DNA of 64,000 nt, from the NCBI GenBank assembly GCA_949987565.1, contig OX465118.1, forward strand, positions 7,811,564-7,875,563, read 5' to 3'. Origin of the DNA: Luidia sarsii (lineage: Eukaryota > Echinodermata > Asteroidea > Paxillosida > Luidiidae). Under the pieces are notes generated by a model. The model was not told the origin of the DNA and did no database searches. It was given only the letters and a program-made list of their open reading frames with translations. Both the position numbers and the translations under genes were made by a program. Positions 1 to 64,000 of this stretch are shown here, piece after piece (within the stretch, counting starts at the first letter, position 1; every line of letters begins with the position of its first letter).

Positions 1-2280
1 CACGAAAGAAAGACAAACATGAGCTTGTGTATCAGGATATTACTCATTTCCTTTTTTCGAGCGTTTTTTTCTAATCTGAAGGATACAGGTCTTTGTTCTC
101 ACTTTCACTCGAACCCCCCCCCCCCAAAAAAAATCCAAAACCCACCCAATGTGATGCGCCAGCCTAGAGCTAGGGTCAGTGTCATCGGATCGACTTTGTC
201 TGATCTGAAGAGGGCTTTTTCAATTTGCGGAGCTGACAAAAATGAAAATCAAGGGAGCCAGGAAATGTAACGGGGGATATTTAAATTCCTACTTTTTCCT
301 GACCCTCTGCGAGGGAAGCTGAAAAGCGAGCCCGGGACTTCTGCTTCTAAGTGGGAAAAACAAATCCTGCCCGCCCCCCATAACACAGGCAGGCCACGGG
401 GTTGCCGACAGAACCTTAGCGAAGCTTTTTTTTTTTTAATTCAAAATTATCTTTTGGCGGGTCGGGTCGGTGAGGGAAGGAGGTACATGTAGAGGGGGGA
501 GAGAGGGAGGAGGGGGAAATGGGGGGTATGGGTTGCTTTAAATAGCCTGACAAATATTTTTGTCCCCCTGCAGGTCTGTGCGTGTAATTGGTGATTTGGG
601 GGGAGGGAGGGGGAGGGGAGGGGAGGGGGGTGTTTTGAAGGATCATGTATTCCCACAGCGGAGACACGATGTAAAGTCAGATAACCGTGTTGTCACTTAC
701 TGAGCCAAAAATACATCGCAAGAAAACAAAAATTTAAAAATGGCGGAGAAAATTTGAAGAGATCGCTGGCTTAGTGTATCGGTGCCCTTAGCCCGGTGAG
801 CTATCTAGCGCATAGATCCATCCATGTACACTTTCCCAACATCTATCAATGTTTGCATGAGAAAGAAAGAAAAGAACTAAATCAACTTGATTCCCGATAA
901 GAATTAAGAAAGTAAGAACTTCACCTTTGTTTCAAAAGTTGTTTTAAAACTTTTGTCCTGCTGATATTACTCAACTTCAAAAACATCTGTCGTTGGTTTG
1001 TTGTTCAGTTTGTGAAGATGAACGCCCACGATCAGTAAGGCAAATGCGCAGTGTGCAGACAATCAAATCAGAATGCATTTTTCAAGCGCAATGTGTTATT
1101 GATCAACCATGCTTTTCAGAAGAAAAAAATCCACACAGGTAAAGCAATGAAGCTATTTCTATTGAAAATGTTATGTACCATTGGATGCAAACACTTATGG
1201 GATAATGAAAATGTCAGAGATGATGTATGTCATGCAATAAAAACATCCACATGTTCATGTACACAGTAATGTGTGTCTGTCTGGGTGTACGTGTATCATG
1301 AAATACTAGGTTTTTTTTATACACAGCATGGATGTGTGTATCTCACAACTACTGTACAATGTACAACAGTGTGTAACAACGTGTATTACATTTTGTACAT
1401 GTACAGTTTTGTTTGGCACAACTGAATTTGTTGTGCTCATTTCCACACATGAAACTGCATGTACCTGTACATGTACTTGGGTACGGTATTAAAGCATGCT
1501 TCATCCGACATTTGGCAAATTGGTACACATCACAGAATCATAAATTGCATATGATACTGTATGACAATACATAGTGTATAAGTGTGTCTATGATCATTTT
1601 CAGGAATGAGTTTCTAAATGCGCACCAAAAAATTCAGTCGCGCTGCAGCAAGCGCACAACTCTCCATTCATGAGTAATACCAATTTGCATAACCGACAGC
1701 ACCCAGTCAATGGGGGCTGAGGGCCCAAACCACAAATCATATAAGAAAAACCCCACACACAGTCACACACACACCAAGGCCTCTGGGGCTGGTAATGACC
1801 GTGACATTGGGAAGGACACAATGGACTGACCACTATGGAAACAATGAGAGGGCCTCCTTCTACAGTATGACTCACCACAGACAGAGCAAGGACTGCTACA
1901 TGTACATATGTAGCTCTGGACTCACCAATTCCATTGGCTCCAGGCAATGTGCATATTAATGAGCTATTATTCAGATCCAGTGAGTCATACTCATCAATGG
2001 CCAAGTTGTCTTTCAAAAAAAAAAGGACAATTTTTATCATCTGGGGAGTTTCTCACCCATTTTTTGAGATAAAAACAGACCCTGCCAGACAGACCCCAAA
2101 AATGAGTCACGATCGATAGAGTAACGATTCTCGTGAACAAAAAAAATTTGCCTTTTCAATATGCGTTGTACATCTCTCCAAAGAAAAGACAGACTTAATT
2201 AGGAGTCAGACTTGATTAGGTAATTTAGGTGTGCATCTGCTTCCTGTGTTGATGTCCTTGTTGATAATGACTTATTTGTC
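1..2280. other. Gene-free stretch, no recognisable coding exon
   Basis: No exon with convincing splice sites or family resemblance is visible on either strand. The stretch contains a purine-rich, G-run-rich segment at about 465-635, mononucleotide runs (C run near 115-125, T run near 426), and scattered TGTACA-type words from about 1380 on. The short open frames here look like chance. I see nothing else that I can name. Confidence 0.6.
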
Positions 2281-2285
2281 CAATG

Positions 2286-4410
2286 GCTGAGCTACATGTA
2301 CACAGGGTACAGCCTAGCTTCTACATGTGTACAGTACATGTACATGTGTACAGTAGTACATGTACATGTACATGTGTACAGTATGTACTGTACATGTACT
2401 GTACATTGTGTACATGTACATGTAGTTCACTACATTACCACCTGTATTCCACTACATGTACATTTGTGTGGCATTTAACCATTTACTGTACAGTACATGT
2501 ACCAAGCACTTCATCAATTTGATGCATGGCCTTGAATTGGCATACACATGTACATGTGCATGGACATGTGCAATGTACATTGCACATGCTCACATGTGGG
2601 TACAATGTACATTGCACACATGCTTGTTGATACCATGGGTTGCTTTAATAACACGCTCATGTGACATGCTGCCATATGGCGAGGTGCTGTTGTCCTTGGC
2701 AGGAGGCTTTGTTATGATGAGCGGAACATTATCCGAGCACATGCACACGTATCTTTATATATAGTGCAACAAAGGATCCTTTTACGGGGGCGTGCATAAC
2801 ATTACATGTGTAACTCCGCATGTACAGTACATACATGTACGTGGGAGTGGGATTGTTTTTCGTCTCTGACTTCAAAATTCAAACAAACCGTTAGGGGTGT
2901 TTTAGTGTCAGAGTGGCAGTGTTAGTCTAACCATGGTCTAACTCCTCTACATGTACCTCCAGGCTCCATTAACTCAGTAACTGGTGAATGATAACAACTT
3001 TAACATCAGTTTTGAAGGGTGCATCTAAGCTTTTGTAGCAACAACTACTGTACATGTACATGTACGTACGTGTACATGTACAGTACATGTACACTGTAAC
3101 AGGGACTGCAATAACAAACAACTCAAATGGACACTTGGAATTACATCAGCGCCTGTGTAGCAATATATACATGTACACATATATATACTGAGATCCTGTT
3201 TATTGAGTGTAAATAGTGTTGTATTTTCACACTGAGCTGCCACAGTATAATGAGCATTGTACATGGGACTGACCTACATGTAGGCGACCTCTTCTGCAGG
3301 TACAACATAGGGGCCAACAATTTGGCCAGCTTCTTAGATGCAGGGATACGGTAATTATACAGTCACAACAGTTATCTGAGCTTTGACCAGCAGTAGGCTT
3401 ACATGTACATGTACATGTACAGTGTGTGTACATGTACATGTGTACTGTATAGTGCAAGAATCCCTGAGGGAGTGATATACATGTACTTGTACATTAACTT
3501 TGTCAGTAACCAAACAAACCCAGAACAGCCCCTTCTCCTCCTGGAGCTATACAGTAATTCCCCACAGAAACCCCCTTGACCCAACCAACAAGGGTCAGCA
3601 AAACATACAAATCACCCACTGCTGCCCTTGGGGAGGTGGGGAGGATTTGTAGGGGGCAAGTGATGGTCAATAACACTACTGCAGTGCTCTGCTGAGCTCC
3701 TGTGTACACAATTCCAGAGCTGGATGGAACAACCAAGGAGGTACAGTGTACATGTATTAGGCGAGCTCGCCTAATACCTCCTTGGAACAACCCACTCCAC
3801 TACTCAAACATGAGTGGCTGGATAATTCTCATGACTGGAATCCCAGGGGCTATTCATGTACACGTTGTACATGTACAGAGGTTCAATGAATTAGCCAACA
3901 ATTCATATCTTATGCACAGTACATGTATAGGTACATGTACATTTTACATTGCAGTACATGTACATTATGTACCGGTACATGTACAGAACATGTAGTACAT
4001 GTACATTGTACAGTACATGTGTACATGTGCAGTACTAGAATATCCGGTAGCCCTGACACTGATGAAATTTTTTTGTAGCCAAATATGACTTGCATGTACA
4101 ACTGTACATGTAACTTGTAAGGCTTTGTATGGTGGGTGAAACAATAAACATTGTACAATGTACATGACATGTACATGTAGGAGGGTTTGCGGTGACACCA
4201 TGCTCAAGGTCTACACGTACATGTACATTGTACATGTAGGTACAGTACATTGTACACGTGTAGGGGGGCTTGTGCACGTACATGTACATGTACAGTACAT
4301 AATATTGTACGTGCACATGTACCATAAATTCTGTATGAGTGGGCCATGGGGGCTCTAATACAAATTAATTACTTGCATTAGAGACACAGGTACATGTACA
4401 GTAGTATGGG
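2286..4410. repeat. TGTACATGTACA-rich low-complexity tract
   Basis: The tract is saturated with the self-complementary words TGTACA and CATGTA, often chained as TGTACATGTACA. The densest parts are 2286-2620, 3040-3100, 3400-3490 and 3860-4330. The many open frames in it translate to Tyr/Met/Cys/His/Val-rich strings (for example MYMYVH) on both strands, which is a by-product of the repeat. Similar blocks recur at 54085-54125 and 55170-55440 and isolated copies occur through the whole window. Confidence 0.85.
3732..3787. repeat. Short interrupted palindrome
   Basis: CCAAGGAGGTA and TACCTCCTTGG form the outer arms, and ATTAGGCGAGCTCGCCTAAT is a perfect palindrome inside. The only interruption is an 11-base insert containing a TGTACATG word on the left side. 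Without the insert the whole block would be one perfect palindrome, so the TGTACATG word may have been inserted into it. Confidence 0.6.
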
Positions 4411-4933
4411 TGAGTTGAGAGCCCACCTTGATGGATTATTTTCTCAAGCCATCCATGGCATCTCAAGGGTAACAAGGAATGGGAAAGGACAGCCTATAGA
4501 TGCACACATACGAGCATGCACATGCACACGTACACATGTTACATGCTCAAGTACGGTACGTGCACCTTGGGCTGCACATAAATCGCACTGGCACGGAATA
4601 ATCCAACCAGGTTTCGGGTACAGAACCCCTCCCCCCCCCCCCCCCTCTTGAGAAAGATGTACATGTACTGCGCACCCCAAACTTTTAATTTCTACTGCGG
4701 TGAAAAAAAGTGCGCATTATACACGGGAATTTACGGTATGCACCATTCATTTCTCAATCGAGGGGAGAAACAAATCAGTCTTGAGATGCTGTCAGAAAGG
4801 TTGGTTGGTTCCCTTCTCCCCCTTCCTTGTCCCGCAGAGAGATAGAGAGCTGAAGATGCGGGACTAACCATGGACTAGCCATGCTAGAAGCAAGGGGAAT
4901 TCCTGAGCAGTTTTTTAACCCAACCTGTTCTAC

Positions 4934-5360
4934 CCAACTGGTCAATCAGGCTACTTGGGGAGGCTAGCTGGGCCAGTTGGAAGATGGCCTTTAACTGGAT
5001 GGCCATTAACTGGCCAATCAGGCTAGTTGGAGAGGCTACAGTGTAGCTGGGCCGGATGGGACATGGCCTTTAACTGGATGGCCATTAACTGGCCAATCAG
5101 GCTAGTTGGAGAGGCTAGCTGGGCCAGTTGGGAGATGGCCATTAACTGGATGGCCATTAACTGGATGGCCATTAACTGGCCAATCAGGCTAGTTGGAGAG
5201 GCTAGCTAGGCCAGTTGGGAGATGGCCTTTAACTGGCTAGCCAGGCCAGTTGAAGATGGTCAGTCCTTAACTGGTCAATCAGGCTACCATAGTTGGAGAA
5301 TGGAGAGGCTACATGTAATGTACATGTGTGTGTAGCTGGGCCAGTCGGGGATGGCCATCA
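4934..5360. repeat. Tandem minisatellite (AACTGGCCAATCAGG units)
   Basis: Imperfect tandem copies built from the modules GGCCATTAACTGG, CCAATCAGGCTAGTTGG, AGAGGCTAGCTGGGCCAG and TTGGGAGATGGCC. The modules are shuffled and partly duplicated, so the period varies. The open frame through it (repeating MAINW) follows from the repeat and is not evidence of coding. Confidence 0.8.
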
Positions 5361-8300
5361 ACTGGGACAATTTCAACTGTCATCTGGCCACTGAAGCCAC
5401 TTTCTTATGTATTCAAACTGTGGTCTACAATGTACATACATGTATATCGTTTCTAACCTCCACCCTAAACCATCACTCCATCCCCTCCCCCAAACACATA
5501 CTGTACACCCCACCCCACAGCCAACCATCGGATCATTTGGCAGGCTCCTCATCCTCAGTTGCCCGGCCACCTGCGTCAGGCACACCCTGCGGGCTCCCGC
5601 CAGATCGATGCGGCATCTGATGATACGCTCGGCCGGCGGACCTTCAAGAATTGAGGGCCTTAAATGAATCAGACGCAAACGCTTCCGGAGTGGACAATTT
5701 CACCGCGCCAGACTGCGACGCAACGCGCCACACTACATGTATACTGAGGGCGGGAAAACAAAATCACAAAGTTTTCCCCAAACAAACTCCTTCAATGCAA
5801 GGACAACATTTTGGTGACGATGCAAAAACATTTTCCATCACGCACAACAGCACTTCATCTAACGAAGCTGGGAGGAGCGAAAGAGAGAGAGAGAGAGAAA
5901 ACATGCAAGGATAGATATGACGAGAGTGATTAATGAATCATCTTCAGATAAACAAAACCGTTCAGCTCGGCATGGTCACAGCGTTATATGCCGCGGTAGG
6001 AAGAGTCTCGGTAATAATAGGGCCCTGGGGGAAATGCTGGGAGCTCCGCACGGCTAAGAGGGAGACAGGCGAGTGCGTCGAGTAAACAACAAAGTGCACC
6101 AAGACTAATCTGAGTGACATAATGGAAGAAAAACAGATTGGACGAGGGCACAACATGACTGATTTATGGCCACAAAAGTAATGGCAAAAAACAAAAAACT
6201 GCTTGCAGAGAAGTAATGACCACAAATACTATACACAAATCTTTTACAAAGTTTGAAATTGGGGTTTAGTTTCTCGCTTACGGCTCACAAAACTTACAGT
6301 GCATGAATTGGATGCATGAATATTCAATAACCAAGGCACAGTTTTAAATTTAGACAAAGTAAATTTTAATTGTAAACTACGGTACATGTACATTGTGCAT
6401 GTGCTGCGCATTCAGTCGGACATCCCCTTTCACCACTCACAAGTTGTCATGAATATGCATATCACCACGGGCAACATCTCCTGTCCTGGCCTTCTGATTG
6501 GCCGACACAAGTCTTGGGGGGTGTGTAGGGGGCATCTTCTTTGGCAAGGCCAGATTTGCCATCTGCCATTTCCGCCTCCTGAAAATTATGGAACAATTAC
6601 TCCAAATAGACTTCCTCTTTGAAATTCCACCAGGCAAAAAAAGTCAATCCGTCGCACCTGCCGCTTTTCTTTTCTTGCGATATCATTGAAATGTACCCTT
6701 GAATTCCGATTTCTTTCGGAATTAATTGGGAAAAAAATTACAACAGCTGTATCGTTTCCTCTTTTGCCCGAATATAAATAGAACTTTTCAGGAGGGATAA
6801 TTAAGCCAAACCGTTTGCTGGTTGTTTTGATCTGATTGTACATGTAAACAAATAACCAAGGCAAAACGATGTTGTTTTAAAACTTAAATTAAAAGAAAAA
6901 AATCAGGTTTTATGTTTTTTCATTATTTCTTTCATTATTTCATTCCTTTTTTAAAATATTATTTTCATTCATTCTTTATAATAAATGGTAAAGAAAATTT
7001 GACCTGACTGGATTTTGTGCCAGAGACCATCAATTGGCATAATTTGTCAGCAATCCAGTGTGTTAAACTAGAGGTCTTGACAGCTTCAAATTCTGGTCTC
7101 CAGTCAAATGGATCTTCATTCATAACGTGTTTAAAATGGTCCACTCAGATTTCCTTCCCTTTTTTTGTTTTTGTTTTGGTGTTCATCTAACTTGTTCCTT
7201 CATGGACAAAAATGAAGCCAAGATGTCTAAACTTGGCTGCAAGCTTTTGAAGCAGAAATATTCCGCTACCCGTCCCCACTTCAGGACTGTCTTTCAGGTT
7301 AATTGTGTACGCCTAACACGAATTGCACGAGCGAACAGATCAAATTCGTGTTCCAATCCGTGGGTAAGCCTATTACGTGTACAAATATATTCGGCAATGC
7401 ACCCAGTAAGTGTGCTGAACATTTACATACATGTACAACTACAAGGCAGGCTACGTGCGAGCGGTTGAGGCCGGGCGTTTTGCATTGCATGCGCACACAC
7501 CGGAAACCGGAGGAACTCGCGGGCCACAGCAGCAGCGGCAGGGCGCTTGAGTCGCTGCTAGTAATGCAGCAGAGCGACTCATATCAAAGCCGGCAAACCG
7601 ATGCAGCCGCATGAAAAGAGCGATTTTCACCTCTTTTGGGCAAGCGGCGGGCCCGAGGGGGGGGGGGGAGGGGGAAGAGGGGAGGTGGGAAATGGGGGAA
7701 GGGATGGAGAGAGGGAGAGTTGCCGAACCCTATTGATTATTACAGCTCTCTTCACATGCTTGGCTTGATGCTAATAGACTCCCTATGCGTAAACACCTCC
7801 GAGTGGAAACACACAGGAAATTTCCAAAAAGAGAGAAAGAGAAGATGGTTTGGGCGGCAGGTTAATGCACTTCTCTCGACTCTGGTGTAGAGTTTCATTA
7901 GAATTGTACTTCCTCTTCTTTTTTATATTGTACCTTGCCCGGGCGCATGGGAGTTATAGCGCATGTAATTGATGCAGTACTGTACATGTGTCTTCGGATA
8001 CAGTGACAACAGGATCTTTACGTCTTCCTGTCTTTCATTGCTGTTCTTTTTTTGTGTGTTGTACAGTGCACAGCCAAATAATGCACGGAACCGTGAAGTT
8101 AATACTGAGCGTGGCTTTTGTGCAGGGAGAATCAAGCAATTGAGTACCACTTGAGGTGGATGAGGATGCATTGAGAAAAACTCATGTGGCAATACAATTC
8201 ATATTGTTTCGGAATTCGGCGAAACCTCAGAAAATGATACGGACTGGAATGGAATCTTCACCTTTAGCAAGTTTTTTAAAATGTTAAAATAAAGCTCAAT

Positions 8301-9400
8301 GCTTTGTACTGTAGTATCGGAATGCAAGTCCATAGACAGCACACAAATCTACTATAAATGTACTGTAGACCAGATATCTCCCTCGACACAAATACACCCA
8401 CTTCCTACAAGTGACCTTTTTCCTTAGAACCCTTGTTTGACAAAAGTGAAGGTTTGGCTTGATTTCATGGAGCATGGAGCAAGGTTTCTGGAATTTCTAA
8501 CCAGAGCAGGTCTATTACATTAAATTGGCTACGGAACCTAATTTGGGCATCCATCTTGAAAGAATATGAACCCCATTTTAGCATTTTTTCTTTCTTTTTC
8601 TAAGTGCATCTATGAAACCTGGATCATATCATTATGTACATTGTATACAGTACATGTGTACAATGTATGTAAGTTGTAAATGTACGTTAGATTGTACATT
8701 GACTTACAATATACATGTAACTCAAATATGTACAGTGTATGCACTGTATACTATAATGCATATAGACTGATATTGGAACAAAGAATTGCACAAAGAGCAA
8801 GTATACATGTGTATATGTACACTGTACATGTATGGTATGTTAGGGTGATCTGGCTCCCACACGGAGAATAGGCGGCATTGATTTCTCACAATGTCGCAGA
8901 GGTCAAGATGAGTTAATGGATCAAGGTGCCAGACTGGTTTTTTTCTCCCTAAATCGTAAATGCAGCCTCGGAAAATGGCCTGGGCACGTGACTGAATGCC
9001 TGAGTGTCTGCACGATGGAGCAACAGGCAAAGATGTTATCGGTACCAGTCGGTCCAAGTTCGGGCTGGATTTTGAACCCCCGGGAATCCAGTTTCTAGGA
9101 TTTTACCTTCTGGGAAAACTTCTTCTTTTTTTCCTCAGAAATTTCCGTACACGTACCTGAGTGTACCTTGGAGTGCCAAGGCTGGTTGGCACAAGATAAC
9201 GATGTTGAAAAAGAAAAAGAAACAAAAAGCACAAGTCGAGTACCCGGAAAAATGACGATTTTTAAACCTTTCCAGAATTTAAAGCCATGGGGGAAAAACT
9301 CCACAAGGCAACTGTCGGATTTAGACACTATCCTGGCATGCAAACATGAAGATAAGATTCCTCTGTGATCACAGTCAACTTGAGTCAAGACTTGACTCTA
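5361..9400. other. Gene-free stretch with unique, possibly regulatory blocks
   Basis: No supported exon. The blocks at about 5930-6250 and 6400-6800 are not obviously repetitive and have balanced composition. They contain a POU/octamer-like ATGAATATGCATAT (near 6450), inverted CCAAT (CTGATTGGCC near 6494) and an E-box CACCTG (near 6656). An imperfect hairpin lies at about 7547-7579 (GAGTCGCTGCT against AGCAGAGCGACTC). These are motif matches only; a regulatory role is inference. Confidence 0.3.
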
Positions 9401-9407
9401 AAAAGCC

Positions 9408-9557
9408 CAGGGGTGGATTTCACAAAACCTTAAGATGAATTATGACTTATGATGGATAACCCATCATTAGTTGTGATAGGCCGTATCGTATGGTGTCTGT
9501 GCATCACTCATCGATGTGCGATCTATTGTACACATGTACGGTGGGTTTGGTGAAATC
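9408..9557. mobile_element. MITE fragment, CAGGGGTGGATTTCACAAA terminus
   Basis: Begins CAGGGGTGGATTTCACAAAA, followed by an ACCTTAAGATG-type sequence, and ends near a GGTTTGGTGAAATC partial inverse. The same terminus in inverse orientation (TTTGTGAAACCCACCCCTGG) ends another copy at 63059. Terminal CAGGGGTGG is typical of hAT-type elements, but no target duplication was confirmed. Confidence 0.45.
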
Positions 9558-9744
9558 GTCTGCAGGTCAAAAGCCCATCTATAGTCAAACGTTGGCAACT
9601 TGCCTTTGATGCTGTCCATCATCCATTAATAACTCCAGATCAAAGGGATGGAAAAACTTGTGTGCAAATTAGAAGTCATGCATTCTCTGGCCAAGTTGCG
9701 ATTCTTGATTCTAGAAACCCTAAGTGAGGCTAGCTAGTCAAATA

Positions 9745-9850
9745 TACCAGTACTTTCTGACTTTGAGAAAGGTTCTGCTAGGATCGAAAAGTCAGGCTCT
9801 CCTAATATTTGCATTTTGGTCATTTTACTTAGTAAGCAGTCTGCAATTTA
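9745..9850 (-). mobile_element. Hairpin-end repeat family GACGTTTCG, 5' part copy
   Basis: Reads in inverse orientation as the family core: a head GCAAACTGCTTACTGAC-like block (here AGTAAGCAGTCTGC), a spacer CAAAATGCAAAT, then GGGCCTGACGTTTCGATCC-like sequence (here GGATCGAAAAGTCAGGC). It is diverged and lacks the second hairpin arm. The full family is described at 51482-51783. Confidence 0.6.
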
Positions 9851-10006
9851 GGGCAACACGACCTGCCTTTGATGCTGTATACAGTATTAATAATGCTGTG
9901 AATCAAACAATAGTGAATGTGATGCCTGTTCAAAAATGGCACAGAGCTTGTGAGATACACAGCCAAGCTGACAGTTACGGTACTAACTAACCTGGTGGAG
10001 TAATTA

Positions 10007-10250
10007 GGGCCCTTTTCCAAAACCCGGCTTAGGCTTCGGCTCCGGCTTTGTCTGTGTTATCCAAAAGCTAAAATCACAGGTCGGAGTTCTTTGTTGAGGT
10101 TGAAGCTTTGGATTCCTTTTCAAAACGCAGTGTAACATTCACAAACAAAGCCAAAAGCTTTCGTTTTCATGCCTTGTACTTGAAAATGGATGGAAGAACT
10201 GGAGACAAAGCCGGAGCCTGAACCTAAGCCGGGGTTTGGGAAAAGGGCCC
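10007..10250. mobile_element. MITE with GGGCCCTTTTCCAAAACCCGG terminal inverted repeats
   Basis: The left end GGGCCCTTTTCCAAAACCC and right end GGGTTTGGGAAAAGGGCCC are inverse complements. They continue inward through GGCTTAGGC / GCCTAAGCC and GGCTCCGGCTTTGTCT / AGACAAAGCCGGAGCC. Length is about 244 bp with no coding capacity. A second copy with the same ends is at 46918-47158, and a fragment at about 28868-28970. Confidence 0.8.
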
Positions 10251-11220
10251 AAGTAATAAGAAAACCCCAGCCCAAGTCCTGAGGATGCCTGCCCTCCATT
10301 CCCCTGTCCATTGCCTTGATGCCCGGTTTTCCATTATTTTGCCACCCATGTACAATGCAATTGGATCTCTTTCAGTAGCCTACTGTACGAAAAGACAAGA
10401 TTTTCAGGTCCCCCCTGGTCAAAGAAAGTTTACCCAGTTATAATATATGCGTCTGAGAATTTTAATCGGTCATCCAATATAAAACTGTCACACGAACACG
10501 TACATGTATGTATACGTGTATGCGCACATGTGCAGTATGTATCCAGATGTTAACTGACTACTGCTGGTGCGTCGATGCCAGACGAGCTTGGAATATCTTG
10601 TGTGTGAAGAAACAGAAGGAAAGCAGATGCCAGTAATTCTAGTCGTTGATGAGTCGCGTGCGAGCAAAATGATTAAGTCCAGGCCTCCTCCTTTGCCCTT
10701 ATTTTTTTTTTTGAAGGCTCAGGAATCTATCCATCTCAGCCTGACCCTCCCTTCCCCCCCCCCCTACCTCATCAACTTGGAATTCTTCAATCAAGCTGAC
10801 TCCCGAGTGACCGACTGGCTGCGTGGAGCTGATCGACTGACGGACTGACTGATAACAAACAATGGGCGGTTGTGTCGTCCCTAGCTGCCCTCATCGCACA
10901 TGGTGGAACACTTCAGGACAGCAGGCATTGCCGTTCATATCGTAATGCGAGACACTGAGACGAGTGGGATGGGGAGGACATCATTTTACCTCTGGTTCAT
11001 TTCCTCCTGATGGAGTCTGAGTTAAGTGTATGGCGGGTGCCATCATAACACAGGGCATTCAGTTACACACCTGAACAGTATAAGCCACACTACTACTTAC
11101 ATGTACACATGTATTGTACATGTATTTTCGAGACATTCACAATCTAAGCAATACCTTCAGGGCTCCCCGCTCCACCCTCCATGCCTCAAACAATGTTTAG
11201 CAAGCCTCTCCTTCTCTCCG

Positions 11221-11562
11221 TGTCTGCACTGGACTTATTATGGGTACCGGTAAACTAACTGAGCAAATGGGCAACTTTTTTTTTGAAGTCCATTAGTCCA
11301 ATGCGGATTGCGGACAGCCAGGAAGTTTTCCTCCCAGGCAACTTACCCGACTCGAATGGGTAGTTTATGCGAGCGTCTTCTGCCCGGTAAAATTGAAAAG
11401 TCCAATGCAGACACGACGTCATGCGTTTGTATGCGCCAGTCGGTTAAGTTTTACCGGTCGTAATTATTAATTTACCAATGGTGAAGATGCAAGGAAGATT
11501 TACCCATTTGAATGTTACGCACGGTCGTGGTAAAAAATAAGTCCAGTGTGGACGCAGCTTTA
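11221..11562. mobile_element. MITE with (CG)TCCGCACTGGACTTA termini, copy 1
   Basis: Left end TCTGCACTGGACTTATTATG and right end AATAAGTCCAGTGTGGACGC are inverse complements with few mismatches. The inside is rich in GGGTAAACTAACCGACTCG-like segments. It lies directly before copy 2. Confidence 0.65.
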
Positions 11563-11603
11563 CTGTTTTTTTTCCTCGTCTCATTTTTACAAATGTTCAC
11601 TCT

Positions 11604-12070
11604 AAAGCCGAGTCCGCACTGGACTTATTTTTTACCGAGCCCGTGGGTAACATTCCAATGGGTAAATCTTCCCGGCGTCCGCACTTGGACTTTTCGACTC
11701 GGGTAAACTAACCGGGACGATGGGTAAAACTAACCGACTCGTGTACATGTGTGTGTACTCTACACAAACACGTTGTTACCCTGCGCCCGCACGAGTCTTG
11801 CATACAGTAACGTAACGTGCGGGGTGCCGGATGTGTTTTTTTACCGAGTCGTTTACCGAGACGTCGTGTCCGGATTGGACTTATCGACTCGGTTAAACTG
11901 ACCTGGTCAATTTAACCGGGCAGAAGTTGGTCGGTTAAACTACCCACTGGAGTCGGGTAAGTTACCTGGGAGGAAATCTTCCTGGGCTGTCCGCACTGGA
12001 CTTAAAATGGTCAATTTACCCATTTGCTCGGTTAGTTTACCCATTTTAAGTCCAGTGCGGACGCGGCTTA
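11604..12070. mobile_element. MITE with AAGCCGCGTCCGCACTGGACTTA termini, copy 2
   Basis: Left end AAAGCCGAGTCCGCACTGGA and right end TCCAGTGCGGACGCGGCTTA are inverse complements. Internal GGTAAACTAACCGAG-type segments occur in both orientations. Two elements of one family side by side, about 40 bp apart, suggest a preferred target or a tandem duplication. Confidence 0.7.
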
Positions 12071-13024
12071 AGCTGTTTCTAGCCCAAACAAAGGCTCACT
12101 TTTCACAATCATACAACGTACATGTAATTCATGACTTTAAATTATCATATTTTGCTCCTGTTAATGGGACAAAATTCTTGTTTCCTGTTGAAATGTAAAC
12201 ATCGCATACCTTATATACAAGAATCATCGCTACGCATTGATTACGCAATAAGGCTTTACGCAATAAGGCTTTAACAAAAATGCAAAGAATCACAAACAAA
12301 TATAAACAATCTAGTAATCAATTAAATACAGTGAAAGTGGAGAGGTGATAAATTTATCTAACAGGTTTTTCTGTGATGCGGAGCTGTACCATGTATGATC
12401 ACAGATCCCAAGTTCCCAACGGAAATCATCTAGAATGATTGGCCGGCGAATTTGACACGCACTGTCCCGGCAGAGTGTGTTCCTGCACCTTCTTCCTCCT
12501 TCTCACCCCTGGCCCCTGTCCCTACCAACTTCCCTCCACCTCCAGGACTCCTGTCAACAGTTATTAATCCTGGCACCGCACTGCAAACTCCCGGGGGCCG
12601 ATCATCGCAGCGTGTGCTGCCCCCTAGGGGTCCCTGATGTCCAGTTCCATCGGCCGAAAAAAATGATAATTGCGGGCTCCTCCTTCCCACTCCATTCCAC
12701 TCACTCAAACCCAGCTCTAATATTATGAAGTACATGTAGCATCGAAGCATAAACATTGCGTCACGCTGACTGGAGACTTGGCATCCCTCCCACCAAGTAA
12801 TTTTTTTTTTCTGCCTTCCTTCTCCTTCAATCAGTGGGCTGTAACTGCAACTGTGCAGGGCGGGAGGCATGCCACGTCTAATTCTACAGTATGGGCGGGA
12901 TACGCAGTCAGGGTGTACCCTTATCGTTAACTTACCGGCGTCTTGGGAAGCTCTCGACTGTGATGTAATCATGTAACACTGCCAAATGGGTGTTCCCATT
13001 AATCATTAAATTCAATTTCAAACA

Positions 13025-13150
13025 CGGCAGAATTCTGCCTTTGAGAAAGGTCCTGCTACATGTAGGATGGATTCGGATATGTCAGGCCCTCCTAATTTTT
13101 GATATTCGCTTTTTGTTCATTTTAGTCAGTAAGCAGTTTGCAACATTTTT
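13025..13150 (-). mobile_element. Hairpin-end repeat family GACGTTTCG, diverged copy
   Basis: Inverse-oriented copy. CTGCCTTTGAGAAAGGTCCTG is followed by the diverged core ending in GTCAGGCCCTCCTAA, then AGTCAGTAAGCAGTTTGCAA. A CATGTA word is inserted in the CTGCTAGGATCG segment. One arm only. Confidence 0.65.
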
Positions 13151-13159
13151 GCATCTGGC

Positions 13160-15100
13160 CTATTAAAGAGACACCAAGTTACCGGTAAATAGAAACTAAC
13201 TACATGTAACTGAGTCAAATTATGTAGTAAAGCGCTGAAACTGAAAGTGGTAAGATTGGACGGTATATAAACAATGCAGGGTTCAAGCTACCAGAAAAAC
13301 TGTGAGCGAGTATATATTGAAATTTATGTCGGCCTGCAAAAGCGAAAGTCTCGTTGATGTGAAGTGACAGCACTCTGGAAATCACATTCCTTCATCGCAG
13401 AGGTTATTCCGTCACATTTTGGTCGACCGCAAACCTCAGTATTGTTAATGTATAATGGGTGACACACAGCACCACATTATCATGTACTTGAAGTGCGCTT
13501 CACAGAATGCCATGATGGTCTTACAGTGCATACATATTACAAGCTTGTGTCATGACTTTGAGCTCGTTAATTCTATACAGATGCCACTTGGCCTATTTTG
13601 AGGTTTACGAGCTGCCGTCTGAAATTCCCACCAAGGACTGCGGGGCAGGGTCACTGAATTCCTTTATTCTGAGCAATCCGGTTGGGTCTCGGAAGGAGGA
13701 ATAGCTGGCTGTCCGCGGGCAACTTGCGCTCGACTCTTAAGTACGGTCCTAAATCAAGTCTTACGGCAGTTCCCAACGGGCACTACAGTATCCACTCCCC
13801 ATGCCTTCTCGCTGCGACAAAATCAAGTGTCTAAATTCTTGTCTGCTGAATCGCCGAGTGCACAAACGTCTCAGGGGACTTTTTGGTGGCTCTTACCCAT
13901 CTCAACCGATGCATGGAGGTTCAAAAGAAACGACTTAATATTCATCGTGTATGTATTTACTGGTGCTGTACAATCCACGCTGTCACCTGGCAAACCCTTG
14001 GGATATGGAATACACGTGGGAGACAAACACGTGCCCATTCGTCTATGTGTCAGAGAAGGGTAATTTTCCAGACGCTTATGCCTGCGATTATGTTACAACT
14101 TACAAGGCAAGTTTTTCGGCTCCAAGGATGCCCTGCATATGTGGCCTTATTTGGTAATACATTTTTTTTTTTTAAAGGGAGAGAGCGAAAGGATTGTAGC
14201 CATTCCAGATGGTCTGGACGGACTCAATTCAATTAGTTTCATAAACTACGAATTGAGGATTAGTCCGAATTGAGGATTAGTCTTAATACGAAATAATCCC
14301 ATTAAACAGGAGCACTCTAAAACAAACATTGTTGGGGGCTTTCGTGGAAGGTTTCGCGGTCTTAATTAAGGGTATACATTTCTGGTTCTGGTGTTTACGT
14401 TTGAGCCAAAGCGGACTGCATTCACCCATCCGTTCCCTATAAATGCACTGCACCACGAGCTGTCTACTTGTGCTGTCCCCATAATATATAGCAAACTCCT
14501 TCGCGGCCCTCGTAACCATTGCCTAATTGGATTGCAGAGCACTTTAGTCTTGTTACTGGTCCCCGTCAATAGGACCCAGGCGTCGCTTCTCCGAAGCAAC
14601 CGATCTTCATCATCAGACCTCGCCCGTCTCCTGTCTCCTTCACTGATGACCTTTCGAAGCCCCCTCCAGCTCTTCCACCCCCCCCCCCCTCCCTCAACCC
14701 CCTGTCCCACCCCTCGGACAATAAATGAAATTATCGGGCGTTTCTGCCGGGAACCACAGCCGCAAAGAGAGAAGATTCCACTCTTTTGTTATAGGCGCGA
14801 TCATTAGCGCGTCTCGGGAGGGGAAATTAAAACGTCCCAGGCCCTCTGTCTGATGCATCTGCAGGCTTCTTCATAACCCACGGGACGGGGCAGGGCGGGG
14901 CGGGGGATGTGGTGGTGTGGGGGGGGGGGGGTCGTGCACAGAATGTTCCGTAACCAACAAAGACGAGCCTTCAGTGTACGGTGAAGAAAAAAGGAAAAAG
15001 AAGTCGCCTGCTTGTTCATAGACTCCAATATGAACCGCAAGAATGAATGCAGATGTAATCTAGTGGTTTGGAGTTCATCTTTGCATACGTGTGCACAATG
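13160..15100. other. Gene-free, GC-richer unique sequence
   Basis: No exon is supported here. The sequence at about 13580-15000 is largely non-repetitive. It includes a short direct duplication at 14254-14283 (GAATTGAGGATTAGTC twice; GGATTA is the Otx/bicoid-class homeodomain core). Pyrimidine runs and G runs occur at 14680-14700 and 14920-14930. The blocks could be cis-regulatory; this is inference without comparison. Confidence 0.25.
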
Positions 15101-15132
15101 AGGGCACTTGCCGAAGACATTTCAAACAAACA

Positions 15133-15205
15133 AAGAACGGGTTCGAATCCCACCCGAGCTGTATTTTTTTTCAACCGGCGATTGGGCAAGGCACAGGGTA
15201 GTGCA
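15133..15205 (+). mobile_element. tRNA-derived SINE fragment
   Basis: Carries a B-box-like GGTTCGAATCCCACCCGAGCT followed by a run of T and the tail CAACCGGCGATTGGGCAAGGCAC. The same tail follows the tRNA-like head of the fuller copy at 42215-42331. The head with the A box is missing here. Confidence 0.6.
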
Positions 15206-15349
15206 AGCAGGGCAAACCCTCACCAATTCACATTTCAAAAGTGGTTTCAAATTCATCTTGGACCGGTTCACGAAAAGGCTTCTTTTTTAGTCTTGCTCGA
15301 AGGAGTTTTTATCTTTTAAGCGATTTCCGTGAATGTCTCTGAGCGTCTG

Positions 15350-16960
15350 TCCGCATTTTCTGGAATGAGACTCGGCTCGGAGTAATGGGATTATGTAATG
15401 CGACTGTGCGCGCTTGTACAGCGGCGGCGTTGCAGGGCACAAAGTGGGGCTGTGTGTTGTACACTGTACGCCAAGATCTCACTGACTTATTCATGACGGG
15501 AGCAGGGTGGCCATTGATTTCTCTCAGAACAGCTGGAAGTGGAGGGAGAGGGAAAGACAAACGACTGATTGAGAGCCACAAACATGTTGACGCAGCGCGA
15601 CCGAGAATCCGACAGAAGAATAAAAAGAAAAAAAAAGATGAGTACCTCTGAAAAGTGACCCCCCCTCCCCCCCGCCCCGGGTAAAACAAAATCAATACAG
15701 GAGGCAGGGGTCCAAAACTCTACACATGCAAAGGTGGATGGCAAGAGATAAAGGGAACAACTGGGACTGGAAGCGGACTGACACACAATCAATAGACAAG
15801 ATCAATAGATGAGATTTTGACAACTGAAGGAAAAAACAAACAAAAAAGGCAGCGTATTTTCCGAGCCCGTCCCAACATCCCCTACAAATGCAATTTGAAA
15901 TAAAAATCTGAATATGTTTGTCGAACTCCAAATGATTATAGCTTCTAGAGAAAGAAAGAAAGAAGAAATGACAGAGGTGAGGAATCATGATTCTTTAAAT
16001 CCATGCCAGTTTTTTAGATCCCTTCTAATGAATTCAAAAAGTCGCCAAATCCACCCTTTTTCCCCCTTTGTGGAAGCCTTTTTTGGAGGGGCTTAGATTT
16101 TGTAGGGCAGTTCAGGCCCTTGACCAAAATTGTCGCATCCATCAATAATCAGACAGAAGTTTAAGTCATCTTGTAGCGAGATCCTTTTTGGACTAGTGTC
16201 AATTTCCTTCTGCACGTATAACACCCAAGCATCTTTGTGTTTTCCATCAACAAAATTTTGCTTGTCTCTGTCTGGCTTACAGACTCCTGGTACTACCATT
16301 AGAGTTGGACAGCCTTGGACAGCACAAACAAAATAGAGTTATTTGTTCTAGCCTGTATTTTTTTGTCTAACATCAGTCCATTCCTAAGACAAGTATTGTT
16401 ACAGGCAGCAGGATATGTAATTGTGCACAAGGATTGGTGATTATCTATTGTTTGTGCACCAAGGCATTCCTTCCTGGGAAGTTTCACAGGCCCCCAAAAC
16501 AAACACAGCCCTGTCATCTGGAAGGATCTACTGTCTCTTGTTTATCATTTTCCTGGAAGGTGAGATGCTGGAAGTAAAATATCCTTGATCAGATGACAGT
16601 GAGGGCCAGGGAGAGATTCCCAGGAACTGAGCAGACAGGTACAGGTAAGGGGAGCCAAGCACAGGGCCTGTGGGCAAAGTCTGCCCGTGAACTCTCCTTG
16701 TCCTCTCCTTGTCAAGGCGTTTGGGGCTTTTACAGATGCCGGATGCCCTGGTGGGATAGAGGTGGGCTGAGGCTGGCCCCAAGCCGTATATCATGCAATC
16801 TGTGTGGAATGGTAAACCTTCTGGAATTTTTAGGCTCCGATTCAACCTTCCTAACCAAGGAAAACAACCCTGTTGATGAACATCACAGGGAGGTAGATGT
16901 CTTGATATGAAAAGATGTGTTCACCAGACAGTCTGCAGAGAAGTAGGTCTTGCTGCATCA
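15350..16960. other. Gene-free stretch, nothing recognised
   Basis: The G/C-rich block at 15370-15620 is unique in this window and includes AATGGGATTATGTAATG, a homeodomain-like cluster. After that come A/T runs and ordinary sequence. No exon with good splice sites or family similarity was seen. Confidence 0.3.
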
Positions 16961-16969
16961 GTGGACCAT

Positions 16970-17318
16970 GGGCCAAATTCATGGAGCTGCTTAAAGGCCC
17001 AATACAACATTGGGAAGTTTGGGAAACATCGATATCCACAGATTTCCTTCTAATTTACACAGTTGGTAGACAGAATCCTCATGTTGAAATCTTACGGTCT
17101 GGGATGCTGCACGAAAAGTCACAATTTATAGGATCACCTTGCCTACCCAAACTTCACTTTCCAATCATGCTACAAGTAAAGAAGAGTGGAAAACAAGTCA
17201 AAAGCAACTGACATTGCATCGCAATGTGGTTTGAAAGCCTGCTTTAATACACAATGAAGACTTTTCCTGCTCAGCAGATTTTCCCGCTTATCGTAAGCAG
17301 CTTTATGAAATTGGGCCA
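16970..17318. mobile_element. MITE with GGGCCAAATTTCATGGAGCTGCTTA termini
   Basis: Left end GGGCCAAATTCATGGAGCTG and right end CAGCTTTATGAAATTGGGCC are inverse complements. Length is about 350 bp and there is no coding capacity. A relative with the ends GGGCCCACTTTCATTAAGCG and CTCTATGAAATTGGCCCC is at 42331-42565. Confidence 0.7.
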
Positions 17319-18264
17319 AAGGAGTCAACCTCGCCCGCCCTTCTCATAAGTTGGTGCCTTAGGGTCCAATCTCCCGGACAATTACCGGCTTGATAAGAAT
17401 GCTGATGCAATCACTGGAGAATCCTCTTGTCAGTTCCCCAGCATCTCCTGCTGTCCCTCCCACTGTGTGTCCTTGCAAAATCCCTTCACTATTGAAAGAA
17501 CACATTGACTCCAACATAGCCACTCCCCTCCACTCTATCCACCCACACATTGCAATGACAGACTTGCACTGATGACAAGCTCACAACTCACGAAGCTTCC
17601 AAATGTTCCACTCCCCTTGGAAGGGAGTTCTGCACCTCCTGCAGTAAATGTTATCAAACTCATTGTGACTTTTGATCAACCACAAGACAGTCTAATGAAC
17701 AGAAACCATAATATGACCGACTGTATCAAAACTACCCAATCTTGAGTCGAGTTGAAGAAGGCTTTGTGTGACTTCCACTCCTGAAGTTCCCTGAACCCCT
17801 TTGAAGGCTAAACAACTCCAGCGACTTGATTAAAAAAGTTTGGGGGGCAAAACTCAATGTGAGCGACCTCCTTTAAAATAATTACAGCTGCACGGATTGA
17901 AAGTTGGCCTTCCTACTGTATCCAGTGCCCTACAGGATCCGAATCGAGTATTTGCCAGACACTCAGGACGCAACCGAGTAAATATTGACTTTTTTGGTAT
18001 AGAATTGAGCAGGATTAATAGGATCACAAAGTCCAATCACTTCCTGCCTGATATACTTCACAACCCTGGGAAACGGAGTCTCTGCGGTTAGTGCTGTACA
18101 TGCCATGATGCATGTAGTGTCGGTTCAAGTTTTGAACTATTTTGTAGGACTGAAGATCATTTTGTACATAATTATGCATCAAATTGATGCAATGACCAAG
18201 AACCACACTCGGCACAGAACAAAATGCGATAAGTCGGAGGTCATCAGAAATCCGAGCATTAAAA

Positions 18265-18760
18265 CCCTATCCCCCTCACTGTTAGCCTAACTTTATTCTG
18301 CTGATCCCAACAGTATCCAACAAGCATGAAAGTGTGAAGCCTGCTGATCCCAACAGTACCCAACAGTAGACCTACTGTTGGGTTCAGCAGGGTCCTGCAA
18401 TGATGGTAATATTGCAGTAACTTTGCATACAATGCCAGGCCCAACAAAATCCAACTGTATTGGACAGTGTTGATCCCAACAAAGACTAACACTCAAGTAA
18501 CTGACAATTGTTAGGCCTTTGGTTTTCTTTTGGGACTTTTCTTTTGTGCCTTTTCTCTTGAGCCTTTTCTCTTGGGCCTTTTCTTTGGGGTCTTTCCCTT
18601 TAGGCCCTTTGTTTTTGGGCTTTTCTATAGATTTTTTTGACTATCTTCATTGAGTGGCTGCCAGGCCAGACAACCATTGCTGACCCCAACAATCCTCAAC
18701 ACAGTTTTTTAGTACTGTACACTGCTGAACCCAACAGAGGACAACAGGCCCCAAAATTTG
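18265..18760. repeat. CCCAACAGT repeat cluster plus CTTTTCTCTTGGGC run
   Basis: The motif CTGATCCCAACAGTACCCAACAG and its inverse CTACTGTTGGGTTCAGCAG recur between 18297 and 18480, and GACCCCAACAATCCTCAACA occurs near 18683. Between them, at about 18520-18620, is a tandem run of CTTTTCTCTTGGGC-like units. The arrangement looks like a decayed element with inverted internal repeats. Confidence 0.5.
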
Positions 18761-19884
18761 TTGGCTAACTGCTTCGGTGTAGGAGGGGGTCAACTTCAGC
18801 CGCATAAAGTTGAAATGGGCGTGCACTGTTTTAAAAACGTATCAAATCAAAGTTCTGTTTATTATTTGGTTTGGTTTTCATTTCGACTCGGTTGGTCTGA
18901 CAAAACAGGATGCAAACTTATAGAAGGCGACACTGCTCAATTCCGTGTAGGCGGGGCTGTTTTTTTCTTGGGGCTCATGTGACGGACGGTCTCTTGGCCA
19001 CTTCCCAAAAAAACCTGCGCCCCTCCTAGCCTAGCATGGCGCCTCCCCTCCCGCCTCCCCGGAGCAGCGAGCGAAGCCCTGCCGACCACCTCCAAACTTT
19101 CCAGAGGTATTATTATCTATTTCACACCCTCGGGACAACTGGTTTTGCGATGAGGGAGCTGGAATGGGTTTACCAGAGAGAGAGAGGAAATACAACTGCC
19201 CAAAAGATTTTTTTTTTTTGGGGGGGGGATCCAAGTTCCACAGGATGCTCATGCATTGCAGCCGACACTAGTGGGGACAGACCTGGGCACATTCTGACAT
19301 TTACGAGGGGGTTAAGGATGACAGAAAGAAGAAAGAGAAAAAAAAAATCCCCTGAAATAAACCAAGTTCAACATTTTGAGACAGGAAATGGGTGTCTACA
19401 CAAGTTACGTGGCTCCATTTTTTTTCTGAGCAGCCCTGGGATAGGTGCGCAGCATTCACAGTTGCCAATGTGCATCAGGGCTAACATTCCCTGTAATAAC
19501 ATCAAAGTCGCACGCGACAAAACTCAAACAAACTCATACAGGATAATTGATTGAGGGTTGTGGTTAGCAGAAACACTTTTCCAAGTAGAAATCCCAGGCA
19601 AAAATAATACTAGGTTTGGGAAAACTTGCGCTACTTCAAATCAACAGAAATGTGGCACAATGTTTAAAGATTACAATCCAATTACAAAAAAAACCCTGAA
19701 TATTCTTTCCCACAACTGCATACCAACTAAATAAGCTGCTAAAAAGTAAAAAATATCTGGACTGGAGAACTATTTTCAGATCACATGGGCCGCTTTTCCA
19801 ACATTAAGATTGTCCTCAACTGATTTGGCGAGTCGCTGACTAAGTATCATCATACTAAATTCTTCCCACGAAGCAATCTAAAAA

Positions 19885-20067
19885 CGCAGTGGCTGTTGTT
19901 ACGGCAGTCGTCCGTGTGGTTCCCTGACTTGATTGTATTTTATCAGCATTGCAGGCTGGTTGAACCAGTCTATTAGCTGATAGTCTGGTTCCAAGAGCTA
20001 AACATCCTGACAAATACTGTGAAGTCAGGGAACCACACGGACGACTGCCGTAACAACAGCCACTGCG
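19885..20067. mobile_element. hAT-like MITE, CGCAGTGGCTGTTGTTACGG termini, complete
   Basis: The left end CGCAGTGGCTGTTGTTACGG and right end CCGTAACAACAGCCACTGCG are perfect inverse complements. The match continues through CAGTCGTCCGTGTGGTTCCC, giving arms of about 45 bp. ATCTAAAAA stands on both sides, an apparent target duplication of 8-9 bp. Length is 183 bp and it is non-coding. Other copies are at 58323-58501 (complete) and 31333-31482 (right end missing). Confidence 0.85.
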
Positions 20068-20675
20068 ATCTAAAAACAGATGATAATTGTTGGAAATTGA
20101 TGGATATTTACAAATTTAGAATTGCAAGTGTGCTGGATATAAATGTATTAGGCCTACTTTCAAATGAAAGCGTCGAATTCAGGAAAACATTTCAAACAAA
20201 CAAGGCAACCAAGCAAAAATAGTTTTGCATTGCAATTCTACACGGTGGTGTGCCTCCCGAGTCTGGGTGAAATTGTAAACAAATGTCATGAGATTCCAGA
20301 CTCCCTAAACAAAATAATTCATGAAGACGTCAGGAATTTCACTGGGTAGACCGCCTACCTCTAAAAACACCATTTTAGCGTGTACAGAGTGAGAATGTGA
20401 CACTGACAAGTGACTGTTCATGTCGTACATGTATAATGTACGAACTACTACAGTCTACATTACACTATTTTACAGACACACTGTGATAACAAAAATAATG
20501 TGCACGCCCCCTTCTTTGTGCGTGTTGGCATGGAGGGTGAACGAACTTTTCAGCAATGGCAGCTCACACGTCGCTCAAAACATGCTCAAAACAAGGCAAA
20601 CAAATCGTCGTTCTGCGGGCTTTCTGGATAAAAAGCTACATCGCAGCGTTCGGGTTTTGGCAATTCTGCACTTAC

Positions 20676-20690
20676 CTCGACGGCAGACAT
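20676..20690 (-). CDS. Weak candidate first coding exon (MSAVE) of an unknown gene
   Basis: On the minus strand an ATG at 20690 opens five codons (M-S-A-V-E) that run straight into a perfect donor, GAG|GTAAGT. The surroundings at 20560-20880 are CpG-rich compared with flanking AT-rich sequence, as expected of a promoter. No downstream exon was recognised to the left, so this remains a guess. Confidence 0.2.
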
Positions 20691-21490
20691 GCAAACTGGC
20701 CTCTGCAGATCGAGATTTTGATGTCGAAATCGGGCCTTTCTCCACAGAATTCGCGGCTCAGTGGTCGAACGTGCTTCGCCGGACTTCAGTACCGGTGCGC
20801 ACGTACACACTGTTTACTATCATTAACGGCGCATGGAGAGTGCGCACTGAACGCACGTAAATTACAGCATGCGCGCATCACGCCTTCGGTGAATGATCAA
20901 CTGATGAATATTCATTGATCTCATGTTTAAACATTTCGACGCTTTCGCCACAGGACGGTACTGTTGTGGGCTGGACACGAAAAGTTTGTTGACCTTCTTG
21001 TCGGTTCGTTTTCATGACTGATTGTGAAGTAAATCTAATCGTGGAGGAATAACAAAACATCCTCAATGATCTAATTAACGTCTAACCCTTAAATGCACAA
21101 CGAAATACTAATAATAAAAATCAGAGCCTTAGATTGGGAGTGGTTCCCCAAAAGTAGGCGTGTCCCACCGTGGGAAATGTTTTTTTTTATGAATGGAGAG
21201 TTGTAAATGTCGATACATTCTCTCTTTGAAGAAAATCGTTACAATATTTTTGTGAGTCATATCTCATCGATTTTGCATGTTTTTTTCCTGCGATGAGTGG
21301 TTTCTCATTAAGTGGGAAAGCTTTGACGACGAACACCGCAAAGAAGACCGAAAAATCATGGTTGGGGCAGCTATTTTAATAATGAGAAACTAACTACAGA
21401 GGGCGTTTTTCTTATGTGCGGAGATCAATGTGCTGTAATCGGTTCTGCTGTATGTACTACTACTTGTACTACTAGCTCGTGGCTTATGTA

Positions 21491-21723
21491 GGTCGTTTTC
21501 GAAATGAAGGCTTAGGCTCGGGCTTAGGCTTCGGTCATATTCTTACTCGTTATGATATCACGGGCATCTAAAAACAAGCGTTTTGGCGCCAGTTTCTTGG
21601 TGAATACCATGTACCTATCAAGCCAACAAACCTTCAAATTCGGAAACAAACCACAATCTGGTTTTTCAGGTTTTGTCAGACGGAGACTGAGGCCGAGCCT
21701 AATCCTTCATTTCGAAAACGGCC
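21491..21723. mobile_element. MITE with GGCCGTTTTCGAAATGAAGG termini
   Basis: Left end GGTCGTTTTCGAAATGAAGG continues into CTTAGGCTCGGGCTTAGGC. Right end CCTTCATTTCGAAAACGGCC is its inverse complement. The interior contains GGCATCTAAAAACAAGCG, CAGTTTCTTGGTGAATAC and GGTTTTGTCAGACGGAGA. Copies or halves sit at 33806-33976, 44300-44470, 44572-44815 and 45189-45386. Confidence 0.75.
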
Positions 21724-22301
21724 ATGGACTCGTGTTTAAACCCATGGTAAACCGAAGTCATTGCAGAAGTCATTGCATAAAATCTCTATGGTCAAATGAA
21801 AGGCCAAGCTACTTAGATAGGCATCTGCTCCAGATTTCAATAATTGAAAGTAGAAAATGGATGCTTACCAAATTAAAAAAAATCACATTGGTTCAACACA
21901 TAAAGCTAGTTTCAACCAGCTTGTTTGCTGTTTACTATATTAGTTGAAGTCACAGATTAATTATAAAGTGTCTGGTAATTAGGCCAAGCTAAAATGCAGA
22001 CCCCTGCATATGACCGCATCTGGTTAGCTCCTTTATGTTCAAACCCCCAACCCATAAACCATCAGGACTAATTTGGTACCCAATTTGTAACATACTTAAA
22101 CCAGCGAAATAAATTGCCATAAAGAGATGAGTGAGAGTGACTCATCATTTCGGACTTGTCTAATGACAAAACCAACTGGCGAGAGAGCCATGGTCGATAG
22201 CCAAGTCTGTATCACAGTTGTGCCATCTGACCACAAGAAATCATTCCAAAAATGTCACCAAGTGCTTGCTGATGATGAGCAAGATGCAAATCTCGCATTA
22301 A

Positions 22302-22660
22302 AGCCCCTACACAACTTTGGTAAGATCGAAAAACAAAAATGTTTACAGATTTACATGAAACTTATACAGTTTGAAGATGGTTATAGTAGAAACCTCTGAC
22401 TGAAATATTTCTGCCAAAAATGTTGTATTTTGGGAGAAATTAGTAAAATATAATTATAGTTTACGTCTCACCGAGATCTAAACTATTTTTTGTTGAATGC
22501 TGCATTTTCGCAAAGCAAATTAAGCAGTTTTCACAATTTTCTCGAGATTCGTTTGGCAGAATGAGCTGAAATTTTCACAGGTGTGCTATTTCATGCATAT
22601 GTTGGATCAGGCAACATATGGATGCTATTCTTTGACCTCGACCAATGTTGTGTAGGGGCT
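22302..22660. mobile_element. TTAA-flanked MITE (piggyBac-type), copy 1
   Basis: Starts AGCCCCTACACAACTTTGGT and ends ACCAATGTTGTGTAGGGGCT, which are inverse complements, and it is flanked by TTAA on both sides (22298-22301 and 22661-22664). TTAA target duplication is the signature of the piggyBac superfamily. Internal sequence includes TTCATGTAAATCTGTGAACATTT-like and CTCACCGAGATCTAAAC blocks shared with the copies at 56537-56900 and 61680-62048. No transposase frame is present. Confidence 0.8.
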
Positions 22661-24104
22661 TTAAGAGGGCCTGGTGTTTCAACCTAAGCAGAAATCTGTT
22701 TACATTTCTGGATACAAGGAAGACAAAAAAAACTGCCCAGGTCAAAACATCTAGATGCGGTCGTCTGATCATGATGTCTGACAGTAAAATAAAAGATGAG
22801 GTTGTCTTATATCAAACAGTTAAATCAAAATGGATAATTTATGAATACGAGCTTCCTTACAGATACAATCCTTACTGGACCTTCACACTTTTCCTTTTTA
22901 TTTATTAATTAGTTTTTTCTTCTGCACAACACATGATGCAAACAATGAGACAGCAAATGCATAGGTTCACAATGATTAATGATAATTGTAAGGAAATCAC
23001 AAGTATCTTCTTTCTATGTAAAATAGGATGTCATTTTCTGCATGAGACGATTTAGTCAACAGAAATATGCATACTCAAGCCTTTGGAGAATTTCACCCGA
23101 TTCATCGTCACTTGGGACGAGTCACGAGTTGAGCGCTGCACGTAAACCCTGTGACCTTTTCCTCGACTATGCCTGGCGGCTAATCGCGAGTAGAGCTGCG
23201 GTGGGTTGCAAGCCTTTTTTGTGAGTAAAATCCAACCCTGGATTGATGCTGAATGGTTGATGGTGAATGATAGAGGCGACGTTAGTGGCAGTGGCAGCCA
23301 CAGGATGTGCCCACCGGCTGTACCCACAACCTTAGAATTTCAACGCGAAAAAAAAAAATGACCATCTGTTTCATTTTCCCCTGTAGAAAAATACAGGGTC
23401 AATTACCCCCATTTTGAACATTATGAAGTCAAAACTAAAACCGGTCAGTCCAGATAACGAATAGCAAAAAAATCAAAACAGTTTTTCAGTATAATGATAC
23501 CATTATATCAGTGTAAAGAGAAATTAATATAATTTCCATTCAGAGTCCCTTATCCCCGAACCAAAAAGCAAATAAATCAAAGAAAGAGTTATTGAAATAT
23601 CATAACTTTGAAAGTTAAGATTGTTTAAATAAGACAAGTTCTTATGGGCATAGTTCACTAATTATACAAAATAACAAACAGAAAGGCAATTGTACATAAA
23701 AAAACCATTTCAAGTCATAATGAAATATTCTATGGATACATAACACAGTACATGTGGTTATTATTTGAAATGATGTTCTCATGGAATTCATGCGTGTAAC
23801 ACAGCAACAATTTATGCTAATCTCCTTTCATCAATATTCATGAAATATGCAAAAGATCTGCTAAATCCTACCAATGAGAGGGGCCAGTTGTACAGTACTT
23901 TTAGAGAATAATATAGATCTTTCTTTTTGCAATCTGCAGTCCCAAACTATGTCACAGCAATGAAGTGTCTAAATCTTCTATGACCATGACTCAAAAGTAA
24001 TGCCTCAATCCCAGCGGCCACTGAAAAATGGCACCAGGTCATGTGAAGCTACATATTTAGCGGCCTCACTGGTGTCATCTATACTGCAGCAGCATCCTCT
24101 GGAT

Positions 24105-24372
24105 TTGTACATGCAATCCATGCCGGATTTGTACCCCGTGCCGGATCTGTATACCGTGCTGGATTTGTACCCCTTGACGGATCTGAACACCGTGCTGGAT
24201 CTGTACCCCATGCCTGTTTTGTAACCCGCACCGGATCTGTACACCAGACTGGATTTGTACACCAGACTGGATTTGTACCCCATACCAGATCTGTACACCA
24301 TGCTGGGTCTGTACACCATGCTGGATATGCAGCCCATGCTGGATTTGTACCCCATGCTGGATAAATTTGTAC
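24105..24372. repeat. 18-bp minisatellite, GGATTTGTACCCCATGCT
   Basis: About 14 imperfect units of an 18-base period (consensus GGATTTGTACCCCATGCT). Because 18 is a multiple of 3 and stop codons are lacking, long open frames appear on the minus strand; they are artefacts. Related degenerate units (AATTTGTACCCTGCTGG) occur at 27245-27300 and 27640-27800, on the other side of CISD exons 2 and 3. Confidence 0.85.
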
Positions 24373-24672
24373 CCCATGCAATTTTCCAGTGACCTGGATG
24401 TCAAAAAAACAAGCCCTTAAATGAATACTGAGGAACACTACTTCACAGTTGTTCCTGACGACAGACTCGCATTCTGGCTGCATGCACTCAACTCTGATGA
24501 AAGGAAACTGCTTTTCCACTGAAAGAACTGTCTAGCCTAAACCTAGTTATGTTCCACACAATACGCACTTTGTAAGCAGATTCGAACCCATCCCCATAAT
24601 AAACAACAGTGGCACGTTCCCGTCCCTAGCCTTTTCGTTTGCTTTTTTTTTCTTCAAAACAACAGGACCGCT

Positions 24673-24678
24673 TTTATT
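24673..24678 (-). terminator. Polyadenylation signal AATAAA of the CISD gene
   Basis: Minus-strand AATAAA about 76 bp after the CISD stop codon. Position and motif fit a cleavage and polyadenylation signal for this transcript. Confidence 0.55.
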
Positions 24679-24753
24679 GCTTGCCAAATTATTGTGTGCG
24701 GAGTGGAGTAGTCGACTCTTCTCTTCTCTTGCATAGGATGGTGCCGGAGCCGT

Positions 24754-24843
24754 CTACTCGCTCTTCTTGGAGACGCAGAGGGGGCCCACGTTGTCGCCGG
24801 TGGCCTTGTTGTGGGCAACGTGGGACCCGTCGCAGTAGGGGAA
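24754..24843 (-). CDS. CISD2: CISD exon 3 (CDGSH half and stop)
   Basis: Acceptor CCTCCCAG|TTC. Encodes FPYCDGSH, carrying the third Cys and the His ligand, then 21 residues and TAG at 24756-24754. Confidence 0.93.
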
Positions 24844-27800
24844 CTGGGAGGGGGGAAACGCAGACAAACTATCATCAACTGAATTCCACCCGAGCTGCCT
24901 GATATTTTTTTACCAGGTATAGGCACCGAGCACTCAGTGCTTATTAGAAAAAGAAGAAGCTGTTATTCCGGTTTCCCGGCCGACCCTAGTTTTAAGCTTT
25001 CTTGGAGAAAGTGTTTCCTGACCGAACTTATTCTGAGAGCGCATTGGCGTGACCCTATTTTGACGACACGATTAGTGATTTAATCAACAAGATTTCAATC
25101 AAACAACCCTGCATACATGTAAATCATGTTTATGTTGGCTTGAGTATATATACATGATTTTATATAATCCTTAGCCAGTACATGACTCGGCATAAAAAAG
25201 TACAAAAAAAACCACACCAAATGACAATTATGTCCTACCTACCTACCCTATTTTCAGATGCCATGTATAAATAGGAATCACAACTTTTGGGGGGCGTTAT
25301 TATATAATTACACTGAAAACCGCAGGGAAAACCCACATTGAATTATATTCAAAATATCATGTATTACTATTGGGGTGGATTTACTGTCCTTTTCCCCAGA
25401 ATAACATGAGTACACACAGGTATATGCATTCACTGCAGACCTTGTAGGACGATCAAAATCAAAAATCTTAAAAAAAGGAGTAAAAGGGCTACAGTTCCTG
25501 TAGCTAGTCTAATGACATCCTGGACCCAGGACTGTTTGATTCAATGACTTCAGCAAGAAATCAGGGCAGTCGTACCTCCTTCGAACGCCAGCATCGGCAG
25601 AATGCGGAGCTCTCGCCGAGATCTTCCACGTCGATGGAGTGCACCACCTTGGCCTTGTCCTTCTGCACGCTCTGGTTGACCTGGCCTTTCTGTCCGCAGC
25701 CTCCGCCGCTGCGCAGTTTGGTCACGGCAAGGTAGACCACCAGGCCGATGGCCCCAGCCGTGGGGATGATGCGCAGCCAGTCTTTGCCTGACGAAAAGGA
25801 CCGTTAATAATTTTGGTATTTTGTCTCCAAACCTTGCTATCTCAGGGGGTCTGAATCATGCTTGAAAAAAATGTACACAAATAATACAATAATACTTAAT
25901 TGCATAGCACCTAAGCGTGAGCACATTACATGTTATTACTTTATTATTATTATGTTTCTAAATTTCTACATGATCTAGTCTACATTACATTAGTACATAA
26001 CATTTGCATGAACATTAAATTACAATTTACATACACTCTACTCTAGACTAGTCAGTCTCCTAGTCCCACTTACTGGGCCGCAAGGAGCTCCTCTGAAACG
26101 ATTTGTGTGTTGATCTGTCGCACTAGCATCCCACCACGTCTAATACTATAGTAAAACAGACATTCTCAACAGATGGCCTTAAAACTTAAAAGTGCCCGAA
26201 ATCACGTCAAAAGATTCAATAAAAGCACCTGCCGGATTCTACAAATGTCAAGACGAACAAGTGAAGTGGTACTTCAGCGGTACTTACAATTAATTTTTGG
26301 ATTGCAATTCCGACAAAATGTCTCCTATGTCGGCATCGGACATGTCGAGTTGTTCAAAACGCAAGAAGTTTGCACACTGTGTACACGATGTAAAATCTCA
26401 TCATGCGCTTTAGCAATGAGCCCACATACAAACCATATTACACGAAGACTAGACCGTGCTAGTAGACGTTGAGAATGTCTGTTTTACTATTAGACGCAGT
26501 GGGACGCTAGTGTGACAAATCAACACACAAATCGTCTCAGAGGAGCTCCTAGCGGCCCAATAACTTGAGTAAGTGGGACTATATCTACATAACATTTGCA
26601 TGCACATAAATTAAAATTAATATTACAGTCTACAGTCCAGACAGTCAGTCTCCAATCTTTTAAGTTGTATACTTCTTCTAATTTCTGTGACCCATGGAAC
26701 CTCAACACACCATCGCATCCACAATAAACCGAAATTCATCTGATACAATTTAGAGGTTGCCAAATAAGACCACAGACTCATTGTCATAGTCATTATTGCC
26801 TAACTTTAAAAAAGTTACAACAACATCCTGAGGACCTGACGTCGGTTTGCTGTTCCGAATTTAACTCGTTTTTCAGGCTCGAGTTTTGACTCATTTATAA
26901 ACATTTGGCACACCAGTGTAGCGGCAATCCTTCCTACCTTCAACGGTCATGTTGATTTTGTTTTAAGCTACGTGGAAAAACTTTCTACTGAGATATAAGT
27001 CGACAGGAATTCGGAACCTTCTGGAGTCCGCGAAAACCTGTGTTACACCATCAATGCACTAACAAAAATAATGGCGGATGTCCATCATTTTAACTACATG
27101 TATCGTTGAGGGCGCACTACATCATTAACGAGGGCGCAAATTGTGTATGGCACAACCCAAAAGTGTGCAAATCTACGAGCTCATGAGTTCATAAAAATTA
27201 CACTAAATTCTATAATTGCAGCATGCTGTATTTACCCCAGTGGTGGAACTGAAATTGTACCCGTGCTGAAATTTGTACCACGTACTGACATTGCACAGTA
27301 CTTAATAAATTATTGCACAGTATATTTTTAAGTAATACACTGTTTAATGTTTTTTTGCAAACTGCTTACTGACTAAGTATAAATAACCAAAATCCAAATT
27401 TCAAGATTTATAGTGGGCCTGACGTTTCGATACTAGTAGTAGTAGCAGAACCTTTCTCAAAACGCATTTGACTTGAGAAAGGTCCTGGGATAGAAACGTC
27501 AGGCCCACTAAATTTTGAGTAGGGCCTACTGTAGAAGTACCTAATATCATTGAAATGAATTTACCAACGTGCTGAAATTGTAAGGTATTGAAAAAATGAA
27601 CCTGTGCTGATCTTTTTTTTTTATCGTATTATTGATTTATTGTACCCCATACTCGATTTGCACCCTGCTCAATTTGTACCCTGCTGGAATTGTACTTAGT
27701 GCTGCAATTGTGCCGTGCTCGACTTGCATCCCTACTGGAATTGTATACCCCGTGCTAAATTTGTACTGCGCAGAATTCGTGCGCCGTGCTGGAAAATGTA

Positions 27801-28157
27801 CCGTGCTACGTTTTCAGTGCCGTTCAGACTGGTCGGTGACGAAAGACCATTAATTAATCAACCGATCATTTCACTTCGATGGTCAATGTATAAGTAGGTC
27901 AGTTTAATTGGTCGGTCGGTGTGAAATCGGTGAGATAATTGGGGAGTGTCGGAAGTCGGCCAGTCAGTCAATCACAAAAATAATCACAATAGGTTGCAGG
28001 TACGGTCCTGCAGTACAAGTTAAAAATACATGCGGAATTCGGAAACGCTCAGGAAATTACCTGAGAGTTCCAGCAGCCCCTCTATCGTCTCCGGTACGGG
28101 CAGGGTCCTGAAGTACTCGGCCAGAGAAACCTTGAAGAAAGTAGCAACTGCCTCCAT
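24754..28157 (-). CDS. CISD2: CDGSH iron-sulfur domain protein, CISD2-like (complete, 3 exons)
   Basis: Three exons joined in frame encode 132 aa: 28061-28157, 25576-25787 and 24754-24843. Family knowledge: CISD1/2 proteins are small, homodimeric, tail-out membrane proteins of the outer mitochondrial membrane or ER that bind a redox-active 2Fe-2S cluster. The sequence shows an N-terminal segment typical of CISD2 ([18 protein letters not shown]), a membrane span at about residues 39-56 ([14 protein letters not shown]), and the cluster motif [16 protein letters not shown]. The ligands are Cys96, Cys98, Cys107 and His111, all intact. The end is [12 protein letters not shown] plus a short Lys/Ser tail. 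Length is close to vertebrate CISD2 (135 aa). Phases agree (1, 0) and all junctions are GT-AG. The N-terminus favours CISD2 over CISD1, but invertebrates usually have a single gene for both. A UBE2D-type gene lies divergently about 2 kb away. Confidence 0.95.
24885..24950 (+). mobile_element. tRNA-derived SINE fragment in CISD intron 2
   Basis: ATTCCACCCGAGCTGCCTGATATTTTTTTACCAGG is followed by a GCACCGAGCACTCAGTGCTTAT-like tail. This is the post-B-box part of the SINE whose fuller copy is at 42215-42331. Confidence 0.45.
25576..25787 (-). CDS. CISD2: CISD exon 2 (membrane span and first cluster cysteines)
   Basis: Acceptor TCGTCAG|GC; donor AAGGAG|GTACGA, phase 0. Encodes the [11 protein letters not shown] membrane segment, a Gly/Cys-containing linker, and the CRCWRSKE half of the iron-sulfur motif. 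Confidence 0.93.
26061..26581. mobile_element. Long inverted-repeat element in CISD intron 1
   Basis: Left arm 26061-26170 and right arm about 26468-26581 are inverse complements over roughly 110 bp with scattered mismatches. Left arm parts are TAGTCCCACTTACTGGGCCG, GGAGCTCCTCTGA and AGTAAAACAGACATTCTCAAC. The 300-bp centre has no coding resemblance. The element is flanked by direct repeats of about 65-70 bp (25990-26058 and 26587-26662, sharing TACATAACATTTGCATG and CAGTCAGTCTCC). Confidence 0.75.
27342..27512 (+). mobile_element. Hairpin-end repeat family GACGTTTCG, copy with both arms
   Basis: Head GCAAACTGCTTACTGACTAA, spacer, then TAGTGGGCCTGACGTTTCGAT. The loop is followed by the inverse arm ending ATAGAAACGTCAGGCCCACTAAATTTTGA. 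The left arm contains a small TAG-repeat expansion. It lies in CISD intron 1. Confidence 0.75.
27600..27805. repeat. Degenerate TTTGTACCCTGCTGGAA tandem repeat
   Basis: Units such as AATTTGTACCCTGCTGGAATTGTAC recur with strong divergence. They resemble the 18-bp array at 24105-24372, suggesting a shared origin at both ends of the CISD gene body. Confidence 0.6.
28061..28157 (-). CDS. CISD2: CISD exon 1 (start codon)
   Basis: Encodes residues 1-32 plus one base, ending CTCTCAG|GTAATT in phase 1. ATG at 28157-28155 opens [16 protein letters not shown], matching the CISD2 amino terminus. Confidence 0.9.
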
Positions 28158-30118
28158 CGTTATGCCGAAGATTCACCGAGTCGATGACACAAGTTTACCG
28201 GTCAAACAGGGAGAAAATGTTGGGACATTATGCAGAAAGCACACACGCACTCAGGCCGTATACCCGATTATACCATGCAGACAGAGTGTCTATCGCGGCC
28301 TTATCAGTTAACTTTGTACTTTAATATTATTTCTGTCGATCGCATGCGCACCGGCACAATCTTATAAAACACTATAACAATGGTTAGAACGTATTTTAAT
28401 CAAGGCGGTACGCGATCGTTTTTATGATCAGAATGATAACGGGCGTTACAGGCCAAAAGGCCCCAACTCGGATTAGGGTCTACAACTTGTACATTTCTCC
28501 TGGTGACGGCCAGAGCAAACTGGCTGGAACGTCGAGCTATACCATTCCTCGGGTTCTTTTCAGAACCATACCTCTTCCAAAAGAGAATAATTTATGCACA
28601 TGGTGTCACCGCAAACCCTCATATATGATTATTGTTTCACCCAGGCATGCAAAGCCTTGTTCATAAAACTCGCATAGAATTTGTTTTATATAATCGACCG
28701 CTTCTCAAGCAATGATACAAATAATTCTCAAAGGCGTCTGATATTAGCTTTCCAACGCGTCCGCTCCTGCCCGGTATATGTCCCGGTGTCCATCTCGGCC
28801 ATCTCCCTGCTTCTCCTAGCCTCAGCATACGTTTCTTGGATTTCCATCATCTACCGTATATAGGCCTGTACGACCCTTTCCCAAAACCCGACTTAGGCTC
28901 CCGTTCTCATGGTTTGTACTTTTAAAAATGGAGGAAAGAAAGAAAGACAAAGCCGAAGCCTATTATAACTAAGATCGACGAAGCCGATTTTCGAAAAGAT
29001 GTGTTTATCGTCTGACCCACTCCAATCGCAATTAACTGCCACCAGTTTGTGTTAACCCCGGTCAAGCTAATTGAACTCGCAGATATTACGCTTGAACAGT
29101 AAAATGTAAAACCCATTACTGTTGTTTAGGCCTAGATGATTTTGCCTCACAAAAACCCAAATATTCATGATTTTCAGTCCAAAAGCAATTTTCGAATTAA
29201 ACTGTTGTCTTCGTAACATTATTCCATGAAAATGAATTCATTCAAAACAGATTTAAATCATTTAAAGAAAACCTTGACTGACTGGACCGGGACTTGAACC
29301 CGAGACTTCTGGTTTTGCGTACCACGTACCAACTTGGCCAGCGCTCTTCACCTGATACAAGTCATGTATACTAGCCTAACTATCCAGCCTTCCAAAATAG
29401 TATTCAACTGTATCACTTTGCCTACCTGGATGGGAGCGCAGTCAGCTCAGATTCAGAAGCATTTAAACATTTACGCATGCCGTAACGATCCCCAGGGATC
29501 ACAACCTGTCAATTTTTGTCTGGCGTAGATTTAATCGAGACAGCGATCGATCGATCGTCAAAATGATAATTGGATCGCCTGATAGTGATAGAGTAATTAA
29601 CGAACTGATTGAAGAGAGAGAGCCCAGGCGGTGTATTATCTATGGTAGGCGCTATAGCCCCTGAATCAAATCAGCAAATAACTGTCAGGGGGTCAGATAA
29701 ACCTCTGATTATCAAATAACTGTCGAATTAGTTATTTCGACTTCCTTTCATACTATAGTTTAGAGACACCTATTATTTAGACAAAGGCAGTCGGGAGTAG
29801 TCGCTTTTGTCTGTTTCATTTTGTCACCGTCGACTAGTTGAAACTGCTGTATGTGCTGAGACAAAGCATTCGATTTCCCAACTACTCGTTTTGAAAAAAT
29901 TACGCAAACTGCGGTTAGTTGGATACCCAGACTCCCCGGAGGACGCCCACGCGCGCAGAAAACGCGATCGAGCAGGGCGCCAGACTGCAATCTCCGGGGC
30001 TCTCCAAAACAAGGGAAAATTATTCTTGAGTTTTATCTAAATGCGGAGCTCGCACGATCGGATCCAAACAACAGCAGCAGTTTCCCACAACCCCCGTCAG
30101 TCCGAGATCGAGTAAAAC
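28158..30118. promoter_or_regulatory. Divergent intergenic region between CISD and UBE2D-like gene
   Basis: The two start codons face away from each other across about 1.96 kb, so both promoters must lie here unless upstream untranslated exons exist. The last 200 bp before the UBE2D ATG are CpG-rich (CACGCGCGCAGAAAACGCGATCG near 29950), as expected of a housekeeping promoter. The rest holds repeat fragments: a SINE-like piece at about 28490-28630 (TTCTTTTCAGAACCA, GGTGTCACCGCAAACCCTC), a MITE fragment at 28868-28970, and a tRNA-like repeat at 29283-29345. Confidence 0.5.
29283..29345 (-). mobile_element. tRNA-like repeat head
   Basis: On the minus strand, AGCGCTGGCCAAGTTGGTACG resembles an A box and GGGTTCAAGTCCCGGTCCAG a B box, spaced like RNA polymerase III internal promoters. 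A related copy at 39965-40062 (GGTTCAAGTCCCAGTCCAGT) shows this is a dispersed family, so a SINE head is more likely than a functional tRNA gene. Confidence 0.5.
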
Positions 30119-35720
<5,602 letters not shown>

Positions 35721-36054
35721 TCTCAACCCGGCCGTCCCTTCCATCACCTGTTACTTTCCGACTCGCCCGAGGTAAACCGCCGGGGCGTGTGTGGTCCACT
35801 ATGGAAAATGAAGAAGAAAAAAAAAGGTATTCACACGTATTGGTATCTTCAGACACAAGTTTTTTTGGTTTTTTTTTTTCAATGCAAAGGCATTGGTGGG
35901 TTTCTGTTGGTTTGTTAGTTTTCCAGGGTTTTTTGGGGGGTCTAAGCCTCTATGCCATGTTCGATCGGACCTAGAGTGATCGGACTGATTCCAACTCAAG
36001 CAAATGCCAGTATCGTATGTGTTTGTCCCTCGAATGCCAGCAGACTGTGGGACT

Positions 36055-36320
36055 CTATTAGATTTTATTGGATTTTTTTATTGGAGTTCATTGGATTCTG
36101 TAGGATTCAGATTCGGTTTGACTCTGATGAATTCATTTTGGTTTTGTTGGACTGAAGGATTTTGTTGCAGGGTTTTATTGAATTCTGTCAGACTCCATTG
36201 TGTTCAGTTCAGTTTGTTGGACTCTAATGGATTGTGTTTGATCCATTTGGATTCTGTTGGAGTTGTTGGAAAATTCCCAGGATTTACAGACATGGCTTGA
36301 TTCTGTTGGATTCAACGGGG
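36055..36320 (+). repeat. Degenerate GGATTCTGTTGGA tandem repeat in UBE2D 3' untranslated region
   Basis: Imperfect units around TTGGATTCTGTTGGACT repeat about every 15-20 bases. They begin roughly 340 bp after the stop codon, before the likely polyadenylation signal, so they are probably transcribed. Confidence 0.65.
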
Positions 36321-36897
36321 GTAGGACACATTCTTCGATTGGAGCAGGCCGCTGTGTTGAACTTTAATATTCATAAAGTGTATGCATTGTGTTGATAGAG
36401 AAACTGCATCCCTGCCCATAGACGGCAAAGATTAACCCCCAAAATACGGCCTCGGGTAGAATGTGGGTTAACATAATGCTCTACAGATTGCACCAGCATC
36501 TCGGTACATATTTGTTTGACCTTTCCCTGCACCTTTCAATTGAGATACTCTTTCCTATCTCCCACTTTGCCTAAAAGGGTGGAGTTTCGTTTACATTTGT
36601 TTTTGTTTTATAGGCTTTTGTTCTCTGAATTGTAGAGGTAGAGATAGTGTATCTGGTCATCGTTATTAAACCCGCAGGCTTGTATAGTATCAGAGTTCCT
36701 GTGTGGCCCAGTCTAAAATGTATTTATTATTCAGAAGATGTACTGACGAGTTGGCCTGGTTTATCGCCTGAGAATGGCCGAATCTTTGGAGCCAACGACT
36801 CGAGAGTTTGAAGGAAGAGAAAATAACTCAAGAGAAATGAAAGCGAGTTTTGTGATTGGTTTGCTTATCAAGTGGTGTATCTGTAACGAAGTTTTCA

Positions 36898-36903
36898 AAT
36901 AAA
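36898..36903 (+). terminator. Likely polyadenylation signal of the UBE2D-like gene
   Basis: AATAAA about 1.18 kb after the stop codon, in TTTTCAAATAAAAAG. No closer good signal was noticed. The transcript end is inferred, not observed. Confidence 0.4.
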
Positions 36904-37863
36904 AAGAATTGACATTGAAAAAATAGAAGTACAGTACGTACAGTATTGCCTTTCAAAGGTACAATTATGGAGTTGGTCAAATCAAGAAAGCTTGTGCCGT
37001 TGTCAAATTCTGGCATCGATGTTAAAACTTTAATAAGGTCTCTTTATCCCAGCCCTCAGCTGAAGGATTTATCCAGTTGAACATATTTTTCCTGGGAGGT
37101 TCTGTTTTGAAATTATTATGTCGTAGCACTCTTCAGGGACCTTCAAAAATCATTCAAAAAATCGTACTTTTGGTTTACCTCAACTCCTGGAGATGATCCA
37201 CTATGGTCAGCCTATAAAGAATCTATGACGTCACTGATGACGTCAGCTAGTATCTGCCGACCAACAGAGTCAAGAACGAGTCCCGAGGTTTTTTTTCCGG
37301 GAATCGTGGGATTTGATTTCTGGTGCGCTTATGTTAACAACATTTAGTCAATGGCAAAATAAAATTGAAAAATTGATATGTAAAAATAATGTATCTTTTG
37401 TCTTTCGCTTCTACGCAGTGCATGTGTTATTGTTGTGAAGTTTGATGACTTTAAGGGCCTATTACGATGAGACAAGCTGTTCCAGGTCGGAATTTTTCAT
37501 AAACGAAATTCGCATTCTAATTTTTTTTAATGCAAATTCTCCCAAAGCAAGGCTAAAAGCCACTCAATGTTAAGTTAAGGTCTAAAGATAGAATTAGATA
37601 GGGAGGGACTCAGGAAGGCTGGAGATATAGGAATTGACATTCCTCTTTAAAAAAAAGAAGGGCAGGATCGTAGGCATAGAGGATGCAAGAACCAGGAAGG
37701 GAATTCCAGAGAGAGGCTGAACGAGGGAAGAAGCTGTCCTGATACCTCTTTGTTCTACACCTTGGGATAGATAGTGCGGGTGAGGAGGCAAACAACCTGG
37801 TTGCTCACTAATGTCCTGATTGGGGGGGGGGGGGGGGGTCGGCAAGAGCAGAGGTACACCAAC

Positions 37864-37976
37864 GCAAATGTTACAGGCTACTTACTGACGTAAATGACCC
37901 AAAATGCAAATCCAAACGATTTTAGGGCATCTGACGTTTCGATCCTAGCAGGACCTTTCTCGAAGGCAGATTCTGT
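37864..37976 (+). mobile_element. Hairpin-end repeat family GACGTTTCG, one-arm copy
   Basis: CAAATGTTACAGGCTACTTACTGACG head, spacer with AAAATGCAAATCC, then CATCTGACGTTTCGATCCTAGCAGGACC and CTCGAAGGCAG. The second arm is absent. Confidence 0.7.
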
Positions 37977-38169
37977 TCATTGTATTTTGTTTATTCCAGA
38001 TAAACCAAAGCACTTCGTTCCTTTGGGCGCTCAAGAGATACTTAATCCCCGAGCCAAAACGGCTGATTATTCTGCTGCACAGACGATCACATTCGACACA
38101 AAAAGGCAATACGAAGATCTGATGAATCGATGTAAAACAGCATTATGGGGTTGCGCCTAACGGTACACG

Positions 38170-38408
38170 AATAGACCGATTGCGCCACCACTGTTTACAT
38201 GCCACCACGTGGCTTTTAGTGGGTATTTTTTCATCTCATTTTTTTTGGCACAGAGCAGCGATGGAAATGTACAAAGAAGAATGTGGACAATATGATAGTC
38301 TTCTTTGTTCATTTCCACTCCTGTTCAGCACCTAATGAGATGCAAAAATACCCACTATACAAGTCAAGCGATGGAGTACGTAAACAGTGGTCGCGCAATC
38401 GGTCTATT
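38170..38408. mobile_element. MITE with AATAGACCGATTGCGC termini
   Basis: AATAGACCGATTGCGCCACCACTGTTTAC on the left and GTAAACAGTGGTCGCGCAATCGGTCTATT on the right are inverse complements. GTGGGTATTTTT / AAAAATACCCAC and GGAAATGTACAAAGAAGA / TCTTCTTTGTTCATTTCC extend the arms inward, so most of the 239 bp can fold into one hairpin. Confidence 0.85.
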
Positions 38409-39534
38409 GACCAGTTAGAGAACCTAAACCCTCAAGATGGTATCGCGACCAACGATCAATGTCAACGAAGGAACTCGAAAACGGCTCAGAATTGGCGCGT
38501 TAACATCGTCAACATTCCTTTCACATAGCTGCCACCCATTCCTACATTGGAGGAATCATCCCTCTTTTTTTGGTAAAAATTTATCACTTTTTACAAACCC
38601 TTGACAACAGTTCCGATTTTTGGCTTGGAAATACACATGTATTCCTATGTAGTTTGCTCTGTGATTCCTCTTTTTAGCAGAAGTACATGCATTCCTGATT
38701 TCCTTTAAGATACGTTGGCAGCTAATCATGCTTTCAGTTTTATACGCTACATCGTCAAAGGCGCGCTACATTATTCGACGCTCAACCACCGTTCTCGTCT
38801 GCGTTTTGTCATGCAAAAACGGCGCGCTTTTCAAAACCGCTCGGCTGGAACGTGGTAGAACCCCCGAATGAAGTAGTTGTGCTACACGCTCGCTGAGTGA
38901 CGCTGTTCACCGCATCTGGCCCAAGGAATGGACGTTCTCCAACTGGAAAGAATCATCGAGGACTTGGCGTTTGGGCATTTTGTTTTGCTCGCGGGCAGTC
39001 GTGGGGAAGGAAGAGAAACTGCATTTCAGATACACTAAGCTCTGGTACGTACTGTACATACCCTGTAATCACGCCAGACGTACTGATTTGTTTTTAACTT
39101 TCTGCATGACAGGTCTCGTGGTTCTATGGCTATTTACGGGAGTGGGTGGGAATTGGTCAAAAGCAGCTAGAAAGGTATAGACCATTTAACACTTGAAACG
39201 CAAATAACGAGCAATTATTACTACAGACAACCTACAAGGAATGAGCTCCCTTGGGCACACACTGGGTGTACTTGTATAATGCTTGTGTACAAACCCTTTG
39301 GGAACTATCTGAAGAATTGTTGTCCAAGTAGGCCTACATGTATGTGGTCTACATAAATGCTACCCATTTTTAACCAACGTAATCCAAGTGTGCATAGTCA
39401 GTTTGCAAGAACATTGATAACGACGTTGGGGTTTAAGTGTAGGCTATAGGCCTATACATGTATACTTACACAGTTGTAGTCACTGCAGAAACCTCAGACT
39501 GTCGTGCAGTTGTGTTTATACGCAGCTTGTATAA

Positions 39535-39659
39535 GGCCGTGTCCGAAACGGGCTTCCAGAGCTACGGCTAGGGCTATTGTCTTCGCATCTCCGTGTACAT
39601 GTATTTCCAATAGGAGGAAGACGTAGACCTAGCTCTAGACGCCCGTTTCGGACACGGCC
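39535..39659. mobile_element. MITE with GGCCGTGTCCGAAACGGGC termini, copy 1
   Basis: Left GGCCGTGTCCGAAACGGGC and right GCCCGTTTCGGACACGGCC are perfect inverse complements, with CTACGGCTAGGGCTA and TAGACCTAGCTCTAG inside. Length is about 125 bp. Copy 2 is at 43886-44001. Confidence 0.85.
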
Positions 39660-39876
39660 TCGGGATCTCGTGTGACCAATAGACTTATGTCCCACAATGC
39701 ATTGTCGCCGAGTGAACCTTAACAGCACGCTTCCGGGCAACATGTACAGAAATGTACTAGGTCAACGATAATGTTGACGAAACCATCCAGTTGTAAAAAA
39801 TATTACAAAGTAAAGCTGGATTAATTGTAATTCACTTGGGCATAATTAATTCTGTAAATCAAACAAAGGAAAAACT

Positions 39877-40195
39877 TAAAATTTAGTGGGCCTGACGTTT
39901 TGATCATAGCAGGACCTTTCTCAAAGGCAGAGGGAAAACTTTTTAAAAAATTTCTTCTGAAAAATGGTAACGAGTACTTTGACTGGACTGGGACTTGAAC
40001 CTAGAACCTCTGGTCTTACGTTACCAGAGCTCTAATCACCTAAGCTATCCACCCCTTAGATGGTGGCCTTCTCAAATAGTTAACTTGGGCCAACGTGATG
40101 TGGATATAAACAAAACACTTAAATAAAATCTAACTTTTGAAATGTATGTACTGCAGGTCATTTTAGTCAGTGAGCAGTTTGCAGCAGTTTTCGTA
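39877..40195 (-). mobile_element. Hairpin-end repeat interrupted by a tRNA-like SINE
   Basis: AAAATTTAGTGGGCCTGACG..CTCAAAGGCAGAG at 39877-39932 is the hairpin arm. The head in inverse orientation (TTTTAGTCAGTGAGCAGTTTGC) appears only at 40160-40182. Between them is a tRNA-like unit at about 39965-40062 with a minus-strand B box GGTTCAAGTCCCAG and an A-box-like TAGCTTAGGTGATTAGAGC, so one repeat has inserted into the other. Confidence 0.6.
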
Positions 40196-40613
40196 TTAAC
40201 TTAGATACATCGACAGAAAAATAAAGAACGATACTCACAAAGTACAATGTATAAGTAGATTGGCTGCGTTGGGTGCCATGTAGTATGAATAAGGGTAAAA
40301 GAAGGTCGCGAAGGTCCACTACATACTATTTTGCACGCGCTTCAAGCCTATCCACATTCCGTGTTCACAAAATAAGTCATGATGATGTAAAAACGAATTG
40401 TATAAAGCCACCAAACGGACCAGACAGAATTCGTTCCCAGTGTTTTGACCGTCTGAACACCTAGCTGTATGCCCTTTCTGCTCCCAACGCACTCTGTTAT
40501 GCACACAACGACTGTCTTTCAATCGAAACCTGTGGTGACAGATAGGCCTATTTCAGGAATGACGAATTGACTTCTTCGGACACTGTCACCCCCCAGATAA
40601 CTGGCGTTGCGCT

Positions 40614-41600
40614 ATGAAGAATTCCACGGCTCTTCAGCCTGTCCGAGGCTCGACGGTGGGCGTGGCCAAGGCCCCGCCCGTCTACCGAGAGGGCTCCGCC
40701 CCGCTGCCGCACCCCATCCCCATGGTGATCGGCATCCTGGTCGGCACTCAGGTGGTCATCATTCTGTCCGTCCTCATCTACCTCCTGATACGCCAGAGGG
40801 AAGAGGGGGAGGCGAGAAGGTCCGTCTACGGCGAGATAGGCCGGTCGCCGTCCAACTGGTCCGGCTCCCGCCTCTGGGCCCGGCTCCGCGGCCAGACGAG
40901 TCGCCGGGCCGCTAAGGGCGCCCCCTACGTCACCGAGAATGACGAGGTGGCCGGGTTCTTGGAGAGGTGGCGCCGGCGCAAGCGGGAGAGGGCGCTCGCG
41001 GCCGCCGGCCCCGCGTCCCACAAGCGCACCGTGTCCAGCCCCATCGAGTTCACCATCCCGACCAAGACCGAGCCCCTGACGCTGGTCCCGCCCCGGGCCC
41101 ACCACGCCGGCCGCCGGCGGGCCTTCCCCCCGCGGAAGGCCGGCCCGGAACCCTGGGTGCTGCCGCCGGACCGGCGCCCGCCGCGAGCCCCGGCGCTCTG
41201 CGGCGAGATGCGCTCCAAGAGTCTCCACACCGGGGGCTCTAAGGCCGGCGACCCCCTGATGCCCGTCACTCGGATGGCCCGCTCCATGTCCATGCCGGTC
41301 AAGCTGGACGAGATCGCGGCAGGTGTCGCCGGCTCCGGCGAGCCCCGGCAGACAGTCATCGGTCAGATCGAGCCCGACCTGTACCGGATCGACGAGCAGC
41401 ACGAGCTGTACACGCCGTCCCGCTACGGGCTGGGCAAGCTCTCCTTCTCGCTCTTCTACGGCGCCAGCGAGGCGCGGCTGACCGTGTACCTGATCCAGGC
41501 CGTGCAGCTCCCGGCCCGCACCGAGCGAGCCACGGCCGATACCTTCGTCCGCGTGGCCCTGCTCCCGGACGAGGACGAGAAGCGCTCGGTCACCTCCAAG
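40614..41600 (+). CDS. Synaptotagmin-like exon 1 (N-terminus, membrane span, linker, start of C2A)
   Basis: 329 codons ending TCCAAG|GTATAG, phase 0. Strongly GC-rich. Carries the membrane span, the basic linker with potential phosphorylation clusters (RSMSMP), and the first strands of C2A. Confidence 0.88.
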
Positions 41601-44600
41601 GTATAGACAGCCAAATGGGTCTGGCACCCTATAGGCCTATAATCACCAGTTAAGACCTCGTTGAGTCAAAGGCCCTATACAATGGTAAAGGTCAAAAGAG
41701 TCTGGCACCCTATACAGTCGCCAGTTAAGACCTCGTTGAGTCAAAGGCCCTATACAATGGTAAAGGTCAAAAGAGTCTGGCACCCTATACAGTCGCCAGT
41801 TAAGACCTCGTTGAGTCAAAGGCCCTATACAACATTGGTAAAGGTCAAAATAGTCTGGCACCCTATACAATCACCAGTTAAGACCTCGTTGAGTCAAAGG
41901 CCCTATACAACATTGGTAAAGGTCAAAAGAGTCTGGCACCCTATACAATCACCAGTTAAGACCTCGTTGAGTCAAAGGCCCTATACAACATTGGTAAAGG
42001 TCAAAAGAGTCTGGCACCCTATACAATCACCAGTTAAGATCTCGTTGAGTCAAAGGCCCTATACAACATTGGTAAAGGTCAAAAGAGTCTGGCACCTTAT
42101 ACAATCACCAGTTAAGACCTCGTTGAGTCAAAGGCCCTATACAACAGTGTTAAAAGTCGAACGATTGCCACAGTTTGTGTGTTAAACCATTAAACATTCC
42201 AATAACGAAATCCTGGCTCAGTGCTTTGCCCGATTGCCTGATGAAAACCAATCTAGGCAGCTCGGGCGGGATTCGAACCCGCGTCTCCCGCTTTCTGGTG
42301 CAGTTAACCATGCACTTGACTACCGAGCCAGGGCCCACTTTCATTAAGCGTGAAAATCTGCTAAGCAGAAAAAAGTCTTCCTCGTGTAAGCAAGGATTAC
42401 AAACTGCACTGCGATGCGATGCCAATTGCTTTTGACTTGTATTCCACTCTCTTTACTTAGCATGAAACAAAAGTGAAGTTTGGGTTGGCAAGGGGATCCT
42501 GTGGCTCATGAGTTTTTGCGCTTAAGCACATTTTGACGCTTAAGCGGCTCTATGAAATTGGCCCCAGGTCGAGGTCGTGTGGCGGATTCGAATATTGAAT
42601 ATCATTGAAAATAAGCCGTCTGCACTACAAAGCGGGAGTCGCTGGCAAAACCTCTTTGTTTAATTGAATTGTGATGTTGTGGTTTACAAAACGAAATCCT
42701 AAGATTGGTACCGTGCATTTGGTGGTTTTTTCCCCCAAACAGATCCAGCGGCGAACTCTGAACCCCATCTACCGGCAGAACTTCATCTTCGGCCTGGGCG
42801 AGGAGGCCGTGGCCCACACGGTGGTCAGACTGACCGTGCTCGGTCTGGACCGCTACTCGCATCCGGTCAACATCGGCCAGGTCCTGTACCCGCTGCGCGC
42901 CCACGACTTCCGGCCCTCGGCCGGTGACGTCAGCGAGCCCATCTGGCGCGACATCGAGAAGTCGGACGCGGTGAGTGCATCGAATGACCGAAGCGACACT
43001 GAACAATACAAAGTTCGAACAGAGACAGTATGAAAGATGCACTTACCCGAAGTTGAGTTACTCTTTTCAGAGCTGCCACACTCCTTCTTGAAAGAGAAGT
43101 GTTACATTGTGTCACCGCAAACCTTCCATTTTAGTATTTCCACCATGCAAACCTTCCAGTCTTATCTGCCAGATACACTCCGTAATCCTATCCAAAATGA
43201 CTGAAAGAAAACCAAAACAATGTTACGGGCAAAATACAATGGCGTGGGCTATGTGAAATTGAATTTGAGGTTCCCTATATGAACCATGGGTAAGGCTGCA
43301 CAATAAATCGGCAGCACACATTCTAGCATTGAATAGACTCTCATAGAAACGTTGAACCTTTCTTTCACGCGCGATGGAATCAAAATGCGTGACTTGAAAT
43401 CGCCAACTCGTTCTTGATCCGTGGTGCACTAACTATCCATTGGTCTTGTGTCCCGCCTTCACCAGCGGTGAACTGGTGGCGGAATTTGCTTTCGCGGGCG
43501 CCAGGCTGCAGGCTCGGAGTGACGCGTTGTGCTCATGCGCCTTGGTGCAGGAAACTATTGGCTATGGCTAGAGGTAACGCGCAACCCTATGGGAACTGGC
43601 TGCAGCCGCTTGTTGACGACTTCCATAGGCTCGTGTGCACTTTTAATCTGTAGCCAAAGAAATTTGGACGCAGCCGTTTAGCACGCGCTTTTTAACCGGT
43701 TTGTTTGGCCGTTCCCTTTCCAGCCGGAGGAGCCGCAGCAGGGCGACATACTCTTCTCGCTGACCTATCTACCCAACGCTGAGCGAGTCACCGTCGTCAT
43801 AATCAAGGCGCGCAATCTCCGCCTGCCGGAATCGGAAGAGCAAGACGCCAAGAAATTAGGTGAAAAGGAGCAATAAAAAGACTTAGGCCGGGTCACGAAA
43901 CGGGCTTCCAGAGCTACGGCTAGGGCTATTACCTCCGTGTATTTCCAATAGGGGGAAGATGTACCTAGACCTAGCTCTAGACGCCCGTTTCGGACACGGC
44001 CTAACGTTCGTAATTCGAGCATTTTAAGTTGAGCATCCATTTTGATTGTCATATCGCGAGTTGAACTACGTTGCTCTGGCAGATTTTTTGACAAAAGTTG
44101 TCTCCCAATTGCCCAGTGTTGGACACCTTCGTCAAGGTGACGGTGGTGCGAGGGGACAAGGTAGTGAAGAACAAGCAGACGTCCGTGGTGAGACGCAACG
44201 CCAACCCCACCTTCAACGAGGCCTTCACCATCGACATGACCTGCGAGAATGAACAGGTAAGGAGACACCATTTCTCGTAGCAAAGGAACTTTCAATTTCC
44301 TTTCAATAGCCGAATTTGAAGGTCTGTTGGCTTGATAGGTATACAGAGCATTCACCAAGAAACTGAGGCCAAACGCTTGTTTTGAGATGCCTGTGATATT
44401 ATAACGGGTAAGAGAAATATGACCGAAGCCTTAGCTCGAGCCTAAGCCTTCATTTCGTAGACGGTCTAAGACTCAGTTGCAGGTTCAGCTGATGGTGTCA
44501 CCTGCCCATACAACTGGCTTCTCATTGATGAGAGGACCCAGCGTTCCGACCCCGCTAGAATCTGTCCGTGACAAAATAAAGGCTTAGCCTCGGGCTTAGG

Positions 44601-45102
44601 CTTCGGCTTAGGCTTCTGTCACATTTCTCTTACCCATTTGAATGTTGCAGGCATATATAGGAACAAGCGTTCGACCACAGTTTCTTGGTGAATACTCTGT
44701 ACTTAGCCAACAAAGCTTCAAATTCGGCAACAAATCCCAACCTGTATTTTCGGGTTTTGTCAGACGGAGATAAGCCTGAGCCTGAGCCTGATCCATGGAT
44801 TCGTTAACCGCCTAAGACTCCGTTTGCAGGTTCATCTGATCGTGACACCTCCCCATACCACTGGCTTCTCATTGCTAAGAATCTGTGGTGATTAGATAAT
44901 GATGACTATTTTTTTCCCCTGTCGTCAGGTCTGCATCGTCTTCGCCGTGTGCCTTCGAGTGAACCCCTTCGCCGGCCACAAGACCCTGGGACGGTGCCTC
45001 GTGGGACCGGACAACAAGGCGACGGGAGACGGGGCAGCCCACTGGCGGGACATGATGGCCACGCCACGGTGCGCCGTGGCCGCGTGGCACCCGCTGAAAT
45101 GA
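40614..45102 (+). CDS. Synaptotagmin family protein, Syt12-like (complete, 5 exons)
   Basis: Five exons join in frame for 554 aa: 40614-41600, 42743-42970, 43724-43859, 44117-44256 and 44929-45102. One membrane span is seen at about residues 36-60 (MVIGILVGTQVVIILSVLIY), followed by a basic, Arg/Pro-rich linker of about 200 residues. Two C2 domains follow: C2A from about 280 (YGLGKLSFSLFYG) and C2B from about 410 (GDILFSLTYLPNAERVTVVI). The ending, a Trp-Arg-Asp-Met-Met motif then WHPLK, parallels the HWNQML..W-H end of vertebrate Syt12, as I recall it. The aspartates that bind calcium in C2 loops are mostly missing (LPARTERATADTF, LPESEEQDAKKL, and a loop with NPFAGHK), so calcium-independent action in membrane traffic is likely. 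Exon 1 is very GC-rich compared with the introns. The start is the first ATG of the open exon; an untranslated first exon may lie upstream. Confidence 0.88.
41647..42165 (+). repeat. 75/78-bp minisatellite in synaptotagmin-like intron 1
   Basis: About seven units start CAGTTAAGACCTCGTTGAGT at 41647, 41722, 41797, 41875, 41953, 42031 and 42109. The period is 75 bp in the first units and 78 bp (with a CAACATTGG insertion) in the later ones. Since both are multiples of 3 and stops are lacking, an open frame of 174 codons arises. It starts about 47 bp after the exon 1 donor. Confidence 0.95.
42215..42331 (-). mobile_element. tRNA-derived SINE, fuller copy
   Basis: On the minus strand the A-box region is CTGGCTCGGTAGTCAAGTGC, the B box is GCGGGTTCGAATCCCGCCCG, and the tail TTTTCATCAGGCAATCGGGC ends in AAAGCACTGAGC. 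The internal promoter arrangement of a tRNA is preserved; tails of the same kind at 15133-15205, 24885-24950 and 33610-33660 mark it as a family. Confidence 0.75.
42331..42565. mobile_element. MITE with GGGCC(C/A)A..TTTCAT termini
   Basis: GGGCCCACTTTCATTAAGCG on the left and CGCTTAAGCGGCTCTATGAAATTGGCCCC-like sequence on the right are inverse complements with mismatches. Related to 16970-17318. It abuts the SINE at 42331. Confidence 0.6.
42743..42970 (+). CDS. Synaptotagmin-like exon 2 (rest of C2A)
   Basis: Acceptor CCCCAAACAG|ATC; donor GACGCG|GTGAGT. 76 codons, with IQRRTLNPIYRQNFIFGL, a classical C2 strand motif, and the VRLTVLGLDRYS loop. Confidence 0.93.
43724..43859 (+). CDS. Synaptotagmin-like exon 3 (start of C2B)
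   Basis: Acceptor CCTTTCCAG|CCG; donor AAATTAG|GTGAAA, phase 1. Encodes GDILFSLTYLPNAERVTVVI and on to the first C2B loop. Confidence 0.92.
43886..44001. mobile_element. MITE with GGCCG(T/G)GTC termini, copy 2
   Basis: Same ends and interior as 39535-39659 (CGAAACGGGCTTCCAGAGCT; GCCCGTTTCGGACACGGCC). It lies in synaptotagmin-like intron 3, 26 bp after the donor. Confidence 0.85.
44117..44256 (+). CDS. Synaptotagmin-like exon 4 (C2B core)
   Basis: Acceptor ATTGCCCAG|TG; donor GAACAG|GTAAGG. Encodes LDTFVKVTVVRGDKVVKNKQ then a TSVVRRNANPTFNEAF-type strand, including the polybasic C2B patch. Confidence 0.94.
44290..44880. mobile_element. Two MITE copies and a duplicated flank in synaptotagmin-like intron 4
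   Basis: A half copy (to about 44470) and a full copy (44572-44815) of the GGCTTAGGCTCGGGC family stand close together. A 65-bp segment next to them is present twice, at 44468-44532 and 44815-44880 (CAGGTTCAGCTGAT / CAGGTTCATCTGAT and CTGGCTTCTCATTG in both), so a local duplication accompanied the insertions. Confidence 0.6.
44929..45102 (+). CDS. Synaptotagmin-like exon 5 (C2B end and stop)
   Basis: Acceptor CTGTCGTCAG|GTC after a T-rich tract. Encodes VCIVFAVCLRVNPFAGHKT, then GAAHWRDMMATPRC and WHPLK, with TGA at 45100-45102. Confidence 0.93.
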   Translation, partial: VCIVFAVCLRVNPFAGHKTLGRCLVGPDNKATGDGAAHWRDMMATPRCAVAAWHPLK

Positions 45103-45188
45103 AATGAATGTACCTTAATGGCGCGTGACGTATGAGTCATAGCGCCCTCTGTTGAAGGTCATTAGCCCATCGAGCTGCACATGATACG

Positions 45189-45386
45189 CCGTTTTTTAAA
45201 TGAAGGCTAAGGCTCGGGCTTAGGCTTCGGTCACATTGCCTTTACCCGTGATAATGCCACAGGCATCTAGAAACGAGCGTCCTTAGTTTCTTGGGGGATA
45301 CTCTGCCACCAAACCTTCAAATTCGGCCAAAAACCACAATCTGGATTTTCGGGTTTTGTCAGACGGAGACGAAGCCTGAGGGCCAT
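45189..45386. mobile_element. MITE, GGCTTAGGCTCGGGC family
   Basis: GCCGTTTTTTAAATGAAGGC with CTCGGGCTTAGGCTTCGGTC on the left and GGTTTTGTCAGACGGAGACG on the right, as in 21491-21723. The right terminus is truncated. It lies about 90 bp after the synaptotagmin-like stop codon. Confidence 0.65.
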
Positions 45387-46917
45387 AGCTGCGCTGTCAC
45401 ATTGCTCGGCTCTCCAAGATGGCGGAGTGATGACGTCAGTGCATTAGTGGCTTACACAATATAATTAGCTCAGCAAAGTATAAGCAGGATAAACTACCGC
45501 ACGGATCAGAACTTTATGAGATGTTAAGTTAAAATTGGCAATTCTTTTCTAGGCGTAAGACAAGCTGGTTTTGCTGGTTGCAACTTGAGTAAAAAAATCT
45601 GGCTCGTTCAACTCGTTGTTTATTTAATTGTTTCTATTACAAAACAGCTTTGGGTAAAGCAGGCTTATTCATCTGTTGTTCTTCATAGAAGCTTGACAAA
45701 AGACGCAGAATGTAAATAGTTTACAAGTTTATTTCAACATTATCTCTGAATTGCACGAGGCTAAAAAAAGTGAAAACTCGAGCGAATTGCAGTCGACAGG
45801 CTTAGAGGAACGGGAAACCATTCAATGGTTTGTAAATAAGTATTTTGTGAGCCAAACGAACGTTGTCAGAAAACCTAGAAATATCCTATGTAATCCTGTT
45901 GAAGTGTTGTGTAGAACACATTAATCATAATTATGCATGATCTTCATTCCTGACGAAGTTACTGAAAGCATCTTGGATTTAGTAAAGCAAACAGTGGTCT
46001 TTTAGTGACAATTAGGAGTTGACATCTTAGAAGATTATATGGAAATTGAATTTCACACCTAAATACCATTCAATTTCATACACACTAGCACACTGACATA
46101 TACACTGATCCGTCGAAAAGACCCCCGATGGTTGCCATAGCCGGGGGCCATGCAGACCAATGCTATTCCCCAGGCATAATGCGACTCGAGACGCCATACA
46201 TCAATGGCCCCCAACCATGGATACTTCCATAGAGGCCTTACCGGATCCGTCTTTTCTACTAGAATATTGTGTGCGTTTCAATAAGGCGATACCAAGAAAT
46301 CCCGGTCGAACAATATGCGGGGCTTGTCGATTCCCTGTTTATATATACTCTACAGAAGTAATACCTTCGATTGTATCTAAATACCTGAGCTACAAATAAA
46401 TAACTACACAGTGACGATGCTTGTGCTACTTGTTATCACGAGGAAACCAGGGACTCTACTCACTCTAGGTTACTTCTCATCTTCAACTGGGAATTATACT
46501 ATACTGTACAAGGTTAGTGACGCTCAAACCTTGGCACACATAATTATACGTTCACTCACATACCAAAAATATCAGATCCTTCGCCGATGTCTCTCTTTCG
46601 AAATTCAAGGGTTGTGTAAAAATCACACACAAGTCCCTTCGGCGAGGAATGTACATCTGACTGGGTTTTTTTTTAACATTGAAGAAAGAAGTAGAAGAAT
46701 GATATTTTCTCTGGTGTTACATCACAGTCACGTTCACCGCGAGTGAGATCAATTAGAATGGTTCGGACTACGTCATTGTTCCTGTGAACGAATGGGTCTT
46801 GATGTGATACTACCGCATCAGGGTAATTCCGTAACTTACTCAGTCCAGCTTGGGACATTTTGGTGTCACCGGTTGCATATGAAATATCATGCATATCATT
46901 ATGCACAATGAAACATT
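45387..46917. other. AT-rich intergenic stretch, nothing recognised
   Basis: No exon or repeat family that I can name. It contains ordinary AT-rich sequence and short A/T runs. Confidence 0.4.
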
Positions 46918-47158
46918 GGCCCTTTTCCAAAGCCCGGCTTAGGCTCCGGCTCCGGCTTTGTCTCGAGTTCTTTCATCCATTTCAACTACAAGACATGAAA
47001 ACAGGAAGCCTTTGGCATCATTTTTGAATGTTTGACTGAGTTTTGAAAAGGAATCCGAAGTTTCAACTTCAACAAAGAACTCCAACTTGCATTTCAGCAT
47101 TTGGATAACTGAGACAAAGCCGGAGCCGAAGCCTAAGCCGGGTTTTGGAAAAGGGTCC
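46918..47158. mobile_element. MITE with GGGCCCTTTTCCAAA termini, copy 2
   Basis: GGCCCTTTTCCAAAGCCCGG on the left and CCGGGTTTTGGAAAAGGGTCC on the right. The interior shares GGCTCCGGCTTTGTCT and GACAAAGCCGGAGCC with 10007-10250. Confidence 0.8.
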
Positions 47159-47960
47159 TAATTTCGTTACACAGTATATAATACTGTTCAGTGGTTCATT
47201 ACATGCAGGGAAGCTGAATGGTTTCATGTGTGCGAGGACACCGAAATGTCACAAGTTGGACTGCTGATTTATGGAATAACCCATCTACTGTACATAGGGC
47301 TGGTTTCATGCGATGCATTTCGAAAGGGAAAAAGGGAAGGGGAAAAGGGACACATATGGCAGCCATCTTGCTTTTAAGCATAAAAAAAGGAGTTAATAAG
47401 CACACATTATATAAAAGGGATTTTAAAAGACTATACATTTTTAAAAACGGGAGGTCCAGCCTGAGATTAAAAAATATCGCACCAAAGCGTTGTTTCTGCT
47501 GCTCTCCTGAATCCACGCAAACCTAAAGGAACCGAAGATCTCAGCTCTGAACTCTACTTCAAATGTCACCTCTTCTCTGAAAGTAAAAGTTCTCAGTACC
47601 TCACATGGGATGGCATACAGATCGTAACTGTAAATCAAAGTTTAAATACAACACAAAACCGAATACGTGTAACAAAACCCTTCCCACTTACAGGAAAGAA
47701 AACAGTGCATTTTCTGTTCCAAATAAGTTATCCTGAGTAAAAACAACTGAATACTTCAAAATCAATTGGAATGTTCCCTGTGAAATACATTAACATTATT
47801 CCATTTTTTCCTGCTGACCTAAAAAAACAAACATGGCTGCTGTCATTTGGATTTCAGTCGGTGTCAGTACCAAGTGAATTTTCAATTTCAAGATCCCAGA
47901 ATGGGTTACAATTTTCTCCCCATTCTGGGGAGAAAAAAGTGGTGCCATGTTACTTTTAGC
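47159..47960. other. Intergenic stretch, nothing recognised
   Basis: No supported gene. A short imperfect inverted pair (CCCAGAATGGG and CCCCATTCTGGGG) lies at 47896-47930. Confidence 0.35.
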
Positions 47961-47967
47961 ATTGGGG

Positions 47968-48365
47968 CTAAGGGTCACTCACATTTCAATGGGTTCACTG
48001 ACCCTTGTGGGGGTCACTGAAGGTTGTAAAGTTCCCTGACCTCTACAGGGGTTCACTGACCTCTGCAGGCGTTCATTGACCTTTGCAGGGGTTCACTGAC
48101 CCATGTGGGTGTTCACTGACCCTTGTGGGGTCACTGATGCATGTTAGGTTCACTGACCTCAGCATAGATTCACTGACCTCAGTGTGGGTTCACTGACCTC
48201 TGCAGGGGGTCACAGACCCTTATGTGGGTTCACTGACCCATGTGAGAATTCACTGACCCATGTGAGAATTCACTGACCCATGTGAGAATTCGCTGACCCA
48301 TGTGAGAATTCACTGACCCATGTGAGAATTCAATGACCCATGTGAGAATTCACTGACCCATGTGG
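47968..48365 (+). repeat. TTCACTGACC minisatellite
   Basis: Units of about 20-26 bp begin GGTTCACTGACC and vary in the middle (CTTGTGGGG, CTCTGCAGG). From 48233 on they are homogenised to TTCACTGACCCATGTGAGAA repeated about seven times. Homogenisation at one end suggests recent local expansion. Confidence 0.9.
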
Positions 48366-48887
48366 GGTTGAAAAATAAGTTATTGTCAGGGGAAAAACAC
48401 CATCTGTCTGAAGCCAGTTTTCACCGACAAAAACAAAAGGCCTCTGGACACTGGGAGGGAATGGGATATTATACATTATCTTGACGCAGAGGCAATCCTT
48501 AGACCTGTAGTTTGCAGTACTGTGCTGAAGTAAAGAGCAAAATCTTCATTAATCTTTCATAAAGAAGATCCCACTGACGATCCAAGTCGGACACTAATCA
48601 CGGGTTTCTTTAAAAAAAATAAACGCGGATGGAAACGCTGATTCTTTGGTGGCACGGGTGGGGCATGTGGCATGTGCCTCATCCAGTCCTCAAATCTGGA
48701 AAAGGGTAACGTGGCGGTTTGGTGCAAAGCTCTTGGCCGTGGTCAACCCTTTCTCTAGGACTGTCGGGATTTTAACGTGGATGGAAACACTGGTTCTTTG
48801 GCTGGTATGGAAAGGGCTTGAGGCATGTCTGCATGCATCTATCTCTCCTTGAATATGGGAGGGGTTGTGTAGCTCTCGGCAGAGGTG

Positions 48888-50158
48888 GACCCTGCCTCCT
48901 CCTTCTCATCCTCTTCCTCATCCACCTCTTTCTCCTGTCTTCTCCATCTTCCTCCTCATTCTCCTCTACTTCTTCCTCCTCTTTCTTCCTTTCCCCTCTC
49001 CTCCACTTCATCTTCTGCCAATTCCTCTTCCTCCTCTTCTGTCTCATCTTCCTCTCCCTCCTTTCTCCTCTTCCTCCTGCACTTCCTCTTCCTCCTCATT
49101 TTCCTCCTCCTCCACCATCTTTTCCCCTTCCCTCTCCTCTCTCTACTTGAGTGTGAAGACCAGCTGCTTGGTCAGCATGGAGACAAAGCAGGGGATCCTC
49201 CTCCTCTTCCTCCTCCACTTCCTCATTTTCCACCTCCTCCTCCACCTCTTCCCCTTCCCTTCTCCCCCTTCCCTCTCCTCTCTCTACTTGGGGGTGAAGA
49301 CCACCTTCTTGGTCAGCATGGAGACAAAGCAGGGGATCCTCCTCCTCTTCCTCCTCCACTTCCTCATTTTCCACCTCCTCCTCCACCTCTTCCCCTTCCC
49401 TTCCCCCCCTTCCCTCTCCTCTCTCTACTTGGGGGGGTGAAGACCAACTTCTTGGTCAGCATGGAAACCCACCTCTTCCCCCCCCCTTCTCCCCCCTCCC
49501 TCTCCTCTCTCTACTTGGGGGTGAAGACCAACTTCTTGGTCAGCATGGAGACAAAGCAGGGGATCCTCCTCCTCTTCCTCATCCACTTCCTCATTTTCCA
49601 CCTCCTCCTCCAACTCTTCCCCCTTCCCTTCTCCCCTCCCTCTCTTCTCTCTACTTGGGGGTGAAGATCACCTTCTTGGTCAGCATGGAGACAAAGCAGG
49701 GGATCCTCCTCCTCTTCCTCATCCACTTCCTCATTTTCCACCTCCTCCTCCAACTCTTCCCCCTTCCCTTCTCCCCTCCCTCTCTTCTCTCTACTTGGGG
49801 GTGAAGATCACCTTCTTGGTCAGCATGGAGACAAAGCAGGGGATCCTCCTCCTCTTCCTCCTCCACTTCCTCATTTTCCACCTCCTCCTCCAACTCTTCC
49901 CCCTTCCCTTCTCCCCCCTCCCTCTCTTCTCTTTACTTGGGGGGTGAAGACCAACTTCTTGGTCAGCATGGAGAACCACCTCTTCCCCCCCTTCTCCCCC
50001 TTCCCTCTCCTCTCTCTACTTGGGGGTGAAGAACAACTTCTTGGTCAGCATGGAGACAAAGCAGGGGATCCTCCTCCTCTTCCTCCTCCACTTCCTCATT
50101 TTCCACCTCCTCCTCCACCTCTTCCCCTTCCCTTCCCCCCCTTCCCTCTCCTCTCTCT
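48888..50158 (-). repeat. CT-rich minisatellite carrying copies of the caspase 3' coding end
   Basis: The array contains eight extra copies of the last coding segment of the caspase, besides the true one at 50159-50215. Each reads on the minus strand GATCCCCTGCTTTGTCTCCA, then a CTGACCAAG-type block, ending in a stop codon (TAG, once TAA). Stops lie near 49145, 49283, 49425, 49511, 49651, 49791, 49935 and 50017. Copies are separated by purine-rich (minus-strand) GGAGGAAGAGG filler; the usual period is about 140 bp, with two short units of about 85-90 bp. Some copies still encode [11 protein letters not shown]. No polypyrimidine tract precedes them on the minus strand, so use as alternative terminal exons looks unlikely. 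Array lies directly downstream of the caspase stop, probably in its 3' untranslated region. Confidence 0.9.
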
Positions 50159-50391
50159 CTACTTGGGGGTGAAGACCAACTTCTTGGTCAGCATGGAGAC
50201 AAAGCAGGGGATCTGCTTCTTGCCCAGCATGTTCGGGTCCAGGCAGCACTCCACGGAGCGACGGGCCACCATCCGGTTGACCACGGTCAGGATGGTGGTG
50301 AACTCCACGGTAGCAGCATGGCGCTCCATCACCTGGCTCAGGGCCTGGATGAACCAGGAGCCCAGGGCGGTGTCACGGTGAGAGTAGAAAC
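50159..50391 (-). CDS. Caspase exon 5 (small subunit end and stop)
   Basis: Acceptor TCGCTCAG|GT. Encodes [19 protein letters not shown] through [20 protein letters not shown], with TAG at 50161-50159. The last 19 codons are the segment repeated in the array downstream. Confidence 0.95.
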
Positions 50392-53300
50392 CTGAGCGAG
50401 ACAAGGGAAGAGAGTAGACTCCAATATCAATCAATGGACAAAGCTTTGTGGTCCACAGAGATAGATAAAGAGAGATATAGAAAGAGAATGAGATGGAGAG
50501 AGATAGGTTGAGAACTTGAGAGAGCAAGAAAGAGAGATAGAGATGGAGAGAGAGAAAGAGAGATAGAGATGGAGAGAGAGAGAAAGAGAGATGGAGAGAG
50601 AGTAGAAACCTAATTGAGAGGAGAGAAAGTAGACTCCAATATCAATCAATGGACAATTCCGTGTGGTCAACAGAGAGAGATAGAGAAAGAGAGATAGAGA
50701 AAGAAGAGAGATTAAGATGGAGAGAGAGAGATTGAGAGAGCGAGAAAGAGAGGTAGAGAAAGAGAGAGAGATGGAGAGAGATAGATGGAGATGGAGAGAG
50801 ATAGAGAGAGATTGAGATGGAGAGAGATAGAGTGATAGAGAAAGAGAGAGATAAAGAGATGGAGAGAGATAGAGTGATATAAATTGAGAAATAGATAGAG
50901 AAAATAGATGGAGAAACAGAGATAGAGATGGAGAGATAGAGTGATAGAGAGAGATAGAGATGGAGATAGAGATAGAGAGAAGATACACATGTAGAGAAAC
51001 AGAGATAGAGAGATAAAGAGAGATATAGATGGAGAAAGAGAAAGGTCGAAATGTCAGGCACTCTAACTTTTGAGATTTATCAATTTCAGGTCATTTAAGT
51101 CAATGAGCAGTTTGCAACCCTTTTTTATCCACTTCATGAGTAAAACGAGTTGGTTGCTGTGCGAAAGAGAGGTGACAAAAGACTGACCTTGTGTGACTGA
51201 GTAGCAGATGAGCATATCTGCCCCTGCGGGTACCGTAGGGCGGGGCCCACTGTTCACCACAGTGTAGCCTCTGGCATCGGTCTGGTCCCCTTCCGGGGAG
51301 TCCGTCTCCAGACCGATCTCGTGCTTATACCCTCGGCATGCCTGCGGAGAACATCAAACAAATGGATTTAATAATACTGATAATACATCACTTGAATGTC
51401 TACCCCTTGAACCCTTATCCCTACCCCTTTCTATCTCTATTTCTCTTTCTCTAACCACTATCTAATGGGCCCAACTCTTGTGATATACACAAATGTTGCA
51501 AACTGCTTACTGACTAAAATTACCAAAGTGCAAGTCTCAAAATTTAGTGGGCCTTACGTTTCGATCCTAGCAGGACCTTTCTCAAAGGCAGAGAGAAAGG
51601 TCCTGCTAGGATCGAAACGTCAGTGATATACAAAAATGTTGCAAACTGCTTACTGACTAAAATTACCAAAATGCAAGTCTCAAAATTTAGTGGGTCTGAC
51701 GTTTCGATCCTAGCAGGACCTTTCTGTCTGCCTTTGAGAAAGGTCCTGCTAGGATCGAAACGTCAGGCCCACTAAATTATAAGGGCCCAACTCTACTTCA
51801 TCCAGCAACTAGTTGCCTCCTGGGTCTCCTCTACCCTTGGCACCCACTCTCACACTGACACACTCCAGTGAACTTCCTCTTCTTGCCCTGGTGGTCACAC
51901 TGGCGGGAAGATCCTGCACGCTCCAGTGGCCGCACTGGACGGGAAGGATTCTCCACGCCCCAGCGCTTTCATCAGGCATATAATCACCGATGATAGTTGG
52001 AATCCAGCAGTCTCCAGCGGTACCACACCACCCAAAACGTTTAGAGTTACCGGCTCTTTTCAGAGCCACACTCCTTGAAAGAGAAGTGCTACATGGGTGT
52101 CACAGCAGACCTTCCAATTAACTTCTCTTTCTGTAAATCTCTCTTTCAACTCTCTTACAAACAGACTTAAATTCTCTCTCAAACACTTTCTCTAAAACAG
52201 TCTTTTGAACGCTCATAGTAACTACATGCTGGGCCACTTTTCAGTACTGCCCATGACCGCTACAAAGGTGCTTTTTTTTTTCTTCAAATGATGTGCCATT
52301 TTAAAAACTCGATAAACAATTGGGAACAATAAATAAATCACTGAGTACAGTATGTATGCAAGTGAGTAAAACCTGGCACAATTGGACGTCTGTGTAGCTT
52401 TGGTCATGCTACATATTGATTTGTTCTAGACTGAAAAGAGCCTTTGTTTAAAACTTGGACAATAGTGGTGCCCGTACTCTGAGAATCCGGAACATAGTAA
52501 CACAACCGGCGCTCCAAATCCAGGAGTCCCGGCCCAATGTGGTTAACACAAGTCACACACATGCTATCAATGCCATTTTTGGTTTGTTTTAAAGGAAGTG
52601 TATATTCACCCGCCATTCTCCCCGGAGGTCATTCCAGCTGATGGTATCCATATTCACAAGCACTCTTTACTCTGATTGGCCAATGTCCGAGTATACAGCA
52701 ACACGAATTTGCATAAACATGATGTCATGGCAATTGGCCACACAGACTAAGGGACCGCCAGAATAGCGTTTGCAGGGAGAATGCCGTAGCCGGGTCAAGA
52801 AATAACCTGCCTTATTTTTAAATGTACCTGCACGAGAAATACTTTGGGCTTTCCGACGAGGGAGGGGCACTTATCCCCTCTGAAAGTGTCGAAGAGATCC
52901 TGCAAGGGCAGCGTGCCGTCATAGCCGTAGATGATACCGTCGTCCCCGTGCGTGAGGAAGGCACAGAGGAAGCAGTCTGAACTGGAATGGTCTGTACCCT
53001 GAGCCGCTGGAACAAAAAAAAAGAACACCCCGAGAAATAAAAAGGGGGCAAATATCCAAATTCTGGGCTGGAGCCATAGAGCTCTATAAATAAACTAAAG
53101 TGCGCACTCATCGCGTGACGCGTGCCGACAAGGGGACTGCGACGCCATTACCAAATAAAATACATGTAGTCTAAAAAACAACTGTAAATATGCTTACCAA
53201 TGCAAAAAAGGGCACGACCGCCAAGGTAAAAATAGGGCATGGCCAAACTGGCCGTGAAGAGGCTGCTTGGCCGACAAAAAAAGAAACGCTGATACAAGAA

Positions 53301-56300
53301 GAGCCCAGACATTGCTGGACTATGACAGGAGTTTTTTTGCCAGTCGCTGTCAACATCTGGAAAAGGCTTCCCCCTGATATCATTGGGCAGCCCTCAAAGG
53401 AGGGGGCTGAGAGTTTTAAGGAGGCTGTACATTAGGCCTGGGACAAAATGTCGACTAACCGACATTTCGCGACCGGCAAAGACATGCCGACAGTCGACAT
53501 TCGTTTTCACGAAAGTCGACTTGTCGCGGTGGCGACTTGTCGGCGACAAGTCGACCCCCACGACAAGTCGACCCCCACGACAAGTCGACCCCCGCGACAA
53601 GTCGACCCCCGCGACAAGTCGAACTCCCACGGCACGCCACGAATTTTCGACAGTCGAAATCCCACGGCACGGCACGAAATTTCGACAGTCGAAATCCCAC
53701 GGCACGGCACAACATGCCGCGAAACACAGTGCAATGGCCATCGGCCCATGCATCGCGTGCAGTACTAACACAGCACTGTCTTCAGTGCAGCAAAGGGGAG
53801 TTGGTCATCGGACTGTTCCATTTTATTTTAGGGGAGCATAATTATGTACGTGCTGTTTCGTTGTCCAATCAGACTACCGTTTCCACGCCAACAGACGGAA
53901 ATGTATTATTCATAGGCCTTCTCGGTCTACCATTGGTTCTATTTTGGTGATACATATTCATCCGAATTCGTTTCGGACACTACCGTCCTCACTGTACTAA
54001 CGGAGGTCTGGGAACACAAGTGCGATGACCTTTCCCACTTGCGCACCACGTGCCAGCTAACTCATGCAGGATTTGAGGATTGTTACATGTACATGTACAC
54101 ATGCACATGTACATGTGCTGTACTTTTTAGGCATGAACAAATCCAGAGATCGGCAAACCTTTCTGGGCTCGTGTAAAAATCATATACATGGACATTGTAC
54201 TGATATAGTTTTCACCAGAATGTAATCACCTCGTAATGTTTTTTTTCTGTTGAAAAATAATGTTTCATTTCCTTCTTTTCACGCAAACTTTATTTGAAAA
54301 AAAGGTTTTGATAAAAAAAAAATGTATACAGACTTAAAGACTGTTTGCGCTGGACTTCTACTTAAGATAATCTGAAATGAAACATGACACTATTGAAGAC
54401 TGCTTTCTGAATATAAATGTCCCAATTTACCAAATAAAAGAATACAGACCCTCGACTCCTCACTTTCGTTGTCATTAATTTGAGAAAGGTCCCGCTAGCC
54501 AAGCCCTGGGATCAAAACACGGGGATCAAAATCATTTTTCCTTCCGACAGTTCAGTTTGTTTATTTTACGAACTCACGCCGTGCCGTGATTATTAGCAGC
54601 GAAGTTAATTTTCCCCGTGCGAATTAAGTTGCGGACTAATCCGTTCACCCTTCACGGAAAATTATCAACCTCACCGAAAGCACGACAAGATTGTATTATT
54701 TCTTCCAGAGGATAATTAATGGTTGGTGAAAGGTTGGAGTTGCTGTTTCTCCATAATATTCTGAAATGCCTAGAGACGAAACAACTCCCTGTTTGAGGTC
54801 CACATTTCTGGGAGGCTTTGCATGGAAGCAATATTGTAACACTAACACGTTCGCTGTAAAAACGGCCGCCATGACCATGATGAGTCCACAGTTTCACCGG
54901 CCCATTCCAAAAATGGAAAGGGGGGTTAATAGAGTCAAGTTCTTAAGGTAAACAAAATAGACACACATTTTACCAAAGTTCTGAAACCATTTCAGAATAA
55001 ATGGCTTACAAAACATCACAATGCGCGCATGACACAAAGCTATGCATGTAAGTCCTGTAAACCAATGAAATTTAATTCATTCCACAACCACAATTTAATT
55101 TGTCCCCTACAATGAAAATGGAAGTGTCCGTCTGGTCTTGTTGTGTTCGCTGCAGAGCTGGTAACACACGTGTATGTACAGTACATGTACATGTACTGTA
55201 CATACACGTGTGCACGTGTGTAGATGGCATGTACATGTACATGTACATGTACATGTACATGAACACGTAATGTACATTGTACATGTACAGTAGATGTACA
55301 GTACTAATACACGTACACTAGTACACGTACACTAGTACACGTACTACATGCACAATAGGCTGCAATAAGTGTACATGTACAGTACATGTACTGTACATGT
55401 ACATGTACTGTACATGTACATGTACACGTGTATAGTTATACAATAGAAACGCGTGTACTAAACAATGGTCGACTAGTCGACTTTTCGCGACTATTACGCC
55501 AACGACTAATCGACTCTTGAAAATCAATAGTCGCCCAGCACTACTGTACATCATTTCTTGATTGGCCAGACATAGTCCACGGCTTCAAGTATTACAGTTC
55601 AGATTTCCCCAGCACATTTCTAGGCATCTTTTTGCTAAAGTCCTATCAATGTTGCTGTGCGTGCTCTTTGCCTGTTGTATTTTGTTTTTGTGAGATTTTT
55701 GAGATGACGTCACGATTAAATGAGGGCAATTTTTTGATACACCTTTTCCCAACTTAGATATACTGCCAAATTGAAACCAAAATAAATTGTACTTTTGCTT
55801 CTATTCGAGTTTGAAATTTGCCCCTTTAAAGTGCTATCACGTGACAAGTGGTGACGTCATGAAGTTTCAAAGACATCTGTGCACAACTTCAGCAAGGGCT
55901 CTACGCATTTGCCAAGTTTGAAAAAAATCCAAGTGTGTTTAATGGCAAAAGTGCCGTCCAGAAAAACCCTGTGCTTTGTCTATGGTATTTTTTGACACAA
56001 GAAAAAGAAGAAGCAAAAAAAAAAAAATCAGAACAAAAACAATAGCTCTTCCGCTTCGCGGCGGAAAAAAGCTAAAAGAGGAAAGCCACAAAATAAAGGA
56101 CTACCACCCAGGGTGGACACCGACCTCGCAGAAACTTGGCCTTGATCTCCTCCACCCTCAGGTCCTGGAAGAGCAGCACCTCAAAGCCCAGAGACGTCAG
56201 GTTCTGCCGGAGGTTGCGGGCGTCCAGCTCTGTGCCCACCCGGCGGTTCATGCCCACGGACAGCGAGAAGTTCTCGTGGTTGAAGACCAGCGCCAGTCCC

Positions 56301-57248
56301 CGCCTGGGGTGGTCCATGCGGTAGCGCAGGTCCATCTCGTCCGCCAGCGACTCCGTGAATCTTGCGTTCGCAGATCAGAATGGAAGAACATTAAGGGATA
56401 AGGTCAGCGAAAATGAGTCACATTGCGGTGAAAGCATGATCGGGAATTGATAGGAAAGAAGGAATTTGTTGGTATTCGGGAATTAACATGTAGGTCCCTT
56501 ACGAAATGAAGGATTAGGCTCGAGCTATAGGCTTAAAGCCCCTAGTCAACATTGGTCAAAGTCAAAAAATAGCGTCCATACGTTGTCTGATCCAACATAT
56601 GCATGAAATAGCACACCTGTGAAAATTTCAGCTCAATCCACCAACCGAGTCTCGAGAAAATCGTGAAAACCGCTTCCTTTTTATCGCGAAAATGCAGCAT
56701 TCAATGCCGTACTATTTCGAAAAAATAGTTTAGATCTCGGTGAGATGTAAACGATTTCTTTTACTCTTTTCTCCCAAAATACAACATTTTAGGTAGAAAT
56801 ATTTCAGTGCGAGGTTTCTACTATAACCATCTTCAAACTGTTTCATGTAAATGTGTGAACATTTTCTGTTTTTCGATCTTACCAATGTTGTGTAGGGGCT
56901 TGAAGTACTACAAATTCTTATACGAGTGCAGTATTAATTGCTTTGCTCTATTTACACATACCCCGGGAAGTGGAATGCGGGCTGCTGGTCGTATCGTCCC
57001 TGATGCAAAGCTGGCCGACCCAGTGGGTAACTTATGGGGCCCGGATTTGGCCGGACGCCAACACTACCACCGCTACCCCTGCCATCGTTGGCCGTGTCGT
57101 TTCCGGCGGGGGTGGCATCCTGCGCGTCGGCGGCCGTTCCGTCCCCAGCGGGGCCACCTTGGGAGGCCTCGGCATTCTGGGCCGTTCCTTCCCCGGAGGG
57201 TGTGTCTGATGCAGTAGGCGTCACCTGGTCTCCGCCCCTCCCCGACAT
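50159..57248 (-). CDS. Effector-type caspase, caspase-3/7-like (complete, 5 exons)
   Basis: Five exons join in frame for 362 aa: 56962-57248, 56125-56360, 52828-53006, 51188-51341 and 50159-50391. Family knowledge: effector caspases are cysteine proteases that cut after Asp during apoptosis and work as dimers of large and small subunits. Visible features are catalytic His194 in LTHGDDG, catalytic Cys236 in QACRG, and a likely interdomain processing site LETD at 245-248. The small subunit has [18 protein letters not shown] and [10 protein letters not shown]. The prodomain of about 100 residues is acidic, Gly/Ala/Thr-rich and has no CARD or death-effector domain. An in-frame TGA two codons before the ATG fixes the start. 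Phases agree at every junction (2, 1, 0, 1). Orthology to caspase-3, -6 or -7 cannot be decided here. Confidence 0.95.
50400..51030 (-). repeat. GA-rich simple repeat in caspase intron 4
   Basis: Plus-strand units like AGAGATGGAGAGAGATAGAG and AAGAGAGATAGAG fill about 600 bp, with one internal duplication of a CTCCAATATCAATCAATGGACA block (50417 and 50635). Nearly pure purine on the plus strand, and therefore pyrimidine on the sense strand of the caspase. Confidence 0.9.
51030..51120 (-). mobile_element. Hairpin-end repeat family GACGTTTCG, fragment
   Basis: AAGGTCGAAATGTCAGGCACTCTAAC, spacer, AAGTCAATGAGCAGTTTGCAA: inverse-oriented arm and head, diverged. It lies between the GA repeat and caspase exon 4. 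Confidence 0.6.
51188..51341 (-). CDS. Caspase exon 4 (catalytic cysteine)
   Basis: Acceptor CTCCGCAG|GCA; donor ACACAAG|GTCAGT, phase 1. Opens with ACRG, completing the catalytic QACRG across the junction, and ends [11 protein letters not shown]. Confidence 0.95.
51482..51783 (+). mobile_element. Hairpin-end repeat family GACGTTTCG, double copy with 12-bp target duplication
   Basis: Starts GTGATATACACAAATGTTGC and carries the head CAAACTGCTTACTGACTAAAATTACC. Then comes TTAGTGGGCCTTACGTTTCG with CTCAAAGGCAG and the inverse arm. Inside the first unit a second full unit (from GTGATATAC at about 51625) is present. The whole is flanked by GGGCCCAACTCT on both sides, at 51468-51479 and 51784-51795. 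This copy defines the ends: GATATACAAAAATG on the left and CCACTAAATTTTA on the right. Confidence 0.85.
52000..52115. mobile_element. SINE-like dispersed repeat
   Basis: GGAATCCAGCAGTCTCC, TTACCGGCTCTTTTCAGAGC and GTGTCACAGCAGACCTTCCA in the same order as at 33420-33665. It lies in caspase intron 3. Confidence 0.55.
52591..52799. mobile_element. MITE with AAAGGAAGTGTATATTCACCCG termini
   Basis: Left end AAAGGAAGTGTATATTCACC with CGCCATTCTCC; right end GGAGAATGCCGTAGCCGGGT. The 3-way family includes 31613-31790 and the terminus at 57448-57500. It lies about 30 bp downstream of the caspase exon 3 donor. Confidence 0.6.
52828..53006 (-). CDS. Caspase exon 3 (catalytic histidine)
   Basis: Acceptor TTTGTTCCAG|CG; donor CTCGTGCAG|GTACAT, phase 0. 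Encodes [19 protein letters not shown] and [19 protein letters not shown]. Confidence 0.95.
53432..53730. repeat. GTCGAC-rich array, decayed hAT-like terminus
   Basis: CCTGGGACAAAATGTCGACT at the left resembles a hAT terminus. It is followed by about five copies of ACAAGTCGACCCCCACG (17 bp) and about three of TCGACAGTCGAAATCCCACG with GGCACGGCACGAA (37 bp). The palindromic core GTCGAC makes the array self-complementary. It lies in caspase intron 2. Confidence 0.7.
55170..55440. repeat. TGTACA / ACACGTAC tandem tract in caspase intron 2
   Basis: Chained TGTACATGTACA and ACACGTACACTAGT units, almost wholly self-complementary. Confidence 0.85.
55466..55547. mobile_element. hAT-like terminal fragment
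   Basis: GGTCGACTAGTCGACTTTTCGCGAC at the left and AATAGTCGCCCAGCACTACTG at the right. Inversely, CAGTAGTGCTGGGCGACTA is a typical hAT-type end. Similar words at 53432-53520 suggest the same family. Confidence 0.5.
56125..56360 (-). CDS. Caspase exon 2 (start of large subunit)
   Basis: Acceptor ACGCAAG|A; donor CTGCGAG|GTCGGT, phase 1. Encodes [19 protein letters not shown], the conserved first strand of caspases, and [15 protein letters not shown]. Confidence 0.94.
56537..56900. mobile_element. TTAA-flanked MITE (piggyBac-type), copy 2
   Basis: AGCCCCTAGTCAACATTGGT to ACCAATGTTGTGTAGGGGCT, inverse orientation relative to 22302-22660. TTAA on the left (56533-56536), TGAA on the right, which I read as one mutation. 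It lies in caspase intron 1. Confidence 0.75.
56962..57248 (-). CDS. Caspase exon 1 (prodomain, start codon)
   Basis: ATG at 57248 in AAACATGTCG context, preceded by in-frame TGA. 95 codons plus two bases, ending TTCCCGG|GTATGT, phase 2. Low-complexity Gly/Asp/Ala/Thr-rich sequence, then [11 protein letters not shown]. Confidence 0.85.
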
Positions 57249-57734
57249 GTTTCAGCGGCGCGGTAAGTAGCCAACGAATCCTGTGAACTTGGCAATGGCA
57301 CAAGGACAGCTTTGCACGGTCAGCTACAGTGGAGCACGGTTGGGTCTAAACAAACAACGTGGACCAAAAAAATACAACATTTAATTGAAAATAAATCAAA
57401 CATTGAAAGCCATGTTATGTGGCAAAGGATAGGTTAATAATAGGCAGTGTATATTGACCCGGCAACGGCATTCTTCCCCAAACGCTATTCTGCCGGTCCC
57501 TTACTCTAAACAACAATCATTTACGTCCTGCCGGCTCTCTTACCAGGGTGCCGGGTGCGGAGTGGTCTGCGGAAGTGTGCGCGCGCTTGCACGCGTTGAG
57601 CCCTACGACTTTGTCCTGAACAGCAGTGAAAAGCAACGTCCGGGACATCGCACCACGCGTGCACACACTTCCGCAGACCACTCCGCACCCGGACCTGGCT
57701 GCACATCGCGACGTCATGGAGTTTCAAATCCAAG
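57249..57734. promoter_or_regulatory. Putative caspase promoter with inverted repeat
   Basis: The 486 bp between the caspase ATG (minus) and a candidate plus-strand exon contain a CRE-like CGACGTCA near 57710. An inverted repeat lies at 57551-57692: arms CCGGGTGCGGAGTGGTCTGC and GCAGACCACTCCGCACCCGG, continuing through GGAAGTGTG / CACACTTCC. The segment is CpG-rich compared with its surroundings. A MITE terminus is at about 57448-57500. Confidence 0.4.
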
Positions 57735-57805
57735 ATGGCCACCCCAACTCTGCTCGTCGACCCATTCTCGGTCAACTTAGGGGAAATTTCTCCCTTTTCC
57801 CAAAC
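57735..57805 (+). CDS. Candidate first coding exon on the plus strand
   Basis: ATG in AAGATGGCC context opens MATPTLLVDPFSVNLGEIS, continues five residues and meets CCAAAC|GTGAGT, phase 2. Good start context, good donor and CpG-rich surroundings support it. Joined to an AG at 61026 or 61053 it would stay in frame with the gene at 61064, but both acceptors have weak pyrimidine tracts. The gene could also start independently. Confidence 0.35.
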
Positions 57806-58206
57806 GTGAGTAAAACAAAATGACGAGTATTGGAATCTGTAATTCTTACGGAATCCTCAATGGGCGTGTGGGACGGTTTCACGGGTGTTTTGGGGGGTAA
57901 ATCTGGGGATTTCGGTCGGGGGTATTTTTCAAAGATCAAATTCCCACATTGCATACTGCATAGCCACTATCCTTGGACCCTACAGTCACCCGTCCCTCAA
58001 AATTTCAAAATGTGATAAAAAAAACGGGTGACTTGTCGGGTCCAAGTTACTCGCACTAAATTAATACTAGTACTAAGTTACTATTTTATTAATTATTACT
58101 ATAGTATAAATTAATCACTAGTCACTGAACTGATCATTTTGACGTCGCGCCGATGGCATCACAGACTCACAGTAAAAACTCGGAAAAACACACGAAAACA
58201 TTACAT

Positions 58207-58260
58207 AGTTGCGGTAACCGTAACCCTCATCCAGGATGAGGGTTACGGTTACCGCAACTA
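58207..58260. repeat. Perfect palindrome of 26-bp arms
   Basis: AGTTGCGGTAACCGTAACCC with TCATCC, one spacer base, then the exact inverse complement ending GGGTTACGGTTACCGCAACT. No mismatches that I can see. Confidence 0.85.
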
Positions 58261-58322
58261 ACGAAAACAGAGTCAACAAAACTCAATTCACGCATGTACA
58301 GCAATCCAAACAAAATTTAAAA

Positions 58323-58501
58323 CGCAGTGGCAGTTGTTACGGCAGTCGTCCGTGTGGTTCCCTGACTTCACAGTATTTGTCAGGATGTTTAGCTCTTGGA
58401 ACCAGACTAGTAATAGACAGGTTCAACCAGCCTGCAATGCTGACGAAATACAATCAAGTCAGGGAACCACACGGACGACTGCCGTAACAACAGCCACTGC
58501 G
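58323..58501. mobile_element. hAT-like MITE, CGCAGTGG family, complete
   Basis: CGCAGTGGCAGTTGTTACGG to CCGTAACAACAGCCACTGCG, same interior as 19885-20067 in the opposite orientation. ATTTAAAA stands on both sides (with one extra G on the right), consistent with an 8-bp target duplication. Confidence 0.85.
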
Positions 58502-58799
58502 GATTTAAAAAGAAACCCACTTTTATCACGAAAAACATGCAGTACATTTTGGCATACAGCAGCAGCCTGCACATTTTGACATTGATTGAATTTGAAGTTT
58601 GCGACTGCGAGTGTCACATCTGAAATAGTTTGTAACTGTAAACCCAAGGCCCTCGCAGCAATAAAAACGCTCATTCCAGTATGATTACACTTCATGTTTT
58701 GCCCTAGCATAACAGAGAACATAATAATATTGAATTTTAACCCTAGTTACAATGAACTCGATAAAGGGACAGAATGGTACTCACGTTAGGCGAGCAGTG

Positions 58800-59860
58800 T
58801 CATGCACCAGACTGAACTTGGCCTTAAATTTGGGACTGAATTTCAGCTGGCCGGAATTTCCGCGTACGGTGTCTCATGCTTGACACTAAATATTTGAATT
58901 GTTTAGTTTTAGCTTGCTAGTGATAACATGATTCTATAAACAATCATAAAAAAAACATTTTAAAGGAATTTGCAGGATTTAACTTAAAATGAAACGCAAA
59001 TCTGGAATACTCCTCTGTTGGAAAAGTGATTGTACCCTAGGCATTCCACTAAAATCCAATAAATTTGATATTCATATGAAAGAGTACAACATTCTACAGA
59101 GGATACGGATTCCGACTTTCATGGTCCAGCCAATCATTCAGCCTGACAAATTTAATTTAACCTTGACCAAAATCAACTTTCGGTAAGAAACTCACTGTTG
59201 TACACTAGTACAGTCATTTTGCTGAGAGCTTGAAATACTCCTCTTTGGAAAAGTGACTCGATCTACCCATGGAGGAAGGAAAATATTTCCTTCCTCCCTA
59301 AAACCCATTAAATTGGATATCATCAGTCTGAAAGAGTACAACATTTTACAGAGGATAACAGCCCGACAAATTTAACCTTGACCAAAATCCACTTTGGGCC
59401 AGAAAGTCAATAATGCTAGTATTAGGGCTTAGCCTCTAGTCATTTTCCTAAGAGCTCGAAATACTCGTCTTTTGGATGGAAAAGTGACTGTGTATACCCT
59501 AGGGAACGCCTATAGTGTAGATTTTGTACTCTTTCACTATAGGCAGATGATATCCAATTTATTGGGTTTTATTGAAATGCGCCGGGTACCGCAGTCACCT
59601 TTTTTCCAACAGATGAGTATTCCAGATTCGTTTGAAAAATTATACGTTTTTGGAAAAATTAAACATGTATCTAATAACTTCATTGTGCATAGAATTATGT
59701 TATCACAACGTTGCAATCAAATCTCGTTATTATTTACAAAATAGCAAACACAATTTAAATATTGAGTGTCAAGCATGGGACACCGTAGCGCTTTACGTGT
59801 AGCGAAATTACTGCCAGCCGAAAATCAGGCCCAATTTTACGGCCAGGTTCAGTGTGGTGA
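58800..59860. mobile_element. Large foldback element of about 1.06 kb
   Basis: The left arm begins CACCAGACTGAACTTGGCC and reads through TACGGTGTCTCATGCTTGACAC. The right arm ends GTGTCAAGCATGGGACACCG..GGCCAGGTTCAGTGTGGTG. Inner inverse pairs include GAATACTCCTCTGTTGGAAAAG / TTTTTTCCAACAGATGAGTATTC. Internal direct copies of a GAAATACTCCTCTTTGGAAAAGTG unit occur at 58995, 59235 and 59457. No transposase similarity was seen. Confidence 0.7.
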
Positions 59861-60285
59861 CAACACCGGCTTTGTTTTTAATACGAAGTCCCTGATCTCA
59901 TCCAGACCTGTTGTGACTTGTTCGTGCGTGTTAACTACTCATCTTGTAAGTTGTACTTGTAACTGTGTAATGTAAGTACTGGGTAAGATTTTTCAGTATC
60001 ACCTCGCACTTTGTTGTTGGAATTTTCTTAATTCTTGGGATGTTGGGATGGTTTTTATAAGCCTTGGGCGGATGCAGATGCAGACGATTGTCCGAGTAGA
60101 TTGGACTTAAACCGGCGTTTTATTGTTTGGACTTCACGCCCACCGGTATTTCACTATTTAGTATTTTATTTAGTATTCTTTATTGTATTCTTAGTACTTT
60201 TTTTAGTAGGCCTAGTAGTAGTACTACAACTACTAGTACTACGGTACTAGCACGACCTCACGTTGCTATTTGCACAAATTGTTCA

Positions 60286-60545
60286 AAAGTGATATACAAA
60301 AATGTTGCAAACTGCTTACTGACTAAAATTACCAAAATGTAAATCTTTAAATTTAGTGGGCCTGACGTTTCGATCCTAGCAGGACCTTTCTCAAAGGCAG
60401 AGTGACAAGGACAACACAGATACATGTACATGAGCCTTTGTGTACATGTATGTCTGTGTTTTCCTTGTCACTCTGCCTTTGAGAAAGGTCCTGCTAGGAT
60501 CAAAACATCAGGCCCACTAAATTTAAAAATTGTTCAAAAGTTAAT
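60286..60545 (+). mobile_element. Hairpin-end repeat family GACGTTTCG, complete copy with 14-bp target duplication
   Basis: GATATACAAAAATGTTGCAA head, then TTTAGTGGGCCTGACGTTTCG and CTCAAAGGCAG. The palindromic loop includes a CATGTACATG word (AGTGACAAGGA / TCCTTGTCACT), followed by the inverse arm. AATTGTTCAAAAGT stands on both sides. Confidence 0.85.
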
Positions 60546-61063
60546 CATACTTCAAATCATTATTACTTAGTAATTCATTTTTTGCTTTCCTTTCTTGTTC
60601 AGGCCTGTTTTCTTGTTTTGTTTGGAAACATTTGAATAAGCCTTTTTGACGTTCGCAATGACAAACTCAGAAACTGGCCGTACTTTAAGTTTTATCACAC
60701 AACTGTATGGCGAAGCCCATAAATTTGTGGTTTCTTAATTTGTTGTCAAAAACTAGATGGAGTTCAGAAATGAAACTCACAGATTTTTTGTTTAGATACC
60801 ATCTAGTTTTTGAGAAAATGTTTCAGCAATTTACGAACTTGCATACTACGCCATAGAGTTGTGCGATAAAAATACGGCCAGTCTGTCATCAATACCCATG
60901 ATGCTTTGCGAACGTTGAAAAGGTTGGTTGCATGTACACTCGGCCCTGTGGTGTCATTTTATTTTGTCTATCCTCTGTGACCAGTAACCGACCTTTCACA
61001 GCCTGGAGGCAAGACTAGTCAGCCAGGAGCGCTCCCATTGACACAGCCGGCAGTTGGGCGCGC

Positions 61064-61202
61064 ATGCGGTCTCCTCTCAAGGCTGCAAAACGGATGGAGG
61101 GACCGGCCGAGGACAAGCCGTCCAAGAAGCGAGTGAGACAGGCCAGCCTGGAGGAGTGCTTCGGCTTTGCCGCCAAGCGCAAGAAGTCAGCGCAGGAAGA
61201 GA
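61064..61202 (+). CDS. Unknown gene, exon with first ATG
   Basis: 46 codons plus one base, GAAGAGA|GTGAGT. In-frame TAG at 61016-61018 limits upstream extension within this exon. Confidence 0.6.
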
Positions 61203-63825
61203 GTGAGTTCAAAGCTTCGAGGCATATAAGCGTTACGACGTATGACACTTAACCACCGTGGCGAAGCTATAGGTGCGCATGCGCGAAGCCAGGTTTTGCT
61301 GAGGCCTCCCCCATTCATTCATTCATTTCTCAGGTAGTTACAGGCACAAGCACGAACCAACTCTAACAATTATCCTTATCCTAACCCTAACAACCCTAAT
61401 CCTGAACCTAACCCTAATCCTAATCCTAATCAGTAACGCTAACCCAACCCGAACTCTAACTCAAACCGTAACCATAACCCTATCCGTTGCGCCCTAAGCC
61501 TAGCCCTAACTTATGCTGGTTTACCAAACACGTCCTTGTATAGTCCCCACACAATTTACGGGGTACCAGCATGGCTCAACGACGGTGGTTAAGCTTCATA
61601 TGTTGGTCCTGTTATATATCTCAAGCTTCTGGCCAAGAAAGAGAAACCACGGTCTCCACCCCTTTCCTCCTAGTCTTAAAGCCCCTACACAACATTGGTT
61701 GAGGTCAAAAAATAGCATCCATACGTTGTCTAATCCAACATAATGCATGAAATAGCACACCTGTGAAAATATCAGCTCAATCTGCCAACTGAGTCTCGAG
61801 AAAATTGTGAAAACCGCTTCATTTTTTTCGCGAACATGCAGCATTCAACGCCGTACTGTTCCGAAAAATAGTGTAGATCTCGGTGAGACATAAACTATTT
61901 CTTTTACTCTTTTCTCCCAAAATACAACATTTTAGGCAGAAATATTTCAGTGAGAGGTTTCTACTATAACCATCTTCAAACTGTATAAGTTTCATGTAAA
62001 TCTGTGAACATTTCTGTTTTTCGATCTTACCAATGTTGTGTAGGGGCTTTAAGGGGGTCACACTAATTGGCGTCAAGACGGCGTCAAGACAAGATAGTGG
62101 CGTCAACAAGGCATCAACACATTCAAAATGTATCATACATTGGAAATAAATACACCAGACTATGATGAATATTATCAGAGAAGATTTGCATTGGGTTTTA
62201 GGTTATATTTCAATGAATTTCAACCTTAACTTTTGACTGGGAGTTGAGAAATGACATTTGTGACTCTGACTCAGACTCGGCCTGAATGACTCAAGACTTG
62301 GGCTCGGAACTCGAGAGATGTGACTCGCAGTACAACTCTGGTTTGGGGGGCTGCTCTGTCAGGAAGTGGTCACGTCGCTCGATGCACTGATGGCATTCTG
62401 TCCTGATGATGGGCAGAACACATACATGTATTACCCAAAATCTTGAGTTACCGGCTCTTTTGTCACTGCAAACCTTCCATTTAGTTTTTCCACCGTGCAA
62501 ACCTACAAGTCTTATCTTTCTGTTCTCATTGTTTTTGGTTTTTTTTTTTATCGTGACTAGTTGAAGGGCTTAAAAATTAGTGGGCCTGATGTTTGGATCC
62601 TAGCAGGACCTTTCTCAAAGGCAGAGTGCCTTTGAGAAAGTTCCTGCTAGGATCGAAAGGTCCTGCTAGGATCGAAACGTCAGGCCCACTAAATTTTAAG
62701 ATTTGCATTTTGGTAATTTTAGTCAGTAGGCAGTTTGCAAATTTTTTTGTATATCACTAGTTGAAGGGCTGAACTTGGAGGACGTTGCCAGCATGAGTGC
62801 CTGTCCTCGAGGGGAGGAGACATCGGACCAGAAGAGGCGACGAGAGCAGATAGCTGCAGCGGCAGAGAGGAGGAGGTAGGGTAACTCAGTCCTGAACGTG
62901 CGGCCGATTTCACCAATCTCACCGAAACTTACGATGAATCGTAAGACCATGAGTGATGCACAGAAACCATACGGCCTTTCACAATTAACAATGGGTTATC
63001 CATCTTATGTTGAGTTAAGATGATGATGCATCGTAAGGCTTTGTGAAACCCACCCCTGGTCCCTAAACCGACCCATACTTACTGGAGCTGAGTTTTTTCA
63101 CGTCGTAAGTGATTTTATCCTTGTCATTCAGCCTGGGAGAAAAAGGCCCTGCTAGGATCGAAATGTCGGGCCCTAAGTCCTAATTTATGAGAAGGGCATT
63201 GGTTAGGAGGAATCATTGACTGATGTGTCTCTGTAGCAATCGTGTCACTCGGTTATTTATTTCTCTCCCCCCCCCCTCACACACACATACACACCCCAAG
63301 GGCGTCCCAGTCTCCCGACCATCCCGGCCCCACATCACCGACAACCGACCTCACCTGCCCCGGGATATCGCGGCTCTCGCCCGACACCAGCCTACCCGCA
63401 GCCGAGAGGGCTCCCGGCAACTCGCCACCCGCAGTGGGCGTCGACGCGAAACGCCGGGATGCCGCCGCCACAGGAAACGGCAGCGGCGGGACGTCCCTCC
63501 CCTTTTTCGCGTACCTCGAGGGCGGCGGCGCGGAAACGGCCGCGGCCACTTCGGCCGGAGCGCCCTCGAGGAGAACCACACGGCGGGGGCTCGACGAGTC
63601 GGCCCCGTCGACTTCCGCGACGCGCGACGACAGACCGACCGCATCGACGAACCGCGAGACACCAAAAACTCGTCCGGACCGCTCGCACAGGATGGACCCC
63701 GGCAGCGCCTTGCGGCACGTTCTGGACGGAGATGACGACGACGAAGAGAAGACGGCAGCAGGCATCGCCACGGGAGACGTCTCACCCACGTTAGAGTACG
63801 AGTCCTCCTTGCCCTTGTTCTCGGA
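61064..63825 (+). CDS. 5' part of an unrecognised, probably nuclear protein gene (3 exons seen, continues past the right edge)
   Basis: Exons 61064-61202, 62761-62875 and 63301-63825 join in frame for about 259 codons (phases 1 and 2), and a good donor GGA|GTAAGT at the end shows the gene goes on. I do not recognise the family. Visible features are two basic clusters (KPSKKRVR and FAAKRKK), and between them QASLEECFGF, which resembles a PCNA-interacting (PIP) box lacking one aromatic residue. A basic helix DQKRRREQIAAAAERRR resembles, loosely, RPA32-binding helices of DNA-repair proteins. A long disordered Pro/Ser/Thr/Arg-rich part follows, with an acidic DGDDDDEE stretch near the end. Genome-maintenance function is inference only. 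ATG context is weak and an upstream exon may exist (see 57735). Confidence 0.6.
61348..61512 (-). repeat. Degenerate interstitial telomere-like repeat
   Basis: CCTAACCCTAACAACCCTAA and further CCTAACCCTAATCCTAATCC blocks, decaying outwards to CTAACCCAACCCGAAC-like units. On the minus strand this is the metazoan telomere unit TTAGGG in degenerate form. It lies in the first intron of the unknown gene. Confidence 0.8.
61680..62048. mobile_element. TTAA-flanked MITE (piggyBac-type), copy 3
   Basis: AGCCCCTACACAACATTGGT to ACCAATGTTGTGTAGGGGCT, perfect inverse complements. TTAA is on both sides (61676-61679 and 62049-62052). Confidence 0.85.
62576..62745 (-). mobile_element. Hairpin-end repeat family GACGTTTCG, copy with 15-bp target duplication across a splice site
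   Basis: In inverse orientation: GATATACAAAAAAATTTGCAAACTGC head, CTACTGACTAAAATTACC, both arms of the GACGTTTCGATCC hairpin (with a local GGTCCTGCTAGGATCGAAA duplication) and the end CCCACTAATTTTTAA. ACTAGTTGAAGGGCT flanks both sides (62556-62570 area and 62756-62770), spanning the exon acceptor. Confidence 0.85.
62761..62875 (+). CDS. Unknown gene, second exon
   Basis: Acceptor ATATCACTAG|TT; donor AGGAGGAG|GTAGGG, phase 2. Encodes EGLNLEDVASMS and a basic helix. The acceptor lies inside a duplicated segment (see the element at 62576-62745). Confidence 0.7.
62895..63059. mobile_element. MITE with TTTCAC..GTGAAACCCACCCCTGG ends
   Basis: Right end TTTGTGAAACCCACCCCTGG matches in inverse the left end of the element at 9408. 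The interior shares CACAATTAACAATGGGTTATCC with its inverse there. The left end is diverged. Confidence 0.55.
63130..63180 (-). mobile_element. Hairpin-end repeat family GACGTTTCG, short fragment
   Basis: GGGAGAAAAAGGCCCTGCTAGGATCGAAATGTCGGGCCCTAA, one arm only, in the second intron of the unknown gene. Confidence 0.55.
63301..63825 (+). CDS. Unknown gene, third exon
   Basis: Acceptor CACCCCAAG|GGCG after a C/T-rich tract; donor TCGGA|GTAAGT. 174 codons, GC-rich. The phase fits the preceding exon exactly. All three frames are open over part of the exon because of the GC content, so the frame is chosen on phase, on the splice donor and on the acidic, EYESSLPLF-type end. Confidence 0.6.
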
Positions 63826-64000
63826 GTAAGTTCTAGCCTTTCAAGAAATGTCTTGCCCTACTCGATGTCTAATGACACACTTTGCTTCAGGACCTCTGAA
63901 TTATGAGCCCTAGTGGTGTTGCTACATGTATGTGACGGTCCCTCTGAATCCAAGCACCACAGTTTTAAACAAAGATTCTTGTCGGCCCACGACAAAAAGA

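Follow-up and report, generated by a model that had tools for sequence, protein, structure and literature searches.

Duplication of a splice acceptor on either side of a repeat insertion in a PARG gene of the sea star Luidia sarsii

Retroposons of the SINE and LINE type insert by target-primed reverse transcription and are flanked by duplications of variable length. Introners and other transposon-made introns, according to the available portion of PMC9860276, recruit splice sites from their own target-site duplications. Splice sites drawn from transposon duplications are thereby of a kind already known. Judged by titles and the opening lines of abstracts, an incomplete search of the literature gave nothing plainly concerned with a duplicated acceptor.

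I consider here a locus at which an acceptor stands on both sides of an inserted repeat. It lies near the end of the window, by which I mean the whole stretch of 64,000 nucleotides analysed (contig OX465118.1 of L. sarsii, positions 7,811,564 to 7,875,563). The features of the locus are collected in Table 1.

Table 1. Positions of the features discussed, counted from the first base of the window (a slash marks an exon boundary)
Feature	Position	Strand	Basis or remark
PARG exon 1, from the frame's first ATG	61064..61202	+	donor AGA/GTGAGT, phase 1; homology to P0001
Branch-point-like CTCAT, perfect yUnAy	62525..62529	+	A 32 nt before end of upstream acceptor; no intervening AG
Run of 11 T, pyrimidine tract of probable ancestral acceptor	62539..62549	+	sequence
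Upstream target-site duplication, ACTAGTTGAAGGGCT	62556..62570	+	acceptor A1: AG 62559-62560, exon start would be 62561
Hairpin of the element's inverted arms	62569..62701 (ends approximate)	+	folding
Foldback element, 185 bp, right end ...TTTTTTTGTATATC	62571..62755	+	repeat-family matches
In-element acceptor A2, GGCAG/TTTGC	AG 62732..62733, exon start 62734	+	in frame, adds CKFFCISLV
Element T7 run, would-be pyrimidine tract for A3	62742..62748	+	sequence
Downstream target-site duplication, ACTAGTTGAAGGGCT	62756..62770	+	acceptor A3: AG 62759-62760, exon start 62761
PARG exon 2	62761..62875	+	donor GAG/GTAGGG; 115 nt; homology
Codons for RRREQIAAAAERR, match to p97/VCP-interacting motif R-x5-A-A-x2-R	62835..62873	+	motif scan, predicted
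PARG exon 3	63301..63825	+	donor GGA/GTAAGT; homology

The host gene and its doubled acceptor

The host gene is PARG (poly(ADP-ribose) glycohydrolase), on the + strand, with 16 predicted exons and 845 codons. With the PARG of Acanthaster planci as guide, 15 of 15 junctions were found and the 845 codons, which extend past the end of the window, are open; the enumeration took only stop-free GT-AG pairs, and the open frame is thus partly by construction. The product is 67.7% identical to Patiria P0002 (845 columns), 66.4% to Acanthaster P0001 (851 columns) and 60.1% to Asterias PARG, the homology being colinear over the whole protein from residue 11 on. The sea-star proteins P0001-P0003 fall at 60-68% over 845-863 columns and the lancelet P0007 at 55% over 571 columns, and the records of P0001 and P0002 carry PF20811 and PF05028. 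Past the window's end, in the intron after exon 11, the stretch G000:C21:7884356-7884409 duplicates a PARG exon piece (SLLFTEVLDPNECLIIKG) in part.

The initial annotation took the exon beside the repeat to be coding, entered from a donor at 61202 with its start at 62761. Both positions hold in the sequence, and homology to sea-star PARGs identifies the exon as exon 2 of this gene. Exon 2 by itself drew no match in a comparison of three sea-star PARGs with this locus; its coding support is the stitched alignment. When exons 1 to 3 were stitched and used as a padded query, 7995 candidates were scored and one relative came out, the PARG of Acanthaster planci (E 3.0e-21), whose alignment crosses the junction of exons 1 and 2 without a gap. 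A homology search with a 259-residue piece returned none of 4921 candidates at E <=10; Pfam yielded one match (E 0.22, below the cut-off) and the solved structures one (E 1.5). The excess of GC at third positions is 0.145 in the stitched exons (reached in 0 of 2000 shuffles) and 0.06 in exon 2 alone, and among 228 other stretches of the window there are 10 that equal the stitched exons in their best frame. Since exon 2 is near zero and those ten stretches do equally well, codon periodicity gives weak support, and homology carries the coding claim.

The 15 bp ACTAGTTGAAGGGCT occurs twice in the window, each time without a mismatch, and there is no third match at up to two mismatches; at that tolerance 0.20 matches would be expected in the window, and two were reached in 3 of 100 shuffles. 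The spacer between the two is the 185-bp repeat copy. The duplicated site is the acceptor ACTAG/TTGAAGGGCT, now present twice, 200 nt apart, so that the duplication of an acceptor and exon start around an insertion stands as first described. One coordinate needs correction: the upstream exon start had been given as 62571, which is the first base past the duplication, ten bases beyond the correct 62561. Read from there, exon 1 continues as ...EEIEGLKN and meets TAG after GAA GGG CTT AAA AAT, as had been predicted; the stop is the sixth codon after the junction codon and the product has 52 residues.

ACTAG/TTGAAG is very likely the ancestral acceptor, copied by target-site duplication, since the three sea-star orthologues (3/3) have no extra residues where exon 1 joins exon 2 (Asterias has one fewer). 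Homology picked 62761 among AGs with exon starts from 62723 to 62787, a range in which 62561 does not lie. Read upstream of the ancestral AG, the frame of exon 2 hits TGA at 62554-62556, a further point in keeping with an exon start there. The upstream copy keeps the T-rich tract attributed to it (Table 1), and of the branch-point motif used for scanning, yUnAy, it has a second perfect instance, with its A at 62514, 46 nt upstream of A1. The site before insertion should have read ...TTTTATCGTGACTAGTTGAAGGGCTGAACTTGG. A search for an insertion-free second copy of exon 2, with a query containing 40 nt of that exon, found none: among the best 40 of 4171 candidates, no match from outside the window went past position 203 of the 241 in the query.

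The inserted repeat and its family

The family is a short, non-coding foldback repeat. Its core pattern, GGATCCTAGCAGGACC, has 15 matches in the window at up to three mismatches (0.27 expected), at 8 separate places, and with fragments included the family matches 13 regions of the window. The animal's own genome (470,920,150 bases in 227 contigs) gave 93 family matches from the best 40 of 4171 candidates, and extrapolation from the window makes tens of thousands of copies likely. With so many copies, and with duplications of about 13-15 bp, some insertions must hit splice sites by chance. The inverted arms reach the left end of the element; on the right they are followed by a tail of about 55 bp, and the right end of the element is nearly constant in the family (TTTTTGTATATCAC). 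The form first assigned to the arms survives in the right one, which keeps CGAAACGTC, but the left arm of this copy reads GATGTTTGG.

To count duplications I used 40 fetched stretches and three copies from the window, the one at exon 2 included and the window's other copies and fragments left out; L015 (tandem copies) and L023 (which overlaps L052) were removed, leaving 41. Exact flanking repeats of 9-16 bp were found in 34 of the 41 and of 5-8 bp in the other 7, the commonest length being 13. As a control, mispaired flanks of family copies shared at least 9 exact bases in 56 of 1640 cases and at least 15 in 0 of 1640. Long, variable duplications together with a near-constant right end point to a family that moves as a retroposon rather than by cut and paste, despite its foldback body.

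Compared with the base most common among the other copies, the exon-2 copy shows differences at 11 of 172 sites; the copy closest to it differs at 7 of 166, and there are 2 of 42 copies without any difference. By these counts the family has recent members, and the exon-2 copy is not among the newest. Five kinds of change that follow one another are found again in the lists for L013, L014, L019 and L025 (compared by letters, not positions), which suggests a subfamily. Its private change I estimate at about 3-4%, changes of the source copy included, and the 95% limits, taken for either 5 or 7 changes, are 1.0-8.7%. The age of the insertion is uncertain, and some of the differences may stem from the source copy.

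The stretch 62515-62800 folds at -119.1 kcal/mol (shuffles -73.26, sd 4.57). Rfam gave eight matches to the element at E <=1, all to microRNA-hairpin families and all below the gathering score; I regard these as a by-product of the hairpin and reject the element as a known RNA.

Other repeats occur in the window. A further family copy, inverted, lies about 2 kb upstream at 60276-60541 with a 15-bp exact flanking repeat, and at 51467-51794 two tandem 143-bp family units, 92% alike, sit in a single 12-bp flanking repeat as a composite insertion. Two tRNA-family matches above the gathering score, possibly SINE-related, are found on the minus strand at 39980-40054 and 42258-42329, and a 78-bp tandem array of 6.7 copies (96% matches) at 41641-42158.

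Which acceptor serves exon 2

The account I prefer, and hold tentatively, is that productive splicing goes mainly to the downstream copy, with the upstream copy a leaky poison site. Insertion at the start of exon 2 would have produced the 15-bp target-site duplication and so doubled the ancestral acceptor. Joining 61202 to 62761 would then restore the ancestral mRNA and the normal 845-codon PARG; a second in-frame AG inside the downstream duplication, giving an exon start at 62767, six bases further on, would serve as well at a cost of two residues. Use of 62561 part of the time would yield a nonsense transcript, and a minor in-frame form through 62734 is possible. For the downstream copy, the AG and exon start would be the host's, and the pyrimidine tract and branch point would have to come from the element. 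The initial annotation had the element supplying the 3' splice site, and this is right as to the T-rich stretch but not as to the AG, which is host sequence in both copies, nor is there a perfect yUnAy from the element within the 15-62 nt searched. Its choice between a working site and a poison one also proves too narrow, given the in-frame acceptors at 62734 and 62767.

Two scores were used to compare the candidates. The first, trained on 14 other acceptors of the same gene, is noisy (true sites run from -5.4 to 12.7); it puts 62761 at 2.4, rank 5 of 86 AGs, and 62561 at -2.3, rank 21 of 86. The second was built on general frequencies, by which the gene's other acceptors span -3.2 to 8.4; here the two duplicated acceptors come out alike, at -2.4 and -2.9 (ranks 23 and 30 of 86), close to the low end of that span, and lie below two in-element AGs that lead to nonsense, 62730 (-0.4) and 62723 (-1.7). 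As to folding, the mean unpaired probability over four settings is 0.15-0.40 for A1, 0.28-0.32 for A2 and 0.40-0.46 for A3, and pairing between the two ACTAGT palindromes has a probability of at most 0.14. The idea that the hairpin hides one acceptor was set aside, as these values give just a small lean to A3.

Downstream use is favoured by the ancestral mRNA it would restore, by its rank among gene-trained scores and by the slight lean in folding, as well as by a frame that is open although the insertion is not brand-new. Against it stand its low score on general frequencies, the higher scores of 62730 and 62723, and the branch-point motifs, which favour the upstream copy.

Those same points could be taken to mean that a nonsense acceptor wins, a possibility to be taken seriously even if I rate it on the doubtful side. 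Most transcripts would then be nonsense, spliced mainly to the upstream copy or else, within the element, to 62723, 62727 or 62730, and end in products of 52, 58, 58 and 57 residues (those from the in-element sites 57-58). A1 is met first; 32 and 46 nt ahead of it stand perfect yUnAy motifs, and it has a T run and no AG between, whereas A3 has imperfect yUnAy only, with up to four AGs between, ending at 62722, 62726, 62729 and 62733. The sequenced chromosome would carry an allele that is weak or null as regards full-length PARG, or a downstream start would give an N-terminally shorter enzyme; human PARG isoforms without exon 1, or without exons 1 and 2, exist according to the part of PMC7485115 available. 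The catalytic exons could stay intact through such a start even without splicing of exon 1 to exon 2, and it is possible that the insertion is still polymorphic and that the allele is defective. What speaks against a prevailing nonsense acceptor is that exons 1 and 2 both have an open frame and can be aligned with orthologues, that the family has younger members than this insertion, and that the gene-trained score gives A1 -2.3, 62727 -2.1 and 62723 -7.0 as against 2.4 for A3.

It is unlikely that the element's own acceptor, GGCAG/T at 62734, is the one used, so that PARG would carry nine element-derived residues, CKFFCISLV. This AG is the only one of five in the element's last 65 bases to keep the frame open (854 residues, 27 nt more than from A3), and the first at least 12 nt beyond a branch-point-like A at 62721. 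Even so, it is the lowest of the eight acceptors listed on general frequencies (-5.2) and ranks 68 of 86 on the gene-trained score, and CKFFCISLV is found in none of the three sea-star orthologues. Skipping of exon 2 is quite improbable: both copies score low on general frequencies and a strong hairpin adjoins them, but the loss of 115 nt would shift the frame, and the product would stop after 210 residues, short of the catalytic part.

QASLEECF, encoded in exon 1 (61064-61202), resembles a PCNA box. For PCNA foci the N-terminal sequence of human PARG is reported to be important (PMC7485115). Exon 2 and the first codons of exon 3 encode RRREQIAAAAERRR, which contains two overlapping matches, RREQIAAAAER and REQIAAAAERR, to the VCP-interacting motif (VIM), defined in the portion of PMC5725882 available as R-x5-A-A-x2-R. 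Of the 120 PARG homologues listed (from 1056 found), 25 carry a VIM match, those named being from sea stars, sea urchins, a sea cucumber, crinoids, acorn worms, a lancelet, corals, a sea anemone, a horseshoe crab and a ribbon worm. Among the same 120 of 1056 there was none in rows named as vertebrates, and the motif is missing from P0008, P0014, P0027, P0077 and P0091, among other non-vertebrate rows. Composition shuffles match at 0-3.6% per protein, the whole protein being scanned where the catalytic start was not recognised. A link of invertebrate PARG to p97 through this candidate VIM is possible. Solved structures gave nothing up to E 10 for a 25-residue piece, and I found no paper that pairs PARG with 'VCP-interacting motif', while papers that share PARG and p97/VCP terms exist.

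It is conceivable, though a long shot, that the doubled acceptor acts as a switch, the choice between upstream and downstream copies setting the amount of PARG that carries the N-terminal QASLEECF and RREQIAAAAERR motifs, with a shorter catalytic form made from a downstream start. Were this true, a repeat insertion would have created, in a sea star, a counterpart of the N-terminal PARG isoforms that mammals have.

The locus beside known systems

The locus offers a natural test of 3' splice-site choice, as an identical AG and exon start occur twice, 200 nt apart, in one intron, behind different upstream contexts: the original branch point and T tract in one case, element sequence in the other. 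RNA reads could tell whether the choice of acceptor is governed by branch point and tract or by position. The locus also shows one way for a repeat to hit a splice site without necessarily destroying the gene.

As with the introners, in so far as they are described in the available part of PMC9860276, the element is short and its target-site duplication provides a splice site. Unlike them it appears, from homology, to have copied a pre-existing acceptor, and it makes no new intron, having inserted at the end of an existing one. Retroposon insertions reported in NF1, in Pompe disease and in dystrophin likewise lie within genes and may give nonsense or altered transcripts; those are disease mutations, whereas the PARG frame here, known from sequence alone, is otherwise open. 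A MITE would have a duplication of fixed, short length and terminal inverted repeats at both ends, and here the length varies up to 16 bp and the right end is a tail of some 55 bp. The family differs from retroposons of the SINE and LINE type in its foldback hairpin body and in that a poly(A) tail was not identified. It resembles them in the near-constant right end and in the long duplications of variable length, as expected of a target-primed retroposon.
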